From: Shouchella patagoniensis
Lineage (GTDB): Bacteria > Bacillota > Bacilli > Bacillales > Bacillaceae_D
Direction of reading: 5' to 3'
Length of the DNA: 64,000 bases
Assembly: GCF_002019705.1 (NCBI RefSeq)
Contig: NZ_KV917377.1
Span: 1-64,000, forward strand
The notes below the pieces were generated by a model, which worked only from the letters and a program-made list of their open reading frames with translations, did not search any database and had not been told where the DNA came from. This document shows, in pieces, positions 1 through 64,000 of this stretch. Numbering within the stretch: the stretch's first letter is position 1; each line of letters begins with the position of its first letter. A program made the translations under genes and the position numbers.

Positions 1-116
1 TCCGGTGGCAATGGCAAAGAGGTCACACCCGTTCCCATGCCGAACACGGCCGTTAAGCTCTTTTGCGTCGATGGTAGTTGGGGGCTTCCCCCTGTGAGAG
101 TAGAACGTTGCCGGAC
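1..116 (+). rRNA. rrf: 5S ribosomal RNA
   Basis: The sequence carries the conserved Bacillales 5S core (GAGGTCACACCCGTTCCC, then CCGAACACGG, and a 3' GTTGCCGGA that pairs with the 5' TCCGGTGGC). It starts at the first base of the window, so one or two 5' bases may be missing. It is the last rRNA of an rRNA operon lying to the left and is followed 13 bp later by a tRNA cluster, the usual Bacillus arrangement. Confidence 0.95.
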
Positions 117-129
117 TTACATAATTTGT

Positions 130-204
130 TCCACAGTAGCTCAGTGGTAGAGCTATCGGCTGTTAACCGATCGGTCGCAGGTTCGAATCCTGCCTGTGGA
201 GCCA
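130..204 (+). tRNA. tRNA-Asn (GTT)
   Basis: Cloverleaf with acceptor TCCACAG/CTGTGGA, discriminator G and encoded CCA. The anticodon loop reads CTGTTAA, giving anticodon GTT. First tRNA after the 5S gene. Confidence 0.97.
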
Positions 205-211
205 TTACCAC

Positions 212-305
212 GGAGAGCTGTCCGAGCTGGCCGAAGGAGCACGATTGGAAATCGTGTAGGCGGTGTAAAACCGTCTCGAGGGTTCGAATCCCTCGCTCTC
301 CGCCA
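212..305 (+). tRNA. tRNA-Ser (GGA)
   Basis: Class II tRNA of 94 nt with a long variable arm; acceptor GGAGAGC/GCTCTCC, discriminator G, encoded CCA, anticodon GGA in the loop TTGGAAA. Confidence 0.97.
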
Positions 306-348
306 GATATTATTTATACATAGCATATACAGCATAAAAAATAACAAA

Positions 349-423
349 GGCCCGTTGGTCAAGCGGTTAAGACACCGCCCTTTCACGGCGGTATCACGGG
401 TTCGAATCCCGTACGGGTCACCA
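349..423 (+). tRNA. tRNA-Glu (TTC)
   Basis: Acceptor GGCCCGT/ACGGGTC, discriminator A, encoded CCA, anticodon TTC in loop CTTTCAC. Confidence 0.96.
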
Positions 424-428
424 TAAAT

Positions 429-504
429 GGAGGATTAGCTCAGCTGGGAGAGCACCTGCCTTACAAGCAGGGGGTCGGCGGTTCGATCCCGTCATCCTCC
501 ACCA
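429..504 (+). tRNA. tRNA-Val (TAC)
   Basis: Acceptor GGAGGAT/GTCATCC region, discriminator A, encoded CCA, anticodon TAC in loop CTTACAA. Confidence 0.96.
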
Positions 505-524
505 TAAAAAATATATTATAACGT

Positions 525-601
<77 letters not shown>

Positions 602-621
602 AATTAAATTCTTATTATAAT

Positions 622-698
622 GGTCCGGTAGTTCAGTTGGTTAGAATGCCTGCCTGTCACGCAGGAGGTCGCGGGTTCGAGTCCCGTCCGGACCGCCA
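622..698 (+). tRNA. tRNA-Asp (GTC)
   Basis: Acceptor GGTCCGG/CCGGACC, discriminator G, encoded CCA, anticodon GTC in loop CTGTCAC. Confidence 0.97.
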
Positions 699-707
699 TT
701 TTAATAA

Positions 708-783
<76 letters not shown>

Positions 784-799
784 TGATTATTGGTTATTT

Positions 800-875
<76 letters not shown>

Positions 876-891
876 CTTATCAAAAAAGTTG

Positions 892-920
892 TTGACAAAA
901 TCTCCAATATTGTATATGAT
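892..920 (+). promoter_or_regulatory. Sigma-A promoter inside the tRNA cluster
   Basis: TTGACA at 892-897 and TATGAT at 915-920 with exactly 17 bp between them, in the longer gap between tRNA-Thr and tRNA-Tyr. It would start transcription about 12-14 bp before tRNA-Tyr, giving the distal eight tRNAs a promoter of their own in addition to read-through from the rRNA operon. Confidence 0.85.
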
Positions 921-939
921 AAGTATTGTCTTTTCAAGT

Positions 940-1024
940 GGAGGGGTAGCGAAGTGGCTAAACGCGGCGGACTGTAAATCCGCTCCCTCCGGGTTCGGCG
1001 GTTCGAATCCGTCCCCCTCCACCA
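940..1024 (+). tRNA. tRNA-Tyr (GTA)
   Basis: Class II tRNA with long variable arm; acceptor GGAGGGG/CCCCTCC, discriminator A, encoded CCA, anticodon GTA in loop CTGTAAA. Directly downstream of the internal promoter at 892-920. Confidence 0.97.
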
Positions 1025-1031
1025 TTTTTAA

Positions 1032-1105
1032 AGGGGTATAGTTTAATGGTAAAACGAAGGTCTCCAAAACCTTTGATGTGGGTTCAATTCCTACTACCCC
1101 TGCCA
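1032..1105 (+). tRNA. tRNA-Trp (CCA)
   Basis: Acceptor AGGGGTA/TACCCCT, discriminator G, encoded CCA, anticodon CCA in loop CTCCAAA. Confidence 0.96.
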
Positions 1106-1135
1106 ATTTATTTTATAAAAAGTATATATTAATAT

Positions 1136-1212
1136 GGCGGTTGTGGCGAAGTGGTTAACGCACCGGATTGTGATTCCGGCATTCGTGGGTTCAATTCCCA
1201 TCAGCCGCCCCA
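1136..1212 (+). tRNA. tRNA-His (GTG)
   Basis: The gene encodes the extra G at position -1 (1136) opposite C73 (1209), the identity feature of histidine tRNA; acceptor GCGGTTG/CAGCCGC, anticodon GTG in loop TTGTGAT, encoded CCA. Confidence 0.96.
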
Positions 1213-1218
1213 TTTTAT

Positions 1219-1290
1219 TGGGCTATAGCCAAGCGGTAAGGCAACGGATTTTGATTCCGTCATTCCCTGGTTCGATCCCAGGTAGCCCAG
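1219..1290 (+). tRNA. tRNA-Gln (TTG), CCA not encoded
   Basis: Acceptor TGGGCTA/TAGCCCA, discriminator G at 1290, anticodon TTG in loop TTTTGAT. The next three bases are TCA, so the CCA end must be added after transcription. Confidence 0.95.
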
Positions 1291-1296
1291 TCATAT

Positions 1297-1368
1297 GCGG
1301 AAGTAGTTCAGTGGTAGAACATCACCTTGCCAAGGTGGGGGTCGCGGGTTCGAATCCCGTCTTCCGCT
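1297..1368 (+). tRNA. tRNA-Gly (GCC), CCA not encoded
   Basis: Acceptor GCGGAAG/CTTCCGC, discriminator T at 1368, anticodon GCC in loop TTGCCAA. Followed by CTT rather than CCA. Confidence 0.95.
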
Positions 1369-1378
1369 CTTCTATTGA

Positions 1379-1452
1379 GGCGGCATAGCCAAGTGGTAAG
1401 GCACGGGTCTGCAAAACCCTTATCACCGGTTCAAATCCGGTTGCCGCCTCCA
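1379..1452 (+). tRNA. tRNA-Cys (GCA)
   Basis: Acceptor GGCGGCA/TGCCGCC, discriminator T, encoded CCA, anticodon GCA in loop CTGCAAA. Confidence 0.96.
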
Positions 1453-1492
1453 AACAACTTAATAAGATGTTATCATTATAGTTCTTATATAT

Positions 1493-1581
1493 GCCGGGGT
1501 GGTGGAATTGGCAGACACACAGGACTTAAAATCCTGCGGTAGGTGACTACCGTGCCGGTTCAAGTCCGGCCCTCGGCACCA
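1493..1581 (+). tRNA. tRNA-Leu (TAA)
   Basis: Class II tRNA, acceptor GCCGGGG/CCTCGGC, discriminator A, encoded CCA, anticodon TAA in loop CTTAAAA. Different from the tRNA-Leu(CAA) at 4318 that the prophage uses. Confidence 0.96.
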
Positions 1582-1601
1582 TTTTGATACATTAATTATT
1601 T

Positions 1602-1675
1602 GCGCCCGTAGCTCAATTGGATAGAGTACTTGACTACGAATCAAGCGGTTAGAGGTTCGACTCCTCTCGGGCGCG
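1602..1675 (+). tRNA. tRNA-Arg (ACG), CCA not encoded
   Basis: Acceptor GCGCCCG/CGGGCGC, discriminator G at 1675, anticodon ACG in loop CTACGAA. Followed by TCT rather than CCA. Last gene of the cluster. Confidence 0.95.
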
Positions 1676-1679
1676 TCTA

Positions 1680-1720
1680 AAAAAACTAGCTATTATATAG
1701 CTGGTTTTTTTGTTTTTTTT
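1680..1720 (+). terminator. Intrinsic terminator of the tRNA cluster
   Basis: An AACTAGCTAT / ATAGCTGGTT hairpin followed by a run of T, 5 bp after tRNA-Arg. It ends the rrn-tRNA transcript before the unrelated gene at 1790. Confidence 0.85.
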
Positions 1721-1789
1721 ATAATCGCTCTCTTTATAAACTAACTGCACTTATTAAGGGCAGATTTTTAAGTGGGAGAGTGATGTTTT

Positions 1790-4156
1790 ATGAGTAATCA
1801 ACAAATAAACAATGAAACTGAATTTCTAGATATGAAGGAGAATTTACAACAAATTGAAGCGGCCCGTGTTGTTTACATTGATGATTTTATTCCGGAAGGG
1901 GAAGAGGAATCCGATCAAACTAGTTATTTTGAACAGGCTCTTGGGACAGGGAATGTTAAACTTATTTTAGGGCCTAAGCGTTATTATGCAACAGTTAAAC
2001 TACCAAGCCGTACAATCATAGAAGGTCAAGGGATGGAGTTAACTACAATTCAGACGCCTAATAATGCACCTGATTTCGAATGGACCGTTTCTGTAAAAGA
2101 TAAGGAAAACGGAGCGGAATATATTGTTGTTAGGGATTTGAGTTTAGATGGTAACCGAAGAAGAGGTTCTGAACCAGCGGGGGGAAGCCGTTCTAGTTGT
2201 TTGACCTATCACGGTGTTAAGTATGGCTGGGTGAGTAATGTTTTTGCTTACAACAGTTCACTGCATGGTTTCGATGTTACTTCAACAGGTCTTGATTATC
2301 ACTATGGCGGAGATGGAACGGTTGATACTGGCCCATCACAATATGTATGGATTGATTCATGTAAGGCAACTGATTGGATTGACGATGGGTTTACTACACA
2401 TCATAGCGAATTTATTACGATTTCTAATTGTTATGCATATGATCCTAATAACAGAGGAAATTGCAACGCGATCGAAATTGATGATGGTAGTCGCCATGTG
2501 ATGTTAACAAACAATTACTCTAAAGGTTGTTACGGGGGTATTGAAGTAAAGGCACATGCTAATTCTAGTGCTGCAAGTAATGTTCATATTATGGGTCACA
2601 TCTCGCGGGAAGATACGCGAAGCTATAACTTCCGCCATATTGGTCATCATACGGCTGATGATCCTGATTCTACAACCGCGTTTCATTTAACGGCAACAAA
2701 CTTAGTTTCGCTCCACCCGAACAATAAGAAGGGATTTCAAAATAATACAGATCCTCGTGCTTTGGTTATTAGTGCTTATACAAACGTGAGCATTACTAAT
2801 TTTACGGCAATTGGAGATTTGGATTATAATTTCGGCAATACACCAGTAGTGGCAATTCAATATAAAGCGAAGAACGTTTCTTTAAATGGCTTTAATATCA
2901 GCCAGTTTAATAATGCGAGTGATGCGATTATTGTGTTTGGAGGAGGTAACAGAGGCGATCAAATCTCCTTAAGCAATATTAATATTTACGATACAGGTGT
3001 AAATAATGGGATTTATATTGGAAGTGGACATGGCAAAGTAACGATTGCAAACGTAAATGCGATCAATTCAAAAGGGGAGGGCAGCAATGCTGTAGAAACC
3101 GCAACCAATTCAGTTAATATTAGTGGCATTTCTACTACAGGATATCAGAATGCGGTTCGAAGTGCAGGTGTTAATTACGTAGAGCCTATTACCGTTATTA
3201 AGGGAGGAGCTCGGATCGCATCAAGCACTGGAGAACCAACTCATGATCAATCAATCATTTTATCAAGTACGTCTTCACCGACAGCATCAGGATCAAAAAC
3301 AATTGTTGCAGCATCATCCAACTCACACGCTGAAGGAGAAGGGTCAGTTGTTTTGGGAAGTGCAGGTAACTCTAGAGCAAGAGGACCTCGTAGTAGCATT
3401 ATTAGCTCCAGTGGTGCCTCTGCAGGCCAACCAAATGGTTGTTTTGGGTCGATGGTATTAGCAAGTAATCTAACGGTCAATCCAGAAAGCTATTCTGTTG
3501 TTGGTGGTTACGGAGCTTCAGGAAATGCGAGCAGCGCAAATCGAAAGTGGGAACTAAATAGTCGCACCGGTGGAGTAACCGCGGTAGGGCAATTTTCTGG
3601 TGGTAGTAGTTTTTCAGATTACGCTGAGTTCTTTGAGAGCATGAATGGGGACTCAATTGAGACAGGTATGCTTGTTACTCTTGATGAAGATAAAATACGA
3701 CTAGCTGAAAATGGAGATGATATTCTTGGTGTTATTTCTGAGACAGCAGCTGTTGTATTAGGTAGTGCAGCTTATCACTGGCAAGGGAGATTTTTAACAA
3801 ATGAGTTTGGCGGAAAAGTATATGAACCTCAATCTGTACGGACGTATGATGTTGACGAAGAAGGAAATACACTTACTACGTACTCAGAGGAAGTAGTTCA
3901 CTTGCCGTTAGAGAACCCAAAATATGATCCAAGCTATGAATATAAAGCTCGTAGTGAACGACCAGAATGGAATATCGTTGGTCTAACGGGCCAAGTGTTT
4001 GTTCGTGTAAATGAAGACGTACAAGCTGGTGATTGGTTAGCAGCTAAATCAGGAATTGGTGTACCGGCGACGCAAGGGAATGTTAAAGCGATGCGAATGA
4101 CAAAAGCATATGATGAAGCTGATGGATATGGCATTGCCCTTTGTTTTATAAAATAA
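1790..4156 (+). CDS. Phage-appendage-like beta-helix protein with Peptidase_G2-like self-cleaving C-terminus
   Basis: The 788-residue product has a parallel beta-helix region (about residues 60-450, pectate-lyase/appendage type, many short Asn/Gly-rich turns), a stretch with YadA-head-like repeats (AEGEGSVVLGS), then a C-terminal region from about residue 590 (GGSSFSDYAEFFES and following) resembling the intramolecular chaperone/autoprotease domain (Peptidase_G2) of Bacillus phage pre-neck appendages such as B. subtilis YomR/YobO. Such proteins trimerise and bind or degrade surface glycan. No signal peptide is visible. Start ATG at 1790 follows GGGAGAGTGATG. It stands alone between the tRNA cluster and tRNA-Leu with no other phage genes, so it may be a relic or domesticated appendage. 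Family call is from motif reading. Confidence 0.7.
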   Translation: MSNQQINNETEFLDMKENLQQIEAARVVYIDDFIPEGEEESDQTSYFEQALGTGNVKLILGPKRYYATVKLPSRTIIEGQGMELTTIQTPNNAPDFEWTVSVKDKENGAEYIVVRDLSLDGNRRRGSEPAGGSRSSCLTYHGVKYGWVSNVFAYNSSLHGFDVTSTGLDYHYGGDGTVDTGPSQYVWIDSCKATDWIDDGFTTHHSEFITISNCYAYDPNNRGNCNAIEIDDGSRHVMLTNNYSKGCYGGIEVKAHANSSAASNVHIMGHISREDTRSYNFRHIGHHTADDPDSTTAFHLTATNLVSLHPNNKKGFQNNTDPRALVISAYTNVSITNFTAIGDLDYNFGNTPVVAIQYKAKNVSLNGFNISQFNNASDAIIVFGGGNRGDQISLSNINIYDTGVNNGIYIGSGHGKVTIANVNAINSKGEGSNAVETATNSVNISGISTTGYQNAVRSAGVNYVEPITVIKGGARIASSTGEPTHDQSIILSSTSSPTASGSKTIVAASSNSHAEGEGSVVLGSAGNSRARGPRSSIISSSGASAGQPNGCFGSMVLASNLTVNPESYSVVGGYGASGNASSANRKWELNSRTGGVTAVGQFSGGSSFSDYAEFFESMNGDSIETGMLVTLDEDKIRLAENGDDILGVISETAAVVLGSAAYHWQGRFLTNEFGGKVYEPQSVRTYDVDEEGNTLTTYSEEVVHLPLENPKYDPSYEYKARSERPEWNIVGLTGQVFVRVNEDVQAGDWLAAKSGIGVPATQGNVKAMRMTKAYDEADGYGIALCFIK

Positions 4157-4175
4157 ACGTTTAATAGGGGGAAGC

Positions 4176-4210
4176 GAAGAGCTGTTCAATATAGCTTTTC
4201 GGTTTTTTAT
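4176..4210 (+). terminator. Intrinsic terminator after the beta-helix gene
   Basis: CGAAGAGCT and AGCTTTTCG form a 9-bp stem (one G-U pair) followed by GGTTTTTTA, 20 bp after the stop codon at 4156. Confidence 0.75.
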
Positions 4211-4240
4211 AATAAAAAACAACTATTTAAATGAAAACTA

Positions 4241-4269
4241 TTGACGTTATGATAAGTACATGGTATATT
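4241..4269 (+). promoter_or_regulatory. Promoter of tRNA-Leu(CAA)
   Basis: TTGACG at 4241-4246 and TATATT at 4264-4269 with a 17-bp spacer and TGG just before the -10. It lies about 48 bp upstream of the tRNA and outside the prophage, so the host still controls tRNA transcription. Confidence 0.75.
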
Positions 4270-4317
4270 AGTTCTTGTCAGTTGGTGATTACAACAAAGT
4301 CATTAGCAACTACATAT

Positions 4318-4398
4318 GCCGGTGTGGCGGAATTGGCAGACGCGCACGACTCAAAATCGTGTTCCTCTGGAGTGCCGGTTCGACCCCGGCCACCGGTA
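4318..4398 (+). tRNA. tRNA-Leu (CAA); 3' half lies in the prophage attachment site
   Basis: Class II tRNA with anticodon stem CACGA/TCGTG and loop CTCAAAA (anticodon CAA). Acceptor GCCGGTG pairs with CACCGGT, so the terminal pair is G1-U72, and discriminator A is followed by TCC, not CCA. From 4346 onward the gene is identical to attR at 41708-41762, so this 3' part came in with the phage and rebuilds the tRNA. It is the only tRNA-Leu(CAA) in the window. Confidence 0.93.
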
Positions 4399-4400
4399 TC
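4346..4400. repeat. attL: left 55-bp attachment-site repeat
   Basis: Identical over 55 bp to 41708-41762. It covers the anticodon arm, variable arm, T arm and 3' acceptor strand of tRNA-Leu plus two further bases. Sequence diverges immediately on both sides (GCGC versus TTCA to the left; CTTTAAG versus AAAGAAC to the right). Confidence 0.95.
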
Positions 4401-4416
4401 CTTTAAGTCAATTGTG

Positions 4417-4450
4417 GCGGTCTCTAGCGGAAGTTAGGGATCGCTTTTTT
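4417..4450 (+). terminator. Terminator between attL and the integrase (GNRA-capped)
   Basis: Twelve consecutive pairs (5' arm 4417-4428, 3' arm 4433-4444, including G-U pairs) close a GGAA tetraloop and are followed by six T. A diverged copy sits at 41780-41813 with a GCAA loop; at least two stem pairs differ by compensatory changes (T-A to C-G, C-G to T-A), which supports selection on the RNA fold. In the prophage it would stop tRNA-Leu transcripts before int. Confidence 0.8.
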
Positions 4451-4483
4451 GCGTACAATCTGACGTAAAATAGTCGTGTGCCT

Positions 4484-4522
4484 ACCGTCTCTCTTTAAGC
4501 GAAAAGGGGAGGCGGTTTTTTG
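4484..4522 (+). promoter_or_regulatory. Hairpin that buries the integrase ribosome binding site
   Basis: A 13-bp stem (4484-4496 with 4504-4516, loop of 7) contains the whole Shine-Dalgarno sequence GGGGAGG (4506-4512) in its 3' arm. The stem is followed by a T run (4516-4521) and the TTG start at 4520-4522 overlaps the end of that run. The structure could act as a terminator, as a translation block, or both. A degenerate version precedes the integrase remnant at 41884. Confidence 0.65.
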
Positions 4523-5488
4523 TCGTCTAGGCGTAGAAACGTTTTAATCGGTCATGAACTCGATATCGTCGAACAAACTTTAACCAGCGCGGTTTTATCG
4601 TACGACAAAGCGCTCGATTTATTTATTGCGGACGCGAAAAGGAAGGCTCTACGTGATTTTACGATTGTTTATTATCGTAGAGAATGTAACGATTTTCGCG
4701 GGTATCTCGTTCAACAAGAGCACGATTTATTTATACATGAGGTTACGCGAGAAATTATAAATAACTACGTTGAGGATATGCAGATGGTACGGAAATTAAA
4801 AGCTGCCACTATAAATACGAAGCTAAGGTCGATCAGAGCATTCTTCGGGTGGCTCTATAAAAGTAAGTATATCGTCAGTAACCCTATGGAAAGGTACCCG
4901 TTAATGCGCGAAAGGACGGGGAAGGTAGAAACTTTCTCTCTTAAACAATTAAAGCAATTGTTGAACGCGCCGGATAGAAGAACCTTTACAGGCCAAAGAG
5001 ACTACACGTTCTTACTCTTACTACTAGAGACAGGGATACGCTTAAACGAAGCTGCTGGAATATTAGTAGAGGACGTCAAGTTAAGCGAGGGTCAAATTTT
5101 TATACGTAATACTAAGAATCACTTTCACAGATATGTACCTATTCAAGCCAAAATGAAAGAGCAGCTAAGAAGGTATTTAAAATTAAGGGGGTCGTGCGAG
5201 ACTGAGCACTTGTTTGTAACTATTGATGAAACTCAACTGAAAAGAGGGGCAATGCAAAAGATCGTAGCTCATTACGGAGAGAAAGCAAAAATTAAAGGCG
5301 TAAGATGCTCTCCTCATACTATGCGTCATACATTCGCGAAAATGTGTGTAATGAATGGTGCCGGTATATTCGAGTTACAGAAAATACTAGGACACTCAAC
5401 TATGGAAATGGTAAGAGTTTACGTCAACTTGTATTCAAGCGAAGTGAATGATAAGCATAAAAGTTTTTCGCCATTAAACAATTTGTAA
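4520..5488 (+). CDS. int: Phage integrase, tyrosine recombinase
   Basis: The 322-residue protein has a core-binding SAM-like domain (about residues 30-125) and a catalytic domain (about 135-310) with a complete set of active residues: R174, K199, H266, R269, H292 and nucleophile Y301 (RVYVNLY). It sits 120 bp from attL with start TTG at 4520, and so is the enzyme expected to recombine attP with tRNA-Leu. Expression is probably limited by the two leader hairpins at 4417-4522. A promoter at 41573-41602 would face int only in the excised circle. The first 45 residues are closely matched by the remnant at 41884. Confidence 0.93.
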   Translation: MSSRRRNVLIGHELDIVEQTLTSAVLSYDKALDLFIADAKRKALRDFTIVYYRRECNDFRGYLVQQEHDLFIHEVTREIINNYVEDMQMVRKLKAATINTKLRSIRAFFGWLYKSKYIVSNPMERYPLMRERTGKVETFSLKQLKQLLNAPDRRTFTGQRDYTFLLLLLETGIRLNEAAGILVEDVKLSEGQIFIRNTKNHFHRYVPIQAKMKEQLRRYLKLRGSCETEHLFVTIDETQLKRGAMQKIVAHYGEKAKIKGVRCSPHTMRHTFAKMCVMNGAGIFELQKILGHSTMEMVRVYVNLYSSEVNDKHKSFSPLNNL

Positions 5489-5650
5489 ACAAAAAAAAGA
5501 GGCGCACCCTTAATGCTAGTTGTTGGAGCAACTGGCGGGCACACACTCTCATAATCGTTCTTTTATTGTATCAATTTTTAAAAATTAGGTCAATAGAAGT
5601 TTATTAAGTGATGCTATTTTTAGGAAGCGCCCTCGCCCGGAGGGATACGA
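5489..5650. other. Intergenic region after int
   Basis: Contains a short hairpin (AGTTG...CAACT near 5518-5533) and AT-rich sequence, then CCCGGAGGGATACGAATG, which carries the ribosome binding site of the next gene. No promoter is convincing by eye. Confidence 0.4.
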
Positions 5651-6427
5651 ATGTACATAACGAAGCTAAAAGATTACGCAACCCACGCGGACGTGGCGGA
5701 ACTCAACACGACCATTTACGCGGCACTAGATGACCAAACGTTACCACTAAACGCGACCGATCACGCTTTACTACGTCTTCTCGGCGGCCACTCCTGTCGC
5801 GTACCTGGCGTAAGTTGGCTGCGAGTCGATACGATGGCGCGGATAATGGAGCGTTCAGATCGGACCATCAGACGTTCACTCGCGCGGCTTGTTGACTGCG
5901 GCATCATCGAACGTTTTAAGGTCGGGAAGCTCGCGGTTGTCCGTATCCTGTCCGTTGAAGTGTCCGCGCCGGAAATCGCCGAAACTAGCGTCGTTAAAAG
6001 GGATCTATCGGTAATTTCGCGGACTGAAACAACTTTAAGCAGCGAAGCACATAAAAGCGTTAGTAAAGACGTAGCGCGCGAGGGGAATGCTGACGCCATA
6101 AACGAAGTCTTGCCTGCCGACTTTACGCCTGACTACGTTTCTCCTGCGATTATAAAGACGTTGGCCCCGTTCTTTGGGGCGGAGAAGATAAGCAAGATAC
6201 ATCAACGTATCCAGCTTGCGTATGATAAGGCTGCGTTGTTGGCGCCGTTGAAGGACTACGACGGGCTTGTTTGCAGAACGCTAAAAACGGTAGTCTTCGC
6301 AATGAAAACGAACCGCGTCAAAGGTGATCTATATGCGTACGTTTATGGGACTTTCCGGAATGTGCTGACGGTGCAAAAGCGACAGGAAGTCCGGGAGAGG
6401 CAGCCGTTTGCCGCGTGGATGGGATAA
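5651..6427 (+). CDS. Winged-helix, DnaD-like replication/regulatory protein
   Basis: The 258-residue product has an N-terminal winged-helix region (about residues 40-100; WLRVDTMARIMERSDRTIRRSL is interrupted here only by family resemblance to MarR/RepA-type folds) and a C-terminal helical part with DLYAYVYGTFRNVL, which resembles the YxxxFxxxL signature of DnaD-type and plasmid replication initiators in Bacillus. Likely role is origin binding or control of phage/plasmid-style replication. Start ATG follows GGAGGGATACGA. Strongly CG-rich codon use like the structural genes. Could instead be a transcription regulator. Confidence 0.5.
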   Translation: MYITKLKDYATHADVAELNTTIYAALDDQTLPLNATDHALLRLLGGHSCRVPGVSWLRVDTMARIMERSDRTIRRSLARLVDCGIIERFKVGKLAVVRILSVEVSAPEIAETSVVKRDLSVISRTETTLSSEAHKSVSKDVAREGNADAINEVLPADFTPDYVSPAIIKTLAPFFGAEKISKIHQRIQLAYDKAALLAPLKDYDGLVCRTLKTVVFAMKTNRVKGDLYAYVYGTFRNVLTVQKRQEVRERQPFAAWMG

Positions 6428-6547
6428 TAATGGAGTTAACGTCATAGTTGCGTCTAGTTTCGTCCTGTAAGCGTCTGGTAATAGTGGTATTTGTTAGGTT
6501 TTGTTTGTGGTACAATTGTGAATATAAAACATATTGTGGAGGTTTTT

Positions 6548-6865
6548 ATGGAGAGACAAGGCGTTGATAAATCATTATGGATATCAGGATGGATTTTATT
6601 AGTTGGCGGTGTTATAACTGGCCTAATTATTGGTTTTACGCTTAAGTTAGATTTCGGGCTCTCTGAATCGCTTCTCAACACGGAAGCGCCTGAAATAAAT
6701 CATCCATTTAGATGGGCGTATGCTGCAATAATCATAGTAATTACCGGAGCACTTGGCGCAATACTTATGGGTTTATCTGAACTAATACTTAATCAAAGAA
6801 ACAAAATGCATCTATTTGAAAACTCGATGAAGGATCTTAGGAGATCTTTTGCCGAGAAAGACTAA
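6548..6865 (+). CDS. Small two-helix membrane protein
   Basis: The 105-residue protein has two membrane segments (about residues 10-32 and 58-80) and a charged C-terminal tail with GLSELILNQRNKM. Start ATG at 6548 follows TGGAGGTTTTT; the AT-rich upstream includes TACAATTG as a possible -10. The architecture matches the leftward protein at 38026-38304 (two membrane segments, then GLAEVIDLLEDI). Function unknown; a membrane moron is possible. A weak CCCCCAAAACGGAGG hairpin follows the stop. Confidence 0.6.
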   Translation: MERQGVDKSLWISGWILLVGGVITGLIIGFTLKLDFGLSESLLNTEAPEINHPFRWAYAAIIIVITGALGAILMGLSELILNQRNKMHLFENSMKDLRRSFAEKD

Positions 6866-6897
6866 AAACCCCCAAAACGGAGGTTTAGTATAACTGA

Positions 6898-7896
6898 TTA
6901 AAATTTTATTTTGTTCACTGCGGTATACTCACTGATATTTTTTGCGATGCCTTTTGATGTTAGGTGTGTGTATTTTTCAATCATACGTAAATCTTTATGA
7001 CCTAATATCATTTGTAAGTGTCGAGTATCCCCTCCGTTTTCTAGAAAGTGAGTAGCCGCAGTGTGGCGAAATAAATGTGGATAAACATTCTTTTTGATAC
7101 CTGATCTTAACGCGTACCTTTTAAGCTGCTTTCTAAAATGTTCTGGAGGTAGAGGTGTGCCGTAGTCGGTTAAGAATAAATGATCACTTTGGAAAGTGGC
7201 AGTTAACTTGTTCATTTTCTTTATTAAATGAATTGTTCTTTCTTGTAGAGGGATAACTCTAGGTAGGGCATTTTTCGAATTTCCTGCTCTTATTGTGAAA
7301 AATCCGTTTTGAGTATCCACACTATGTAATTTGGCTGTTAAGGCCTCGTTAATCCGACACATAGAGTCCAGAAGGAAAGTCATAAGCACATAATTTCTAA
7401 AGTCTGGGAAGTTAGAGCGATCCACCTCGCAGAATAGTTTATTTAATTCATCAATCGATAGTATTTCGATATCATTTTCGGTATATTTTATTGACCTCAT
7501 TTTAGCAAGCTTCAATTCTTCGCCGTAATGCTTGCTTACTAAGAAGTCGATAAAGTTATTAACGTTCTTTCGGACGTCATCCGCGTAAGAAGGGGAAAGG
7601 CCCACTTTTTTATTTTTTGAAGCAAAAGGGTTATTTCGACCGTGTGTGTGACTTTCTAGCATGTAAATTATAAATGCTTTCATATTAGTCATTGTCAATT
7701 CTGATACATCTCTCGGTAAATTGGTAACATCTAGGAACTCGGTGAGTACTTTTAAATTATTCTTGTACTTAGCTAGAGTATTCTGACTGACGTTTCTGAC
7801 CTTTTTATCAATTATAAACTCCTCTATTAAGTATTCTAAGTCAGTGTTCTTCTTGATTTTCTTTAGTCTAGGTAGTTTTCTATGGTTGATTTGCAT
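6898..7896 (-). CDS. Second tyrosine recombinase (XerC/D-like)
   Basis: The 332-residue protein has a core-binding domain (about 20-125) and a catalytic domain with R181, K208, H274, R277, H300 and Y309 all present. It is only distantly similar to the integrase at 4520 and is more AT-rich. It lies inside the prophage, converging on the 6548 gene, far from either att site, so it may resolve multimers, invert or move a local segment, or be an acquired gene rather than the prophage integrase. No inverted repeats were found around it by eye. Confidence 0.85.
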   Translation of the reverse strand: MQINHRKLPRLKKIKKNTDLEYLIEEFIIDKKVRNVSQNTLAKYKNNLKVLTEFLDVTNLPRDVSELTMTNMKAFIIYMLESHTHGRNNPFASKNKKVGLSPSYADDVRKNVNNFIDFLVSKHYGEELKLAKMRSIKYTENDIEILSIDELNKLFCEVDRSNFPDFRNYVLMTFLLDSMCRINEALTAKLHSVDTQNGFFTIRAGNSKNALPRVIPLQERTIHLIKKMNKLTATFQSDHLFLTDYGTPLPPEHFRKQLKRYALRSGIKKNVYPHLFRHTAATHFLENGGDTRHLQMILGHKDLRMIEKYTHLTSKGIAKNISEYTAVNKIKF

Positions 7897-7963
7897 AATA
7901 ACTTCATCCTCATATTTAACGGTTTCAATTGGGTTTGAATTTAAATTCTATGAAAAGAAATGA

Positions 7964-7986
7964 AAAACCCCGCTACTTAGAGCGGA
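7964..7986 (-). terminator. Terminator of the third recombinase gene
   Basis: On the minus strand, CCGCTCTAAGTAGCGG is followed by GGTTTTTC. It overlaps the stop codon of the 7977-8543 gene. Confidence 0.65.
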
Positions 7987-8543
7987 GTACTCTCGTAAAT
8001 TGCGTCTATATTATCGTCAGTAATGCCGATGTAAGCTAACGTAACAGCTTGCGATGAGTGTCCGAGCATCGACTGTAGAAAAGCGAGGTCGGTACCGTTC
8101 TTGTACGCGTGGTAACATTGCGTCTTTCGAAGGGTATGCGTCCCGACCTTACCAATCTCGTCCAGTAATCCTAGCCGTTTCACCGCGCCGTTAATGATGT
8201 TATACGCTTGCTGCCGCGAAATGTGTTTTTCGGTACCATCCCCGGACTTTTTTCGCGATGGAAATAGATATTCTTCGTCAGGGCGACCGTTTAGTTTCGT
8301 TATTTCGTCTCGAACGGACTGATTCAACATAATACGGCGTGTCTTTCCAGTCTTAGATTCCGTTATGTAAGCGTATTTGCCTCGAAGATCTCTTATACGT
8401 AGGCAAATCAGATCTGAAATGCGTAAAGCGACGTTAATTCCAAGTACGAATAGGAGCCGATCGCGTCCTGTAAGACTTTCTTTAATCAGTTTGATGTGCT
8501 GCAAACTTCGAATAGGTTCAACTTTACTCGCGCCCGCCTTCAT
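7977..8543 (-). CDS. Catalytic-domain-only tyrosine recombinase
   Basis: At 188 residues this protein lacks the N-terminal core-binding domain yet keeps R41, K64, H136, R139, H162 and Y171. Small recombinases of this form occur in lysogeny modules of Bacillus phages and mobile elements. Its promoter (minus strand TTGACT at 8606-8611, TAATGT at 8583-8588, 17 bp apart) contains an operator identical in layout to those at the repressor locus, so the prophage repressor probably silences it. Start ATG follows TTGGAGGTTGGATAA. Confidence 0.82.
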   Translation of the reverse strand: MKAGASKVEPIRSLQHIKLIKESLTGRDRLLFVLGINVALRISDLICLRIRDLRGKYAYITESKTGKTRRIMLNQSVRDEITKLNGRPDEEYLFPSRKKSGDGTEKHISRQQAYNIINGAVKRLGLLDEIGKVGTHTLRKTQCYHAYKNGTDLAFLQSMLGHSSQAVTLAYIGITDDNIDAIYESTPL

Positions 8544-8585
8544 TTATCCAACCTCCAATTTGTCATTCTGTTATTAAATAACACA

Positions 8586-8603
8586 TTAACGTAAAAGCGT
8601 TAT
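8586..8603. promoter_or_regulatory. Operator O1 in the recombinase promoter
   Basis: Palindrome TTAACG-TAAAAG-CGTTAT placed in the spacer between the -35 and -10 of the leftward recombinase promoter. Same half-sites and 6-bp centre as operators at 9000-9017 and 9052-9069. Confidence 0.7.
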
Positions 8604-8613
8604 CAAGTCAAAT

Positions 8614-8633
8614 AAAAAAGACCCTTTTGGGTC
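8614..8633 (-). terminator. Repressor-gene terminator
   Basis: On the minus strand GACCCAAAAGGGTC is followed by six T, 2 bp beyond the repressor stop codon. Confidence 0.8.
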
Positions 8634-8635
8634 AA

Positions 8636-8974
8636 TTATTCTCTTTCTTCATTATCTTGCTCAATTTTTTCATGATACCAATTCTGCATGGCCTCGCTCT
8701 CTACATTAATGGTTATAAGCTCATTTATATCTTTAATGTCCAAAGCGCGAACGATTTTAGATAAGTGATCCAAACTTATTCTATCGACATAACCTCTCGC
8801 CAAGTTGGAAATAGCTGTAGGTCTAATCCCTGATTTTTCAGCTACTTCTTTTTGAGTAAGCCCCCGACTTCTAATTGCCTCTCCGACTTTTAGTTCAATT
8901 ACTGTGCGATCTTCTTCTTCAATACTACTGTTATGTAATTCCTCTAAAGCTTCTTTTCCCTTTTTAATTGGCAA
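8636..8974 (-). CDS. XRE-family phage repressor
   Basis: An XRE helix-turn-helix occupies about residues 28-85 (LTQKEVAEKSGIRPTAISNL is the clear HTH). The likely start is TTG at 8974 (112 residues), because AAAGAGGTG lies 6 bp upstream of it, whereas the longer reading from 8998 would begin inside the -10 TATAAT (8997-9002, minus strand). It is transcribed away from the rightward early operon and sits beside three matching palindromes. Expected to hold the lysogenic state by blocking the rightward early promoter and the recombinase promoter. No peptidase domain for self-cleavage is present, so induction must work otherwise. Confidence 0.85.
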   Translation of the reverse strand: MPIKKGKEALEELHNSSIEEEDRTVIELKVGEAIRSRGLTQKEVAEKSGIRPTAISNLARGYVDRISLDHLSKIVRALDIKDINELITINVESEAMQNWYHEKIEQDNEERE

Positions 8975-8996
8975 TATGTTCACCTCTTTCAATACC

Positions 8997-9017
8997 ATTA
9001 TAACGTATTTACGTGAT
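8997..9017 (-). promoter_or_regulatory. Repressor promoter -10 and operator O2
   Basis: Minus-strand TATAAT (8997-9002) precedes the repressor start; overlapping it is palindrome ATAACG-TATTTA-CGTGAT (9000-9017). Binding here would give autoregulation. Confidence 0.65.
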
Positions 9018-9043
9018 TAAGTAAAAAAAGTTTCAATAACTTG

Positions 9044-9072
9044 TTGACGAAATAACGTTTAAGCGTTATTAT
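9044..9072 (+). promoter_or_regulatory. Rightward early promoter with operator O3
   Basis: TTGACG (9044-9049), 17-bp spacer, TATTAT (9067-9072). The perfect palindrome ATAACG-TTTAAG-CGTTAT (9052-9069) fills the spacer and reaches into the -10, so a bound repressor would exclude RNA polymerase. It drives the operon starting at 9117. Confidence 0.8.
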
Positions 9073-9116
9073 GTGATTAAGCAATCAGAACTTAATTGAA
9101 AAAGGGGCGGATTTAA

Positions 9117-9398
9117 ATGGCATTGATTTCACCGGTAGTTGAGCTAGGTTCAATTGAAAACATCGAGGTTCTTCGTTTTGAGGACGGCACCGCGCCGATC
9201 ATGATTACTACATACGCGGTCACGGGTTCTATTACAGTCAAGGTTTACGATAACGACGACGCCGAGCTAGTTTTCGGGGAATGCTCGCTATGGTTTCCGT
9301 GGACCCTCGAAATGCAGCGCGTCATGGAGCAGATCGATCACTACGAAGCGCTCGAATTACTTTCTATATTCGCGGCTCACGGTAGGAACGCAGGCTGA
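9117..9398 (+). CDS. Phage early protein, unknown function
   Basis: A 93-residue, acidic, mostly beta-predicted protein that I do not recognise. It is the first gene under the repressor-controlled promoter, with AAAGGGGCGG upstream of ATG, and its stop overlaps the next start (TGATG). First-gene position means it is expressed immediately on induction; a regulator or host-takeover protein is plausible but unproven. Confidence 0.6.
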   Translation: MALISPVVELGSIENIEVLRFEDGTAPIMITTYAVTGSITVKVYDNDDAELVFGECSLWFPWTLEMQRVMEQIDHYEALELLSIFAAHGRNAG

Positions 9399-9754
9399 TG
9401 GGCGGCATTTGGCGTAAAGTAACGGCGTTTCAACGATACGAAGGCGATCAGTTCCTCGTATTTACGTATGACGCGTGGTGGAACACTGAACAATCAGTAC
9501 TGTATTTCGTGTCAAGCTGGCACAATGAATTAATACAGGCGGACATAAAACAGCGCTTCAACGCCGACATATTCGAAGTTGAGGGCGAAGTGGTAATCGC
9601 CACAGTTGACGCGCTAACGTTCACCGACGAAGACTTCGAGCGGTTCCATGCGAAGCTCTTAGAAACGTCCTTGCTGCGGTTCTTGTACGAGTTGGCGGCG
9701 CGCGATCCGGAATTAAACTACGGATTGGAGGCGTTGCTAGATGAAAACGATTGA
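9398..9754 (+). CDS. Phage early protein, unknown function
   Basis: A 118-residue acidic protein rich in aromatic residues (WRKVTAFQRYEG near the start). Translationally coupled to the 9117 gene by a 1-bp overlap, and its end overlaps the next gene by 14 bp. It shares the general plan of the 9914 product (opening strand, YD, then Trp-containing strand, D-I-E or D-I-H centre), so the two may be distant paralogues. Function unknown. Confidence 0.6.
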   Translation: MGGIWRKVTAFQRYEGDQFLVFTYDAWWNTEQSVLYFVSSWHNELIQADIKQRFNADIFEVEGEVVIATVDALTFTDEDFERFHAKLLETSLLRFLYELAARDPELNYGLEALLDEND

Positions 9755-9914
9755 TAGGCGTATCTCTTACTACTTGCGTAAATGCAACGAGCATCTTGCG
9801 CGGGTTATGCGAGGAGAGAAACCGCCAACGTCGTGGAGGCACGCACGGTTAGTAACGTATAAGGTCGAGCTTAATAGAAGATACGGAGAATACAAAAAAG
9901 GGAGATGTTTATAA
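9741..9914 (+). CDS. Small basic phage early protein
   Basis: A 57-residue, Arg/Lys-rich protein (begins MKTIDRRISYYLRK) that overlaps the upstream gene by 14 bp and the next start by 1 bp (TAATG). Internal GGAGGCGTTGCTAG in the upstream gene supplies a ribosome binding site. Basic charge suggests nucleic acid binding; nothing more can be said. Confidence 0.55.
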   Translation: MKTIDRRISYYLRKCNEHLARVMRGEKPPTSWRHARLVTYKVELNRRYGEYKKGRCL

Positions 9915-10303
9915 TGGCGAAGCTAAAAAGAGTGCCGGTACAGACCGTATATATTGAAACAGGTGGTGCGGTGGCGGTTGATTACTACGATGGGTACTTA
10001 GCTGAAGAATCGAAAGTAGTTTATTGGGTTGAGCATAACCGATTAATGATGAATACTTATCTAATTAACGAAATGAACGACACTTATCAAACTGATTGCG
10101 ATACGGACATACACTTAGCGACTATTTCAGATCCAAGTAAATTTACCATAATGGCTGCGACTACGTGGCACCGAAAGCTTAACTCGGCATCGTTGTTTGA
10201 TTTCATAGTAGCTGAACGGGGCGAAATAGGCGGTAACGATTTAAATTTAAAGAATTTTCTTAAATTTAATACTAACATATCAAGATTGAGAGGGGTAATT
10301 TAA
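9914..10303 (+). CDS. Phage early protein, unknown function
   Basis: A 129-residue protein. ATG at 9914 is preferred over the in-frame ATG at 9905 because AAAGGGAG ends at 9904, nine bases upstream. Fourth gene of the early operon; resembles the 9398 product in length and strand pattern. Function unknown. Confidence 0.6.
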   Translation: MAKLKRVPVQTVYIETGGAVAVDYYDGYLAEESKVVYWVEHNRLMMNTYLINEMNDTYQTDCDTDIHLATISDPSKFTIMAATTWHRKLNSASLFDFIVAERGEIGGNDLNLKNFLKFNTNISRLRGVI

Positions 10304-10304
10304 G

Positions 10305-10634
10305 ATGAAGAACTATTTCAAGGAATTAAAAAGCCTAAAAACCCAAGTTGAACAAGATTTCGACTACTTTAACGAACGGCAAAGCATGATTGATAAACGC
10401 ATCCAAGAACTTAAACAAAGACCCCATATCGACGAGAACGCGGTGGAATTGGAAATGCTGCTTAAAACTCGTCGCGAGGTTAAAGAGAGGGTTCTGCAAT
10501 TACTACCGGTGCGTGACATGTTTAAACATGAGTGGGCAGCGGTAGAAAGCAGAGTCGAGAAGGTTAAGCAGAATAGCGCTCGCATCCAAGACGAGATCAG
10601 AAAGGCGCGGCAACGTGAAAAGGAACTGGTATAA
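10305..10634 (+). CDS. Coiled-coil phage early protein
   Basis: A 109-residue, almost fully helical and highly charged protein with heptad spacing across residues 5-45 and 60-108, so it probably dimerises. Last gene of the early operon before a terminator at 10642. Could be a scaffold or an inhibitor of a host complex; no family recognised. Confidence 0.6.
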   Translation: MKNYFKELKSLKTQVEQDFDYFNERQSMIDKRIQELKQRPHIDENAVELEMLLKTRREVKERVLQLLPVRDMFKHEWAAVESRVEKVKQNSARIQDEIRKARQREKELV

Positions 10635-10641
10635 CGGCATA

Positions 10642-10676
10642 AGGCGATTTCCTCGCGAGGGGAGGTCGTCTTTTTT
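10642..10676 (+). terminator. Terminator of the early operon
   Basis: GGCGATTTCCTC pairs with GAGGGGAGGTCGTC across a short loop and is followed by TTTTTT. It separates the early operon from the repeat array. Confidence 0.75.
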
Positions 10677-10682
10677 GCGTAA

Positions 10683-11420
10683 AAGTGTGCGAAACCTAAA
10701 TTTGAATTGTTTATATAAGTATAAGCGAAAATAAATTAAAAATTTTCGCGGTAAGTGTCCGAGAACAAGAAGTCACATCCCATAACTAGTATAAACACTC
10801 GAAAAGGAGGCGCGGTTATTTTTGCATAATAGTGTCCGAACTCGAATCGGTATACGTCATCATAAGTACAAAGAAAAAAGTTTCTACAAAAACGCGCCAC
10901 TTAACCAACTTACCAAGCATAACTAGTATAGGCGAATTTAAATTATCAGCGAAAGTGTCCGGAACTAGATTGGCATACGTCATCATACATGAAAAACTTC
11001 GTGGAAATGTCCCAATTTAAGTGAATCTAACCCCCTATAGAAAGTATAAGCAACCAAAAGTGCACGTTTTTAAAATCGGTGTCGTAGTATCTGTTGAAGC
11101 GAGAAAATAAACTTGAATCTTTTATGGGGAATGTCCCATAAAAGATTAAGTCTAGTCGTTATATAAGGTACAAAAAACATTTTTGGTGTGCGAAATAACA
11201 AAGTAACCTGCCATAACTAGTATAAGAGAATAAAGTTTACATGAAAATGTGCGAAATGAAGAAGTCATATCCCATAACTAATAACGAGTGATTTTCGCGG
11301 TAAGTGTCCGAGATTGGAAAGTAACCGTTCATAACTATTACAAAGCAAACGAAAAAGTTTCGCGAAAAATGGCCCAAATCATAAAGTCGCCTCGCATAAC
11401 TAGTATAAGATATTTTCCGA
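10683..11420. repeat. Array of about 12 degenerate repeats, non-coding
   Basis: Units begin at about 10685, 10755, 10832, 10893, 10955, 11007, 11060, 11131, 11186, 11247, 11304 and 11369 (steps of 52-77 bp). Box A is (A/G)TGT(C/G)CGA. Box B is AAGTnnCnnn then CATAACTAGTATAAG, and in the clear units (1, 2, 3, 5, 9, 10, 11, 12) the CAT position lies exactly 26 bp after the first base of box A. Box C, between units, is close to TTTTCGCGGTAA or AAGTTTCGCGAAAA. Units 4, 6, 7 and 8 are decayed. No reading frame spans it. It lies between the early-operon terminator and the 11493 gene. Function unknown: candidates are a replication origin, a multi-site protein-binding or decoy region, or a run of small structured RNAs. 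Confidence 0.85.
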
Positions 11421-11492
11421 TGATGGCTGCCGGCGCCGGAGGGAAAGAGCGGATAAAAACTAAAACTAAACCGAAAAGGGAGCGATTTTATT

Positions 11493-12116
11493 ATGAACGC
11501 AATTATTGAAAGCTTAGAGACACACTTTGGTGGAGATATTACGAACGATTTGATGCACTCACAGAATAGATATGTAGTAGATTTTATGATGGAATTTGGT
11601 CTAGCTGCGGCTGACAAGGGAGCGTCTTTATCAGATTATCAAGAGCTAAAAGATCAACTAATAACTTCGAATCCATTCGCATCTGAAAGTGTCGATGATA
11701 CGTCGTACGAAGAAATAGCAGAGGCTTTTCTTTTGATGGGTAAATTAGTTCCTGACGGTCAATTAAAGGACTTTCTTTTAGTAAGTTCCTATACTGTTAT
11801 GATTGCTAACAAAGCAAACAACGCTCATGGAATATTAGACTTGGAAATTAATGACCAATCAAAATTGAAGTTGATGGAAAATGATGCTAATAAAATAAAA
11901 GATTGGAGTAAAGAGTTTAAAAAAATTAAAATGCCTCACGGATTAAAAGGTAAATTTAAAAATGTATTACGACATATAGAAGCCATCGAATACTCGTTTA
12001 GAGCAGGTAATTTTGCACTGATTGCTAGAAATAATGAATACTTTTCAAGAGAAATGGACGAGGTGTTAGAAAGACTTGAAATCAAGGTTTTTGGGGAGAA
12101 GTTACCTTATGAGTAA
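11493..12116 (+). CDS. Phage protein of unknown function downstream of the repeat array
   Basis: A 207-residue, largely helical acidic protein with a more basic middle (residues 140-165). AT-rich compared with neighbours. ATG follows AAAAGGGAGCGATTTTATT. It is the first gene after the array, so any array-borne signal would affect it first. Its stop overlaps the next gene (ATGAGTAA). Not recognised. Confidence 0.6.
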   Translation: MNAIIESLETHFGGDITNDLMHSQNRYVVDFMMEFGLAAADKGASLSDYQELKDQLITSNPFASESVDDTSYEEIAEAFLLMGKLVPDGQLKDFLLVSSYTVMIANKANNAHGILDLEINDQSKLKLMENDANKIKDWSKEFKKIKMPHGLKGKFKNVLRHIEAIEYSFRAGNFALIARNNEYFSREMDEVLERLEIKVFGEKLPYE

Positions 12117-12342
12117 TCCTGATAAGCCAAAACCTAACAACAAGTCGGAACTTCTCGCGGCGAAAAACTACGAAATGTACAACTTGGACTTGATGCGTAA
12201 GGCATTCCCGCGCATCCTGTCCGAGTTAGACGATTTGTTCACGCGTCAGCAACGTAAAAAGCAGTTTCGCGACCTTATAGCGTTCTATTTTTACCTACTT
12301 TCGTACGTCGACGGAAATGCTTTACGCAGAGAGCTTAGATAG
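12109..12342 (+). CDS. Small helical phage protein, unknown
   Basis: A 77-residue protein starting at ATG 12109 behind TTGGGGAGAAG, overlapping the previous stop by 8 bp, so translation is coupled. Dense in Arg/Lys at the C-terminus. Codons return to the CG-rich phage style, unlike the gene before. Function unknown. Confidence 0.55.
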   Translation: MSNPDKPKPNNKSELLAAKNYEMYNLDLMRKAFPRILSELDDLFTRQQRKKQFRDLIAFYFYLLSYVDGNALRRELR

Positions 12343-12429
12343 AGACTGAGATTATCCATAGAACCGAGGTCTCTAATGAATTGTTGGAGCCCTTTTATAT
12401 AGATAAAATTTAGAAAAGGTGGGGATAGT

Positions 12430-13380
12430 TTGGTTGAGATTAAAGAAAGGAATGGATTAATTTTTATTAATGGAATCGAAAGACCAATTAAAAAGATTCA
12501 CCGTAGTGCAGAGTTTGTCGAAGTCGAAGGAACCATTATCGCAAAAAGATGTGGTTGCTTAAGCTGCAATAAGATGTTGCCAATAGAGTGTTTCGGGAGT
12601 GATCGTCGTGGGTTAGGAAGAAAAAGAGGTTGGTGTAAACAATGTGATTATAAGAGAAAGAAGATGAATAAAATTGGTCTTAATGTTTATGGGAATCCCA
12701 AAAAGAAAAAGCCTATTAACGCATTTAGAGTTTACGAAGGTGGTAAATGTATTCGGAAAAGATGTACATTTTGCGAGGAAATAAAAGACTCGTCACAGTT
12801 TTCTTATCACCTTAAAACAGTCGACAGTTTAACTACTATATGCAAGGTTTGTAGCGGTGAATACTCCAGGAGCTCATATGAAATTAATAGGGAGCATTAT
12901 CAGATGATGCAAGCGGTTCGGAGGGCCCGTATAGCTGTGTTACCTGACGAAGTATCGGAAAAAGAATATCGCCAAGTAGTCGAAAGCGTGTTTAATGGTA
13001 AGTGTGCGCTAACTGGCGAAGTTGCGGACTTGAGTGTGGATCACGCTATTCCTTTTTCGGTCGGGCATGTTGGAAGTACATTGTACAATATGTATCCATT
13101 GAATCGGCGATTAAACAGTTCGAAGTTTAGCGCTAACATTTTCGAATGGGTCAAGCGACCTCACGTAATGCCTTTAATTTGTTCAGAGAGGTTTGATAAA
13201 CTAATCAGGTACCTAGCAAGCCAAGCGGGTCTAACCATGAAAGATTATAGGGAGTTTACTTATTGGTGCTTTGAAAATCCTCGCACTATAGATGAGGTTA
13301 AAGCATCCGGAGATGTAGACTCTTTATTTTTATGGGATCAATCTAAAAATGGTCAACATACGCCATTATATATAACTTAG
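12430..13380 (+). CDS. HNH endonuclease with zinc-finger N-terminus (homing-type)
   Basis: A 316-residue protein with two Cys-pair zinc motifs (CGCLSCNKM with CKQC, and CTFC with CKVC) over residues 35-150, then an HNH core around residues 205-240 (LSVDHAIPFS, then NMYPLNRRLN and SSKFSAN). Free-standing HNH enzymes of this size in phages are usually selfish homing endonucleases. AT-rich codon use contrasts with the flanking phage genes and supports separate entry. No intron boundaries are visible. Start TTG at 12430 follows AAGGTGGGGATAG. Confidence 0.8.
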   Translation: MVEIKERNGLIFINGIERPIKKIHRSAEFVEVEGTIIAKRCGCLSCNKMLPIECFGSDRRGLGRKRGWCKQCDYKRKKMNKIGLNVYGNPKKKKPINAFRVYEGGKCIRKRCTFCEEIKDSSQFSYHLKTVDSLTTICKVCSGEYSRSSYEINREHYQMMQAVRRARIAVLPDEVSEKEYRQVVESVFNGKCALTGEVADLSVDHAIPFSVGHVGSTLYNMYPLNRRLNSSKFSANIFEWVKRPHVMPLICSERFDKLIRYLASQAGLTMKDYREFTYWCFENPRTIDEVKASGDVDSLFLWDQSKNGQHTPLYIT

Positions 13381-13431
13381 CATTTTATAGGCGATACGTC
13401 AACTAATTATATTCCGAAGGAGCTGGTGATT

Positions 13432-14124
13432 ATGGGTAAAGGCAGAACAATGAAAGTAGAAACGGAATATCAGTCGGAAAACTTTTCAATTATCCAATTG
13501 ATTCGCGACCACAGCCGGCTAAAAGACAACGCGGACGAAACTTCGATTACTCTCGCGATGGACCTAGAAGACGCACTTGCCGCCGATATATTCACGACTA
13601 CCGAGCGCCAACTATTAGCGCTTATTTATTATGCCGAAGTGAGCCATCGCCAAGCGGCGGGCTTGCTCGGCCTACAAACGTCGGACACCACGCCAACCCT
13701 CGAAGAAGCACTCGAAAAGTTATCCGCGGTGTTGATGGGCTATCGTTGCGGTCGCATTAAAGTCGATTATAAGCGTTCTGTCTACGAGGATATTCACGCT
13801 TGGCTAGACGCAGTAGGCGAAGGGTTGGCTCCAATATTTATCACCCCTGACGCGGTTCTATCGTGGGCAGCGGAGCAGGGCGATCGTTTAGCGAAGGAAA
13901 CGTTAAGGCAGCGCGTGGAAGGTCCGCCGGTGTTCGAAGATTCGCAGTCCTATCCGTTTTATACCGGGCCTGAATTGGAGCTAATGGATCGCCAATTAAA
14001 AGTTACTTATTCGGACTTAGACAATCAGCGGGCGGAAGGCGTGGTAGTTGGGCGGAAAAGGTCGTTCGACTTCGACGATAACAACTCTCCAACCGTAAGC
14101 AAAACGCGTATTTATAAACGCTAA
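13432..14124 (+). CDS. Sigma-70 region-4-like phage regulator
   Basis: A 230-residue protein whose residues about 50-100 (LTTTERQLLALIYYAEVSHRQ is the key part, ending in a helix-turn-helix with GLLGL) resemble sigma region 4 or the phage ArpU/late-regulator HTH. ATG at 13432 is chosen because AAGGAGC lies 8 bp upstream; GTG at 13426 is too close. Its place just before the small genes and terminase suggests control of late transcription. Region 2 of a true sigma factor is not evident. Confidence 0.55.
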   Translation: MGKGRTMKVETEYQSENFSIIQLIRDHSRLKDNADETSITLAMDLEDALAADIFTTTERQLLALIYYAEVSHRQAAGLLGLQTSDTTPTLEEALEKLSAVLMGYRCGRIKVDYKRSVYEDIHAWLDAVGEGLAPIFITPDAVLSWAAEQGDRLAKETLRQRVEGPPVFEDSQSYPFYTGPELELMDRQLKVTYSDLDNQRAEGVVVGRKRSFDFDDNNSPTVSKTRIYKR

Positions 14125-14135
14125 GGAGGGCACAT

Positions 14136-14627
14136 ATGCCTAAGCCAACTGTACAAAAACTAGCGCACCTGAATGCGGAAGAGGAGCGGGACTTCTATCG
14201 CTCCCTTACCGCACACCTTTCCGGGCTACTATTCTATGACGGTCTTATGCTGGACGAGTTCCGCGAGGAGTTCGAAGCATTTCGCGCGGATAAAGCGGAT
14301 TACCGACGCTCTTTCGACGCTGTACTAAAGCGGGTGGCGCCAGAAATAGACGACTTGAGCTGGCGGGATTTTCGCTGGTTGCGCGCTAATAAGTGGCGGC
14401 AATGTCCGGTATGCAATCGGCTGTACATCGATTATTCAAACGGAAAAGGCGTCGCGTGTTACCTCGATGCGTACGTGAGATGGTCTAAAGAAGGACAGCG
14501 CTGGATAGCAGACGTTAACTATAGAGGGCGCGTGAATAGCGTATGCCGAGCGAAGTATGACGCGTGGAAACGGCGGGGGCGGACAGGGGCGATTGACTTC
14601 GTGCTGTTTAACGGAACACGACAATAG
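14136..14627 (+). CDS. Phage protein with a Cys-rich zinc-binding centre
   Basis: A 163-residue protein 11 bp after the sigma-like gene and in the same operon. Residues about 88-130 contain CPVC, a later Cys in VACYLDAY and another in SVCRAKYD, suggesting a zinc-bound fold; the surrounding residues are very basic (KRRGR). Probably DNA or RNA binding. Not recognised further. Confidence 0.55.
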   Translation: MPKPTVQKLAHLNAEEERDFYRSLTAHLSGLLFYDGLMLDEFREEFEAFRADKADYRRSFDAVLKRVAPEIDDLSWRDFRWLRANKWRQCPVCNRLYIDYSNGKGVACYLDAYVRWSKEGQRWIADVNYRGRVNSVCRAKYDAWKRRGRTGAIDFVLFNGTRQ

Positions 14628-14721
14628 TCGGGTGAAGTGGGATTGTGGTGTATATAGTGAGGAAACAAAACGCAGTTACTTCCGAGGGCTGCGTTATTTT
14701 ATATACGAGGAGTATTAAGTT

Positions 14722-14916
14722 ATGACTAAGTCCACGCCATTTCATAAAGTTAAATTGTCTGCAAGATCAAGGTTGAAACGCGAAGATTTGTCGTTTGAAG
14801 AACGGTTGTTTTTGCAATTTATTCTTACTAGCAACGATAGCCAAGTTGAACGCGCGATGAACGAAAATGCGTCTTACCGTGATTTCTTTCGAGAATTAAA
14901 CGATAACTTACATTGA
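14722..14916 (+). CDS. Small phage protein, unknown
   Basis: A 64-residue protein, basic N-terminus, acidic C-terminus, with ATG behind GAGGAGTATTAAGTT. Upstream at 14667-14702 is a GC-rich stretch resembling a terminator (CGCAGTTACTTCC...GGGCTGCG, then TTATTTT). Confidence 0.5.
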   Translation: MTKSTPFHKVKLSARSRLKREDLSFEERLFLQFILTSNDSQVERAMNENASYRDFFRELNDNLH

Positions 14917-14931
14917 CGGAGGTTTAATCAT

Positions 14932-15111
14932 ATGACTAGCGATTTCTTTTACTGCTATAGCCCGCGCCTAACCACGAAGTTACTGGAATCAGGCGAGAGG
15001 TATATATGCGTCGGACTAAACGAAAAGACAAGCAAGAAGTTCTGGCTCTTTCCGCAAACGAGCAGCCTAAGCTCGGTATTAGACGAATGGCGTGCGAATA
15101 AACCAAGTTAA
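14932..15111 (+). CDS. Small phage protein, DUF5659-like
   Basis: A 59-residue protein (opens MTSDFFYCYSPRLTTKLL) with ACGGAGGTTTAATCAT upstream of ATG. The pattern FYCYSxxLxxxLxxxG..YICVGLN..K.FWLF..T..L..VL..W resembles small DUF5659-type proteins found in Firmicute phages; this is recollection, not a search. Function unknown. Confidence 0.5.
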   Translation: MTSDFFYCYSPRLTTKLLESGERYICVGLNEKTSKKFWLFPQTSSLSSVLDEWRANKPS

Positions 15112-15157
15112 TTAACGCCACTTACTTAAACGACATTATATTCTGGAGGCTATAACT

Positions 15158-15604
15158 ATGATAAATGGATCTAACCAACTATTCGACAAGCATTCTAGCG
15201 AGGGCGTTTGCTACGCGAAGATGCCGACGGACTTAACGCATTACTTATACGTGCCGGGATTCCGCGGCGACTTAGCGTACCTTTACGCGCTCATCGTCGA
15301 TTACTATAACGCTGACTACGGCTACGCGTTTCCTACGCAGGATCAGCTCGCGCTTAAGACGGGCAAATCTACGCAGTCTGTACGCGCGGACATGCGCCGA
15401 TTAAAGCAGGCGGGACTCATACGTATACTAACGTTTGAAGGACGTAATAATTACGGGTATGTGCCGCTAGTGCCGTTAGGGCAGGCGGAGCTCTGGCGTG
15501 AGTGTCCGGAGGCGGCGGAGAGGTACCGGGAGGCAATCGCTAAGTTGGACGAGGAGAAAAGAGCGAACCGCGAGAAGCAGGCGAGGAAAAGAGGCGGCGA
15601 TTAA
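15158..15604 (+). CDS. Winged-helix replication-type protein
   Basis: A 148-residue protein with a helix-turn-helix at about residues 60-98 (FPTQDQLALKTGKSTQSVR) followed by a beta wing (IRILTFEGRNNYGYVPLVPL) and a charged tail. This layout matches the N-terminal domain of phage replication initiators and DnaD-like proteins in Bacillus phages, without a C-terminal helicase-loader part. Three tandem 23-24-bp repeats begin one base after the stop codon, a position typical for initiator-binding iterons. Start ATG after CTGGAGGCTATAACT. Confidence 0.6.
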   Translation: MINGSNQLFDKHSSEGVCYAKMPTDLTHYLYVPGFRGDLAYLYALIVDYYNADYGYAFPTQDQLALKTGKSTQSVRADMRRLKQAGLIRILTFEGRNNYGYVPLVPLGQAELWRECPEAAERYREAIAKLDEEKRANREKQARKRGGD

Positions 15605-15674
15605 TAGTACCCTTAGTATTCTATAGGTAGTACCCATAGGATTTCATAGGTACGTACCGCTAGGATTCTATAGG
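15605..15674. repeat. Three tandem 23-24-bp repeats (iteron-like)
   Basis: Copies at 15605-15627, 15628-15650 and 15651-15674 share TA(C)GTACC at the start and TAGGATTCTATAGG (with small changes) at the end. They follow the winged-helix gene immediately and are followed by AT-rich DNA (TTAACTATATTTATGTAACTA). Layout suggests binding sites for the 15158 product and a candidate origin. Confidence 0.7.
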
Positions 15675-15941
15675 TTAACTATATTTATGTAACTAGACTT
15701 ATTAACTAGATTTAAAGTAATTGCAGGACGTTTAAGAGAAAAGGGCAATTCGGGAAGAAAATCACTTCCCTCAGCTTGCGTCAAGAAGATCACTTTCCTT
15801 AGCCATAGAAGCCGCGAAAGATCTTAAATATAAAAGAAAGAGCGTCGCAGACAAGGGAAGGTTGGCCGCCCGCCGCCCGCGGTGCCGAATATTAAAAACG
15901 TGGCAGGGGACATTATTTAAAAATGAAAAGGAGTCGATAAG
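15675..15941. other. Non-coding region after the iteron-like repeats
   Basis: AT-rich at first, then a GGGAAG...CTTCCC hairpin (15752-15770), a purine-rich stretch, and a GC-rich patch (GCCGCCCGCCGCCCGCGG near 15866-15884). The end carries AAAAGGAG for the next gene. No credible reading frame. Confidence 0.5.
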
Positions 15942-16100
15942 ATGAAAATGAATAACGAGGTTATAAGACATGGTACAGCGATATCGAAGTGGTTAAAAGA
16001 AAATGCTAATCCTTATGTAGCAATTGTAATCACAGATGAGGGTGTGAGAATGACTTCTGTCGAGGATTTTTCACCTTTAACAGAAGTCGATAAGAATTAA
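15942..16100 (+). CDS. Small phage protein, unknown
   Basis: A 52-residue protein (opens MKMNNEVIRHGTAISKWLK) with AAAAGGAGTCGATAAG before ATG. It overlaps the KTSC-domain gene on the other strand by 4 bp at its 3' end. AT-rich relative to neighbours. Function unknown. Confidence 0.5.
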   Translation: MKMNNEVIRHGTAISKWLKENANPYVAIVITDEGVRMTSVEDFSPLTEVDKN

Positions 16101-16297
16101 ACACGGTTGTATGGATGTATTTTATCTAATCTAGATAGAGCAGAACCCAACGAAGATGAGTTCATGAAGTCTCGATATTCTGCTTCAGTGACGCCATGAT
16201 ATTGATATACAGCACCGTCTTTGAATTCAATTTCAAGAGTATTATTCGCCCAACCAACGCTCCGCATTCTGCTTGAAGAAACATACTGTCTTTGCAT
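16097..16297 (-). CDS. KTSC-domain protein
   Basis: A 66-residue protein that is essentially one KTSC domain: VSSSRMRSVGW, then LEIEFKDGAVYQYHGV, then a Ser-rich end (NSSSLGSAL). KTSC domains occur in phage and host small proteins and are thought to bind nucleic acid, sometimes beside lysyl-tRNA-synthetase-related domains. Transcribed leftwards against its neighbours, with GGGAGGTGAGACT before ATG, so it may be a lysogenic-stage gene. Confidence 0.8.
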   Translation of the reverse strand: MQRQYVSSSRMRSVGWANNTLEIEFKDGAVYQYHGVTEAEYRDFMNSSSLGSALSRLDKIHPYNRV

Positions 16298-16375
16298 AGT
16301 CTCACCTCCCTAGTATTATTTTACTACATTTCTTGATATATGGAAAATAAAAACTTATAGATTTATAGGCATAGA

Positions 16376-16408
16376 AAAACCGCCTGCTACTTGAACAAGC
16401 GGTTAATG
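16376..16408 (-). terminator. Terminator of the small basic gene
   Basis: On the minus strand AACCGC...GGCGGTT is followed by TTTTCTAT; it overlaps the stop codon of the 16387-16524 gene. Confidence 0.6.
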
Positions 16409-16524
16409 CTGCGATTGATAGGGCGTCTGACTGCGCGTCCCATTATGCGTTTATGATAACGTCCCTTACCGATCGATTTTACATCGCCACCGATTTGGAA
16501 AGCTTTCATGATAGCTCTAAACAT
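16387..16524 (-). CDS. Small very basic protein
   Basis: A 45-residue protein (opens MFRAIMKAFQIGGDVKSIGK) with about 13 Lys/Arg and an amphipathic N-terminus, preceded on the minus strand by AAGAAGGAGGCGGTTAAT. The strong ribosome binding site, terminator and codon use support a real gene although it is short. Leftward like the KTSC gene. Possibly nucleic-acid or membrane binding; not recognised. Confidence 0.6.
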   Translation of the reverse strand: MFRAIMKAFQIGGDVKSIGKGRYHKRIMGRAVRRPINRSINRLFK

Positions 16525-16598
16525 ATTAACCGCCTCCTTCTTAACTTTATTATACCGTAGAAAGAAAATAAAAACAATTCTGAAAGGGGATTTATTTA

Positions 16599-17006
16599 AT
16601 GGCTTTTAAGAAACTTAAGCCGGAGCATTATATTGCTATCGGTTATTTGTCGATGCCTAAAAAGGGTGGCAAGACAATGGAAGAAATTGCGGAAGAGTGT
16701 GAGGTGCACCGCGCAACTATTTACGATTGGCTGAAAGATCCGGTGTTCGAACGTGAGCTTAAACGGACAATCACACGGAACACCCTCGCTAGGTTACCGG
16801 AAGTACTCGAATCCATACCGGACCATATCATACGCGACGGCAATGCGGCTATGCTTAAGCACTTCTTACAGATGCACAGTATGCTATCGGAGCACCACGT
16901 CGTTACGGATACGCGGTCAGGCGATAGTACTAACGTAGATGCTGCGCGTGCTAAGGTCGAGGAGTTCCGTAAGCAACAGCAAGTTAAGGCGGAGGGTAAC
17001 GAGTAG
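16599..17006 (+). CDS. terS: Terminase small subunit (phBC6A51-type HTH)
   Basis: A 135-residue protein with an N-terminal helix-turn-helix (about residues 25-55, MEEIAEECEVHRATIYDWL) that recognises the packaging site, followed by a helical oligomerisation part. Matches the phBC6A51 family of small terminase subunits in Bacillus prophages. ATG follows AAAGGGGATTTATTTA. Unusually, about 900 bp separate it from the large subunit. Confidence 0.75.
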   Translation: MAFKKLKPEHYIAIGYLSMPKKGGKTMEEIAEECEVHRATIYDWLKDPVFERELKRTITRNTLARLPEVLESIPDHIIRDGNAAMLKHFLQMHSMLSEHHVVTDTRSGDSTNVDAARAKVEEFRKQQQVKAEGNE

Positions 17007-17125
17007 GCAGTTAGACTGTCGTGTATATACAAGTTGCGTACTATTATATAGGAAGGGACACGATACATCCCACGCGACACTACACTACAGCATAGGTATC
17101 TATACCTCTAGCACTACTGAAACAC

Positions 17126-17437
17126 TTGCAGCGCCTCAATTCTGTGGAGAGCTTTGAAACTTTTCGGCTTCTTTATACAAGATCTTATTCATTCAAGAAT
17201 AACTGGATCGAATTGGTAAACGTTAATCCTTCGCGGCTTTCTGCGATGTATAAACGATTGAATTTACCGAAGCAAAAGAACGAAGTGGAAAGCGTTGATT
17301 TATCAAGGTTTTGTAACCGCGTGAATTTGACAGAATGGGAAACCGTCAATTTCGTAGGTGAATTGTTATGCAAAATGTGTATGCGTTATTCATTCGCGAG
17401 GGGGTACCACGGGGGTCGGGGTGCGTATACCCTGTAG
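17126..17437 (+). CDS. Doubtful reading frame between the terminase genes
   Basis: An open frame of up to 103 codons (first start TTG at 17126, GTG at 17144) that ends with a Gly/Arg-rich tail. No ribosome binding site precedes either start. Codons after 17210 look moderately phage-like (GCG, CGC, TTA), so this may be a real small gene or the remains of one. Confidence 0.3.
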   Translation: MQRLNSVESFETFRLLYTRSYSFKNNWIELVNVNPSRLSAMYKRLNLPKQKNEVESVDLSRFCNRVNLTEWETVNFVGELLCKMCMRYSFARGYHGGRGAYTL

Positions 17438-17695
17438 CCTAGTGGTCACTAAATCCGAAAATCAAATTTAACGTTTGACTTTATCGTAGTAAAGCGCCTC
17501 CTCCTCGTAATTTCTACGCTTATCTACTCGTATCAATTTTACGCGGCTCAATCGCATGTTATTAGCCGTTTTATTCGCGATCGGGTATAAACGGTCTAGC
17601 TGCGTACAAACACGCTAATTACATGTAAATACGAAAGCAAACGAAGGCGTCCGCTTTGGGCGTCTTTTTTGCGTTATAAAAGGGAGGTTTTACGT
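17438..17695. other. Region before the Cys-rich gene, with terminator
   Basis: Holds a possible leftward 29-codon frame (17468-17557, no ribosome binding site) and a hairpin GGCGTCC...GGGCGTC with TTTTTT at 17646-17670, then AGGGAGG for the next gene. The fragment reading leftwards (DKRRNYEEEALYYDKVKR) looks protein-like but has no start signal. Confidence 0.4.
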
Positions 17696-17893
17696 ATGCT
17701 CGATTTATCAACGAACGACTGCATTAATAAACACGGACCCCTCACGAAACCCTGCGCCTGCGCCTCGGTATGCGCGTCCAAATACGGCGTAGCAGTTCGG
17801 AAATTACGCGCGGCGCCGGCTGACGTAAAGGAGCGGGAAGCCGCTATTCGAACGTGGCGCGAATTTATTGAACGGTACGCATCGAAAATATAA
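17696..17893 (+). CDS. Small Cys-rich phage protein
   Basis: A 65-residue protein with five Cys in the first 30 positions (C9, then PCACASVC), likely a metal site, and a basic helical C-terminus. ATG at 17696 is preferred to the upstream TTG at 17669 because AAAGGGAGG lies just before it. It directly precedes the large terminase gene, where some phages carry an HNH or accessory packaging protein; no HNH motif is present here. Confidence 0.6.
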   Translation: MLDLSTNDCINKHGPLTKPCACASVCASKYGVAVRKLRAAPADVKEREAAIRTWREFIERYASKI

Positions 17894-17926
17894 CGGAAAT
17901 AAATCGAAAGAAAGGAGGTCGTCGCC

Positions 17927-19717
17927 ATCGCATGGATTAAAGACGAGAACGGAGCTGGTCGTTGGGTAGACCGAAAGGAACGCGAAGAGATCATCGCAAC
18001 CTATGCGGAACTTATTGAATATATGCCCGCCAACGAATTAGACGATGAATCAGCGCTAGAACTAGCCAGCTATATCGACGAAAAAGAACGGCTTGAACGT
18101 ATACATCGCGCAGAGGTTGACTTACTTTACTTCGTGCATGAGTATTTCTCCGAGGTGCGAAATCCAGAAAATAGCGGTAACTGGGATGGGTTCGATATTG
18201 AGTCGCCAGAAGAAGCCGCGGAGTTCCACCGAGAGATCTGCGCCATTATAGACGAGGTTTCAAACGTTAAAACGAACGATAAAGTAGCCGTAGCAGCACC
18301 TCGCGGACATGGAAAAAGTTCGTATCTATCGAAAGGCGGTCCGCTAAGAGACGTTGTTTTTCGAAAACGAAAGTACATTATCATGATTTCCGAAACGGAT
18401 ACCGTAGCGAAAGCGAATCTCGATTGGTTGACGGGCCAGCTTAAGTATAATAAAAAGCTTCGAGAAGATTTTGGTGACATTCTCTCACCTAAGCAGCAAT
18501 TAAATGTGCGGGATAACGGAGAATCGTTTATCACGTGGGAAAGTGGCGTTAATAGTGAGGAGAAAAAATTACTAACGCTAGTAGAGACGTCCTCGACTAA
18601 TAAATCCTTGCGCGGCCGTAACTGGAACGGTACTCGACCGGATATGATTATATGTGATGACCTCGAAGATATTCGGTCGAACGCTAGTACTCCGGAGCAG
18701 CGCGCGAAGTTAAAGGATTGGTTTTCGCAGACGGTTATACCGCTAGGAGATCCGAAAGGCAAGAAAACGGCTTTCGTATACATGGGGACAATAGTTCATG
18801 CGGAATCAAACTTAAATAATGTTATTAAGCACCATCCTGACTTTAAATCAAGGCTATTTAAAGCCTTAATAGATGATCCAGACCGCGTGGACCTTTGGGA
18901 ACAATGCCGCGCTATTTTTGTCGACGCTGAAACACCAAAAGAAGAAAGAGCGGTTAAAGCATTAGATTTCTATAAGACAAACCGAAAAGAAATGGATAAA
19001 GGCGCGAAAGTATTATGGCCAGAAGTGCAACCACTGTGGAAATTAATGAAATGGAAATGGACGGAAGGCTCTAAGGCGTTCAATACGGAATACCAAAATA
19101 CTCCGTTAGACGAAGATTCGCAGATATTTGTACCGGCTAAATTTGCTTTGTTCAGTGAAGCGGACTTAATTCGAGAAGACGGGCGTCCTCTGAACCTAAG
19201 CTATTACGCTTTTTGGGACATAGCTACGGGGCGGAGTTCTAGAAGTGACTACAACGCTATAGTAACGGTTGCTAGAAATAATCGAACTGGCGTAATTTAT
19301 ACGATAGACGCGTGGGCTAAACGTTGCTCCTCGCATGAGGCGCTTAGGATGGCCGTCGAAAAGATTCGCGTGTACGAACATCGCATTTTTGCCGTTGAGA
19401 CGATCGGAGCTGGGCACGATATGCACCGGCAGCTCCGTGAGCGACTCTCACAGGAAGGGCTCTTAAGTAGGACGAGATTAAAACCGATTTCTCATCATAG
19501 CGCGAAAAAAGAAAAAAGAATAGAGTCACTAGAGCCGTTGACAGAAAACGGTTTTTTGCGTTTCATGGGCAGTCAACGTCTATTATTCGAACAACTAGAG
19601 CAGTTTCCAACTGGAACGTACGATGATTTACCGGATGCCCTAGCGGGCGCGGTCGATTTATCTGGCGGTGCTCGTCGATCTCGGCGCACTTCTGCTAGAA
19701 AACCGGGTAATTTATAG
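17927..19717 (+). CDS. terL: Terminase large subunit
   Basis: ATPase with Walker A PRGHGKSS and Walker B DMIICDDLED, then an RNase-H-like nuclease domain (YYAFWDIATG; DDLPDALAGA near the C-terminus). It packages DNA into proheads. The first ATG (18023) gives 564 residues but has no ribosome binding site, whereas AAAGGAGGT at 17911-17919 lies 7 bp before an in-frame ATC at 17927 that begins IAWIKDENGAGRWV; this would make 596 residues and use a rare start codon. No ATG, GTG or TTG occurs in frame between them. The extended start is inference. Confidence 0.88.
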   Translation: MAWIKDENGAGRWVDRKEREEIIATYAELIEYMPANELDDESALELASYIDEKERLERIHRAEVDLLYFVHEYFSEVRNPENSGNWDGFDIESPEEAAEFHREICAIIDEVSNVKTNDKVAVAAPRGHGKSSYLSKGGPLRDVVFRKRKYIIMISETDTVAKANLDWLTGQLKYNKKLREDFGDILSPKQQLNVRDNGESFITWESGVNSEEKKLLTLVETSSTNKSLRGRNWNGTRPDMIICDDLEDIRSNASTPEQRAKLKDWFSQTVIPLGDPKGKKTAFVYMGTIVHAESNLNNVIKHHPDFKSRLFKALIDDPDRVDLWEQCRAIFVDAETPKEERAVKALDFYKTNRKEMDKGAKVLWPEVQPLWKLMKWKWTEGSKAFNTEYQNTPLDEDSQIFVPAKFALFSEADLIREDGRPLNLSYYAFWDIATGRSSRSDYNAIVTVARNNRTGVIYTIDAWAKRCSSHEALRMAVEKIRVYEHRIFAVETIGAGHDMHRQLRERLSQEGLLSRTRLKPISHHSAKKEKRIESLEPLTENGFLRFMGSQRLLFEQLEQFPTGTYDDLPDALAGAVDLSGGARRSRRTSARKPGNL

Positions 19718-19728
19718 GAGGGATTAAG

Positions 19729-21234
19729 CTGAGTATTTTTAAAGAAGGCGAATATTTTCCGCCGGTAGAACACGAAGACCGTATAGAGCGCTATCGAATC
19801 AACGAGAAGTTATTTAAGGGTGATCACTACGATATATTCAAACAATTTAGTTATGACTATGAACAAATGAGCGAAGTTTACACCACTACAAACCTGCCCG
19901 GTCTAATATGCAGAAAGGCAGCCGACTTTCTTTTCGGAGATGCGCCGAGTTACTCTGCGGGTAGTACTGATTATGCCGAAGAACAAAAAGTTTTAGAGCG
20001 ACTAGTTGATAGTAACGATTTAAACCGCCAATGTTATGAATCGGCAGTATCCAACGCGTATAGAGGAGATGCTTTCTTTAAAGTGCGGTGGGGGCAAGAA
20101 TTTGAGGGTTTGGTCGAAAGTGGAAACGATCCATTTCGTATATTCATTGAATCACAAAATCCAACATACGTTTTTCCTCAATCTCTGCCGAGCAACAACA
20201 AAAAAATATTCGCGTATCACATTGCAATACCACGTTGCGTCGACGAGATAAACAGAGTATATATACTAGATGTTGAAACGCACTTACCCGGAAAGATAAC
20301 GTACGCTACTTTTGATATCTCCGTCCTTTCTACTTCTTCAACAGAGAATAAAGTTGTGCTTTGGAAGATTCAGAGAGAACTAAAAGACCCGAGAGAAGAC
20401 GTTATAACGGGCGTTCCTTTTCCTCTTGTTGTTCATATACCGAATAGCGCAGAAGTTGAATCTTGGGAAGGGGTAGACGACTTAAGTGAGCACATAAATT
20501 TATTTGAGCAGATTAATCGCCGACTATCTAAAATAGGATTAATTTTAGACAAGCACTCTGACCCCGCTATCGCTATACCTGATGGAATGTTAGGTGAGGA
20601 TGAAGATGGAAGCCCAATTTTTAATGTGGCAAGAGATAAAGCAATTGAAATCAGTAAAGATGAGATAATGCCTCAATATATTACTTGGAACGGGCAAATT
20701 GAATCTGCCTTCAAACACTTGGACTTATTAATCGATCAAGTACTAACAAACGCCGAACTACCACCAGTAGCACTAGGCAAAGGCAATAGCGGAACAAGCG
20801 GATCTTCTGGATCGGCTATTTTAGCGCGCATGAATACACTTATTGCCAAAATTAAGCGTAAGAGACAGTATTTTGAAGCCGGTTTAAAGCAGGTTCTATA
20901 TATTGCGCAACTCCTTGAGAAGGAACAGCTAGGAGACGCTGCAAACTATGAAGCCCGAAGACCTAAGATTATTTTCCGTGACGGTTTACCTACTGACGAA
21001 AAAGAAATGGCGGTTGTTAGTCAGATTAGAACCGCAGGTAGGGCAACTATCTCTATTAAGACGGTATTAATGGAAACATACGGAATGACGGAGGATAAAG
21101 CCGATTTAGAGATCGAGCGTATGCGTGCTGAAGAACAGATCTTCGACGGAGTTGTCCCGGCATTAACCGAAGGTGATCCATACGCGGCGGAACCCGTCGT
21201 TAAGAAAGCGGAGTTAGCAGATGACGCAATATAA
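19729..21234 (+). CDS. Portal protein (SPP1 gp6-like) with probable CTG start
   Basis: Forms the dodecameric gate for DNA entry. The C-terminal half shows the usual portal clip and stem features (GKGNSGTSGSSGSAIL, then a long basic helix). The first ATG (19867) gives 455 residues but no ribosome binding site; AGGAGGG at 19717-19723 precedes in-frame CTG at 19729, giving 501 residues and a typical portal N-terminus (opens MSIFKEGEYFPPVEHEDRIE). I therefore extend to CTG. The gene begins 11 bp after terL ends and overlaps the next by 14 bp. Confidence 0.88.
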   Translation: MSIFKEGEYFPPVEHEDRIERYRINEKLFKGDHYDIFKQFSYDYEQMSEVYTTTNLPGLICRKAADFLFGDAPSYSAGSTDYAEEQKVLERLVDSNDLNRQCYESAVSNAYRGDAFFKVRWGQEFEGLVESGNDPFRIFIESQNPTYVFPQSLPSNNKKIFAYHIAIPRCVDEINRVYILDVETHLPGKITYATFDISVLSTSSTENKVVLWKIQRELKDPREDVITGVPFPLVVHIPNSAEVESWEGVDDLSEHINLFEQINRRLSKIGLILDKHSDPAIAIPDGMLGEDEDGSPIFNVARDKAIEISKDEIMPQYITWNGQIESAFKHLDLLIDQVLTNAELPPVALGKGNSGTSGSSGSAILARMNTLIAKIKRKRQYFEAGLKQVLYIAQLLEKEQLGDAANYEARRPKIIFRDGLPTDEKEMAVVSQIRTAGRATISIKTVLMETYGMTEDKADLEIERMRAEEQIFDGVVPALTEGDPYAAEPVVKKAELADDAI

Positions 21235-22186
21235 TTCGCCGAAGCCTCGCTACAATGCGGAAGTCAACCGAATTAGATCCGCTTATCAGGCTGGGGCACA
21301 GAAAGTATTGCGCGAATTAGACCGTCTTGATGTATCGAATATGTCCCGTCAGCAATCCGTGGCAGCTCTCGCAAACATTACGCGAACTTTAAAGAAGCTT
21401 GATGCGGAAGGTCGTAAGTGGGCAGACGAGAATATTCCGTTAGCAGCGCAGCAAGGTATTGAGCGCGCCATTATAACGCTTGGTGAAGCGAAGTCTATTG
21501 ATGAAGCACGAAAACTCGCCAGTTTTAATCGACCAAACGAAAACATGGTAGCTGCGGCAATTTCAGATACGCAACAGTCTTTGTTAGCCGTTACGCAGAA
21601 TATCAATAGAAAAACGAGAACTGCTATACGATCCGTAACGGCAGAATCAATGCGAGAAAACATGGCAGCGGGAATAAACGGACGAAAAGGTATTAGATCG
21701 GACATTCTTTCGAAACTTCGACTAGAGCTGGGAGATTCATTAAACACGGGCATTATAGACGCGGGTGGTCGTCGTTGGAGTCCGACTCACTACGTTGATA
21801 TGGCAACTAGAACTAAACTTTTCGACGCTTATGACGAGGCTAATAGGAACGAAGGTATTATGCGCGGCGCTCTTTACGCAGTTATTTCGAGCCACGGCGC
21901 TATTGACGCTTGCAGATTCCATGAAGGATCTATCGTCAAACTTACGGCTGATGCTCCGGGACCTTACCCGACTATCGACGAGTTAAAAGCGTCCGGGCAG
22001 ATTTTTCATCCAAATTGCCGACATTCTTATTCTGTAATTCGCGATCCAATGCTACTGCCGGAGGATATTCGAAGACACGCCTTAGAGCAGGATAGTATAG
22101 CGAAGCAAGCTCTAGCAACTGGACAACGTAATCCTAATATAGACGACGATCTGTTTAACGCAGATAGTGGTCTTATTTTTATGTAA
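21221..22186 (+). CDS. Phage minor head protein (SPP1 gp7/Mu gpF-like)
   Basis: A 321-residue protein. The C-terminal domain carries DACRFHEGSIV and HPNCRHSYSV, the Cys/His motif of minor head proteins that bind the portal and are needed for head assembly or ejection. The N-terminal 200 residues are helical. Overlaps the portal gene by 14 bp. Confidence 0.82.
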   Translation: MTQYNSPKPRYNAEVNRIRSAYQAGAQKVLRELDRLDVSNMSRQQSVAALANITRTLKKLDAEGRKWADENIPLAAQQGIERAIITLGEAKSIDEARKLASFNRPNENMVAAAISDTQQSLLAVTQNINRKTRTAIRSVTAESMRENMAAGINGRKGIRSDILSKLRLELGDSLNTGIIDAGGRRWSPTHYVDMATRTKLFDAYDEANRNEGIMRGALYAVISSHGAIDACRFHEGSIVKLTADAPGPYPTIDELKASGQIFHPNCRHSYSVIRDPMLLPEDIRRHALEQDSIAKQALATGQRNPNIDDDLFNADSGLIFM

Positions 22187-22269
22187 TCATAAGGCCCAAA
22201 CGTTGAAGGCGTAAAAAGCTACGGTCAGTAACTTAATAGCCGACGGGCTTAAAACGGCGGAGGTATGAT

Positions 22270-22761
22270 ATGCCATTAGAAGAAACACAGGTAGAAAGTA
22301 CAGAGGTGACGGAAGTGGTGGACGAGCAAGTTACGGTTGAGGAACCGGGGAATAAACCAGACGAAACAAAAACGTTCACGCAAGAAGAAGTAAATGCGCT
22401 TATTGCTGATCGATTAAGCCGCGAGAAAAAGAAATTCGCTGACTATGAAGATATTAAAGCAAAAGCCGCACAGTTTGATGAGCATTCCGCGAAATCACAA
22501 GAATACGAGGGACTTCTTTCTACACTTATTGAGCAAAAGACAGAAGAACTACCAGAGAGTTTTCGCGAACTAATCCCATCTAATTTAGGGAAAAAGGAGC
22601 AATATGAATGGCTTGCTAAGGCAGTAAAAGCTAATGCGGCAAAAGTTAAATCAGAGACACCGATCGGGCAGTCTACTAACCCAAAAGCAGACAACATGCA
22701 AAGTATAGAAAACTTAAATCCTAATCAATTGTTGGCTCGGGGTTACGGGCAAAAGAAATAG
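22270..22761 (+). CDS. Scaffolding protein (DUF4355-type)
   Basis: A 163-residue acidic, helical protein. The segment FTQEEVNALIADRLSREKKK is the hallmark of DUF4355 scaffold proteins, which guide procapsid assembly and are then released. It lies directly before the capsid gene. ATG after GGCGGAGGTATGAT. Confidence 0.85.
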   Translation: MPLEETQVESTEVTEVVDEQVTVEEPGNKPDETKTFTQEEVNALIADRLSREKKKFADYEDIKAKAAQFDEHSAKSQEYEGLLSTLIEQKTEELPESFRELIPSNLGKKEQYEWLAKAVKANAAKVKSETPIGQSTNPKADNMQSIENLNPNQLLARGYGQKK

Positions 22762-22802
22762 AAATACACTTTTACTTACAAACACAAAGGGGAGATTAAT
22801 TA

Positions 22803-23711
22803 ATGGCACTTACATTAACAGAATCAGCAAAATTATCACAAGATACGCTTCAGCGTGGAGTAATTGAGACTTTCGCGCGTAGTTCTGCAATTTTGGAGCT
22901 TATGCCGTGGATGGACGTTCAGGGTAATGCTTACGCGTATAACCAAGAAGGGGTATTACCGGGCATCGGCTTTCGTGGGGTGAATGAAGGTTACGAAGAG
23001 TCTACTGGAATTATTAACCAAGCCTCTGAGAGTTTGGTAATTGCTGGTGGAGATTCAGACGTAGACCGCTTCTTAGTTCAAACTCGTTCAAATATCAATG
23101 ATGTTCGAGCTGTGCATGATGCGAAGAAAGTTAAAGCACTAGGCTTAGCAATTACTAATCAATTGTTCAATGGAGACACAGGTGTTACTCCTTTAGGCTT
23201 CGATGGTTTCAAAAAACGTATTACAGGCAATCAAAATATTCTTGCCGGAGAAGATGGCGGTCAATTAACTCAAGACATGCTCGATGAGCTTATCGATGCG
23301 GTAGAGGGCACACCGGATGCGTTGTTTGTTTCAAAATCAATGCGACGTCAAATGAATGCACTCTTACGCAGTTCATCTCATTATACGGACACAGCCGACA
23401 ACTTTGGTAACGCAGTAAAAGCGTACTACGGAGTTCCGGTTCGCACGATTGAACAAGACAACGAAGGTAAAGACATTCTTGGATTTAACGAAGTGACTGG
23501 CTCATCTGAAAATACGGGCTCAATCTATGCAGTTAAATTCGGTCCAGAGGAGTTCGTTTCTGGCCTTCAAAATGGCGGTATTAGTGTTCGCGACCTCGGT
23601 GAGTTAAACGAAAAGCCTGTTTATAGAACACGCGTCGAATGGTATACAGGCATGGCGGTATTCCACCCAAGAGCAGCAGCGCGCCTAAGCGGTATTCTTA
23701 AATCTCAATAA
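22803..23711 (+). CDS. Major capsid protein (HK97 fold)
   Basis: A 302-residue protein of the major capsid family found in Bacillus prophages, with conserved FLVQTRSNINDVRA (spine-helix region) and HPRAAARLSG at the C-terminus. No protease precedes it and no long cleaved delta domain is seen; a separate scaffold serves instead. ATG after AAAGGGGAGATTAATTA, the strongest initiation site in this operon. Confidence 0.85.
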   Translation: MALTLTESAKLSQDTLQRGVIETFARSSAILELMPWMDVQGNAYAYNQEGVLPGIGFRGVNEGYEESTGIINQASESLVIAGGDSDVDRFLVQTRSNINDVRAVHDAKKVKALGLAITNQLFNGDTGVTPLGFDGFKKRITGNQNILAGEDGGQLTQDMLDELIDAVEGTPDALFVSKSMRRQMNALLRSSSHYTDTADNFGNAVKAYYGVPVRTIEQDNEGKDILGFNEVTGSSENTGSIYAVKFGPEEFVSGLQNGGISVRDLGELNEKPVYRTRVEWYTGMAVFHPRAAARLSGILKSQ

Positions 23712-23730
23712 AATTAGGGGGGTAGGATTC

Positions 23731-23931
23731 TTGTTTAAAATCGCAACTCCTAATAAAACGTACTCCGGCGTCACTGCCGGAGTGTTATTTACAAATGGTA
23801 CAGGAGAAACAACAGACAAAAAAATTCTGAACCAACTTTTAAAAGAATACGGGTATGAGGACGTAACTAAGCCGGAGGATAAGCCTAAAAAAGCGTCATC
23901 TAAGCGCAAGTCTGCCTCCTCAAAAAAATAA
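23731..23931 (+). CDS. Small head-associated protein
   Basis: A 66-residue protein starting with TTG after AGGGGGGTAGG. N-terminal beta-type segment (YSGVTAGVLFTNG) and a Lys/Ser-rich tail (KKASSKRKSASSKK). Proteins of this form after the capsid gene are common in SPP1-like and related siphoviruses; role uncertain, possibly capsid decoration or DNA contact. Confidence 0.6.
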   Translation: MFKIATPNKTYSGVTAGVLFTNGTGETTDKKILNQLLKEYGYEDVTKPEDKPKKASSKRKSASSKK

Positions 23932-23943
23932 AGGAGGTACGAT

Positions 23944-24348
23944 ATGCCATTAGAACTCACCGCGGCAGATGAATATATTCAATTAAATGTATTAGATCGT
24001 GACGATTGGCAAGACGCTGACCAACAACAAAAAACGAGCTTTTTAAAAGTCTCTGAAACCACGTTAAAGCGTAAGTTCCGAAAGTACGACGTTCCAAATA
24101 CAGCTATTTATCATTTTGCTGCTTTATTGGCGTTAATTTACAATGATACGAATAAATTGCAGCAGCACGGGGTGGCGTCATTCTCTATTACGGGAGTGGC
24201 GTCTTTTACGTTTAAAGAGAATAACGTTAAAACTCCGGGAGGGATTGCGCCCTCTGAATTTATTACCGCAGACGTATATGAGTTAGTGGGCGAGGCTAAC
24301 GGAGTGGATTTGACCACACGCAGACGAGTCGGAAGGACGGTGATTTAG
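23944..24348 (+). CDS. Head-tail connector (adaptor) protein
   Basis: A 134-residue protein in the position of the SPP1 gp15/HK97 gp6 adaptor, with a helical N-terminal half (LTAADEYIQLNVL) and a beta-rich C-terminal half. It binds the portal on the outside. Its stop overlaps the next start (TAGTG). Confidence 0.7.
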   Translation: MPLELTAADEYIQLNVLDRDDWQDADQQQKTSFLKVSETTLKRKFRKYDVPNTAIYHFAALLALIYNDTNKLQQHGVASFSITGVASFTFKENNVKTPGGIAPSEFITADVYELVGEANGVDLTTRRRVGRTVI

Positions 24349-24680
24349 TGGCGGTTGTACCATTGAAACAAACTGCTGTTATTACTAAACCCGGCGGAGT
24401 CAATGAGTGGGGGAATCAGACGCCCTCTGAAAGCTACCCGTTGAAATGTCGTTATGACGAAGGTTCTCGTATCATTGCTTCAAGATCTGGCGGAGTAGTT
24501 ACTAATGAAACAGCGATAAGCGTTGCGAAAGTTTTGTTCGATAAGCTACAGGACATTGGGTACAACGATGATATTAGTTTAATAAATGAGCTCGGAATAA
24601 CGATGACTAGAAAGCCGAAGGAAATCAATATTAAGCGAAATCATGTTGGACGTCCGATCTTAACGGAGGTGTTCATATGA
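24348..24680 (+). CDS. Head-tail stopper protein
   Basis: A 110-residue beta-rich protein beginning with GTG, in the slot of the SPP1 gp16-type stopper that plugs the connector until ejection. The pattern RYDEGSRIIASRSG followed by E.ISVAKVLF is typical. Overlaps neighbours by 1 and 4 bp. Confidence 0.65.
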   Translation: MAVVPLKQTAVITKPGGVNEWGNQTPSESYPLKCRYDEGSRIIASRSGGVVTNETAISVAKVLFDKLQDIGYNDDISLINELGITMTRKPKEINIKRNHVGRPILTEVFI

Positions 24681-25105
24681 GTAATTTCGAGTGGGACGCT
24701 TCTAGTATGTTCAGCCGCCTCGATTTATCCGGAAAGAAAGCGCAAAAGGTTGCGGAGGAGCGTTTATGGGACGGCATCGATGACATCGCCAGAATCGCCA
24801 CAAACATAGCGCCAGTAAAGTCCGGAACGCTTCGAAAAGACATTAAAAAGACAGTCAAAGGCCGCGCGGGCTCCTTAGTCGGAGAGATTACATTTACCGC
24901 TATTGAAAGCAGCAGCGGATACGGTCGCTTCAACTACGCCCTGTGGACGCATGAGTTTATGACCTCGCTCGGACCTTTGTCGTCCAGCGCGGGCGGTTCC
25001 GACGGTTATCCGGTAGGCTCGAAGTATTTAAGTCGACCGCTTGAAGGCGAGCGCGACCGGATTTTACGTCAGATCGCAGAAGGCGTGAAGGGGGCGTTAG
25101 ATTAA
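24677..25105 (+). CDS. HK97 gp10-like tail completion protein
   Basis: A 142-residue protein with IAPVKSGTLRKDI, the typical APVDTGxLRxSI motif of gp10-type neck/tail proteins. Role in joining head and tail or closing the tail. Confidence 0.82.
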   Translation: MSNFEWDASSMFSRLDLSGKKAQKVAEERLWDGIDDIARIATNIAPVKSGTLRKDIKKTVKGRAGSLVGEITFTAIESSSGYGRFNYALWTHEFMTSLGPLSSSAGGSDGYPVGSKYLSRPLEGERDRILRQIAEGVKGALD

Positions 25106-25488
25106 TGCGCGTTATGGATTTAATGGCGTTTATCCGCGCGGAGATCCCCGGTCAGTATTACGCGAATAAGTTGCCGCCGGCAAACGAGTACGTACCCGCG
25201 AAATGTGTGTCGGTGACGATTCATCCGGGCGGGGGAGTCGATGAATGGACGGGGAAAAAAGCGCCATCGTTCCAACTACTAGTCCGCGGAGAAGTAAACG
25301 GAGATCCCGAAGCAGAGGCGCGAGCATACGAAATATTTAACGCATTAGCGAACAGAAAAGACGTGAAAATAGGCGCGGACTCACTATCGATTATTCGACC
25401 GGTGGGTTCAGCGCCTTTTTATATCGGAGCAGACGACAACAACCAACCGATTTATTCGATGAATTTTAACACGGTTATACGACCGTAA
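25105..25488 (+). CDS. Tail terminator/minor capsid protein
   Basis: A 127-residue protein in the position of the tail terminator (SPP1 gp17-like). PGGGVDEWTGKKAPSFQLLV resembles the minor capsid/tail terminator family, which caps the tail tube. One-base overlap with the gp10-like gene. Confidence 0.68.
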   Translation: MRVMDLMAFIRAEIPGQYYANKLPPANEYVPAKCVSVTIHPGGGVDEWTGKKAPSFQLLVRGEVNGDPEAEARAYEIFNALANRKDVKIGADSLSIIRPVGSAPFYIGADDNNQPIYSMNFNTVIRP

Positions 25489-25508
25489 ACTTAGGGGGCT
25501 ACGAAACT

Positions 25509-26066
25509 ATGGCGGAGAAAAAAGGCATTAACGTGCCGATCGGTCCGGCGATTGCAGAGTACGGAGAAGGCGCGGATCTATCTAAATACGAAATCACAAA
25601 AGGCGGCATTACGCTTACGCTGACGTACACGCAGAAAGACACTACCGTAGATCAATACGGAGACACGCCGGTCAAGTCGATCGTTAAGGGATTAACAGCG
25701 CAGGTGACGGTTCCTTTCGCTTTAAATGATCTTAAGAAACTAGGCGCAGTCATGCCGAACAGCACGTATAAAGAATCGGGAGATAAGAAGCTACTAAGCA
25801 TTACGGGGCTCGCGGGTTATGACCTATTGGCTAACGCGAAACCCCTCGTTATCAAGCCGACTGATCCGGATACGACGGAAAACGACTGGGTTACGATTCC
25901 GCTTGCGGGCGCGATGGCTAACGTTGAGTATACGTACGATAGCGACAACGAACGGATCGCGAACATTACGTTTATGGCTTACGTGGATACCGAAAAAGGC
26001 GGCTTGCTCGTACAGTTCGGCGACACATCAATTGAAGACGAAGGCAGTGGCGGCGGGGGCGAATAA
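25509..26066 (+). CDS. Major tail tube protein
   Basis: A 185-residue beta-rich protein with a Gly-rich acidic end (EDEGSGGGGE). Position and composition fit the tube subunit. ATG after TTAGGGGGCTACGAAACT. Confidence 0.78.
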   Translation: MAEKKGINVPIGPAIAEYGEGADLSKYEITKGGITLTLTYTQKDTTVDQYGDTPVKSIVKGLTAQVTVPFALNDLKKLGAVMPNSTYKESGDKKLLSITGLAGYDLLANAKPLVIKPTDPDTTENDWVTIPLAGAMANVEYTYDSDNERIANITFMAYVDTEKGGLLVQFGDTSIEDEGSGGGGE

Positions 26067-26098
26067 CCCTCGTCTTTTCTTATTGAGGAGGCGCGAAT

Positions 26099-26488
26099 AT
26101 GGACGTTAAATCATTATTTAGATCACGCGGCAACGGTTACCTTATGCTCGGCGAAAAAGAAGTCGAGGTACCAAAGCTGAACTACCGCAAATACAGGCAA
26201 ATGCAAGAAGTCATTTCAACACTACCGGGGGTTATCTTCTCGCTAATCGTGGCGCCACCCGAACATTATTATCAGTCAGCGCTCACCGCGTTAGATATGA
26301 CAATCGACCAACTGTACGGCATCGTCGAAATCCTTAGCGAGATAGATCGCGAGTATCTTGAAACGGAAGTCGGCGTTAACGAAGTATTAGATTATCTAGT
26401 AGCTACGGTTAAAAAGAACGATTTTGCGAAGACAGTAAAAAACGTGAAAAGCCTTCTGCCGGAAACGACGGAGGGCAATACACAGTAA
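26099..26488 (+). CDS. Tail assembly chaperone gpG
   Basis: A 129-residue protein between tail tube and tape measure, the place of the lambda gpG chaperone. It contains the in-frame slippery heptamer A-AAA-AAC at 26437-26443, from which a share of ribosomes would shift into the -1 frame to make the longer gpGT. Start ATG after GAGGAGGCGCGAAT. Confidence 0.82.
   Translation: MDVKSLFRSRGNGYLMLGEKEVEVPKLNYRKYRQMQEVISTLPGVIFSLIVAPPEHYYQSALTALDMTIDQLYGIVEILSEIDREYLETEVGVNEVLDYLVATVKKNDFAKTVKNVKSLLPETTEGNTQ
26437..26443 (+). promoter_or_regulatory. Programmed -1 frameshift site
   Basis: A AAA AAC, correctly phased with the gpG frame (codons GTA AAA AAC from 26435). The -1 frame is open from here to 26796. 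Fits the conserved gpG/gpGT mechanism of long-tailed phages. A CGTGAAAAGCC... purine/GC stretch downstream could form a stimulatory fold but no clear pseudoknot was seen. Confidence 0.8.
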
Positions 26489-26796
26489 ACGATTGGCTAC
26501 GGGACGCCGCGGTCATTCTCGATAAAACGCAAGAAGAAATAGAAACCTCCTATTACTTCGTGGATCTGCCGGAGATAATCGCCATTAAACGTAAAACGAA
26601 CGCAATTAACCAATTACGCGCAGAGCAATCTCGATTAGCAACGAACAACCGAGGGTTGGACGACGAAGGTTATACGAAACACAGGCGCGAGTTATCGAGA
26701 GAAGCGGGGATCAAACCACAAGACCAACGGTTCGATCGCGAGAAATTCGAAGAAGCCCGTGCGTTAGTCAGCGGGTTAGGGAGAGGAGGAAATTAA
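26443..26796 (+). CDS. Frame-shifted extension gpT of the tail chaperone
   Basis: Read in the -1 frame after the slip at 26443, it adds about 117 residues, including NDWLRDAAVILDKTQEEIET and a basic helical end. The first internal ATG (26560) has no ribosome binding site, so the segment is expected only as a gpG-T fusion of about 232 residues. It ends directly before the tape-measure ATG. Confidence 0.75.
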   Translation, partial: REKPSAGNDGGQYTVNDWLRDAAVILDKTQEEIETSYYFVDLPEIIAIKRKTNAINQLRAEQSRLATNNRGLDDEGYTKHRRELSREAGIKPQDQRFDREKFEEARALVSGLGRGGN

Positions 26797-29700
26797 ATGG
26801 CAGGTGCAAATGCGGGAGAAATAAAGGCAAAATTAACGTTGGAGTCAGCAGAGTTTCAACGAGGTATGCAACAAGCCCGCAAAGACATGGAAGACGGCGC
26901 CAGTTCCGCGGATCGACTGCGAACGTCGCTAGACCTCGTACAGAAAGGCGCCGCAATTATGGGCGGAGCGGCTGTGGCGGGCATCGGCGCAAGCGTAAAG
27001 ATAGCGGCGGACTTCGAATCGTCTATGGCGCGAGTGGCGGCTATTACGGGAGCGTCTGCCGAGGAGATGCAGCGGTTAGAGTCGGCTGCCCGAGACGCAG
27101 GAGCAACCACGACGTTTAGCGCGTCGGAAGCATCGGAAGCACTTCAATACCTTTCGATGGCAGGCTTTACAGTAAACGATGCAATAGCGTCATTACCGGG
27201 TGTATTAAGCTTGGCATCGGCAGCTCAAATTGACCTCGGACAGTCAGCGGATATAGTCTCGAATATCATGAGTGGGTTCGGATGGGAAGCGTCTGAAACC
27301 GGTACAGCGGTCGATATTTTAACTAAAACGATGACAACCGCGAATACCGATCTTCCGAGACTCGGCGAAGCGATGAAGATGGTCGCACCGGTATCAAACG
27401 CGCTAGGTATATCGATGGAGGACACCGCGACGGCTATCGGTAAAATGGGCGACGCCGGCATAAGCGGATCACAGGCAGGTACCACACTCCGCGCGATGTT
27501 TTTATCACTCGCGAATCCGACGGGTCAGACGGTAAAAGCGATGGAAGACCTCGGAATCGAAGTAACAAACGCGGACGGCGCCATGAAACCTTTACCGGAA
27601 TTAATGGGTCACATCGGCGACAAAATGGACGGTATGACCGACGCACAGAAGACACAAACGGCGGCGCAATTAGTCGGACGAGAAGCCACATCAGGCTTTT
27701 TAGCGTTGCTAGAAGTTGGAGAGGACGACCTGGCAAGTTACTCACAGGCGTTAACTGATTCCGCGGGTACAGCCGAAGAGATGGCGCGCGTACAAAACGA
27801 CACGGTAAATGGTGCGTTCAAGGAGTTTAAATCCGCGCTAGAAGAGGTCGGCATTTCGATTGGTAACGAATACCTCCCGGCTGTGCGTAGTATTATCGAA
27901 TCAGGAACGGACGTAATGCGTTGGGCGGGCGACTTAAACCCGGAACTAATTTCAATGGCGCTTAATTTCGGAGCAGCTTCGGCGGGCATTGCTTTAGCGA
28001 CTACTACGTTAATTAAGCTGGCGGGGGCAATAAAAGGATTGTTCGTATCAATGGGACCCGCGGGTTGGTTAATAACGGGAATCTCTCTATTGGCTGGTGC
28101 GGTGATTGCATACAACGTAGAAGCCAACAAGATGACCGAAGTTAACCTCGACAATGCGGAGGCTATGATCGAGTCAGAAGCGGCTTTGCGTGGGCAGATC
28201 GATCGCTACGATGAGCTTCGCGGTAAAACGCAACTTACTAACGAAGAGTTCGGCATCTTTATGGACTATAATACGCGAATTGCAAACGAGATTGATCCGG
28301 ATAAAATAACGCTATTAAAGGACGAGCAGGAGAAACTAGCGGAAAAGTCTGGGCTTTCCAACGACGAACTTAACGAGATGGTCGGATTAAATAACGATCT
28401 AGTGGCGGTTCTTCCCGACGCTTCCACGGCTATAACCGATCACGGTAACGCCATCTTAGATGGGACGGATAATTTACGGGATTATAACGAGGAGCAGCGC
28501 ACAGCTATCCGACTAGAGCTCGAAAATCAACGTATTATTGCGGAAGCTAATTACGCGGAGAACTTAGAAACGCGTAAATCATTAACCGAAGAAATAGCGG
28601 GTCATCAAGAAGCTGTAGTCGAGACGACCGACCGACTTGCGGAGCTAGACGCGGAGATATTAGATACTAAAGGGCAAATAGTCACGGCGGAAGCTGAACA
28701 TGACACATTACAGAAAAACCGGCTAGAATCACATTTAATTAAATTAGAAGAGAGCAAGCAGAAGCTCCTGGATAACCGCGCCGAAGAACACAACATCTTG
28801 CTAGAAAAACAAGAACAACTGGCTGCGGTCGAATTACAGTTAGGACAACTTGACGAGATCGATGCGACTCTGGCGGGGGTTGTCTTATCTGAAATAGGGA
28901 TTAACGGAACCCGAGAAGATGGAATTGAGCTAATCAACGAAGCCATAGGGAAAGAGCAGGAACAACTCACTGAATTAGAAAATATTCGAGCCGAACAAGG
29001 CGACATAAATGGGGAAGTCAATGAAGAAATAGCGAGGCGTCAAGCCAATATTAACGAATACGAGCGCGCGAAACGAGAATTAGAGGGTATTTCCGGCGTT
29101 CAACTAGAGATCAACGAGAAACTACAGCAGGAGCAGTCCGACCTCGATCAGATTAACTCGCAGCATAAGCAAGGTAAAACGAATATTGACTCTAAGACGG
29201 AAGCCCAATCTGGCACCAACGCGAAGATAGACGAAGGTACGGAAAAGGCGCGCGCACAAAACGAAGAGCTAGGCAAGGACGCGAATAAAAACGTACTCGT
29301 CACGGACAACGGCACTATAGCGGATTTAGAAGCGCGCGCTACCCGCCCGGTCACGAAGCATGTCACGATTAACGAAAAGCGGAACCAAGCCGGACGGAAC
29401 AGATCAACGGACTTCTCGAGTAATCCGCGGTTTGCGAATCACCAAGGCGGACCCGTCGGCTACCGTAGCGGATCGATGGCGTCGTTAATCCCGTCTAACC
29501 GACTACACAACGGAGGTCGCGCGGAAGAGGACTTAACGGGTCGCTTCGGCTACGCGATGACGGAGGCCCCGCTGTTCAACGAGGTAGACGTTCGGCTTCT
29601 CCGCAATGAGATGGTACTCACCGAGGGTCAGCAGGCGAATTTGTTCCGCACGCTTCAAACGGGGCAGACGGGCGGAAAGCAACCGAAGGATCACTCGCCC

Positions 29701-29862
29701 TATTTCGCGCAGATGGTGGGGTTACTCGGCGGAATCGAACGCGCTATTAAAGAGGCGGACGGAGACGGGAACGTAAATATGCGGAAACTAGCGAGACAAA
29801 TGGAACCCTATGTCAGCGAGTATCAAGCGAAAGGCGTCGATCGGCTGAATCGGTGGACGTAA
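26797..29862 (+). CDS. Tail tape measure protein (TP901 family)
   Basis: A 1021-residue protein with a TP901 core domain (about 80-290, including SASEASEALQYLSMAGFT), a hydrophobic segment (about 385-435) and long coiled coil (about 560-790). Its length sets tail length, here by the rule of about 1.5 angstrom per residue a tail near 150 nm, and it is ejected with DNA. No lysozyme or peptidase domain is obvious. Confidence 0.92.
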   Translation: MAGANAGEIKAKLTLESAEFQRGMQQARKDMEDGASSADRLRTSLDLVQKGAAIMGGAAVAGIGASVKIAADFESSMARVAAITGASAEEMQRLESAARDAGATTTFSASEASEALQYLSMAGFTVNDAIASLPGVLSLASAAQIDLGQSADIVSNIMSGFGWEASETGTAVDILTKTMTTANTDLPRLGEAMKMVAPVSNALGISMEDTATAIGKMGDAGISGSQAGTTLRAMFLSLANPTGQTVKAMEDLGIEVTNADGAMKPLPELMGHIGDKMDGMTDAQKTQTAAQLVGREATSGFLALLEVGEDDLASYSQALTDSAGTAEEMARVQNDTVNGAFKEFKSALEEVGISIGNEYLPAVRSIIESGTDVMRWAGDLNPELISMALNFGAASAGIALATTTLIKLAGAIKGLFVSMGPAGWLITGISLLAGAVIAYNVEANKMTEVNLDNAEAMIESEAALRGQIDRYDELRGKTQLTNEEFGIFMDYNTRIANEIDPDKITLLKDEQEKLAEKSGLSNDELNEMVGLNNDLVAVLPDASTAITDHGNAILDGTDNLRDYNEEQRTAIRLELENQRIIAEANYAENLETRKSLTEEIAGHQEAVVETTDRLAELDAEILDTKGQIVTAEAEHDTLQKNRLESHLIKLEESKQKLLDNRAEEHNILLEKQEQLAAVELQLGQLDEIDATLAGVVLSEIGINGTREDGIELINEAIGKEQEQLTELENIRAEQGDINGEVNEEIARRQANINEYERAKRELEGISGVQLEINEKLQQEQSDLDQINSQHKQGKTNIDSKTEAQSGTNAKIDEGTEKARAQNEELGKDANKNVLVTDNGTIADLEARATRPVTKHVTINEKRNQAGRNRSTDFSSNPRFANHQGGPVGYRSGSMASLIPSNRLHNGGRAEEDLTGRFGYAMTEAPLFNEVDVRLLRNEMVLTEGQQANLFRTLQTGQTGGKQPKDHSPYFAQMVGLLGGIERAIKEADGDGNVNMRKLARQMEPYVSEYQAKGVDRLNRWT

Positions 29863-29883
29863 GCGGAGGGGAGGGGCAGTCAA

Positions 29884-30765
29884 ATGGAATATAAGCACGA
29901 CATATTCGCGCCGGTATATAAGCGATTAAAGGTTCCAGCAACAAAAGATAATTTCACGATTAAATACGATGATGGGTCGATGCTTAATATGGCGTCCGAC
30001 CTTTTTACGCTGATCAGGAGTTTTAGTATTGAGTCTCCGAACCCCACCGTTTATCGTCGCGCTATACAAGGTAAGCCGGGCGCCACCGTAACGGGACGGG
30101 ACTTAAACGAGCGTCAAATCCGCGTTGTCTGCGAACTATACGCGCTCAATGAAGTCGATTATACACTCGCGGAAAAGGAACTGTATAAGGCGTTATATAA
30201 GGATGCCGAGTTTTATATCGTACAGGACGCGATGCCTACGAGACAGTGGCGGGTTACGGTCGACGAAGCGTTTACGCCTACGCAAGAGGGATCGACCGCG
30301 GAGTTTACGATTACCTTCACGGTATCCTCCGGTTTCGCCGAATCAATTGGCGCGTTAGACGATCCGCAGACGTTCGACTACGATTGGTCGTTTGCTGACA
30401 ATATGCCGCTTTACGAAGACTTTTCGTATACGCATTCCACACGATCGTTTCCGATTTACAATCTAGGAGACGTGACGCTAGACCCGAATAACGCGCCGGT
30501 TTATCAGATTTTCTATACGGGCGCAAGTAACGGATTAACGATAGAAAATCGGACGACTGGCGATGTTTGGCGATATAGCGGGACAACTCGCACGGGAGAC
30601 ACGTTAGTAATCGATACAGTATTTGCGCGAGTTAACGGGTTGCCAGTGACAGACCTAACAAACTGGGCGGATTTACGCTTCGCGCCGGGCAGGAACGATA
30701 TACGAATAACGGGAACGAGCGGGAGTTTCGAAATTAAATTCGACTTCCGCTTTTTATATTTCTAA
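29884..30765 (+). CDS. Distal tail protein (Dit)
   Basis: A 293-residue protein of the siphovirus Dit family: N-terminal half forms the hub ring (SFSIESPNPTVYRRAIQGKPG), C-terminal half is galectin-like. It joins tail tube to baseplate. ATG after GAGGGGAGGGGCAGTCAA. Confidence 0.8.
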   Translation: MEYKHDIFAPVYKRLKVPATKDNFTIKYDDGSMLNMASDLFTLIRSFSIESPNPTVYRRAIQGKPGATVTGRDLNERQIRVVCELYALNEVDYTLAEKELYKALYKDAEFYIVQDAMPTRQWRVTVDEAFTPTQEGSTAEFTITFTVSSGFAESIGALDDPQTFDYDWSFADNMPLYEDFSYTHSTRSFPIYNLGDVTLDPNNAPVYQIFYTGASNGLTIENRTTGDVWRYSGTTRTGDTLVIDTVFARVNGLPVTDLTNWADLRFAPGRNDIRITGTSGSFEIKFDFRFLYF

Positions 30766-30797
30766 GCGGAAAAATACGAAGTAAAGGAGCTGGCTAA

Positions 30798-32711
30798 ATG
30801 GCGCAAATTAATACGCCTTTGAATCGCCAAGTGGCGCAGAGGCTCGAATATATTGACGATATTCACGAATTATCAACGGAATCGGACGCGCGGAGCCGTG
30901 AAGCTAAAGACAGCGCAGATAAATCGTCTCACCTGTCGGATGTAACCGCGAAGCAGTTGACGGAATCCCTAAAGGAAGGCGACCAGCCGGCGGAAACGCA
31001 AGCGGCGCGAGTGAACGGAGTAACGGGAGAGGTATCGGAGACATTACCGGCAAGGCTCGATAAGGATTACGGGGAGACTACCGCGCAGTTGGCACATACT
31101 GAGCAGAATAAATTTAAATCATCTTTAGTCAATCATAAAAAACCTAAAGGTTACATTACCTTAGTTGATGATGATGGTCACAAAGGTGTGTACACCAAAT
31201 TAGCTCCATTGTTAAGGCAGTACCGCATAAAGATGACATCTGCTGTTATTACTGATCGAAATCATGGGTTTCCGATACCTGGACTGCCTGCATATAATCC
31301 GAATGGTGCTTTTATGTCTTACGAAATGATGCGAGAGTTGTATGAAGAGGGTCTCATTGAATTTGTGTGCCATACTCATACGCACAATATTAATCATCGT
31401 TTAACAGATATGACGGTGGAAGAAATGCATCATGAGCTTAAAACAAATCAAGATATCATACGTAGACTTGGCTGGAATCATCGTCATTTAGTGTACCCGT
31501 TTGGTTCTCAAAATGCCGCAGTACGTGATGTAGTAAGACAGTATTTTGATAGTGCATTTGTCACTAGTGGTGGAGTTATTTCAGCTCCATTTGATCAATA
31601 TAGAATGAACCGTGTAGGTGTCGATGCCCCACACACCGCCAATGATGTAAAAGCTAGAATCGATGAAGCGGTAAGGCAGAATACATGGGTTGTCTTAATG
31701 ACTCATGTAGATCAATACGGTGGATTAGATTTAAATAAACTTCGGGAGATTATAGAATACGCTTTATCACAAGGGTATGAGTTTGTAACAGTAGAAAAAG
31801 GTATTCAAGAGTTTGGGAACCTTGCTCAATTTGGTAATACTACAATTTGTCACAATGGCAAAATTCACGGAAATGAATTGGGTAAAGTGAAGATTGCTGC
31901 CTTCCAAGAGTATAGACCTAATGCACCTATGACTGATTTTGAGCCAAGGAAAATAACAATTGACCATTCGCGACTTGCAGATATGGCAGCATATAATCTT
32001 CCTAATCCTGTTCCAGGTGTAGTTACAACGTATAGACATGCAGAGGATCAATACTCTTATCAAACGTATACCTCTGTTTATACAAGTTCCGAGCATCGTG
32101 TTTGGTATCGCAGATGGGATTGGAATAATAAGGTTTGGGGGAAATGGTACACAACAAACGGGTATGAATTCGCCTTTTTTGGTGAGTATCCTAATAATGC
32201 ACCAATGACCGCTTTTCCAATTAACAAAGTAATACATCTCAAAGTGAGACAAGTTGATGCTAGTGAATATAACATCACTGCTGATACATCCATTGGTGGC
32301 ATATACGGAAAAATTGAAGTGTATCGTGATCCTGAAGAAGCGTACTCCTATCAAAAATTTACGGCTGTTAACAGAGACCATGTTTTTTACCGAACGTGGA
32401 ATCGAACCAATAATACTTGGAACAAATGGTCAGCGAAAGATTTTGAGTTTTTTGCGCGGATTGACGATTATGAAAACAATGCACCGATCACTGATTTTCC
32501 GTATCGGAAGATTATACAACTTAAAGTGAGAATGATGGACGCGGCTGATTACGGCTTACCATCTACGTATGCAGGCATAATTGAGGTGTATAGAGACCCA
32601 GAGGAATATTACTCATATCAAAAATTTGTTGCTCCTAGGCAGAAAAAAGAGTTATTTCGTTACTGGGATTTAGATAACAATAGATGGTCTAGCTGGTCAT
32701 CAGCCGAATAA
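30798..32711 (+). CDS. Tail protein with polysaccharide deacetylase domain and receptor-binding repeats
   Basis: A 637-residue protein. Residues 1-98 form a phage-type anchoring region with CG-rich codons. Residues 115-330 form a NodB deacetylase: D124-D126 in TLVDDDG, H192 and H196 in HTHTH, YPFG at 233-236 and H303 in LMTHVD. Three C-terminal repeats (from about 415, 490 and 575) share YSYQKF...WNKWS and resemble pyocin-knob-like binding modules. It probably removes acetyl groups from a host surface glycan during adsorption. DNA composition switches from CG-rich to AT-rich at about 31092, inside the gene, pointing to domain swapping. Confidence 0.82.
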   Translation: MAQINTPLNRQVAQRLEYIDDIHELSTESDARSREAKDSADKSSHLSDVTAKQLTESLKEGDQPAETQAARVNGVTGEVSETLPARLDKDYGETTAQLAHTEQNKFKSSLVNHKKPKGYITLVDDDGHKGVYTKLAPLLRQYRIKMTSAVITDRNHGFPIPGLPAYNPNGAFMSYEMMRELYEEGLIEFVCHTHTHNINHRLTDMTVEEMHHELKTNQDIIRRLGWNHRHLVYPFGSQNAAVRDVVRQYFDSAFVTSGGVISAPFDQYRMNRVGVDAPHTANDVKARIDEAVRQNTWVVLMTHVDQYGGLDLNKLREIIEYALSQGYEFVTVEKGIQEFGNLAQFGNTTICHNGKIHGNELGKVKIAAFQEYRPNAPMTDFEPRKITIDHSRLADMAAYNLPNPVPGVVTTYRHAEDQYSYQTYTSVYTSSEHRVWYRRWDWNNKVWGKWYTTNGYEFAFFGEYPNNAPMTAFPINKVIHLKVRQVDASEYNITADTSIGGIYGKIEVYRDPEEAYSYQKFTAVNRDHVFYRTWNRTNNTWNKWSAKDFEFFARIDDYENNAPITDFPYRKIIQLKVRMMDAADYGLPSTYAGIIEVYRDPEEYYSYQKFVAPRQKKELFRYWDLDNNRWSSWSSAE

Positions 32712-32725
32712 AGGAGATGGGAATA

Positions 32726-33037
32726 ATGGCAATCGTTCAACCTTATACGAAGACCGTTTACGGTATGGAACTTACTTTTGAAAATGCATACCACAGGATT
32801 TACAGAATATCTGTTACCCATGATTTGATCACCATTGATATAGATATTTATCAGGACGAGACAAAAGCAAACTTGGTTGATTCGATTTCAAGAATCTTTG
32901 TCTCTAATGAAAACTCTGGGTATGACATTATTCAAATTGGCTATGCGTTGATCAAGCAATTGCCGGAGTATAGTGGGGCAATGAATATATTTGAACAAGG
33001 TCAACCTTTGAGGGAGTTGGCTCCAAAAGCAGTATAA
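32726..33037 (+). CDS. Small protein after the tail-fibre gene
   Basis: A 103-residue beta-rich protein. ATG at 32726 is chosen since AAAGGAG ends 10 bp upstream; ATG 32717 touches the ribosome binding site. Position suggests a fibre chaperone or baseplate accessory; AT-rich like the rest of this block. Not recognised. Confidence 0.55.
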   Translation: MAIVQPYTKTVYGMELTFENAYHRIYRISVTHDLITIDIDIYQDETKANLVDSISRIFVSNENSGYDIIQIGYALIKQLPEYSGAMNIFEQGQPLRELAPKAV

Positions 33038-33107
33038 ATTTTAATGAAAGTAAAGGATTTCCCTCTTTTTGTCGAATAAGTAAGTACAGACAAAAGGGGG
33101 AATATTT

Positions 33108-33743
33108 TTGACGAATTTTGAAGTAATTAGAGCTGTTTTTGAAATATTATACTTCATAGCTGGTATAGGTATGATCGTAACACTTTTGCTTGGCTTAAAG
33201 CAGTTAAAGGTTTTAAAAGAGGATATTGAGACAAAAAATAAAAGAGCTGCGGTTGAAAAAAGTTTAGAATATATGGATGATTTTTCTAAAACGATAATTC
33301 CTATAGTAAATAAGATGATGGTGGTATTTGATGAGAAGGACATCCCGAAAGTATCGCCGACACTAAACGATAGGTTTTTACCTGATAAAACTCATGAAAC
33401 AGATGAAGTCAAAAACTTTGTGTTCCAAGTTACCGAACTAGGCGCATTAGATGTCCTGAATAGACTAGAATTTTTTAGTACTGCAATAGTTAGTGGTTTG
33501 GCTGATGAAGAGATCTCATTTAAACCTACCGTAACATCTTTCACAAGCATTGTTATGTTTCTTTATCCAGTAGTTTGTGATTATAGAAAAAGCGATAGAA
33601 ATCAGTTTTCGAATTTAATTGAGTTATATTCAGTATGGAGCGGAAAGTTAAAAAAAGAAGACCTGGAATATATTAGAGATAAATTAGATCAGAACATAGC
33701 TCAAATTCCAGAGGCTAACATAAAAAGTATAGGTGTGAAATGA
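33108..33743 (+). CDS. Membrane-anchored moron protein (DUF4760-like)
   Basis: A 211-residue protein with one N-terminal membrane helix (about residues 8-30, FEILYFIAGIGMIVTLLLGL) followed by a helical cytoplasmic domain. The opening pattern resembles DUF4760 proteins, some of which sit beside phage-resistance genes; this is from memory. Start TTG after AAAAGGGGGAATATT. It interrupts the tail operon between the fibre and Tal, so an accessory role such as superinfection exclusion is likelier than a structural one. Confidence 0.5.
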   Translation: MTNFEVIRAVFEILYFIAGIGMIVTLLLGLKQLKVLKEDIETKNKRAAVEKSLEYMDDFSKTIIPIVNKMMVVFDEKDIPKVSPTLNDRFLPDKTHETDEVKNFVFQVTELGALDVLNRLEFFSTAIVSGLADEEISFKPTVTSFTSIVMFLYPVVCDYRKSDRNQFSNLIELYSVWSGKLKKEDLEYIRDKLDQNIAQIPEANIKSIGVK

Positions 33744-33763
33744 ATTGGAGGTGCACCATTAAA

Positions 33764-33886
33764 ATGGGAAAGGTCATTGAATTTAAAAATAAGAAGAAAA
33801 TAAAAGATGATCGTGATGTTAACAATATAATTGTAGAAGCATTCACTTTTCTAAAAAGAAAAGCCGATCAAGAAAGAACTATGTAA
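33764..33886 (+). CDS. Small basic protein, unknown
   Basis: A 40-residue, Lys-rich protein (opens MGKVIEFKNKKKIKDDRD) with TTGGAGGTGCACCATTAAA before ATG, 20 bp after the 33108 gene. Good ribosome binding site, but too short for a functional call. Similar small proteins accompany phage tail genes in Bacillus prophages. Confidence 0.5.
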   Translation: MGKVIEFKNKKKIKDDRDVNNIIVEAFTFLKRKADQERTM

Positions 33887-33954
33887 GTAGATTGAAATCA
33901 CAGTTGGATCATACCCTCTGGTAAAAAGTAGCAGTAATCTCCCCTTTTTTGTCG

Positions 33955-33960
33955 TATAAT
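33955..33960 (+). promoter_or_regulatory. Possible promoter -10 for the 33984 gene
   Basis: TATAAT at 33955-33960, 24 bp before the start codon; the -35 region (CAGTAA near 33932) is poor. Suggests independent expression of an accessory gene within the late operon. Confidence 0.4.
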
Positions 33961-33983
33961 GGAAGATGAAAGGGGGAGAGAAA

Positions 33984-34229
33984 ATGGCTTATTTTGAAAG
34001 TGAAATTTTAAATGAACTTAAATCAGGAGAAGAATATACAGGGAGACAGTTATCTATTTTTCAAGAAAACAATAGAGAAGCTGTATTTCTAAGTGATATC
34101 GCACAACTATATGATTATAAAAATTATACTGTTACTTCGATATCGCATGATTTTGTATTAAAGATAAGTAATAATCATCATGTAATACCTAGTGGAAAAT
34201 CGAAAATATATAAAATTAGAATGGTGTAG
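33984..34229 (+). CDS. Small accessory protein, unknown
   Basis: An 81-residue AT-rich protein. ATG 33984 follows AAGGGGGAGAGAA. A hairpin GAGAGCC/GGAGGGCTTTT after the stop (34232-34257) could be its terminator. Own promoter and terminator within a structural operon indicate a moron cassette. Not recognised. Confidence 0.5.
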   Translation: MAYFESEILNELKSGEEYTGRQLSIFQENNREAVFLSDIAQLYDYKNYTVTSISHDFVLKISNNHHVIPSGKSKIYKIRMV

Positions 34230-34306
34230 AAAAAGGCTCTCCTTATGGAGGGCTTTTATCTTCTGTTTTATAAAAGAATCAAATTTCCTAATATTAGAAA
34301 GTAGTG

Positions 34307-34762
34307 TCACGCTCTTTCTTCTTTAATTTGTTTAATGACTTCTAAAATGTAAACATAGTAAAACTTACTGCGGTTTTGACGGGTATCAATTAAAATAATA
34401 TGGTTAAATAAAATTGTATTAAAAAATAAAAAACCCGTTAATAACAATGGATTAATATCAAAAGTGTCGACAGTACTAAATATTATACTCATGGTTGCTA
34501 TTAGTGTAGCTGCATAACCGAAAAAATGACCAGACCAAGGATTGCTGGTTGCTATTGTAGATTTAATTGTGATATATAAGAAATCTAATGTATTGGCGTT
34601 AATTTTAGAAAGTTTTTCCTTATTTTCTTTTGGATTCAAAGTGAGTTCTATACAGAGTTCGGATAAGGATGGGGTATTATCTATGTATTCAAATTCAATA
34701 TCTTTCTTGAATAGTACCTGTTCTATCTTTTTCTCAAGTCTAAGGACATCATTCATGAGCAA
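34307..34762 (-). CDS. Two-helix membrane protein, antisense moron
   Basis: A protein of about 151 residues with two close membrane segments (about 80-100 and 108-125) after a cytoplasmic N-terminal part. It runs against the tail operon. Start is uncertain: GTG at 34771 overlaps AAAGGGGTGG, so TTG at 34762 or ATG at 34756 is preferred. Such lysogenic-strand membrane proteins often block entry of related phages; that is inference. Confidence 0.55.
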   Translation of the reverse strand: MLMNDVLRLEKKIEQVLFKKDIEFEYIDNTPSLSELCIELTLNPKENKEKLSKINANTLDFLYITIKSTIATSNPWSGHFFGYAATLIATMSIIFSTVDTFDINPLLLTGFLFFNTILFNHIILIDTRQNRSKFYYVYILEVIKQIKEERA

Positions 34763-34813
34763 CGTATCCACCCCTTTTAAGTGTAAATTATACTACAAGA
34801 TTAAGGTGATAAA

Positions 34814-34939
34814 ATGATTAACCTTCCAACCCTCCACCCAATGAAGGGTGACGAACAACCAATCATCGACTTTGACGAACAGAATTTTATGATACGAGAG
34901 GTAGGCGCAGGAGAGCGTTCTATCTCTTTTTCGCGTTAG
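34814..34939 (+). CDS. Short frame, possible leftover of a tail-hub gene
   Basis: A 41-residue frame (opens MINLPTLHPMKGDEQPIIDF, includes REVGAGERSISFSR) after TTAAGGTGATAAA. The end resembles the first strand of Tal-type hub proteins (E-x-GERSISF), and the next gene has its own such N-terminus. It may be a stub left when the AT-rich block was inserted, or a small gene of its own. CG-rich codons resume here. Confidence 0.45.
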   Translation: MINLPTLHPMKGDEQPIIDFDEQNFMIREVGAGERSISFSR

Positions 34940-34953
34940 AAAGGAGGCGTTAC

Positions 34954-36342
34954 ATGTACGCCAATTATACAATCCCCCCGGTGCTCACCGTCACTCCCAT
35001 GCGCGGCCCCACCGAACGCCTAACGGACTTCTCCGATTTTCGCCGGCGTCGACGCATCAACGAGGAAGACTCCGTAGCCTTTACGCTTCACAAAACGGAT
35101 AGGAACGCGGAACAATTCGACGCCCTTAACGGTCATGCTCGCGTTAGCTTGGACGGCGTTGCTTATGTACTCGCGGATCATGAGCGGGAGCATTTCGGTG
35201 GCTCAACGGAAAAGTCGGTAACAGCGGAACAGGAAATTGAATACGGACTCGGCGCGGTGTATCAAGACGTGTCGATAACGAAGACCATGTGGATCAACGA
35301 AGCGCTAGAAAATGCGTTTCGCGGAACCGGGTGGTCTTTTGTCGTTGTAGGAACGTTTACCTCGCGTGAGTTCGAAAACTTCGGCGGCGCTTCCGGTTGG
35401 CGGTTATTCCTACAAATACTCGGGCGATACGATGCAGAGTACGATGTTAGCGGGCGGACGGTGTTAATCCACAACCGCATTGGACGCGTCACAGACGGAC
35501 AACTTCGGCATGGGCACAACCTTAATACTCTGCGCGAGTCGATTAATGAGACGGTGGTTCGTACGTATATCGAAGGAGTTGGCGCACTTGATGACGACGG
35601 TAATCCGGTCGTAACCGCAAATTATACGTCACCAAACGCGGGAAAGTACGTCGATCCTACCACGGGTAAGCGCGTTCTGTTGCACGCCGACAAATACTCG
35701 AACAAGACGATTTATCATTACGATACTTTGCTAGCGAATCTCAAGACAGCGTTACAGGACTATCCGGACTACAACATTACGGTCACATACGAAGAGTTGC
35801 GTAAAAACGGCGTGAAGCTTCATGATTTTGACTTAGGGGATTACGTTTGGGTTATTTACGAACCGCTGGGCATTCGCTTACAAGCGCGAGTGTTGATGAT
35901 CGAAGATTACCCGTTTAATCCCGAGAAGAGTCCGATAATCGAACTTGGTAATTTTTCGTGGGACGTCAAGCGGACGGTTTCAGCTCAATCTAAGGTTGCA
36001 GCGAAAGTTACTAATGTGGAAAATGCGGCGAAACAATCGCAAACGATCGCAGTCCGTGCGGAGATTACCGCCAAAGAAGCGCTCGCAGGCGTAGGTGGCG
36101 GCTCCGAAACGTTGACGTCACATATCAACGATAATAGACGCCACTTCACCGACGTAGATCGCGCGAAGCTAGAGGACGCGGAAACAGAGCAAGGCGCGCA
36201 ATCAAAAGCCACCACCGCGCAAACGAACGCTAAGACGTACACCGACGCTCAAGTAGCCGCATTAATGACGGAACTAAGCGATCTCAAGGCGCGAGTCACC
36301 GCGTTAGAAAATGGGCAACCCCCAACGGAAGGAGGCGAGTAA
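34954..36342 (+). CDS. Tail-associated hub protein (Tal, prophage endopeptidase-tail family)
   Basis: A 462-residue protein. The N-terminal 380 residues match the Prophage_tail/gp27-like hub fold (ERLTDFSDFRRRRRINEEDS opens the first domain; ARVLMIEDYPFNPEKSPIIEL near 320). The last 90 residues hold coiled coil (DAQVAALMTELSDLKARVTA) that may attach a needle or fibre. Normally directly after Dit; here displaced by 4.2 kb. ATG after AAAGGAGGCGTTAC. Confidence 0.8.
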   Translation: MYANYTIPPVLTVTPMRGPTERLTDFSDFRRRRRINEEDSVAFTLHKTDRNAEQFDALNGHARVSLDGVAYVLADHEREHFGGSTEKSVTAEQEIEYGLGAVYQDVSITKTMWINEALENAFRGTGWSFVVVGTFTSREFENFGGASGWRLFLQILGRYDAEYDVSGRTVLIHNRIGRVTDGQLRHGHNLNTLRESINETVVRTYIEGVGALDDDGNPVVTANYTSPNAGKYVDPTTGKRVLLHADKYSNKTIYHYDTLLANLKTALQDYPDYNITVTYEELRKNGVKLHDFDLGDYVWVIYEPLGIRLQARVLMIEDYPFNPEKSPIIELGNFSWDVKRTVSAQSKVAAKVTNVENAAKQSQTIAVRAEITAKEALAGVGGGSETLTSHINDNRRHFTDVDRAKLEDAETEQGAQSKATTAQTNAKTYTDAQVAALMTELSDLKARVTALENGQPPTEGGE

Positions 36343-36347
36343 AGTCG

Positions 36348-36647
36348 ATGGCAGAACCGTCCACATATGATCTCCTCCAGAAAATGACGGAGTTACAAGT
36401 TGAGGTCGCGAAGATACACGAAAGGCTCGAAGGCATCCCGGAACTACGCAAGCAAGCGGACGCCGCGGAAGATACCGCAAACGAGGCGAAGGCTTTGGCG
36501 GAACGGGCGCTAGCCGAGCTTCAAAAGGAGCGGGAAGAGGCGCGGAAAGCGAAGAAGGAAAGAAGCGTGAACCAGCGTTGGTGGATTGGTACCGCGTTAA
36601 CAATAATCGGTTTATTGAGTCCGATAATTATACGCTTTTACTTTTAG
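36348..36647 (+). CDS. xhlA: XhlA-like holin-associated membrane protein
   Basis: A 99-residue protein with N-terminal coiled coil (about 1-75) and one C-terminal membrane helix (about 77-97), the layout of B. subtilis PBSX XhlA, which works with holin and amidase in lysis. It opens the lysis cassette 5 bp after Tal. Confidence 0.8.
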   Translation: MAEPSTYDLLQKMTELQVEVAKIHERLEGIPELRKQADAAEDTANEAKALAERALAELQKEREEARKAKKERSVNQRWWIGTALTIIGLLSPIIIRFYF

Positions 36648-36692
36648 CTGACGGAATAGGTACGAAATTATACGAAAAGGGGACGATGTAAA

Positions 36693-37664
36693 ATGATGCC
36701 GAAATTAGTACAAGACTTTATCCCGAAGAGTAACGGAAATCGACCGGGCTTCGCGATGACGCCCGAATATATCACGGTACATGAAACGGGCAACCGGAGC
36801 GCAGGCGCCAACGCGGAGATGCACGGGCGATTCATTAAAAACCCGTCTACCGCCGCGAGCTGGCATATTACCGTAGACGATGGCGACGTGGCAATTCAGC
36901 ATTTACCGTTCAACGAAAACGGATGGCATTGCGGAGATGGGCGGGATGGTACCGGCAACCGTAAGTCGATCGGAATTGAAATCTGCGTAAATAGCGACGG
37001 CGACTTCGAAAAGGCGAAGCAAAACGCGGCGTTTATTATTCGCGACTTAATGGATCGCTTTAATATTCCGATGAGCAAGGTCGTTCAACACTGGGATTGG
37101 TCGCGCAAGAATTGCCCGCAGAATATCCGCGCTAACGAAGGCTTTCCGGCGTTTAAGCAGCGTATACCCGCGTCAGTTAACGCAGCCCCTACGAAGCCGG
37201 CGGCTAAGCCCGCGCCGAAGCCCTCCGGCAAGTCTATCGATCAACTCGCGGATGAAGTAATAGCGGGCAAGCACGGTACCGGGGATGCGCGTAAGAAATC
37301 GCTCGGCTCTCAATTTGCAGCGGTACAGGCGCGAGTAAACGAGAAGCTAGGCGCGAAACCGAAACCGGCGGCGAAAACTAACGCTCAACTCGCGCAAGAA
37401 GTAATCGACGGCAAATGGGGCAATAACCCGCAGCGAAACCAGCGCCTTAATAGCGCCGGGCACAACGCCAGCGCCGTTCAAGCGGAGGTTAACCGTATCT
37501 TAGGCGGTGGGAAATCAACGGCGAGCAATCGTAAGTCAATCGATCAGCTGGCGCGAGAGGTTATCAACGGCAAGTGGGGTAACAATCCGCAACGGTCGCA
37601 GCGCCTAAAAGCGGCGGGTTACGATGCCAATGCGGTACAGCGTCGCGTAAATCAATTACTTTAG
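36693..37664 (+). CDS. N-acetylmuramoyl-L-alanine amidase endolysin with three CW_7 repeats
   Basis: A 323-residue endolysin. Amidase_2 domain at about residues 15-150 with zinc ligands H30, H133 and C141 and catalytic E96 (SIGIEIC). Three C-terminal wall-binding repeats at about 180-220, 229-271 and 281-323 share QLAxEVIxGKWGNNPQR and xAVQxxVNxxL, the Cpl-7-type (CW_7) module. It cuts the sugar-peptide bond of peptidoglycan at the end of the lytic cycle. No signal peptide, so the holin must release it. Confidence 0.92.
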   Translation: MMPKLVQDFIPKSNGNRPGFAMTPEYITVHETGNRSAGANAEMHGRFIKNPSTAASWHITVDDGDVAIQHLPFNENGWHCGDGRDGTGNRKSIGIEICVNSDGDFEKAKQNAAFIIRDLMDRFNIPMSKVVQHWDWSRKNCPQNIRANEGFPAFKQRIPASVNAAPTKPAAKPAPKPSGKSIDQLADEVIAGKHGTGDARKKSLGSQFAAVQARVNEKLGAKPKPAAKTNAQLAQEVIDGKWGNNPQRNQRLNSAGHNASAVQAEVNRILGGGKSTASNRKSIDQLAREVINGKWGNNPQRSQRLKAAGYDANAVQRRVNQLL

Positions 37665-37688
37665 AAAAACGAAGTGGGAGGCGTTTAT

Positions 37689-37949
37689 ATGACGAAGATT
37701 AACTGGAAAGTACGCTGGAAGCAGAAGCCGTTTATCGTGGCGTTTGTCTCCGCGGCATTACTCGCAGCCGACGCGGTGGCGGGCTTATTTGGCGTGGGAT
37801 TACCGGAAGGGCTCGCGCTAGATATACAAAACGCGGTAGAGCCGGTACTTTACGTGCTAGTCCTGATCGGTATTATCGTGGACCCTACGACTGACGGCGT
37901 GGATGACTCGGTACAGGCGCAGAGGTACGAGGAGCCGCGGCGAAAGTAG
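37689..37949 (+). CDS. Holin (phi LC3 family)
   Basis: An 86-residue membrane protein with two membrane helices (about 12-32 and 48-68), the INWKVRWKQKPF opening, and VDPTTDGVDDS, which are phi LC3 holin signatures. ATG at 37689 after GGGAGGCGTTTAT; GTG 37674 lies too far upstream. Last gene of the late operon. Confidence 0.88.
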   Translation: MTKINWKVRWKQKPFIVAFVSAALLAADAVAGLFGVGLPEGLALDIQNAVEPVLYVLVLIGIIVDPTTDGVDDSVQAQRYEEPRRK

Positions 37950-37987
37950 GCGGAGTAATAACGGAATATATTTGAGTGTCAACGAAA

Positions 37988-38022
37988 AAAAAGCCCCGCG
38001 CTAAGAGAGGCGGGGTAATTAC
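37988..38022. terminator. Bidirectional terminator after the lysis genes
   Basis: AAAAAAAAGCCCCGC...GCGGGGT hairpin between the converging holin and 38026 genes. Confidence 0.8.
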
Positions 38023-38025
38023 ATA

Positions 38026-38304
38026 TTAGGATTCTCTCTGTCTATTATCCATTCGCTCTAGAATATTCCCAGTTTTTTGTGCGTCACTTCTTATATCTTC
38101 CAGTAAATCAATCACCTCTGCCAAGCCAAGAAAAAGCGCCCCCGAAATAATAGAAGAAACAAAAGTCATGACTCCTAAAGTAACTGGAGAAAAGAGGACG
38201 TAATCATAAGGATCTTGAAAGCAAATAATTAAACCCACTAAAACACCAGCTCCAATAGTTACAGATCCTATCACAGATAATAATTTCGCGATTCCGTGCT
38301 TCAT
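38026..38304 (-). CDS. Small two-helix membrane protein, leftward
   Basis: A 92-residue protein with two membrane helices (about 10-30 and 43-62) and a charged helical tail (GLAEVIDLLEDIRSDAQKTG). Same architecture as the 6548-6865 product near the other end. ATG after AACGGAGGTTTATTAA (minus strand). Lysogenic-strand accessory gene; function unknown. Confidence 0.6.
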   Translation of the reverse strand: MKHGIAKLLSVIGSVTIGAGVLVGLIICFQDPYDYVLFSPVTLGVMTFVSSIISGALFLGLAEVIDLLEDIRSDAQKTGNILERMDNRQRES

Positions 38305-38377
38305 TTAATAAACCTCCGTTGATCAATTAGTCTCATGTAAATTTTACCACGTACATTGGAAATTTTGTACAGTTAAT

Positions 38378-38617
38378 TTAACCGAGGCGGGGACTTCCGA
38401 CTACATATCGATTTAACCGCGGAGGGGCGGGTGTCGTCGTTAAGTCAACGGTGATCACACGCGGTTCCGTTTCCTTAACGTCTTCTTTCGCCATATCCGC
38501 GGCTATTAAAGCCTTCACATACTCGTTAAAGTTTTCGATAGTCTCTACGTGCTTTATCAGCTTTTCCTCGTCCTGCTTAAACGTAATATTCTTCCGTGTT
38601 GTATTCGCCATCATCAA
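38378..38617 (-). CDS. Ribbon-helix-helix-like small regulator
   Basis: A protein of up to 79 residues: a basic strand (TTRKNITF) followed by two helices (DEEKLIKHVETIENFNEYVKALIAAD), consistent with a ribbon-helix-helix DNA-binding dimer, and a Pro-rich tail. Start could be TTG 38617 or the next two ATGs, all behind CGGGAGTG. CG-rich, so part of the original phage. Confidence 0.6.
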   Translation of the reverse strand: MMMANTTRKNITFKQDEEKLIKHVETIENFNEYVKALIAADMAKEDVKETEPRVITVDLTTTPAPPRLNRYVVGSPRLG

Positions 38618-38638
38618 TCACACTCCCGGTTAATTTAG

Positions 38639-38667
38639 TTTATGGATAAAGAATTGTTTGTTATAAT
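38639..38667 (+). promoter_or_regulatory. Promoter of the DUF4365-like gene
   Basis: TATAAT at 38662-38667 with a weak TTTATG -35 at 38639-38644, 17 bp apart; the start codon is 53 bp downstream. Supports expression of the gene in the lysogen. Confidence 0.5.
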
Positions 38668-38719
38668 GTGTATAAGGAAGATGTTAGAACTATTTACTTT
38701 TTGAGGGAGGGGGGTCTTT

Positions 38720-40534
38720 ATGCCAAATAATATAAACAGAGATCGAAAAGAAGAACTTTCTATATATGCTATAAAGGGGCATATCTTTGATAACAACTTG
38801 CCACTGAAATCTTATATAAATACTGGAGATAAAGAAATCTCGTTTGATGGGCACATTTCTGTCAACGAAGGTTTAACTGATTCTAAAAAAGACTTTATCA
38901 GAAAAGTGGATGTCCAAGTGAAGTCAATAGAAGTACATCGCTTTTCAGGTAAGAAGGCAAAGTTTCAAGCTCAATTGGACGACTTGAGAAATTATTATAA
39001 GCAAGAGGGTTGTTTGTTGTTGCTAGTCCAAATAAAGAATTCAAGTAAAATGAAAATATATTATAAGCAGTTACTACCATTAGAGCTTTACGAAATTATA
39101 AATGATAAAAGTGTTTCCAAGAAAAAGACTAAAAGCTTGGATTTAAGAGAATTAGATGAAACAGATCTATATGTGGTATGCATGAAATATATATATGAAA
39201 AAGAAAAGCAACCAAAAAATTTAATTGAGATCAAAAGAAGCGCTAAGGATTTTGGGGAGGTTCGCGTTACTTCGCCTACCTTTGATAAAATAAATTTTCG
39301 AAACATTGAAGATATCTTAGAGCATGACTTTATTAGATATGGCGTCCAAGGAGATTTGGAAATTCCTATAGACACTATCAGTCCAGACGTTATAGTGACA
39401 AGAAGTAATATGTCGTTTATTGTATTAGGAGATAATAATGAACCTCTAAAACATACTCTCTTAGTAAAAGTAACTGTTGAAAAACGTGGTATTTTGAAAA
39501 AATGGGTAATTGAGAATTCGTTAAATTTAAATTTTGATTTTAAGAACAAAATTTTTGATTTAGTCATAAGCGATAATTTTTACTCTCTTAAATCAAAACT
39601 AAAAACTTTACCTTTATTAATACAAATGTTTAAATATGGTAATTTGATTATTGAAACTAATGGAGATTTTCAGAAGTTAGAAATGGGGAACAATAATGAT
39701 GAATTGGTCAAGGCTTTAGAACGTGAACTAAAGATAATGAATCAATTAAGATGGGTCTATACTTTTTTGAATATTGATGAAGAAATGGTGTTTATAGACG
39801 AAACAAACATAAAAATGGAGATTAATTTTCTGATAAAAAGTTTCTATCAACAAGACTTTAGCGACATTGATTTTGAACGAGATGAGTTCATTAATATTGA
39901 TTTAGGTGGTAATTCAATAATTGTGTTTTATGCAAAAGAGAGTGTGCATCATCTTTTGTTGAACCCGTTTAACGCGGAGATGGATAAGGTTGTAATGTAT
40001 ATAAATGACCCAGAATTAACGGAGAAGGTTGCACCAACCTACCTTTTACTTAGCAGAGACCTGATGTCATCAGCTATAAACATTAATTATTCATTCATCA
40101 ACGAAAGATTTCATATATTCTTTGACACTCATAAAGAAAATTTAGATCTCTATTCTCATTTTAATCATTTCATTCTAGAATGCTTAAGTGCTTATGATAT
40201 AAAAGAAGATATTGATGCCTTAAATCTTGTGATTACTATAGCAGAGCATATGATTAATAATCCCTCAAAAAAATGGAATGATATCATTAAGGTAAATTAC
40301 TTTCAAACAAAATTGCGTCTAAATTCTCAGCTAACTGAATCAGAATATGGAGAGTTAATTACCATAAAAGAGAAAGCAGATTCTCAAAGTTATCTGTTGA
40401 AATTTTGCGTAAGTGTTTTACTTGGTCATAAGAAAGAAGCTGATTATTTTATAGCTAAGCTCAATAAAGGAGAGGGTAAGGAGGAAGATGTACAAAATTA
40501 CCCAATACATACACTCTATTTAAAATTAAAATGA
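38720..40534 (+). CDS. DUF4365-like PD-(D/E)xK nuclease-fold protein, candidate defence gene
   Basis: A 604-residue protein. Residues about 8-130 fit DUF4365: helix with YAIKGHIF, acidic D43 in SFDGHISV, then DVQVKSI with Q66 and K68, then LRNYYKQEGCLLLLVQI. D...Q-x-K is a PD-(D/E)xK nuclease active-site pattern. The remaining 470 residues match nothing I know (mixed alpha/beta to about 450, helical after). Very AT-rich against CG-rich neighbours, own -10 TATAAT at 38662-38667, ATG after GAGGGAGGGGGG, and located between lysis genes and attR, a favoured slot for carried defence genes. Defence is inference. Confidence 0.6.
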   Translation: MPNNINRDRKEELSIYAIKGHIFDNNLPLKSYINTGDKEISFDGHISVNEGLTDSKKDFIRKVDVQVKSIEVHRFSGKKAKFQAQLDDLRNYYKQEGCLLLLVQIKNSSKMKIYYKQLLPLELYEIINDKSVSKKKTKSLDLRELDETDLYVVCMKYIYEKEKQPKNLIEIKRSAKDFGEVRVTSPTFDKINFRNIEDILEHDFIRYGVQGDLEIPIDTISPDVIVTRSNMSFIVLGDNNEPLKHTLLVKVTVEKRGILKKWVIENSLNLNFDFKNKIFDLVISDNFYSLKSKLKTLPLLIQMFKYGNLIIETNGDFQKLEMGNNNDELVKALERELKIMNQLRWVYTFLNIDEEMVFIDETNIKMEINFLIKSFYQQDFSDIDFERDEFINIDLGGNSIIVFYAKESVHHLLLNPFNAEMDKVVMYINDPELTEKVAPTYLLLSRDLMSSAININYSFINERFHIFFDTHKENLDLYSHFNHFILECLSAYDIKEDIDALNLVITIAEHMINNPSKKWNDIIKVNYFQTKLRLNSQLTESEYGELITIKEKADSQSYLLKFCVSVLLGHKKEADYFIAKLNKGEGKEEDVQNYPIHTLYLKLK

Positions 40535-40759
40535 TTAAACTCGCCAGAAGTCGGAGCTCTCACGTTCCGGCTCTATTTGGCGTACCGCCCGCATGATCTT
40601 CCGTGTAACTGACGCGCCGGGTATATATCCTTTATCATTCGCGGCTTCTCCGATCGTCTTCCGGCTGACACCGGATTCCTTCGCAAACTCCACCGTATTA
40701 ATTCCATTCTTATCGAGCCACTTTCCGAAACTACTCCGCGGCTTACCCAGTCCGAACAT
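40535..40759 (-). CDS. Small XRE-like DNA-binding protein
   Basis: A 74-residue protein with a helix-turn-helix at about residues 20-62 (TVEFAKESGVSRKTIGEAAN). ATG at 40759 is chosen because GGGAGGCGTTAGG precedes it; an upstream in-frame ATG at 40792 lacks a site. Its stop codon abuts that of the 38720 gene. CG-rich phage codons. May repress the 40924-41553 genes that diverge from it. Confidence 0.65.
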   Translation of the reverse strand: MFGLGKPRSSFGKWLDKNGINTVEFAKESGVSRKTIGEAANDKGYIPGASVTRKIMRAVRQIEPERESSDFWRV

Positions 40760-40923
40760 CCTAACGCCTCCCGTTTCAATTACGTTTAGCATCAGTTTTG
40801 ACCGCGAAGAGAAAAAATATACGCATCATGCGAAAAAAATGTTACATATCGGACAACCCTAGCTGCGTAAGCTCTTAGTAAGACGTCAGCGCGACGTACT
40901 TACCTTTAAGGAGGCGGTCGACA

Positions 40924-41004
40924 ATGACCATCGAATTAGCCGTTTATCTATCGAGAGAGGGACGTCTAGCCCTCGAAATGCTACTCAAGGAGGCGCGGCT
41001 GTGA
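40924..41004 (+). CDS. Very short coupled frame
   Basis: A 26-residue frame (opens MTIELAVYLSREGRL) with a strong AAGGAGGCGGTCGACA site. It contains the ribosome binding site of the next gene (AAGGAGGCGCGGCT) and overlaps its GTG start by 4 bp, so it may serve as a translation-coupling leader. Confidence 0.45.
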   Translation: MTIELAVYLSREGRLALEMLLKEARL

Positions 41005-41408
41005 GCGGGAACAACGAAACGCCCTATCGCCCAACCGTAAGATACGCGTCGGTTTACAAGGATTACGTTAACCAGTTATTTCACGCGACGACGCTAGACC
41101 GATCGCAACTTATCCGGGCTGCTTTATTCACCGCGGCTCACTCGCCGGAGTTTCGAAAGCAAGTCGAGGCTTACGCAAAGGTAGACGTCCCAGTCCCCCG
41201 CCCTACTTGGAGCCTTACGGATACCGCGTTATGGCTGGAACAGAGCCCGCAGCCGAAAGAAGAGGGGAGGGACGTCATAGATGCGAGTAATCATCGAGGG
41301 ACAGGAGATAATCGTACCGCCGCCGAAGGAGATCGGGCGCAAGAAGCCGATACAAAGAAGGGACGCGTTAGGTCGATTTTCCGCGGAGGACTCACGCTTA
41401 AACTATGA
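41001..41408 (+). CDS. Ribbon-helix-helix-like protein
   Basis: A 135-residue frame starting with GTG. Residues about 12-60 (VRYASVYKDYVNQL, then LDRSQLIRAALFTAA) suit a ribbon-helix-helix regulator like those in plasmid and phage copy or lysogeny control. The last 43 residues overlap the next gene in another frame and look unstructured. No closer family known. Confidence 0.55.
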   Translation: MSGNNETPYRPTVRYASVYKDYVNQLFHATTLDRSQLIRAALFTAAHSPEFRKQVEAYAKVDVPVPRPTWSLTDTALWLEQSPQPKEEGRDVIDASNHRGTGDNRTAAEGDRAQEADTKKGRVRSIFRGGLTLKL

Positions 41409-41553
41409 AGTTACTAGCCGCGAGATTAAGTTAAAGAAGGAAAGCGGCACATACGGAACCTACGATGTCAGGACCCGTTGGCTGACCGATGAACAGTGGA
41501 TCCTTCTATCTGTTTTTATGTTATTAGTAGTCTATGCTTATTTAAAATTTTAA
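41281..41553 (+). CDS. Small single-pass membrane protein overlapping the previous gene
   Basis: A 90-residue protein with a basic N-terminal two-thirds and a C-terminal membrane helix (WILLSVFMLLVVYAYL, about 72-88). ATG follows AGAGGGGAGGGACGTCATAG, a strong site, so translation is likely although 128 bp overlap the 41001 frame. Last gene before attR; function unknown. Confidence 0.55.
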   Translation: MRVIIEGQEIIVPPPKEIGRKKPIQRRDALGRFSAEDSRLNYEVTSREIKLKKESGTYGTYDVRTRWLTDEQWILLSVFMLLVVYAYLKF

Positions 41554-41572
41554 TTATTCAACCCTTACTTAC

Positions 41573-41602
41573 TTGACCGCGCCTTCTTTCTCTGCGTATA
41601 AT
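41573..41602 (+). promoter_or_regulatory. Promoter facing attR
   Basis: TTGACC (41573-41578), 18-bp spacer, TATAAT (41597-41602). In the prophage it reads through attR into the integrase remnant; in the excised circle it would read through attP into int about 280 bp on, through both leader hairpins. Confidence 0.7.
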
Positions 41603-41707
41603 AACGTCAAAGACAGGCGGAAGTGCAACGGTCGTGCGCTATGGATTCGCCACAATCGACGGATAAAATAGGCGTAGTGCCTAACGGGAGAAGGAACGGG
41701 TATTTCA

Positions 41708-41762
41708 ACGACTCAAAATCGTGTTCCTCTGGAGTGCCGGTTCGACCCCGGCCACCGGTATC
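41708..41762. repeat. attR: right 55-bp attachment-site repeat
   Basis: Perfect copy of 4346-4400. It holds only the 3' part of a tRNA-Leu gene; the D arm and 5' acceptor are absent, so it is not a tRNA. Because an integrase remnant of the same family follows, this copy probably also served as attL of an older element. Confidence 0.93.
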
Positions 41763-41779
41763 AAAGAACGTACAAGATG

Positions 41780-41813
41780 GCGGCTTTTAGCGCAAGCTAA
41801 GGGTCGCTTTTTT
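41780..41813 (+). terminator. GNRA-capped terminator of the second element
   Basis: Twelve pairs (41780-41791 with 41796-41807), GCAA loop, six T. Same design as 4417-4450 with compensatory base changes. Confidence 0.78.
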
Positions 41814-41883
41814 GCTTTTAATAATTCGTTAGATGGTCGTATGCTTACCGTCTCTCATTTAAACAGAATGGAGAGTCGTTTTT

Positions 41884-42093
41884 TTGTCGTCTAGGAGAAA
41901 AAATGTTTTAAACGGTCATGAGCTCGATATCGTCGAACAAACGTTGATCAGCACAATTATTTTGTTTGATAAAGCGATGGATTTATTTATAGCGGACGCC
42001 AAACGGAAAGCGTTGAAAACTAAGCAAGATGTTCTTTTTAAGTACCAAAACATATCAAAAAGAAGAACTTTGGCATCTTCAAGGGGGAATTAA
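41884..42093 (+). pseudogene. Integrase remnant of a second, related prophage
   Basis: The first about 45 codons (opens MSSRRKNVLNGHELDIVEQT, later LFIADAKRKAL) are nearly those of the integrase at 4520; after residue 46 similarity stops and the frame ends 24 codons later. The TTG start, T run and upstream leader are conserved too. So the 3' 85% of this integrase has been deleted. Confidence 0.88.
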
Positions 42094-42518
42094 TCGCAAT
42101 TTTTGATATTGTTTATCTGAAAATGGGAATTGATCTTGTTTAGCGTATATATGGTCATTATAATAGTTTGAAAGGGGAGATAAACATGAATAATGGTGCA
42201 TCATTGAGCAATGTAATTACACGGGAATGGTGAATTTGATAACGAGCTAATTGAAAAAAAATTCAAGCTGTCTTAATAATATCTATGTGGCTATGGGTTA
42301 TTATTGTGTTCATGCGCAATATGACAAAGGTGGTTTATCATAAAAGAAGAACGATTACATCTTTCCAAACACTATCAAACTCACAAAAATGCTTGAATAC
42401 AACAACTGCTTGTTTATGATTCTTGAATTGAAAAAGTGTAACTATGACGCTACTAACGAATTGGAATACTATATATTAAACAAATGGGTTGCTACTAAGT
42501 TCAAAAAGGAGAATGCAC
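42094..42518. other. Decayed AT-rich region
   Basis: No intact gene. A good ribosome binding site (GAAAGGGGAGATAAAC at 42170) precedes an ATG frame of only 15 codons, and a short hydrophobic frame near 42280-42330 (MWLWVIIVFMRNM) lacks signals. Reads as remains of small prophage genes. Confidence 0.45.
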
Positions 42519-42701
42519 ATGCATATGTATGAGCGAACAGAAGACATGAGAGCACCAGGAATGAAAAATATCTACAAGAAGACCTCGGCCATGGATTTAA
42601 TTAAAAGGGAGTATGACTTCGAATATTCAATGATCAATAAAGAAACTGAACAACTGGTTCGAGACATTGTGTATGTGACTCAAAGATATTGGGAGATATA
42701 A
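42519..42701 (+). CDS. Small protein, unknown
   Basis: A 60-residue protein; ATG 42519 is 7 bp after AAAAAGGAG. It contains RAPGMKNIYKKTSAMDLIKREYDFEY and lies 6 bp before the next gene, with which it probably forms an operon. Not recognised. Confidence 0.5.
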   Translation: MHMYERTEDMRAPGMKNIYKKTSAMDLIKREYDFEYSMINKETEQLVRDIVYVTQRYWEI

Positions 42702-42707
42702 ATACTG

Positions 42708-43256
42708 ATGAGAAATAGACCGATTTGGCTTGTCGTTATAGGTATATTATTTATGTTCCTTCTTTATTTAGGATATAACATTGCGGAAACAGTTATAAGA
42801 AGTTCTGAAAGCGGTAGCAATTATGACTCGAGTGCTGAATTTGAACAAGACAATGAAATGAAGCCTGAAGTTACCGACATTGAAATAAACTTCAAGGAAA
42901 CGAACAATGAAAATTTAAAAGAATTGTTCCCTGATGTTATGACTTCTCGTGAAATGGAAGAAACGATACATTTCATGACGCATGGTTTGGTTCATGCCGA
43001 ACAGAAATGGGGCGAGGTTGAAATAACCGAAGATCGGATTGAACGGTTGCTATACGTCGCTGAACGCAATGCTGATACATATAAACACGGTAATCAATAC
43101 GTTGAAATGCTAAAACGTTGGAATGATGGTGATTTCTCAAAAGCAGTTCGAGATCACAATTTCATTTGGGATTTATGGGGCGGTACGGTTGGAAAGGCAA
43201 CAAGATTATTGACTCCCGGTGAAATTGAAAAATATAACGAAACCCATTTTAAGTAA
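42708..43256 (+). CDS. Membrane-anchored DUF6241-like protein
   Basis: A 182-residue protein with an N-terminal membrane helix (about 5-24) and an external domain with MTSREMEETIHFMTHGLVHA and a Trp-rich end, which resembles DUF6241 proteins common in Bacillus prophages and mobile elements. Intact, unlike most genes of this region. Function unknown. Confidence 0.55.
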   Translation: MRNRPIWLVVIGILFMFLLYLGYNIAETVIRSSESGSNYDSSAEFEQDNEMKPEVTDIEINFKETNNENLKELFPDVMTSREMEETIHFMTHGLVHAEQKWGEVEITEDRIERLLYVAERNADTYKHGNQYVEMLKRWNDGDFSKAVRDHNFIWDLWGGTVGKATRLLTPGEIEKYNETHFK

Positions 43257-43343
43257 GAAGAAATTTTTTTGAAATGCTCTGTTGAGAGCTAATTTAGCTT
43301 CTCTTGTGATATTGACATACTTATATCGTGAGCAGTTGTAATA

Positions 43344-43797
43344 ATGGAAGCGAAACCTAAGGTCAACTATATGAATTGCAATAGGAGAGCCTAAACATAT
43401 TCTTTATGCTTATGAGGAGACTGAGATCTATGTCAATCAATCGGTTGAATTTGTAGAGAATGGTGTGAAATCTAGTTTTCACGTTCTTTGCATAGAAAAT
43501 TTACGTGTGTTCCCTCAAGTAGAGAAGAAACTAAAAGCTTTATTAACAGATGAAGAACTGAAGACGGTACATCATATAAACAATTTTGATTTTTACCTTT
43601 CAAGTAGTAGCTACCATCCTCCTGCAATTCTGGAGTACTTTAATAATACTGTGCAGCATTTCGTGCAAAATAAGATCCCTTTCCGGTCATGGGCTCATGT
43701 GGAGTGGAATACGTTGAAAGAGCCTTATCGTCTAATTGAAGATTCTGAAAACGAAGTTGATAAAGCCGTTCATGAAATTTCCTTTACCCTTATTTGA
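43344..43797 (+). pseudogene. MEDS-domain protein, frameshifted
   Basis: The downstream frame reads a nearly complete MEDS (sensory) domain: HILYAYEETEIYVNQ, FHVLCIENL, HHINNFDFY and RSWAHVEW. The ATG at 43344 (opens MEAKPKVNY) is in a different frame and meets a stop 16 codons on, so a frameshift near 43370-43385 separates start from domain. Part of the decayed second element. Confidence 0.6.
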
Positions 43798-43939
43798 GCA
43801 TTAATGCTAACGCACTTAAAAGATACTTTATTAAGAACGCATCCTTATATTTATATTGACGATATTGTATACCAGACTGATCACGATAAGATTTCGCCCG
43901 CGATTTTAAACAGGCATTAAACATTGATGAACACAGTAA

Positions 43940-44333
43940 TTCATATTACTGTATAAATACACTTACTGACTTATCTCATGCCTTATTTAAACTAAATGAA
44001 ATGAAGCAAGCGAATGAAGCTTTAAAAAAAGTAAAAGTTGGTTTAACTTTTTACAATGACAAAGAATTTACTGCTAGATGTAAGTATATTGAGGGGCTAT
44101 TTGTTCATAATGATTGGAAAATGGTAGATGATGCAATGACAGAACTCTCAAATTACGGGATGTACTTTGAAGTGTGCGAACTCGCAGAAGAAATGGTTTT
44201 AATTTGCGGAAATTCAGGCGATAATAAAAGTGCAAATAAGTATTATAAAATCGCTTACCAAGGTAATACGGAGTATGGTTTATGGAGTAATGCCGACAAG
44301 AGTTTTAGTGAAAAACAAGTTAACGTATACTAA
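43940..44333 (+). pseudogene. TPR protein fragment, Rap/PlcR-type peptide receptor
   Basis: The open stretch after a TAA near 43888 reads DFKQALNIDEHSNSYYCINT and later helical repeats with EVCELAEEMVLICGNSG and NKYYKIAYQ, like the C-terminal TPRs of Rap phosphatases and related peptide receptors. No start codon or N-terminal domain remains. Prophage quorum or arbitrium receptors have this fold, but which one cannot be told. Confidence 0.5.
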
Positions 44334-44339
44334 GTTGTT

Positions 44340-44542
44340 CAGTTAGCTTTAATTGAAAAAGCAACTGTGACTCCGGAAGGGGAGGTAAACAACAAAGGCT
44401 ATGTTGCAGCGATTGATTATTGGACAGCATTTGATTGGTATGTGAATCATAATGAGTTTTATCAAACCATGGGAATGCTTCACATGGATCGAAAAACGAA
44501 AAAACCTCTTTTTAATCGATTTGTTGAAATCATAAGCGCTTA
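44340..44542 (+). pseudogene. C-terminal fragment of an unknown protein
   Basis: Open frame without start: ALIEKATVTPEGEVNNKGYV, then AIDYWTAFDWYVNHNEFYQT and HMDRKTKKPLFNRFVEI before TAA. The conserved look (Trp-rich, DYWTAFDWY) indicates a former enzyme C-terminus, possibly glycoside-hydrolase-like; family not identified. Confidence 0.4.
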
Positions 44543-44560
44543 ATTCATATCTCAAATGGC

Positions 44561-44845
44561 ATGGGCACGCTGGAAATGAAAGCGTCAGAAGTGGTTGATT
44601 TTTCTTATTTCAAACAAGGACGATTGCGCCAATATTCATTTACTGACTATAGAGATTTACGTCCTTTCAACTATATGATTGTTGTTTTAAACAATTGGCA
44701 TGGGATCGGAACCGTGGAAATTGAAATAAAGTCAAATGAGCAAACGACGATCTATCAAACGTATGAACTTGAAGAAAAATTGGTTATTCTATTGTGGAAG
44801 TTAAATCAAGAAGTACTAGCCCAAGCCAATCAATTTGATTATTAA
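44561..44845 (+). CDS. Small protein at the end of the decayed region
   Basis: A 94-residue frame with no good ribosome binding site; beta-rich middle (YMIVVLNNWHGIGTVEIEIK). May be a gene fragment. A strong terminator follows at 44908. Confidence 0.4.
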   Translation: MGTLEMKASEVVDFSYFKQGRLRQYSFTDYRDLRPFNYMIVVLNNWHGIGTVEIEIKSNEQTTIYQTYELEEKLVILLWKLNQEVLAQANQFDY

Positions 44846-44907
44846 CCTAGACGATAACAAGAATTAGATGTACACCTTCTCTACGTTAGTAAAACAGGTC
44901 TTAAGAA

Positions 44908-44946
44908 TAAAAACCGTCCATTTTATTATTAGATGGACGGTTTTTT
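44908..44946 (+). terminator. Strong intrinsic terminator
   Basis: AAACCGTCCAT and ATGGACGGTTT form an 11-bp stem followed by TTTT. Marks the probable right limit of the decayed mobile region. Confidence 0.85.
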
Positions 44947-45215
44947 AATGGCTATTATATGGTAGAATAACAAAAATGATCGTTTAGACTTTGAATGAGA
45001 ATTATATTTAAATGTAAATTTTAAGTTAAAAAGAGATTGGTCAGAATAGCCTAATCCTATCTAATAAGAACAAGCGAAGTTAATCTATACACAAAATAAG
45101 TAGATAAAACTCTCTATGAGTTAATAAGTGAATCTTTAACCTGGAATCTACGTATACTGATTGAGTTTAGTTATAGAAGTTAAAAATGATTAATTGATTG
45201 AAGGGGGAATGTCAA
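44947..45215. other. AT-rich intergenic region
   Basis: About 270 bp with no frame or convincing promoter; ends with GAAGGGGGAATGTCAA for the next gene. Confidence 0.4.
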
Positions 45216-45698
45216 ATGGATTTCTATGTAAAGCAAAGAGTTTTTTCATTTAATGATCAATTTACTGTCTTTGATCATAATCAAGAGGCGGTCTATAACG
45301 TAGACGGCAAATTCTTTTCTCTTGGAAATCAGTTAGCAATCACTACAACGGATGGGCAACCAGTTTTACAAATCAAACAAAAGCTCTTTTCTTTTTTGCC
45401 TCGCTATACAATCTCAAATGATGAGAAGGAACTGTGTAGCGTAGCGAAAAAGATGACGTTTTTCCGAGCGAAATACGAGATTGAACCATTAAATTGGTCG
45501 ATTGAGGGGAGTTTATTTGACCATCATTATAGAGTTATGGAAGGTCAGACAGAAATTATGGCTGTTGAAAAACAATGGCTTAGTTGGGGGGATACATACC
45601 ATTTGACAATTCATGATGACAGACATCAAACAATTGGCGTCGCATTAATGATTGTTCTCGATATGGTGCATCACCAATCAAAGAATAATGGGAATTAA
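45216..45698 (+). CDS. LURP-one-related (YxjI-like) protein
   Basis: A 160-residue protein. VFSFNDQFTVFDHNQEAVYNV and the repeated strand pattern (LGNQLAI, VLQIKQKLFSFLPRY, IEGSLFDHHYRV) fit the twelve-strand LURP-one/Tubby-like fold of B. subtilis YxjI. ATG 45216 follows AAGGGGGAATGTCAA. Role in bacteria is not known; possibly lipid or membrane linked. Confidence 0.75.
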   Translation: MDFYVKQRVFSFNDQFTVFDHNQEAVYNVDGKFFSLGNQLAITTTDGQPVLQIKQKLFSFLPRYTISNDEKELCSVAKKMTFFRAKYEIEPLNWSIEGSLFDHHYRVMEGQTEIMAVEKQWLSWGDTYHLTIHDDRHQTIGVALMIVLDMVHHQSKNNGN

Positions 45699-45841
45699 TA
45701 AGGATGTATCAATTAGGTGGCAATTAGGAAGTTCGTTTTTTAAACATAACAATCTTTTAAATAGCCTCAGATAATTAATTGAAATAACGTTGATAGATGA
45801 AAGCCCCTTCCATTATTTAAGTTCATGGAAGGGGTTCATTC

Positions 45842-46251
45842 TTATTCAATATGGAAACCACAAATTTGCTTTGACTGGTCAACAATGATGAGAACGGCAA
45901 TATCGCCGGTTTCGAAGGAGCTGGTTAGTACAACGGTTTCTGTGCTCTCTTTTAGCTCTAGTGTACGTTCGTACTTATAGCTAATATATGAACCGAGTGA
46001 GTTTACTAATCCGGACCAAGTGACTTCTAGTTCTTCAGGACTTATCTCTGCTGCTGTTTCCTCGTTTAAAGGGACCAGGCTGCATAAAAGTCTTCTTCGA
46101 TTAGTTTGTCCATCATATTTTTGGCGACACCAATCGGACTCTCTCTTTCTTGATCTTCTTCACCGTCTACAGATTCAGTTGCCATACAACATGCGAGAAA
46201 GAGGAGCATAAATAAAATGAAGGCTCGTGTTTTTTTCAGTTTATTATTCAT
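45842..46251 (-). pseudogene. DUF3887 lipoprotein, frameshifted
   Basis: Starts MNNKLKKTRAFILFML with a lipoprotein-type signal (FLACC) and continues into DUF3887 (MDKLIEEDFYAAWSL), where the frame meets TAA. Shifting one base at the short T run (forward 46065-46070) restores LNEETAAEISPEEL through GDIAVLIIVDQSKQICGFHIE and a stop at 45842. Loss of one T best explains it. Start overlaps the stop of the upstream hydrolase gene by 4 bp, so the two were an operon. Confidence 0.7.
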
Positions 46252-47540
46252 TCCTTCCTTTCTCGTGACAAGAGCCAATTACTAAGGTCTTGAATCACTT
46301 TTTTCTCAACCTTTCCAGGGATTAAGTATTCATCTAGTGTCCCTTGTCCAGGACCCTCATAATGGATAAACATGTGATTCAGTCCTGGGTACAGTTTCGT
46401 TTCTGCATCCGGATGATGGCGCAGAGCCTCTGACCAACTTAAAAAATCTTCGCTGGCTGTTACTTGGAAATCATCTTCACCTTGCATGATTAGAATCGGT
46501 TTATGTGTATTTTCTAAAAAAGAGTGGTCATCAAAAGCCTCTAAATCTTTAAAATACTTTGCGGGCATCCCGAAGAGAATATCGCTATCTTCTAGTTCGT
46601 CTAAATTTTCGCTTTTTATAAAATCTGCCATGGCATCATTCATTTCTTCATCAGTAAGATGACCAATCTCATGAAAGTAAATATTTTGATCTTGAATAAT
46701 ATCAGGTAATGAGCGCAAGGAGCCAGCAAGGGAAACCATACCAGCAAAAATGTCACTTTGGGCAAGTGCTCGAGGGGCGACCATTCCCCCTAAACTGTGG
46801 CCAACTAGATAAACGGAAGAGATGCGCTCATCTTGATCAAGCAGACTGCCAGCAGCAATGGCATCTTCAATCGTCTCCTCATGAATTGTGACTGAGGCAT
46901 CAAAAGATTCTGGATAAATGAGTGACCGTTTATCATAACGTAGCACAGCAATACCGTTTTCTGCTAATCCCCAGGCGAGATCTTTATAGGGTTTATAAGC
47001 GTACGCTGTCCCATCTCGATCACTCGGTCCTGATCCATGAACAATGACTATTGCAGGGAAGGGGGAGTCTACTTTAGTAGGAAGAGTAAGCATTCCTTCG
47101 AGTTCGAAGGGGCCTCCTTCGCCAATAATGACAGGTTCCTCTACAATCGAATCAGGGAGTAAGTCTCCTATTTCAAAAGAAAGTGCAATTAATTCTGTTT
47201 TTTCGTTAAAGATCATTCGTGATTCTGCGTGGCCATTTGAAAAAGAGAGCTGAGTTTCGACAACAGTATTGCCACTGCCTCCATCGCTTTCTAGATAATC
47301 TGCCGCACCAGCAAATGCTCCAAGTGCAAGTGTGAGTTCTTCCCATAGGTCGGATAATTGAGGGATAGAGAGATTTTCTTTAAGTTCTTCGGAAAAGTAA
47401 TCTTCATATACGGTTTCGAATTCGCTATTCGAAAGAAGCATTAATAATTCTTCGTTTGTCTCGTTTATTAGTGGTTTTTCATGCGAACAAGCTGTAGTAC
47501 CAATTAAAAGTAACAAGATGGACGCAAGAATTGCTTTCAT
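46248..47540 (-). CDS. Secreted lipoprotein: DUF3887 plus alpha/beta hydrolase
   Basis: A 430-residue protein with lipobox LIGTTACS, a DUF3887 domain (about 28-120) and a serine hydrolase domain (about 140-425) with nucleophile motif GHSLGG, an acid in GEDDFQ and His in LNHMF. Similar two-domain esterases occur in Firmicutes; substrate unknown. It would act on the outer face of the membrane. ATG after GAAAGGAGCGTAGAG on the minus strand. Confidence 0.82.
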   Translation of the reverse strand: MKAILASILLLLIGTTACSHEKPLINETNEELLMLLSNSEFETVYEDYFSEELKENLSIPQLSDLWEELTLALGAFAGAADYLESDGGSGNTVVETQLSFSNGHAESRMIFNEKTELIALSFEIGDLLPDSIVEEPVIIGEGGPFELEGMLTLPTKVDSPFPAIVIVHGSGPSDRDGTAYAYKPYKDLAWGLAENGIAVLRYDKRSLIYPESFDASVTIHEETIEDAIAAGSLLDQDERISSVYLVGHSLGGMVAPRALAQSDIFAGMVSLAGSLRSLPDIIQDQNIYFHEIGHLTDEEMNDAMADFIKSENLDELEDSDILFGMPAKYFKDLEAFDDHSFLENTHKPILIMQGEDDFQVTASEDFLSWSEALRHHPDAETKLYPGLNHMFIHYEGPGQGTLDEYLIPGKVEKKVIQDLSNWLLSRERKE

Positions 47541-47616
47541 CTCTACGCTCCTTTCAATCCCATAAATGGATATCTAGCTTTCTTCTACGATTAAGTATAC
47601 ACCAAGTTTCATAGAT

Positions 47617-47645
47617 TAAAAAAAGCCTCTTTTAGAAAGAGGCTA
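47617..47645 (-). terminator. Terminator of the zinc-binding lipoprotein gene
   Basis: Minus strand AGCCTCTTT...AAAGAGGCT followed by TTTTTTT; overlaps the stop codon region. Confidence 0.75.
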
Positions 47646-48872
47646 GTCATTAAGAGCAATGTTTAATGTTTCGATGTTTTCATACATAAGTGAAAAATAA
47701 TCGGCATTGTTTTCTTTATCTTCTTCAGTCAAAGCTTCGAGTGGGTGGATGAGAAGAGAGTCCGCATCAAGATGGTTCTGAACCACTTCTGCAACCCTAG
47801 GTGTAATATTAGGTTCAAAAACAACATGATTTAAGCCTAGGTCTTGGGCAAGTTCAACCGTTTTAATTAGTTCACTTTGGGAAGGTTCACTTGTTGGAGA
47901 AATGCCAGCAATACCAATTTGTTTAATACCGTAACGACTCTCCCAGTAACCATAACCAGCGTGAGAAACGATGAATGTGTCTAAAATTGACTCATCAGCA
48001 AGTTCTTGAAATGCTTGATCAAGTTCCTGGAATTCCTGTTCGAGTGATTCAAAATTATCTATGAAGTACGCTTCCTGCTCTGGCATTAATTGTGTAAGCG
48101 TGTCACGAATGGATGCGGCAATTTCAATCGAACGAATCGGATCAAGCCATACATGAGGGTCTTCATCACCGTGGCTATGTCCATCGTGGTCATCAATTGT
48201 AAGTGTTATAACGTCACTTTGGGCTACTTCTTCACCGTGCAGAATCGCTTTTACTTGATGACTTTCATTAACCACTCCAGTATATTCATTTGTACCTTCA
48301 TGTTCGGTCAGTTCCCACTCGCCATCTCCATGCTTCGTATACCAAGACCAGTTGTTAGAATGAGTATCTTCTTCTGCATCAATCATTAATTCAACTGAGT
48401 CACCAGTATGATAGTGATCAGAGAGTCCTTCAATTAAGACATCTCCATTGCTTTCATGATCATGACTTGCATCATTATGTCCATGGTGTCCATGGTCATG
48501 ATTGCTGTCGATTAAACTGGTTTGAGTAGCGCCTTCCAAAATATGAACGTCTTGATTTTTTATAGCGGAAACAATACTGGCCGCAAAAGCTTCAAAATTA
48601 GCGCCGTTATATATGAAAGCATCAGCTTCTGCAACTTCAATCATTTCCTGTGGAGTTGGCTCATATGTGTGGGCGTCAGCACCAACTGGAACGACTGTTG
48701 ATACATGAACAAAATCACCACCAATTTTCTTGGTCCAATCCTCGTAAGGGAAAATGGATGTTTTAATTGTTAGCTGTTCTTTTGATGTATCATTGTTTGA
48801 GTCACTATCTCCACAAGCACTTAAGAAAGCAATGGAGGAGAGGCTTGCAATTAAAAATGTATATGATTTCAT
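47643..48872 (-). CDS. znuA: Zinc ABC transporter substrate-binding lipoprotein (ZnuA/AdcA type)
   Basis: A 409-residue lipoprotein (lipobox FLSACG) of the cluster A-I metal-binding family: H in GADAHTYEPT, DPHVWLDP, VSHAGYGYWE and FEPNITPR. The His-rich loop (HDHGHHGHNDASHDHE and HDGHSHGDEDPH) flanks an inserted beta-sandwich-like segment of about 75 residues (VELMIDAEEDTHSNNWSWYT and following), not usual in ZnuA. A Zur box lies upstream, so expression rises under zinc shortage. Transporter membrane and ATPase genes are not adjacent. Terminator follows directly. Confidence 0.9.
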   Translation of the reverse strand: MKSYTFLIASLSSIAFLSACGDSDSNNDTSKEQLTIKTSIFPYEDWTKKIGGDFVHVSTVVPVGADAHTYEPTPQEMIEVAEADAFIYNGANFEAFAASIVSAIKNQDVHILEGATQTSLIDSNHDHGHHGHNDASHDHESNGDVLIEGLSDHYHTGDSVELMIDAEEDTHSNNWSWYTKHGDGEWELTEHEGTNEYTGVVNESHQVKAILHGEEVAQSDVITLTIDDHDGHSHGDEDPHVWLDPIRSIEIAASIRDTLTQLMPEQEAYFIDNFESLEQEFQELDQAFQELADESILDTFIVSHAGYGYWESRYGIKQIGIAGISPTSEPSQSELIKTVELAQDLGLNHVVFEPNITPRVAEVVQNHLDADSLLIHPLEALTEEDKENNADYFSLMYENIETLNIALND

Positions 48873-48912
48873 ACTAAACTCCTTGTTTCGTTTTATTAAC
48901 CATGGATTATTG

Positions 48913-48932
48913 TATCGTAATCATTCTGATTT
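48913..48932. promoter_or_regulatory. Zur box
   Basis: ATCGTAATCATTCTGATTT matches the Bacillus Zur consensus (AAATCGTAATnATTACGATTT) with two mismatches, 41 bp upstream of the lipoprotein start. Zinc-loaded Zur would repress the gene. Confidence 0.82.
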
Positions 48933-49059
48933 GTGAATAGGTTTCTTTATAATTAATCGGCTTGTAATTAGTAATAGATGGTTTGACTATTATACGAATT
49001 ATTGCTAAGAAGAGAGACGACTAGTTAAAATGAATAAGAATAGTAGGGGGGATCATTTG

Positions 49060-49773
49060 ATGATTAACGCAATTGCTCACCGGGGGTATGCTGCAAAATA
49101 TCCAGAAAATACACATGCTGCATTTGCGGCAGCAATTGAACTTCGTTTTGCAGTAATTGAACTAGATGTACACTTAAGCTTCGACGGGATACCGGTTGTT
49201 ATTCACGACTTTAAGGTGGATCGAGTAACGGATGGAAAAGGGAATGTAGACCAATTTACTGTAGCAGAATTAAAAAAATTAAAGGTGTGTGGGTCGGAGC
49301 GCATTCCAACATTGGCTGAAGTCTTCGCTTGGTTTGGTGGTCAAACGAGGTTTGCAATTGAATTAAAAAATGAAGGGAATCGTTATCCTGGTATTGAAGA
49401 AACGGTTTTAGACGTCATACAACAATTCCGTTTACTGAATGATGTGTATGTAAATTCCTTTAATCATCATACGATAGAACGAATGAGAGAATTATCTTCA
49501 AAAATTGAGTTAGGGTTTATAAAGCGACGTCCAACCGCAGCATTGTTTAAAAAGATGCATCAATTAAGAATAACTTCATTAGCGATGAACTATCGATTCT
49601 TTAGCAAACGTATAGTGAATCAATGTAAAAAAGAAGGGATTCAGCTAATAGTCTACGGAATGGATAAAGAGAGGCAAATGAAGCGGATGTTAACTTATCC
49701 TGATGTTCGTTGTACGGTAAAAGAACTTGAAACATTTATTCGTCTTTATAAGGAAAAAGAACAATATAGATAA
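49060..49773 (+). CDS. Glycerophosphodiester phosphodiesterase
   Basis: A 237-residue GDPD-family protein: AHRGYAAKYPENTHAAF (catalytic H, R, E, N), ELDVHLSFDGIPVVIHDF (metal E/D and H), FAIELKNEG. It hydrolyses glycerophosphodiesters to glycerol-3-phosphate and alcohol. No signal peptide, so cytoplasmic. ATG 49060 follows TAGGGGGGATCATTTG; the longer frame from 49030 has no site. Resembles B. subtilis YhdW/YqiK in size. Confidence 0.9.
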   Translation: MINAIAHRGYAAKYPENTHAAFAAAIELRFAVIELDVHLSFDGIPVVIHDFKVDRVTDGKGNVDQFTVAELKKLKVCGSERIPTLAEVFAWFGGQTRFAIELKNEGNRYPGIEETVLDVIQQFRLLNDVYVNSFNHHTIERMRELSSKIELGFIKRRPTAALFKKMHQLRITSLAMNYRFFSKRIVNQCKKEGIQLIVYGMDKERQMKRMLTYPDVRCTVKELETFIRLYKEKEQYR

Positions 49774-49863
49774 GTAACGCTAATGTTAATGGATAACACA
49801 GAAAATTCAATAAAATAAAGCTCTATACGTTTATAAAATAGAAGGAACTCCTTCCATATGTTT

Positions 49864-50186
49864 TGGAAATTGAGGGAACGAATGAAGAGTTTAAAGAGCT
49901 TATCCGTTCACATATGTTATTCAACGAAGATATCGTTATGCCAGATCCGGAAATGCAGATGTGAATGGAGAATTTTGAGAATGAGCAAATGACTTACATA
50001 CTGCAAATTAACAAAGAAACCTTTCATCAGGAAATTGTGTCAATGAATGTTGTTGCGGCTTCTGAAGATGGGGACATGTCAATGGAGATTGTGATGGCGT
50101 TTGATTGTGTCTATTCCATATATGATGAAATAAAAGATATTAATGTCCCTAGTGAGGCAATTGACGAAGCCAGGGCTTTAGTGTAA
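49864..50186 (+). pseudogene. Unknown protein gene interrupted by an in-frame TGA
   Basis: One continuous frame reads LEIEGTNEEFKELIRSHMLF, then DPEMQM, TGA, and continues MENFENEQMTYILQINKETF to ALV and a stop. No start codon or ribosome binding site is seen before 49864. The second part alone (49965-50186, 73 residues) could be translated. Probably a truncated and interrupted gene. Confidence 0.45.
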
Positions 50187-50188
50187 AA

Positions 50189-50225
50189 AGCTAAAAAACC
50201 CGTCTTGACGAACGGGTTTTTAGCT
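50189..50225. terminator. Bidirectional terminator
   Basis: AGCTAAAAAACCCGTC...GACGGGTTTTTAGCT type hairpin (AAACCCGT/ACGGGTTT stem) between converging genes. Confidence 0.8.
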
Positions 50226-50232
50226 GCAGTGA

Positions 50233-50964
50233 TTACTCTTTATCTGTAGTTGTAACAGTGACGGGAGAGTACTCTGCAATAACGGTTTGTCCATGAACTG
50301 AAACGCTGCCATCAGGCGTTAAGTCTTTTTCAGTCATAATTCCAAGGGCGATTGTAAATTGATTTAACTTAAGAGGTATGTTTTGCTCGCGACGAATCTC
50401 TTGACCGTTCACATAAAAAACAGCTTCATCTTTTACACGGCTATACGTAATTTTGTATGAGTTAAACTCACGTGGCTTAAAATGATTAGTTGCTTCTTTA
50501 AATAAGCAAAAATACTTTGTTTGATCTGTGTCGGGTACATTTACACCAGGAAACGGCAAAATACCATATACAGAAGCGTATTGGTCGTCATTGGCAAAAA
50601 AGTCAAGTGCTGCACCTGTAGTAAAGTCCAATAAATTTAAGGAAACATAGCCATCGTATAAGTCACCTGGAATCGTGTCTTTTGTACGGGCGCGAATGTC
50701 AAGCTCAATTTCTATTTCACCATCTTTTGGTATTTCTACCGGCTCAGCTGAATAGTACATGTGTTTTGCGTTATCTAGTATTTGGATTGAGTCATGCTGA
50801 TTGGATAAAGGAGCGCGGACATAAAGAATGCCATTTCGAACGATAACAACAGCATTTGGTTCACGATAGCTCCAGAATGATCCGTCTTGTAATGGAAAAC
50901 CACCAATCTTCCATGTATCTGTGCTCGAAATAATTGAATCGAAATTGCCTAATACTTTTTTCAT
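50233..50964 (-). CDS. DUF6081-like protein, jelly-roll type
   Basis: A 243-residue beta-rich protein without signal peptide; the pattern DSFWSYREPNAVV is close to DGSFWSYREP here, with DATV-like strands and YFVNGQEI-type DEAVFYVNGQEIRRE, as in concanavalin-like DUF6081 proteins. Transcribed 18 bp after the prenyltransferase, so likely in its operon. Function unknown. Confidence 0.55.
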   Translation of the reverse strand: MKKVLGNFDSIISSTDTWKIGGFPLQDGSFWSYREPNAVVIVRNGILYVRAPLSNQHDSIQILDNAKHMYYSAEPVEIPKDGEIEIELDIRARTKDTIPGDLYDGYVSLNLLDFTTGAALDFFANDDQYASVYGILPFPGVNVPDTDQTKYFCLFKEATNHFKPREFNSYKITYSRVKDEAVFYVNGQEIRREQNIPLKLNQFTIALGIMTEKDLTPDGSVSVHGQTVIAEYSPVTVTTTDKE

Positions 50965-50982
50965 GATCGATTACTCCTTTTT

Positions 50983-51900
50983 TTAAAAGATTCCTTGGAT
51001 AACTAAGCATAAAATCAAAATAAGACCAGTTCTTATTGTTGCTTTTAACGAAGCACCCATTAATACCCCGTACTTAGTTGCTTCATTTGTATCTTCTAAA
51101 GAGTTGTATACGTTTACTAGTGGAACCACTGTAATGAGTGCAATAATGGTATACAATGGATAAGGTTCAAAGAGCGAAAGGATTACTATAGATAGATAAG
51201 CAGATGCAGTTAATAGTTTCGAAAATACTAAACCGCGTTTTTCTCCCCATAATACAACAAGTGTACGTTTGCCTGCTTCTTTATCCGCCTGCCAGTGCAA
51301 GAAATGGTGATTATATAAAATCAATGTTGTCAGTAGCCCGATTGGAATTGAGGCAAGAAAAGAGTGGAATGAAAGGGATGTTGTCATCACAAAGTACGTA
51401 CCCATGACCGGCAAGACACCGAACGCTAGAAAGATGGCTAACTCACTATATCCTTTACCACGGTAGCCAAATTTAAGGGGAGGAGCGACATAAAAATAGG
51501 CAATTAACCCTCCTACCAATGCAAATAACAATAATTCCAAACCGCGAATAAATGCTAAAGCTAAGCCGGAAACAAATGCAATTGCTAAAAAGAACCATGT
51601 AACGCGTGCAAAGTGTTTTTCTGATACGGCGCCACTTGGCAATAAACCTGAATTTGTTGATATCGCATGGTCTGATTGACTCGCCTTTTCATCTACACCA
51701 TTACGGAAGTCCCACAAATCATTAATCATATTAGAAAATAAATGAGCGCTTGTTGCCCCGAGTAAAGTTAGGAAAAACAAGCCTATATGAAAAGAGTTAT
51801 CCCAAGCAAATGCAGCAGCACTTCCAAGTAGTACCGGTAATATCATGACAGGAAGTACTTGAGATCTAGCTGCTTTTAACCAAAAAGAAACTTGCTTCAC
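50983..51900 (-). CDS. UbiA-family prenyltransferase
   Basis: A 305-residue polytopic protein (about nine membrane helices) with the two Asp motifs NDLWDFRNGVDE and DKEAGKRTL of UbiA enzymes, which attach isoprenoid chains to aromatic acceptors. MenA-like layout, but the partner gene suggests a different acceptor. GTG at 51900 is preferred because GGAGGTGAACAATTA precedes it; the ATG at 51924 overlaps that site. Confidence 0.85.
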   Translation of the reverse strand: MKQVSFWLKAARSQVLPVMILPVLLGSAAAFAWDNSFHIGLFFLTLLGATSAHLFSNMINDLWDFRNGVDEKASQSDHAISTNSGLLPSGAVSEKHFARVTWFFLAIAFVSGLALAFIRGLELLLFALVGGLIAYFYVAPPLKFGYRGKGYSELAIFLAFGVLPVMGTYFVMTTSLSFHSFLASIPIGLLTTLILYNHHFLHWQADKEAGKRTLVVLWGEKRGLVFSKLLTASAYLSIVILSLFEPYPLYTIIALITVVPLVNVYNSLEDTNEATKYGVLMGASLKATIRTGLILILCLVIQGIF

Positions 51901-52062
51901 TAATTGTTCACCTCCAACGTACAATCTTTCCTTTATGACTATACACTCTCATAGATAAATTCTCAATTATTCGGGTTCATTTACTGCACTTTGGAAAATG
52001 TTTCACATGTGATATGCTTAAAGAGATAAAGTGAAAACGAATTCAAAGAAAGAAGGCTCTTT

Positions 52063-52374
52063 ATGGAACCACATGACCTTGTTATTGTTCGTAAAAAAAG
52101 TCCGTTACTCTTGAAAATAGGGAAGTTAATTATGGCTATTATTGGTCTTCTTGGTGTAGTGGCGGGGATAGCGCTCGCTGCTACTGGACAGGGAACGATG
52201 ATTCAAGCATTTCTAATCTTGACTGTTGCGATCATTAGTTTAGGAATTTCTCTTTTACGAGTGCAAACCGTCACATGTCCTCATTGTGAAGCGGAAGCAA
52301 CAATCCATACATTAACAGTTGATTTTGAGTGCCGCCGTTGTTTAAAGCCAACTGCAATAAAATGGAAGAAGTGA
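52063..52374 (+). CDS. Membrane protein with C-terminal zinc ribbon
   Basis: A 103-residue protein with two membrane helices (about 20-40 and 46-64) and CPHC...CRRC at the C-terminus, a zinc ribbon. ATG after AGAAGGCTCTTT. Function unknown. Confidence 0.65.
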   Translation: MEPHDLVIVRKKSPLLLKIGKLIMAIIGLLGVVAGIALAATGQGTMIQAFLILTVAIISLGISLLRVQTVTCPHCEAEATIHTLTVDFECRRCLKPTAIKWKK

Positions 52375-52402
52375 TAGCTAATGCATTGCATTAGCTATTT
52401 TT
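52374..52402 (+). terminator. Terminator after the zinc-ribbon gene
   Basis: ATAGCTAATGC and GCATTAGCTAT form an 11-bp stem followed by TTTTTG. Confidence 0.85.
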
Positions 52403-52505
52403 GTTTATCGAATAGTTTGATTATCATTTTCTTTAAAAAATCCCTTTCTATTTAATAAAACATTATTTATAATGAATCCATTAGCAAAAACGAATATTGT
52501 CTTTT

Positions 52506-52576
52506 CACTCGTATAATAGCGGTAATACGGTCCGCGAGTTTCTACCAGACTGCCAATAATGGTCTGACTACGAGTG
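52506..52576 (+). promoter_or_regulatory. Guanine riboswitch (purine, C74 type)
   Basis: P1 CACTCGTA/TACGAGTG (52506-52513 and 52569-52576) encloses the conserved TATAAT, GAGTTTCTACCAGAC and GGTCTGACTAC elements of the purine aptamer. The specificity base in TGACTACG is C, which selects guanine/hypoxanthine over adenine. It controls the downstream xpt-permease operon by termination. Confidence 0.93.
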
Positions 52577-52609
52577 GTCTTTCTTTACGTGTTTTTATGA
52601 ATGCGGCAA

Positions 52610-52655
52610 AGCCGAAAGATCACTCGATTATTCGAGTGATCTTTCGGCTTTTTAT
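52610..52655 (+). terminator. Riboswitch-controlled terminator
   Basis: AAGCCGAAAGATCACTCGA pairs with its complement across TTAT and is followed by T5. The 5' arm GAAAGATCACTCG can also pair with CGAGTGGTCTTTC of the aptamer 3' side, giving the antiterminator in absence of guanine. Confidence 0.9.
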
Positions 52656-52674
52656 AATTGAAGGGAGAATGGAA

Positions 52675-53271
52675 ATGGAATTATTAAAACAAGCTATTAG
52701 CGAACGTGGAACTGTCTTATCATCTGGTGTTTTAAAAGTAGACCAATTTTTGAATCATCAAGTAGATACAACGTTAATGTCGGCTATTGGTGAGGAATTT
52801 GCACGTTTGTTTAAAAATGAAAACATCACAAAAATCATCACGATTGAGTCATCAGGAATTGCTCCAAGTTTTATGTGTGCACATGTACTTGAAACACCGC
52901 TCATTTTTGCGCGCAAGAAAAAGTCAGTTACTATGAATGTCGATAATGTCTATTCAAGTCGTGTGTATTCATTTACTAAGAAAGAATATTCCGAAGTGAC
53001 TGTTTCGAAGGATTTGATCACAACGGGGGACCGTGTATTAATCATAGATGATTTCTTAGCTAATGGACAAGCTGCAACAGGCTTGGCAGACATTGTTGAA
53101 AAAGCTGGAGCAACGGTTATTGGTATTGGTATTGTCATTGAGAAGTCATTTCAAGATGGAAGAGCTTTATTGGAAGAAAAAGGGTATCGAATTGAATCAT
53201 TGGCCCGTATCGCATCATTAGAAGATCAGACAGTCCGTTTTATCAACGAAGCTGTTATACAAAATAACTAG
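52675..53271 (+). CDS. xpt: Xanthine phosphoribosyltransferase
   Basis: A 198-residue protein matching B. subtilis Xpt over its length, with [18 protein letters not shown], the PRPP motif [13 protein letters not shown] and [12 protein letters not shown]. Converts xanthine plus PRPP to XMP. ATG 52675 is chosen: AAGGGAG ends 7 bp upstream, whereas ATG 52669 is too close. Under the guanine riboswitch. Confidence 0.95.
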
Positions 53272-53291
53272 CAGAGGATGGGATATTAAGA

Positions 53292-54800
53292 ATGGACGTT
53301 CATTACCCTTTATTTAAAAAGCAAGATATTGATGCTTTCTTTGCATTGTTTCAGAACAATTTGGCTAATTTTGTTGTCATCACTGTTACCTTGCTTGGAA
53401 TGGGCTTTTCAACTGAGATTGTTTTTGGTCGCGTTATACCAGGTGTCGCTGTAGCAGTCATTGTCGGTAATCTTTATTATGCTCATATGGCGAAGCGTTT
53501 GGCAAAGAAAGAAAACCGCTCAGATGTTACAGCTTTATCCTACGGGGTATCAACACCTGTTATGTTTGTTTTTCTATTTGGTGTTACAGCACCAGCACTG
53601 GCGTTAACAAATGACCATGAACTTGCATGGAAAATTGCTGTTGCCGCTGCTTTTCTATCGGGGCTAGTAGAAGCACTTGTTGCGTTTTTTGGAAATTGGG
53701 TCAGAAAACATACACCAAGACCTGCATTACTCGGAGCTTTGGCAGGTGTGGCCTTTACTTTTGTAGCTGGGGAAATGTTGTTCTCTGTTTTTGAAGTGCC
53801 GATTATCGGTTTAATTGCGTTAGCTATTATTTTAGTAGGGTTTGTTGCAAAAGTCGGTTTACCATTTAAGATTCCAGCATCTCTTTTAGCGATTATCGCA
53901 GGTGTCGTATTAGCCTTTGCACTAGGTTATCAAACGAGTGAAGATTTAACACAGGCACTTGAGAGTGTAGGATTTTATCCATTTTTACCAACATTAGCAG
54001 CCTTCGAAGGTATGTCTTATTTATTTGGAGCACTTATAGGATTATTAGGTATTTTAATTCCAATTACAATTTATAATGCGATTGAAACGATGAATAATGT
54101 TGACGCGATGTCAGCTGCCGGTGATTCATATGACGTTCGAGAATGCCAGGCGGTTGATGGCATTGGCGCGATGATTGGTGCCTGTTTTGGAGGAATGTTT
54201 CCAACTACAGTTTATATTGCTACTGTAGGTGCAAAACAAATGGAAGCAGGACGGGGGTACAGCGTATTAAATGCAGTTGTTTTTGCGCTTGCGTCTGTAA
54301 CAGGACTGATTGCGGCGTTCTCTGCGTTAATTCCAATGGCGGCAATTGCTCCAATATTGGTTTTTGTGGGGATGTCAATGATATCAAGTACATTTGCAAA
54401 CAATGAAAGAAAATACTATCCAGCTATTGCACTTGCAATGTTGCCGTATATCGCTAATTACATGATGACTCGTTTTAATAACAATGCCCCAGACGTTGTT
54501 GCTGGTATTTCAGAGGGAATTGTTCCGCTTGGTCAAGGTGCGATGTTTACAGCAATTATTATCGGAGCTATAACTGTGTTTTTAATTGACAAAGATTTCT
54601 ACAAAGCAGCTATCTTTTCAGTAATTGGTGCAGTGCTTGCTTTCTTTGGTTTTATGCATGCTCCATCACTTGCAATTAATGCAGCCTTTGATTTTACGAT
54701 AGGGTATTTACTTATTGCTGTGTTCTTTGTTTATACTGGTTTTAGGGAAAAAGGGCAAGCTGTTTCTACTGAAAAAGAGCAAACCCAAAAAGTTGCTTAA
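53292..54800 (+). CDS. Purine permease (NCS2 superfamily, AzgA-like)
   Basis: A 502-residue membrane protein of about 13 helices. NAIETMNNVDAMSAAGDSYD and FGGMFPTTVYIA fit the NCS2/AzgA group. It lies 20 bp after xpt and is controlled by the same guanine riboswitch, so import of xanthine, hypoxanthine or guanine is likely. It is longer than the classic PbuX, so the symbol is left blank. Confidence 0.85.
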   Translation: MDVHYPLFKKQDIDAFFALFQNNLANFVVITVTLLGMGFSTEIVFGRVIPGVAVAVIVGNLYYAHMAKRLAKKENRSDVTALSYGVSTPVMFVFLFGVTAPALALTNDHELAWKIAVAAAFLSGLVEALVAFFGNWVRKHTPRPALLGALAGVAFTFVAGEMLFSVFEVPIIGLIALAIILVGFVAKVGLPFKIPASLLAIIAGVVLAFALGYQTSEDLTQALESVGFYPFLPTLAAFEGMSYLFGALIGLLGILIPITIYNAIETMNNVDAMSAAGDSYDVRECQAVDGIGAMIGACFGGMFPTTVYIATVGAKQMEAGRGYSVLNAVVFALASVTGLIAAFSALIPMAAIAPILVFVGMSMISSTFANNERKYYPAIALAMLPYIANYMMTRFNNNAPDVVAGISEGIVPLGQGAMFTAIIIGAITVFLIDKDFYKAAIFSVIGAVLAFFGFMHAPSLAINAAFDFTIGYLLIAVFFVYTGFREKGQAVSTEKEQTQKVA

Positions 54801-54850
54801 TCTAAACTGCATTCGAGTAATGACTACTATAATTCCTTCGATGAGAATAG

Positions 54851-54882
54851 AAAAAAGCTGGAGTGCTCTCCAGCTTTTTTTG
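54851..54882. terminator. Bidirectional terminator between permease and nucleotidase genes
   Basis: AAAAAAGCTGGAGTGCTCTCCAGCTTTTTTT hairpin can serve both converging genes. Confidence 0.85.
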
Positions 54883-57816
54883 TTATTCGTTTAGTTTCTT
54901 CCAAACATCCCACTGACCGGAATTATTTGGGTTCTCACCTTGAGTCCACCATTTTGCTTCAAAGAGTTGTCCTTCGTGCAAGACACGATCACCAGCAGTG
55001 TAAATTGTTTCTGCTTTCCACTCATCAGGTCCTTCTGGTATATGTTCCGGATCAATTATTTTTTTCCAAACATCCCACTGGCCAGAATCATTTGGATTCT
55101 CGCCTTGAGTCCACCATTTCGCTTCAAAGAGCTGTCCATCGTGCAAGACACGGTCACCCGCAGTATAGATCGTTTTTGCGTGCCATTCTTGTGGCCCTTC
55201 AGGTATCTCTTCGCATTCAGCTATCTTCTGCCAAACATCCCACGTGCCAGAATCATTTGGATTTTCACCTTGAGTCCACCACTGTGCTTCAAAGAATACA
55301 CCATCATGCTCTACGCGATCGCCAGCAGTGTATATATCGTTGCTATTCCAAGATTCATATACACAAATAGGTGGTTCTGGTTCTCCAGGTTCCCCAGGCA
55401 CTTCAGGCTCCTCAATAAATGCATAATCACTAGGGCTTCTCATCCCTGGAGTACCAAAGTAGGCTTCTAAAGAACCGGTAATTCTGACATAGCTACCAAG
55501 ATTATCAGGGTTATTAACAAGGTTTAATCCGTTACGTACAGGTGTTTGATTAACAAGCTGTACAGGTAACATCTTTGTTCGGTCCGTTTCATTTGGATCA
55601 TCGGCGATTAATAGATTAGAAGGAGCGTGAACACCTTCGCCAATAATTGGCTGGTTATTATTAATTGAACCTACGATATAACCTATTACCGGATGTACCC
55701 CAGAATTATTTGCAAGAGCCTGAGCGACAGTAAGGGTTCCAGAAGGTTCTTCAATATCGCGTCCTTCAATGGTAATGCGGCTTCCTTCTACATAATTAAT
55801 TGGTTCAGTTTGTGCCGAGACATAATCGACAACACTCTGCCAAACAGGACCAATCGCATCATCCATTACAGTGCCTAAATTGTAAAAGGCTGCCCCGTGC
55901 ATATAGTCATTGTAGGCGACAGTATAAGTGGTCGACTCGTCGATTGGCTCACCGTTCTCAAGTAAGATGACTACGTCTGCAAAGCCAGAGTCGGCTGGGA
56001 TAAGCGTATAAGTTAAACCTGAAGTCTGTAAATCAACGCCGTTTCTATAATTGGCTTGGTCAAGAATAACCTCTTTAATTCGCTTACCAGTCGTTTCGAC
56101 CATTACAATTGTATTTCCAAATGAGTCAAGTGATTCAATTTGCCGATCTGTAATTTCTCCTGGAGGAATTTCACCTGTCACTGAGGATCCATTTAAGAGG
56201 GCAAAATCACTGTTTGTTTTTTCACGTAAAGCATCTGTATATAAATTACCAATACCTACGTCTTGCTTTAGTTTATTTATTGAATACAGACCTGTATTTG
56301 TAGAACCAATTATTTCCCCTGGATTAGGAGCAGTTGGGTCTACCTTTAGAGAGATACGACCTTCAGAAGTATAGTCAAGAGCTTGTCCGTTTTCTGTTAA
56401 TGAGAGGGCATATTGCTCCATTGCAGCGGTCATTAGTCCAACGGTTTCTTGCAATACTTCGCCATCAAAATTATAGCCAGATCCACCGGTACCAATATAA
56501 TCGGCAACTGCAACTTTATAAGTTGCTTCTGGATCAATTACTTCACCTGCGACGGTTAGATTCGAATCAAGATAACTTCCAGTCATACCGGTTATAATTT
56601 CATAGTGTAAACCAGACGTTTGCAAATCAATTTGATTGCGGTTGTCTCTTGAGTAAGAGAAGGCTATTACTTCCTCAATTGCTTCTCCAGTCATTTCAAT
56701 AACCATAATCTCATTCGCAAAGGGTTCTATTTTGTAAATATCGTTTAACGTAACATCTCCGGCAGGGATGCTATCTCGTAACCCACCATTGTTTGTTAAT
56801 GCAATATCTGCATCTGCAAAGTCGCGCATCGCATCAGTCCAAAAATTGCCCAAGGGTGCATCACTTGTATATCGTCCATCACGAGTTAATCCAGTGTTGC
56901 TATAGCCAACGACTTTCCCTAACACATCTTCCATTTCTTCCTTATAGCCGTCTATTACAGCTTGTACAGCTTCGTCAACATCTGTTAATGATGAAACAGA
57001 TGTTAATTGACCTGCGACACTTGTAACTTCTGCTGCTTCATCATCATATAAGAGTTCTAGCTCTCCAATATTTCGAAGGTTCGAACCTGTTTGAGCAATA
57101 GGTGTTCCATTTACAATTACTGGTTGATTAAGAGTTGTGTGGGAATGTGCCCCAATAATTAAATCAAAATAATCAACGGACTCTGCCAAGCGGCGATCTT
57201 GATCATACCCAATGTGAGTAAGTGCAATAATAACGTCAGCTTCTGCTTCAAGCTCATCTTGATAAGCGAGTGCTGTAGCAACGTAATCAGTGTCAAATTC
57301 CATTCCAACTACATTTGCTGGGGCAGTCGCAGGTGGAGCTTGTGTTATACCAAGCAAAGCAACGGAAAGCCCATTAACGTCAATAATTGTATAGGGATCT
57401 GGATTTGTTACATCTGTATCGAGTGTGTCTACATTGGCACCAAGCCAAGGAAAAGATGAATCCTCGATGTTCTCTTGTAAATAGCGTTGTCCATAGTCGA
57501 ATTCATGATTACCAATCGTGAAAGCATCAAGTCCTGCTAAATTAAAAACATCAATCATAGGTTTACCATAATTCAAATCAACTACGGGATTGCCACTGGC
57601 AAAATCTCCAGCATCTAGGTAAAGAACATGTTCTTCTGCCTCACGTTGTTGATGAATGTATGCAGATACTTTCCCAAAATCATCAAAGGTAGCGTGAATA
57701 TCATTGGTGTGAAAAATGTTTAATGTGCGTTCACTTGCATGAGCAAGAGGAGAAAAAACAAACAATGCAACAAGGGTGAATAAGAGTGGATACAACATCT
57801 TCTTTGTCATGTTCAT
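54883..57816 (-). CDS. Secreted 5'-nucleotidase with OB-fold and three chitin-binding modules
   Basis: A 977-residue exported protein (signal peptide to about residue 30, ending AHASE). Metallophosphoesterase domain with FHTNDIHATFDD, DAGDFASGNP, GNHEFDYG, HSHT; 5'-nucleotidase C-terminal domain; a second, partial C-terminal-type domain (GIGNLYTDALREKTNSDFAL); an OB-fold-like DUF6359 segment (TVAQALANNSG); then three near-identical CBM5/12 modules (YTAGDRVxHDGxxFEAxWWT). Start ATG 57816 follows TTAGGAGGAATCATATCGCTA. It likely salvages phosphate or nucleosides from extracellular nucleotides while held on chitin-like polymer. Confidence 0.87.
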   Translation of the reverse strand: MNMTKKMLYPLLFTLVALFVFSPLAHASERTLNIFHTNDIHATFDDFGKVSAYIHQQREAEEHVLYLDAGDFASGNPVVDLNYGKPMIDVFNLAGLDAFTIGNHEFDYGQRYLQENIEDSSFPWLGANVDTLDTDVTNPDPYTIIDVNGLSVALLGITQAPPATAPANVVGMEFDTDYVATALAYQDELEAEADVIIALTHIGYDQDRRLAESVDYFDLIIGAHSHTTLNQPVIVNGTPIAQTGSNLRNIGELELLYDDEAAEVTSVAGQLTSVSSLTDVDEAVQAVIDGYKEEMEDVLGKVVGYSNTGLTRDGRYTSDAPLGNFWTDAMRDFADADIALTNNGGLRDSIPAGDVTLNDIYKIEPFANEIMVIEMTGEAIEEVIAFSYSRDNRNQIDLQTSGLHYEIITGMTGSYLDSNLTVAGEVIDPEATYKVAVADYIGTGGSGYNFDGEVLQETVGLMTAAMEQYALSLTENGQALDYTSEGRISLKVDPTAPNPGEIIGSTNTGLYSINKLKQDVGIGNLYTDALREKTNSDFALLNGSSVTGEIPPGEITDRQIESLDSFGNTIVMVETTGKRIKEVILDQANYRNGVDLQTSGLTYTLIPADSGFADVVILLENGEPIDESTTYTVAYNDYMHGAAFYNLGTVMDDAIGPVWQSVVDYVSAQTEPINYVEGSRITIEGRDIEEPSGTLTVAQALANNSGVHPVIGYIVGSINNNQPIIGEGVHAPSNLLIADDPNETDRTKMLPVQLVNQTPVRNGLNLVNNPDNLGSYVRITGSLEAYFGTPGMRSPSDYAFIEEPEVPGEPGEPEPPICVYESWNSNDIYTAGDRVEHDGVFFEAQWWTQGENPNDSGTWDVWQKIAECEEIPEGPQEWHAKTIYTAGDRVLHDGQLFEAKWWTQGENPNDSGQWDVWKKIIDPEHIPEGPDEWKAETIYTAGDRVLHEGQLFEAKWWTQGENPNNSGQWDVWKKLNE

Positions 57817-58053
57817 TAGCGATATGATTCCTCCTAAATTAAAGTAGAAAAAACTCCTTTCATAGTCTACTAGAATCATACCAAAAGAATTAGTAGAAAG
57901 TTGTCGAATGATCAAAGGTTTTGTAAAGATTATGATAAATCATGAAAAGGGACTAGGTCGTTTGAATTGTTTATTTAGGAGAATTACGGAAGAGGTTATC
58001 CTTTACTTAGGAGTGAAAGAGAAAAGACCCTTTTATTTAAAAGGGCCTCCAAA
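57817..58053. other. Intergenic region with terminator of the SEC-C gene
   Basis: Includes minus-strand hairpin GGCCCTTTTAAATAAAAGGG with TC-rich tail near 58022-58048, which ends the SEC-C gene, and the nucleotidase ribosome binding site near 57825-57832. Confidence 0.5.
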
Positions 58054-59070
58054 TTAACTAGCTGTATCTTTTAATGCAGTAAGAATTTCATTTGAGCGAC
58101 TTGAGATAGTGGATGTGCTAACACCGTATTTTGTCGCCAATGCTTTTTGTGTCGCGGATACCGGTGCAAACTCTTGTAGTGCATACTCGATAGCAGCGGC
58201 AAAAACCTCTGGCTTACGAATAGTGGGCTGCTGTCCTGTGGCAAACGCTTGCCACTTCTGCAATGCAAGTATCTCGATTTCCGGCGGTTGCTGATCGTCG
58301 CGTAACCCCTTAAGTAAACATTCAGCCGTTTCTTTTTGCAAATCATTATCCCAGTTAAACTGATCAACTGTAATGGCTTCGTGGTTATCTTCAGCAAGTA
58401 ATGCAGAAAGAAGTTGTGGCCATTTTTTAATGTAATGAGCTGTATTTGTTTGTGCATGATTAAATGAAGCAATTGTTTCCTTCATCTTATCCGTTTTTTC
58501 TGGAATATTACTAATGACAGGTCCAATAAAAGCATAATGGTTTTCTGATTGAGCAGGGAAACCAATAATTGTAGAACCAACTTGAACGGTTTCTTGATGA
58601 TCTTTAGGGATATTATGTGTATAGCGGTCGCCTGATAATAAATCAATGCTCGTACAAACAAGTTCTTCAACTTGTTCTACTTCAAGAACAGCAGGACGCG
58701 TGCCTTTCCATGTTTGCACAATTTCAATCGTTTTTGGACGTTTTAACTTCTTCACTTTGCTTTCAATAAACACATCAAAGATGGTTGACTCTTCTTCATC
58801 TATTGGTTTATGGAAAATGAGCCATACGAGCAACATGCTCGATAGTGTTTCGGTTACACTTTCTTCAACATCAGGATATACATGGTGATAGCTTTGAACC
58901 CAGTTTGTCAATTCTTTTTGATAACGAGTAAATGCATTATACAGCATTTCAGTTTCCAATTGACTAAGTTCATCAGATACAACAGCAGGCTGTTGGTCGG
59001 CATTGTTCATACAGCACTTTTTATATTTTCGGCCGCTGCCACAATGGCATGGATCGTTTCGTTTAAGCAT
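58054..59070 (-). CDS. SEC-C metal-binding protein with C-terminal HTH-like end
   Basis: A 338-residue protein starting MLKRNDPCHCGSGRKYKKCC, the zinc-binding SEC-C motif also found at the end of SecA. The last 45 residues (QKALATKYGVSTSTISSRSN) look like a helix-turn-helix. The middle is helical and unassigned. ATG after AAGGAGGAACAAAT. Function unknown. Confidence 0.75.
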   Translation of the reverse strand: MLKRNDPCHCGSGRKYKKCCMNNADQQPAVVSDELSQLETEMLYNAFTRYQKELTNWVQSYHHVYPDVEESVTETLSSMLLVWLIFHKPIDEEESTIFDVFIESKVKKLKRPKTIEIVQTWKGTRPAVLEVEQVEELVCTSIDLLSGDRYTHNIPKDHQETVQVGSTIIGFPAQSENHYAFIGPVISNIPEKTDKMKETIASFNHAQTNTAHYIKKWPQLLSALLAEDNHEAITVDQFNWDNDLQKETAECLLKGLRDDQQPPEIEILALQKWQAFATGQQPTIRKPEVFAAAIEYALQEFAPVSATQKALATKYGVSTSTISSRSNEILTALKDTAS

Positions 59071-59179
59071 ATTTGTTCCTCCTTACGAATCAACTTTTCT
59101 ATTTTAACAGATTCTGAGGAGAAAAACAGTTGTTTATCATTTGTTTAGATCGGATAAAGACTGCTAAGGAGGCGATTTT

Positions 59180-59392
59180 ATGCGCGCGTTATTCTTGAAT
59201 TGCTCTTTAAAGCAATCAAAGGAAGGCCACTCATTTTATTACTACAAGGTCGCAGGGTAGTTGTCACTGGTAATGAAGATGGGGCAAAACATACAATTGC
59301 TTTATTATTTTTTGGATTAAGCTACATAGGAATTACCGTTGCCCTAGAAAGTTGTGCATACTGGTTAGGAGAGGACGGACCTGGACCGTCTT
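59180..59392 (+). pseudogene. NAD(P)H-dependent FMN reductase, internally deleted
   Basis: ATG at 59180 after AAGGAGGCGATTTT begins MRALFLNCSLKQSKEG, the start of a flavodoxin-fold reductase, then jumps to its C-terminal half (YYYKVAG, then in the next frame VVVTGNEDGAKHTIALLFFG, LSYIGITVALESCAYWLGED, GPGPSF). About 110 residues and one reading frame are lost. The 3' end is cut where the leftward transporter fragment begins. Confidence 0.7.
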
Positions 59393-59887
59393 TTATGGAA
59401 GCAGCGCGGACTTCGGCGATAAGAGCAAGTGCAACTGGGAACATCATTAGCGCGGTAGCTGCATTGGAAATAAACATGGTTAATAAGCCTGTCGCTAACA
59501 TAATCCCGAGAATGATTTTATGACTGTCAGTTCCAATAAAATCAATGTTTGATAACACTATGCGCCTATGCAAATTCCATTTTTCTATCGCAATCGCAAG
59601 AATAAAACCGCCCATATACATAAAAATAACTGGTTCTGCGTATGAGCTAGAAACAACGTCAACAGGAGCCCTGCCAAAAAGAGGAATAAAAACGAGCGGA
59701 ATTAGTGAGGCCGCTGCCATGGGAATGGAACCCAATATGTACCTACTAGTGCTATAGGTGAAATAACAAATCGTCCTTCGTATCCGATCATATCATTTGG
59801 GATTAGGAGAAAAGCGAGTAATGCGAGTATTGGGCTAAGTTTAAGTCCAATTACATTTGTCCGCGTATAAGAAACCGCATTCGACAT
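59393..59887 (-). pseudogene. DASS/SLC13-type anion symporter, truncated and frameshifted
   Basis: Leftward. The N-terminus (MSNAVSYTRTNVIGLKLSPI) to ALVGTYWV is in one frame; continuation (GSIPMAAASLIPLVFIPLFG, FMYMGGFILAIAIEKWNLHRRI, FISNAATALMMFPVA) is in another, so there is a frameshift near 59725. The C-terminal two-thirds is missing at the junction with the flavin reductase remnant. A deletion has fused two converging genes. Confidence 0.75.
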
Positions 59888-59973
59888 ATTTCCACCTACT
59901 TTTCTTATAATTATTTTACTTTACTGCATTTTGTCGAATTTGAAAATGAAAGCGCAATCTTTATTTTTTTGTT

Positions 59974-60002
59974 TTGACAGACATTCTGTTGCATGCTAAA
60001 GT
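59974..60002 (+). promoter_or_regulatory. Promoter of metE
   Basis: TTGACA (59974-59979), 17 bp, TAAAGT (59997-60002) with TG one base upstream of the -10. Transcription would start about 25 bp before the SAM aptamer. Confidence 0.8.
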
Positions 60003-60030
60003 AGTGGAAATACTCACACATATGGAAACA

Positions 60031-60131
60031 CTCTTTATAAAGAGAAGCGGAGGGACTGGCCCATTGAAGCTTCAGCAACCATTCATTTGAAAAGGTGCTA
60101 AATCCAGCAAAGGGAACTTTGGAAGATAAGG
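60031..60131 (+). promoter_or_regulatory. SAM-I riboswitch (S-box)
   Basis: Conserved elements in order: AGAAGCGGAGGGACTGGCCC, GAAGCTTCAGCAACC, AAGGTGCTAAATCCAGC and GAACTTTGGAAGATAAGG. Binding of S-adenosylmethionine favours the terminator at 60155 and so lowers metE transcription. Confidence 0.95.
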
Positions 60132-60154
60132 GGTAAGCAGCAGATGTTGCATAC

Positions 60155-60186
60155 AAAGCCCTTTTTTCTTAGAAAAAAGGGCTTTT
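60155..60186 (+). terminator. SAM riboswitch terminator
   Basis: AAAGCCCTTTTTTC and GAAAAAAGGGCTTT form a long stem followed by T residues, immediately after the SAM aptamer and before the cobalamin aptamer. Confidence 0.9.
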
Positions 60187-60199
60187 CTACATGTGAATA

Positions 60200-60318
60200 G
60201 TACAGCCAGGTGCAGCTTTAGCTGCAAAAGAGGGGAACTTGGTGCAAATCCAAGACGGTCCCGCCACTGTAACACGAGAATTGATATCGTGAAGTCAGAT
60301 TACCCGCCTGGTTGTTCT
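60200..60318 (+). promoter_or_regulatory. Adenosylcobalamin riboswitch
   Basis: Shows GCCAGGTGC at the 5' end pairing with GCCTGGT at the 3' end, AAAAGAGGGGAA, GGTGCAAATCC, and the B12-box core GGTCCCGCCACTGTAA followed by GTGAAGTCAGATTACCCGCC. Vitamin B12 makes the B12-dependent methionine synthase usable, so MetE can be shut off. Confidence 0.95.
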
Positions 60319-60407
60319 GCTTGGCTCTACGTGGATCTAGAGAGGAGCGGAAATGATGCCTTTAGAGATGCTGTGTTTATCACGCATGCTTATTTTGGTA
60401 TATTTTC

Positions 60408-60438
60408 CGGTTCCCTTTCTTACAAGAGGGAATTTTTT
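60408..60438 (+). terminator. Cobalamin riboswitch terminator
   Basis: TTCCCTTT...AGAGGGAA stem followed by TTTTTTT, 35 bp before the metE start. Confidence 0.88.
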
Positions 60439-60472
60439 TATGTTGAGTACATCAATTAAAGGGGTGGAGAGC

Positions 60473-62761
60473 ATGTCAAAAACAAAAAGTTCATCATTAG
60501 GGTATCCTCGAATCGGTAAGGAGCGAGAATGGAAGCGAAGTTTAGAATCGTTCTGGTCAGGTAAAACAACAATTGACCATTTTCAAAAAGAACAAAAACA
60601 ATTACGGTTATCGTATTTGAATACGCAAAAAACATTGGGTATTGATTACATTCCGGTTGGCGATTTTAGCTATTATGATCATGTACTTGACACAGCCGTT
60701 GCATTTGGTCTTGTCCCGTCTCGTTTTGAATATGAGGGGGGGCAAGTAAGCGATGAAACTTATTTTGCAATTGCGAGAGGCACAGATTCTGCAGTAGCTG
60801 CAGAAATGACAAAATGGTATAACACAAACTATCACTATATTGTACCTGAATTAAATGCGCGAGAACCGAAACTTGTCGATAACCGCTGGCTTCGTCTTTA
60901 TGAGGAAGCAAAATCAGAACTCGGAATTGATGGTAAACCGGTACTTCTTGGACCGATTAGTTTTGTTCAATTAGCAAAACAATACGGGGAGAAAGATTTT
61001 AGTCAACATGTAGCATCTTTAGTTCCACTTTATGTAGAAGTATTCAACCAGTTAGCTGAAGCGGGAGCAACACTCATTCAAGTTGATGAACCTGGATTAG
61101 CGGGTGATGTATCAGAGGAGGTTTGGACTGTATTAGAGCGCGTTTATCAAACGTTTGCGCAGGCAGCTCCTAAAGCCAATGTATTGTTGCAAACATATTT
61201 TGAGAGTGTCTCCGATTACGATCGATTAATTAAGCTTCCAGTTTCGGGATTTGGTCTCGATTTTGTACATGGAAAAGAAGATGTAGTAAACAATATTAAA
61301 AAGCAAGGTTTTCCAGCAGGGAAAATTCTGGCGGCAGGAATAATTGACGGTAGAAACATTTGGCGGAAGGATTTAACAAAAGCTTATGCAGATTTAGAGA
61401 CAATCACGGAATTTGTGGAAGCGGACCGACTAATCGTGCAACCTTCTTGTAGTTTGCTTCATGTTCCAGTATCGGTTGAAGTAGAATCGACTTTGCCAAA
61501 AGTGCTAAAAGAAGCAATCGCTTTTGCAAATGAAAAACTAACTGAAGTTGTAACACTTGCGAACGTTAAAAATAGTGAAATAGATGCAAATATACTAATA
61601 GAAAGCAAACAGGCGATTGAACGATTGGATCAGTCAGAAAGTCGAAATAACAAGGCAGTTCAAAAGGAATTGGCTGTAAGTAAAACTGAAGATACGAGCA
61701 GAGGCATAGACGCGCAAACTCGTTATGAAAAACAAACAAAAAAACTTCAATTGCCATTATTGCCAACAACGACAATAGGGAGTTTTCCACAAACGAAAGA
61801 AGTACGAAAAAAGCGACTTGATTGGAGAAAAGAACGTATTTCAAATAGCGAATATGAGGAATTTATTCAAGATGAAATGGACCGGTGGATTGCTATACAA
61901 GAAGATATCGGACTTGATGTTCTGGTGCATGGCGAATTCGAGCGAACCGATATGGTCGAATTTTTTGGAGAAAAGCTAGGTGGATTCCAGTTCACCGCAA
62001 ATGGTTGGGTTCAGTCTTATGGATCTCGTTGCGTGAAGCCACCAGTTATATACGGAGACGTTCATTTCAAAGAGGCAATGACTGTTAAAGAAACTGTATA
62101 TGCACAGTCAAAAACAACAAAGCCTGTTAAAGGGATGCTTACGGGTCCTGTAACAATTTATAATTGGTCGTTCCCACGGACTGACGTATCAGAAGCTGAT
62201 GTCGTTAATCAAATTGCACTTGCATTAAAAAAAGAAGTGCTTGCGCTTGAGGAGAATGGCATTGGCGTCATTCAAGTAGATGAACCAGCATTAAGAGAAG
62301 GGTTGCCTCTTAAACGAGCGAAATGGGATGCCTATTTAAATCAATCTGTTATTGGTTTCCAGTTGACTGTTAACCATGTTCAGCCTGAAACACAAATCCA
62401 TACGCATATGTGTTATTCTGATTTCCAAGATATCATTGAAGCGATTGATGCACTTGATGCAGATGTAATTTCAATTGAGATGTCCCGGAGCCATGGCGAA
62501 TTGATTTCTTCGTTTGAAGATTTCACCTATGACAAAGGTATTGGCCTTGGTGTGTATGACATTCATAGTCCGCGTGTTCCTGCTCAAGAAGAAATGGAGC
62601 GCAACATCGAACGTGCATTACAAGTGCTTGACCAACGATTGTTTTGGGTTAACCCTGATTGTGGATTAAAAACGAGACAAGAGCCAGAAACTGTAGAAGC
62701 ATTAAAAGTAATGGTACAAGCAGCAAATAAAGTAAGACAACAGATTGAAGTTAATAAATAA
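60473..62761 (+). CDS. metE: Cobalamin-independent methionine synthase
   Basis: A 763-residue MetE: N-terminal domain (SSLGYPRIGKEREWK) and catalytic C-terminal domain from about 420 (TTIGSFPQTKEVRK), with zinc ligands in HTHMCYSDF and NPDCGLKTR. It moves a methyl group from 5-methyltetrahydropteroyl-polyglutamate to homocysteine. ATG 60473 follows GGGGTGGAGAGC; longer frames run through the riboswitch. Two riboswitches in series mean either SAM or adenosylcobalamin can stop transcription, as shown for B. clausii metE. Confidence 0.96.
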   Translation: MSKTKSSSLGYPRIGKEREWKRSLESFWSGKTTIDHFQKEQKQLRLSYLNTQKTLGIDYIPVGDFSYYDHVLDTAVAFGLVPSRFEYEGGQVSDETYFAIARGTDSAVAAEMTKWYNTNYHYIVPELNAREPKLVDNRWLRLYEEAKSELGIDGKPVLLGPISFVQLAKQYGEKDFSQHVASLVPLYVEVFNQLAEAGATLIQVDEPGLAGDVSEEVWTVLERVYQTFAQAAPKANVLLQTYFESVSDYDRLIKLPVSGFGLDFVHGKEDVVNNIKKQGFPAGKILAAGIIDGRNIWRKDLTKAYADLETITEFVEADRLIVQPSCSLLHVPVSVEVESTLPKVLKEAIAFANEKLTEVVTLANVKNSEIDANILIESKQAIERLDQSESRNNKAVQKELAVSKTEDTSRGIDAQTRYEKQTKKLQLPLLPTTTIGSFPQTKEVRKKRLDWRKERISNSEYEEFIQDEMDRWIAIQEDIGLDVLVHGEFERTDMVEFFGEKLGGFQFTANGWVQSYGSRCVKPPVIYGDVHFKEAMTVKETVYAQSKTTKPVKGMLTGPVTIYNWSFPRTDVSEADVVNQIALALKKEVLALEENGIGVIQVDEPALREGLPLKRAKWDAYLNQSVIGFQLTVNHVQPETQIHTHMCYSDFQDIIEAIDALDADVISIEMSRSHGELISSFEDFTYDKGIGLGVYDIHSPRVPAQEEMERNIERALQVLDQRLFWVNPDCGLKTRQEPETVEALKVMVQAANKVRQQIEVNK

Positions 62762-62796
62762 AAAACAGGAGGGGCTAGCCCCTCCTGTTTTTTAGG
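62762..62796. terminator. Bidirectional terminator between metE and cstA
   Basis: AAAAACAGGAGGGGCTAGCCCCTCCTGTTTTTT, a near-perfect palindrome with A and T runs on both sides; serves both converging genes. Confidence 0.92.
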
Positions 62797-64000
62797 CATT
62801 TAAGTTTGTTGAATCGGTTGGCTTACTTGGTTTGGTCATACTCCTTGCGCCCTCAATTCCAAGAAATACGCACATTATGAACAGAATAAAGGAAGCGATC
62901 GCTAATAAATAATTTTCGGACATGAAATTTGTATACAACATGACGAGGAGAGCACTTGTTGTCACAATAAACATAAAGATCATAGGTATGATAACAAACA
63001 ATGCTTTTGATTTTGTTTTTACTAGCCAAAGTGTAACTGCTAAAAGGGCGAGGGCACCTAACATTTGATTTGCTGCCCCAAACAAAGGCCATACAGTTTG
63101 CCATGTACCTGTTAATGCTAGTATTGCAGCACCAATTAGTCCGAGGACTGTTGCGATATGTTTATTGGTTAAAAATGAGACATTTGTGCTTTCTCCGAGT
63201 TCGGTAACTGCATAGCGCATAAGACGTGTAGCTGAATCAAGTGTGGTCATTAGAAAAGCAGATGCTGCAAGTGCTGTAAATGTAACACCAGCTTGGACAG
63301 GCATACCCCATGTACTCATAAAATAACCGATTCCTACGGAAAAGACACTAATAGGATCATTCAATTGAGTCATTAGAGCAGAAAATTCACCCATTGTAAG
63401 ATATGCAACGGAACCTATTGCAATAATCGCTACAAATGCTTCAAATAGCATTGAGCCATAGGCAACCAATCGACCGCTTTTTTCATTTGCGAGTTGTTTT
63501 GACGTAGTACCGGATGATACTAATGAGTGAAAACCTGAAATGGCTCCACAGGCAATTGTAATAAATAATATTGGAAATAAAAAACCAAGTGTTTCATTAT
63601 AAAAACCTGTAAATGCTGGCATTTCAATTGTTGGTCTTGCAATTAGCAACCCGAGAAAGGCTCCACCGATGAGGAAATAGAGCATAAATGAGTTTAAATA
63701 ATCACGTGGTTGCAAGAGGAACCAAACTGGAAGTACGGACGCCAAGTAAGCATAAACAATTAATATTAGTGACCATGAAGTCGCACTTAATTCAATTGGA
63801 AAAGAGAGACCAATCCATATGGAGAGAGCCATAGCAACAGAACCTAAAGTTGTAGCTAATATAAGATTCATACGTACTTGATTTATAAGAATTCCAAATA
63901 ATATTGCTACAGCAATAAAAAGCAATGATGCTGTAGCAGCACCAGGAAAAGAAACAAAGGTATTGGCAACTAAAATAACGAAAACTCCGACAATTAAAAT
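62792..64000 (-). CDS. cstA: Carbon starvation protein CstA (5' end outside window)
   Basis: C-terminal about 400 residues of a polytopic CstA peptide/pyruvate transporter: GFHSLVSSGTTSKQL, MPVQAGVTFTALAASAFLMTT with TTLDSATRLMRY, and FGAANQMLGALALL are family signatures. The frame stays open to 64000, so the start lies to the right. Family members take up peptides or pyruvate in starvation. Confidence 0.9.
   Translation of the reverse strand: MLIVGVFVILVANTFVSFPGAATASLLFIAVAILFGILINQVRMNLILATTLGSVAMALSIWIGLSFPIELSATSWSLILIVYAYLASVLPVWFLLQPRDYLNSFMLYFLIGGAFLGLLIARPTIEMPAFTGFYNETLGFLFPILFITIACGAISGFHSLVSSGTTSKQLANEKSGRLVAYGSMLFEAFVAIIAIGSVAYLTMGEFSALMTQLNDPISVFSVGIGYFMSTWGMPVQAGVTFTALAASAFLMTTLDSATRLMRYAVTELGESTNVSFLTNKHIATVLGLIGAAILALTGTWQTVWPLFGAANQMLGALALLAVTLWLVKTKSKALFVIIPMIFMFIVTTSALLVMLYTNFMSENYLLAIASFILFIMCVFLGIEGARSMTKPSKPTDSTNLNA

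Follow-up and report, generated by a model that had tools for sequence, protein, structure and literature searches.

Twelve head-to-tail two-box units ahead of the second operon of a Shouchella prophage: a probable phage control region of unusual form

There are phage middle promoters that need a phage activator or sigma factor; they are off the host housekeeping consensus and come into use after the early genes. The stoperators of Cluster A mycobacteriophages are, in excerpts from two accounts, many asymmetric sites oriented with transcription (PMC4351075, PMC9283540). A repeated intergenic element of a Bacillus prophage, the SPBRE of SPbeta, is present at various places and has a 15-bp motif bound by MrpR, a protein of tyrosine-recombinase fold whose catalytic residues are lost (PMC10516654, in excerpt). 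From similarly partial texts, the start-associated sequences of Cluster K are repeated, many of them intergenic, and linked to translation starts (PMC3203893, PMC4351075), and the 17-bp repeats of Cluster O have dyad symmetry and are genome-wide, with a third of them in coding DNA (PMC4351075). The array dealt with here consists of 12 units in a single gap of a Shouchella patagoniensis prophage and, judging from sequence comparison, is quite likely a control region of some kind. The window, i.e. the whole stretch of DNA analysed, comprises the first 64,000 nucleotides of contig 1 in a genome of 4.65 Mb, and the prophage is in the first part of it. Among the matches listed from the open-licence literature, there was no description of this array.

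The prophage adjoins a tRNA-Leu gene (4317-4401). From there the order is integrase (4520), HTH and further recombinase genes, an XRE-like regulator on the reverse strand (8636-8998), a small early operon (9117-10634), the array, and a second operon from 11493; the terminase, portal and head genes begin at 16599. The location originally given for the array, between an early-operon terminator and the next gene block, is borne out (Table 1). IMG/VR contig 2916853388 is the same phage, being identical over the 7120 bases compared. The one prophage has three tyrosine recombinase genes (4520-5488, 6898-7896 and 7977-8543), the third of which, with its 188 aa, seemingly encodes the catalytic part only. 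Downstream of the array, the protein from 13426-14124 weakly resembles phage sigma factors (phrog_3512, E 3.1e-7). Much further on, 41708-42011 is ~80% identical to 4346-4647, which comprises the tRNA-Leu end and the integrase start; it may represent the right attachment site, or else a second element in decay.

Table 1. Coordinates of the array units and of associated features, in the window unless another locus is named
Feature	Position	Strand	Remarks
Early-operon sigma-A-like promoter, TTGACG-17-TATTAT	9044..9072	+	consensus match only; served as control
Early-operon protein, A7 family, 118 aa	9398..9754	+	candidate trans-acting factor; 71% identical in L013
Second A7-family protein, 129 aa, paralogue of 9398-9754	9914..10303	+	77% identical in L013
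Last early-operon gene, 109 aa	10305..10634	+	identity 62% L013, 61% L067, 56% L068
Early-operon intrinsic terminator	10641..10672	+	sequence scan
Unit 1, type T1, GTGTGCGAAACC..TTGTTTATATAAGTATAAG	10685..10725	+	90% over 52 bp with L012
Unit 2, type T3, GTGTCCGA..AAGTCACAT..CATAACTAGTATAA	10755..10795	+	
Unit 3, type T4, GTGTCCGAA..GGTATACGTCATCATAAGTA	10832..10872	+	
Unit 4, type T3, degenerate box A	10892..10932	+	
Unit 5, type T4	10955..10995	+	
Unit 6, type T6, ATGTCCCAA..AAAGTATAAG, 36-bp spacing	11007..11050	+	by eye; spacing also at L013 10695
Unit 7, type T2, GTGCACGTTTTTA..GTCGTAGTATC, 26-bp spacing	11060..11091	+	alignment A2; 82% over 55 bp with L012
Unit 8, T6 variant, overlaps palindrome 11116-11147	11131..11172	+	placed by eye
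Unit 9, type T3	11186..11226	+	
Unit 10, type T3	11247..11287	+	
Unit 11, type T3	11304..11344	+	
Unit 12, type T3	11369..11409	+	
Conserved leader TCCGATGATGG..CGCCGGAGG..GGAGCGATTTTA..ATG, array to first gene	11416..11495	+	alignment with L113, L115
First gene of downstream operon, 207 aa, without family	11493..12116	+	
Winged-helix gene, repeats and block	window 15158-15880; L013 11571-12220; L012 14329-14977; L070 17400-18111		

About twelve units had been described and 12 were located, head to tail, at 10685-11410, with start positions that confirm steps of 52 to 77 bp from one to the next. Their components are far more frequent than in 1000 dinucleotide shuffles of 10641-11440: box A is present 10 times (shuffle maximum 3), CATAACTA six times (maximum 1) and, with a stricter box A, the 26-bp phase (from the first base of box A to the CAT in box B) seven times (maximum 1). 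When the unit at 10892 with its degenerate box A is included, this exact phase is found in eight of the 12, as had been claimed. The notion of a single rigid module did not survive. There are about five types of unit, named T1, T2, T3, T4 and T6, and as the distance from box A to AGTAT differs between them, being 33 bp in T1, T3 and T4, 26 in T2 and 36 in T6, the array is not one rigid module. Common to all types are a box A that follows A-rich DNA and a AGTATAAG-like end. The middle parts are type-specific and can recombine, e.g. the unit at 10183 of the related prophage L013 has a T3 middle and a T1 end. The further element described as box C does exist as a stretch just 5′ of box A but, by eye, it is variable and TTTT-N5-AAAA-like. 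With regard to the supposed lack of any reading frame, three mechanical ORFs of at least 60 aa do overlap the array (10832-11020, forward, 62 aa; 11237-11617, reverse, 126 aa; 11288-11509, forward, 73 aa), but no evidence was found for any of them being a gene.

That each conserved, discrete unit yields one small RNA had been among the original suggestions, and there is a hairpin at 11116-11147 (z -4.0), where a strongly folding palindrome, its arms perfect over 13 bp, overlaps unit 8. However, the other 11 of the 12 units do not exceed shuffles in folding (z -1.05 to 1.50), Rfam gave no match up to E 1, and the stretch transcribed 3′ of box B would be variable linker, all of which makes this reading extremely improbable. 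A tRNA scan of the array gave none. To our knowledge, neither Spo0A-like nor LexA-like nor other Bacillus boxes fit the units.

Absence of the array from related phages, or lack of conservation there, had been named at the outset as grounds for giving it up; it is instead conserved in related prophages, and the prediction stands in this respect. In L013, a prophage of Shouchella xiaoxiensis (genome G001), the same unit types are present in another order in the same syntenic gap, where a terminator stands behind the early-gene homologues and is succeeded by ~ten units (seven by model R1, two by model R2 and one T6 by eye) and then by ParB-like and HTH_36 genes. A larger phage, L012 (genome G005), has three solo units, all intergenic and oriented toward the next gene: a T2 and a T1 unit in the space that separates a terminator from an HTH_36 DNA-binding gene, and a second T2 unit (3561) in the gap before a 203-aa gene without family. 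The AGTAT of the T1 unit is 33 bp before the start codon of the HTH_36 gene, and that of the T2 unit at 3561 is 29 bp before the start codon of the 203-aa gene, which is where a -10 element would fit. Every unit in the window, L013 and L012 is oriented toward downstream genes. As to late control, one of the roles first suggested, the units in L012 and L013 precede replication-type genes (HTH_36, ParB-like), not head or tail genes, apart from the solo L012 unit ahead of the 203-aa gene.

Two further prophages have the corresponding gap filled otherwise. In L068 (genome G008), which has related early genes, it is occupied by a different array with four units of two types, and in L067, the second prophage of G005, by a scar without units. 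The L068 array (7420-7710) is intergenic and behind a similar terminator, its types being TTTAGCTGTCTTAGCTTAATAGGGA and TTAGCTGGACTAGC-like, and among 60 genomes searched it was found only in its own. The L067 scar (7396-8218) has one 23-bp repeat resembling the repeats at window 15605, then gene pieces with no clear start. Variation in copy number and order from phage to phage could be taken as a sign of short repeats of a selfish or mobile kind, copied within intergenic DNA and having no phage role; against this, two arrays retain each of the five types, always in the same direction and never outside gaps that precede genes, and array-like gaps lie behind the same early protein family in other genera (see below), so mobility of this sort is highly improbable as the explanation.

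In the window, models R1 and R2 match only in the array gap. Since the matches of the models are for the most part the sequences used to build them (all but L013 10498 for R1, all five for R2), R1 and R2 restate the alignments. Outside the three known prophages, R1 gave only weak matches in 41 genomes of the family, and in 397 genomes of the order R2 matched G000, G005 and, as one weak match, G135 (E 0.01); G001, not among the R2 matches, is presumably outside the 397. A box pattern with one mismatch allowed had 15 forward and four reverse matches in 13 genomes of the genus, five of them in arrays, with no excess over a reversed control pattern, for which the same genomes gave 16 and nine. An exact box match before a chromosomal gene of G002 is probably due to chance. 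A GTDB pattern scan gave 14 matches. L061 (S. xiaoxiensis) alone coincides with a known place of units, and the other 13 (L049-L060 and L062) are in taxa that are, by title, unrelated; on a rough estimate, ~seven matches would be expected by chance. Loci L014, L006 and L007, from the first BLAST matches in G095, G127 and G049, were without units in a box scan. Neither the array nor the 109-aa product of the last early-operon gene had a match in the phage and plasmid collections.

Common to all three unit-bearing Shouchella prophages is a family of early-operon proteins, A7, and its distribution bears on what might read the units. The alignment comprises the two window members, two in L013, L067 6514-6870 and L012 15578-15934. 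The window members are paralogues (hhalign probability 86, E 4.9e-6), and that of L012 joins by profile comparison (probability 88.9, E 2.4e-6), the probability against the 9914 pair alone being only 14.9. In G008, host of L068, A7 is absent from the whole genome. No known activator, sigma or regulator family was matched by the A7 proteins beyond a weak Arc-like match (one of eight members, E 0.0041), other weak matches being to a helicase, a transporter ATPase and R.SwaI.

Eight further A7 loci were found among 298 genomes, and two of these loci, L113 and L115, have an array-like gap behind the A7 gene; for the other six the 1.3 kb behind each is without one. L113 and L115 are from two other genera of the bacterial family and have putative diverged units on the forward strand. 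For each, none of 200 shuffles came up to the summed score of its four best units, the reverse strand being low, and in controls, i.e. five stretches and the L068 array, 25 to 200 of 200 did so, with the reservations that the limits of the L113 and L115 regions were set after looking and that only two of the six array-less A7 loci were among the controls. For L113 the best single unit score was reached by two of 200 shuffles. R1 gave weak matches in 21 kb of L113 (E 4e-4, 0.034 and 1.5) and none in L115, R2 matched neither, and a weak R1 match in G022 (E 0.08), obtained before the A7 search, falls inside the L113 array. On this weaker evidence, the two gaps would hold diverged versions of the units. 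The leader between array and first gene aligns with L113 and L115 and was not seen in L013 or L012; its pattern matched only G000 and G022 in 397 genomes. In viral contigs there were six leader matches, one being the window's phage and the other five (L120-L124) chance matches within coding sequence of unrelated phages. As for related loci, viral contigs likewise yielded the window's own phage only, with none for the L115 and L113 proteins, and the A7 protein of L115 had no match in the phage collection. All five unit-bearing prophages thus have A7, but as two of them were found through it, the link between A7 and units is partly circular. Independent support is consequently limited to the three out of three Shouchella prophages. 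Of the prophages lacking units, L067 has A7, which counts against the link, as does the presence of arrays at only two of the eight newly found A7 loci; L068 is without A7.

A replication origin had been another of the roles envisaged, and here a competing location is relevant. A small HTH_36 winged-helix gene of the window recurs in L013 and L012 (at 37 and 23% identity), and is followed by phage-specific repeats (three of 23 bp and three of 13 bp in the window) and then by a conserved non-coding block of ~110 bp (within 15673-15880) that is 82-83% identical. A second copy in G005, L070, has the block at 81%. From its layout alone, this combination of gene, repeats and block is probably a modular replication origin with its initiator. 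The block was found only in G000 and G005 among 299 genomes of the order, had no match in phage records or Rfam, and on folding, this block, near position 15.7 kb, gave nothing convincing. Given a separate winged-helix gene with its own repeats and conserved block, an origin was dropped as first choice for the array. That the units are an origin or partition site, bound by an initiator or a ParB-like protein, would accord with their tandem, iteron-like layout and with a ParB-like gene after the array in L013 and as second gene after the units in L012. However, no ParB-like gene was detected with PHROGs among 20 window proteins (two more short ORFs matched nothing), the better candidate has phage-specific repeats of its own, and the solo units of L012 are within ~130 bp of gene starts, so the proposal is improbable.

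Iteron origins have their repeats beside a matched initiator gene, an arrangement not found for the array in the window, where the initiator candidate and its repeats are at 15158-15714 and the array units 3.7 kb upstream; in L012 the units do adjoin the gene for the initiator candidate. Read by eye, the HTH_36-linked repeats differ between phages while the units do not, and hence the HTH_36 protein is probably not the reader of the units. T3 units share a sequence of seven bases, TAACTAG, with the 13-bp repeats found in the window and in L013; this may be chance but would otherwise speak for HTH_36 reading the units.

The regions with units follow a terminator or are otherwise intergenic, and presumably supply the start for the next gene. 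With a crude consensus rule for sigma-A-like promoters (-35 TTGACA and -10 TATAAT, 16-18 bp apart, on the reading strand) and regions chosen by hand, no pair was found on the reading strand of seven second-operon regions (2916 bp, L068 array included), the mean in 300 simulations being 4.07, with five having none. The reverse strands of the seven regions have six such pairs. A sigma-A-like promoter was found in all four of the early-operon gaps that served as controls; in short gaps about one match per shuffle is expected by chance, both strands considered, and these controls are therefore weak one by one.

A protein-bound control site repeated many times is still the best class of explanation among those originally offered, of which origin and small RNA are disfavoured. 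The mechanism proposed here is that the early operon would be read from its sigma-A-like promoter and transcription would stop at the terminator. Each unit would be a directional promoter/operator module, not of sigma-A type, in which the AGTATAAG-like box B takes the place of a -10 element, and box A, in most units 33 bp further upstream, is where an activator or alternative sigma-like factor makes contact. An early-operon product, for which the two A7 proteins are the best candidates, or a host factor would then let transcription start in the array and run on into the replication/middle genes. Speaking against a promoter role, three spacings between box A and box B fit poorly with one RNA polymerase geometry. 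Overall, we tentatively propose that the array may be a bank of non-sigma-A promoters/operators for the second operon, perhaps switched by an early protein, and it is probably a phage-specific on-switch region of unusual form. The more far-reaching claim of a new switch, with an early family without known relatives directing RNA polymerase to about twelve non-sigma-A modules, shuffled in boxes and copies, in at least three genera, is doubtful.

The main rival to the promoter/operator bank has the units as operators or stoperator-like roadblocks, at which a repressor in the lysogen blocks starts or read-through into the second operon. The units are asymmetric sites all facing in the direction of transcription, behind a terminator and before lytic-type genes, as such a role would have it. 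Though not decisively, the candidate repressors count against it, since they differ while the units are conserved: the window has an XRE-like one, L012 a distant one (29% over 48 aa), and in L013 blastp found none alike, its best match (E 0.17) being an HTH protein of 74 aa at another place. The confinement of R1 and R2 matches to one gap of the window is also unfavourable, and a repressor array seems somewhat unlikely.

If the promoter/operator bank were real, it would show by what route a family of temperate phages moves on from early to middle genes when there is no recognisable promoter, and both a small protein family and a DNA module open to direct test would have been named. The twelve copies, with many control modules in one gap, would also provide a natural case for why phages multiply control sites.

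With stoperators, the array shares the feature of many asymmetric, direction-bound phage sites. Stoperators, however, are genome-wide and bound by the immunity repressor, whereas the array has its 12 units in one gap, with two boxes over ~41 bp and several types, and, by models R1 and R2, shows no wider spread in the window. Like SPBRE, it is a repeated, intergenic and putatively regulatory element of a prophage, but SPBRE is spread over various places, and in contrast to MrpR, the recombinases of the window (4520, 6898 and 7977) are, by eye, complete in their catalytic residues. For the repeats of Clusters K and O, the excerpted accounts have no tandem array with a two-box phase, unlike what is seen here. 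The comparison with middle promoters is limited by the A7 candidates matching no known activator or sigma family. With its two-box modules, of several types, packed in tandem into a single gap, the array is a variant among the known repeated phage control elements.
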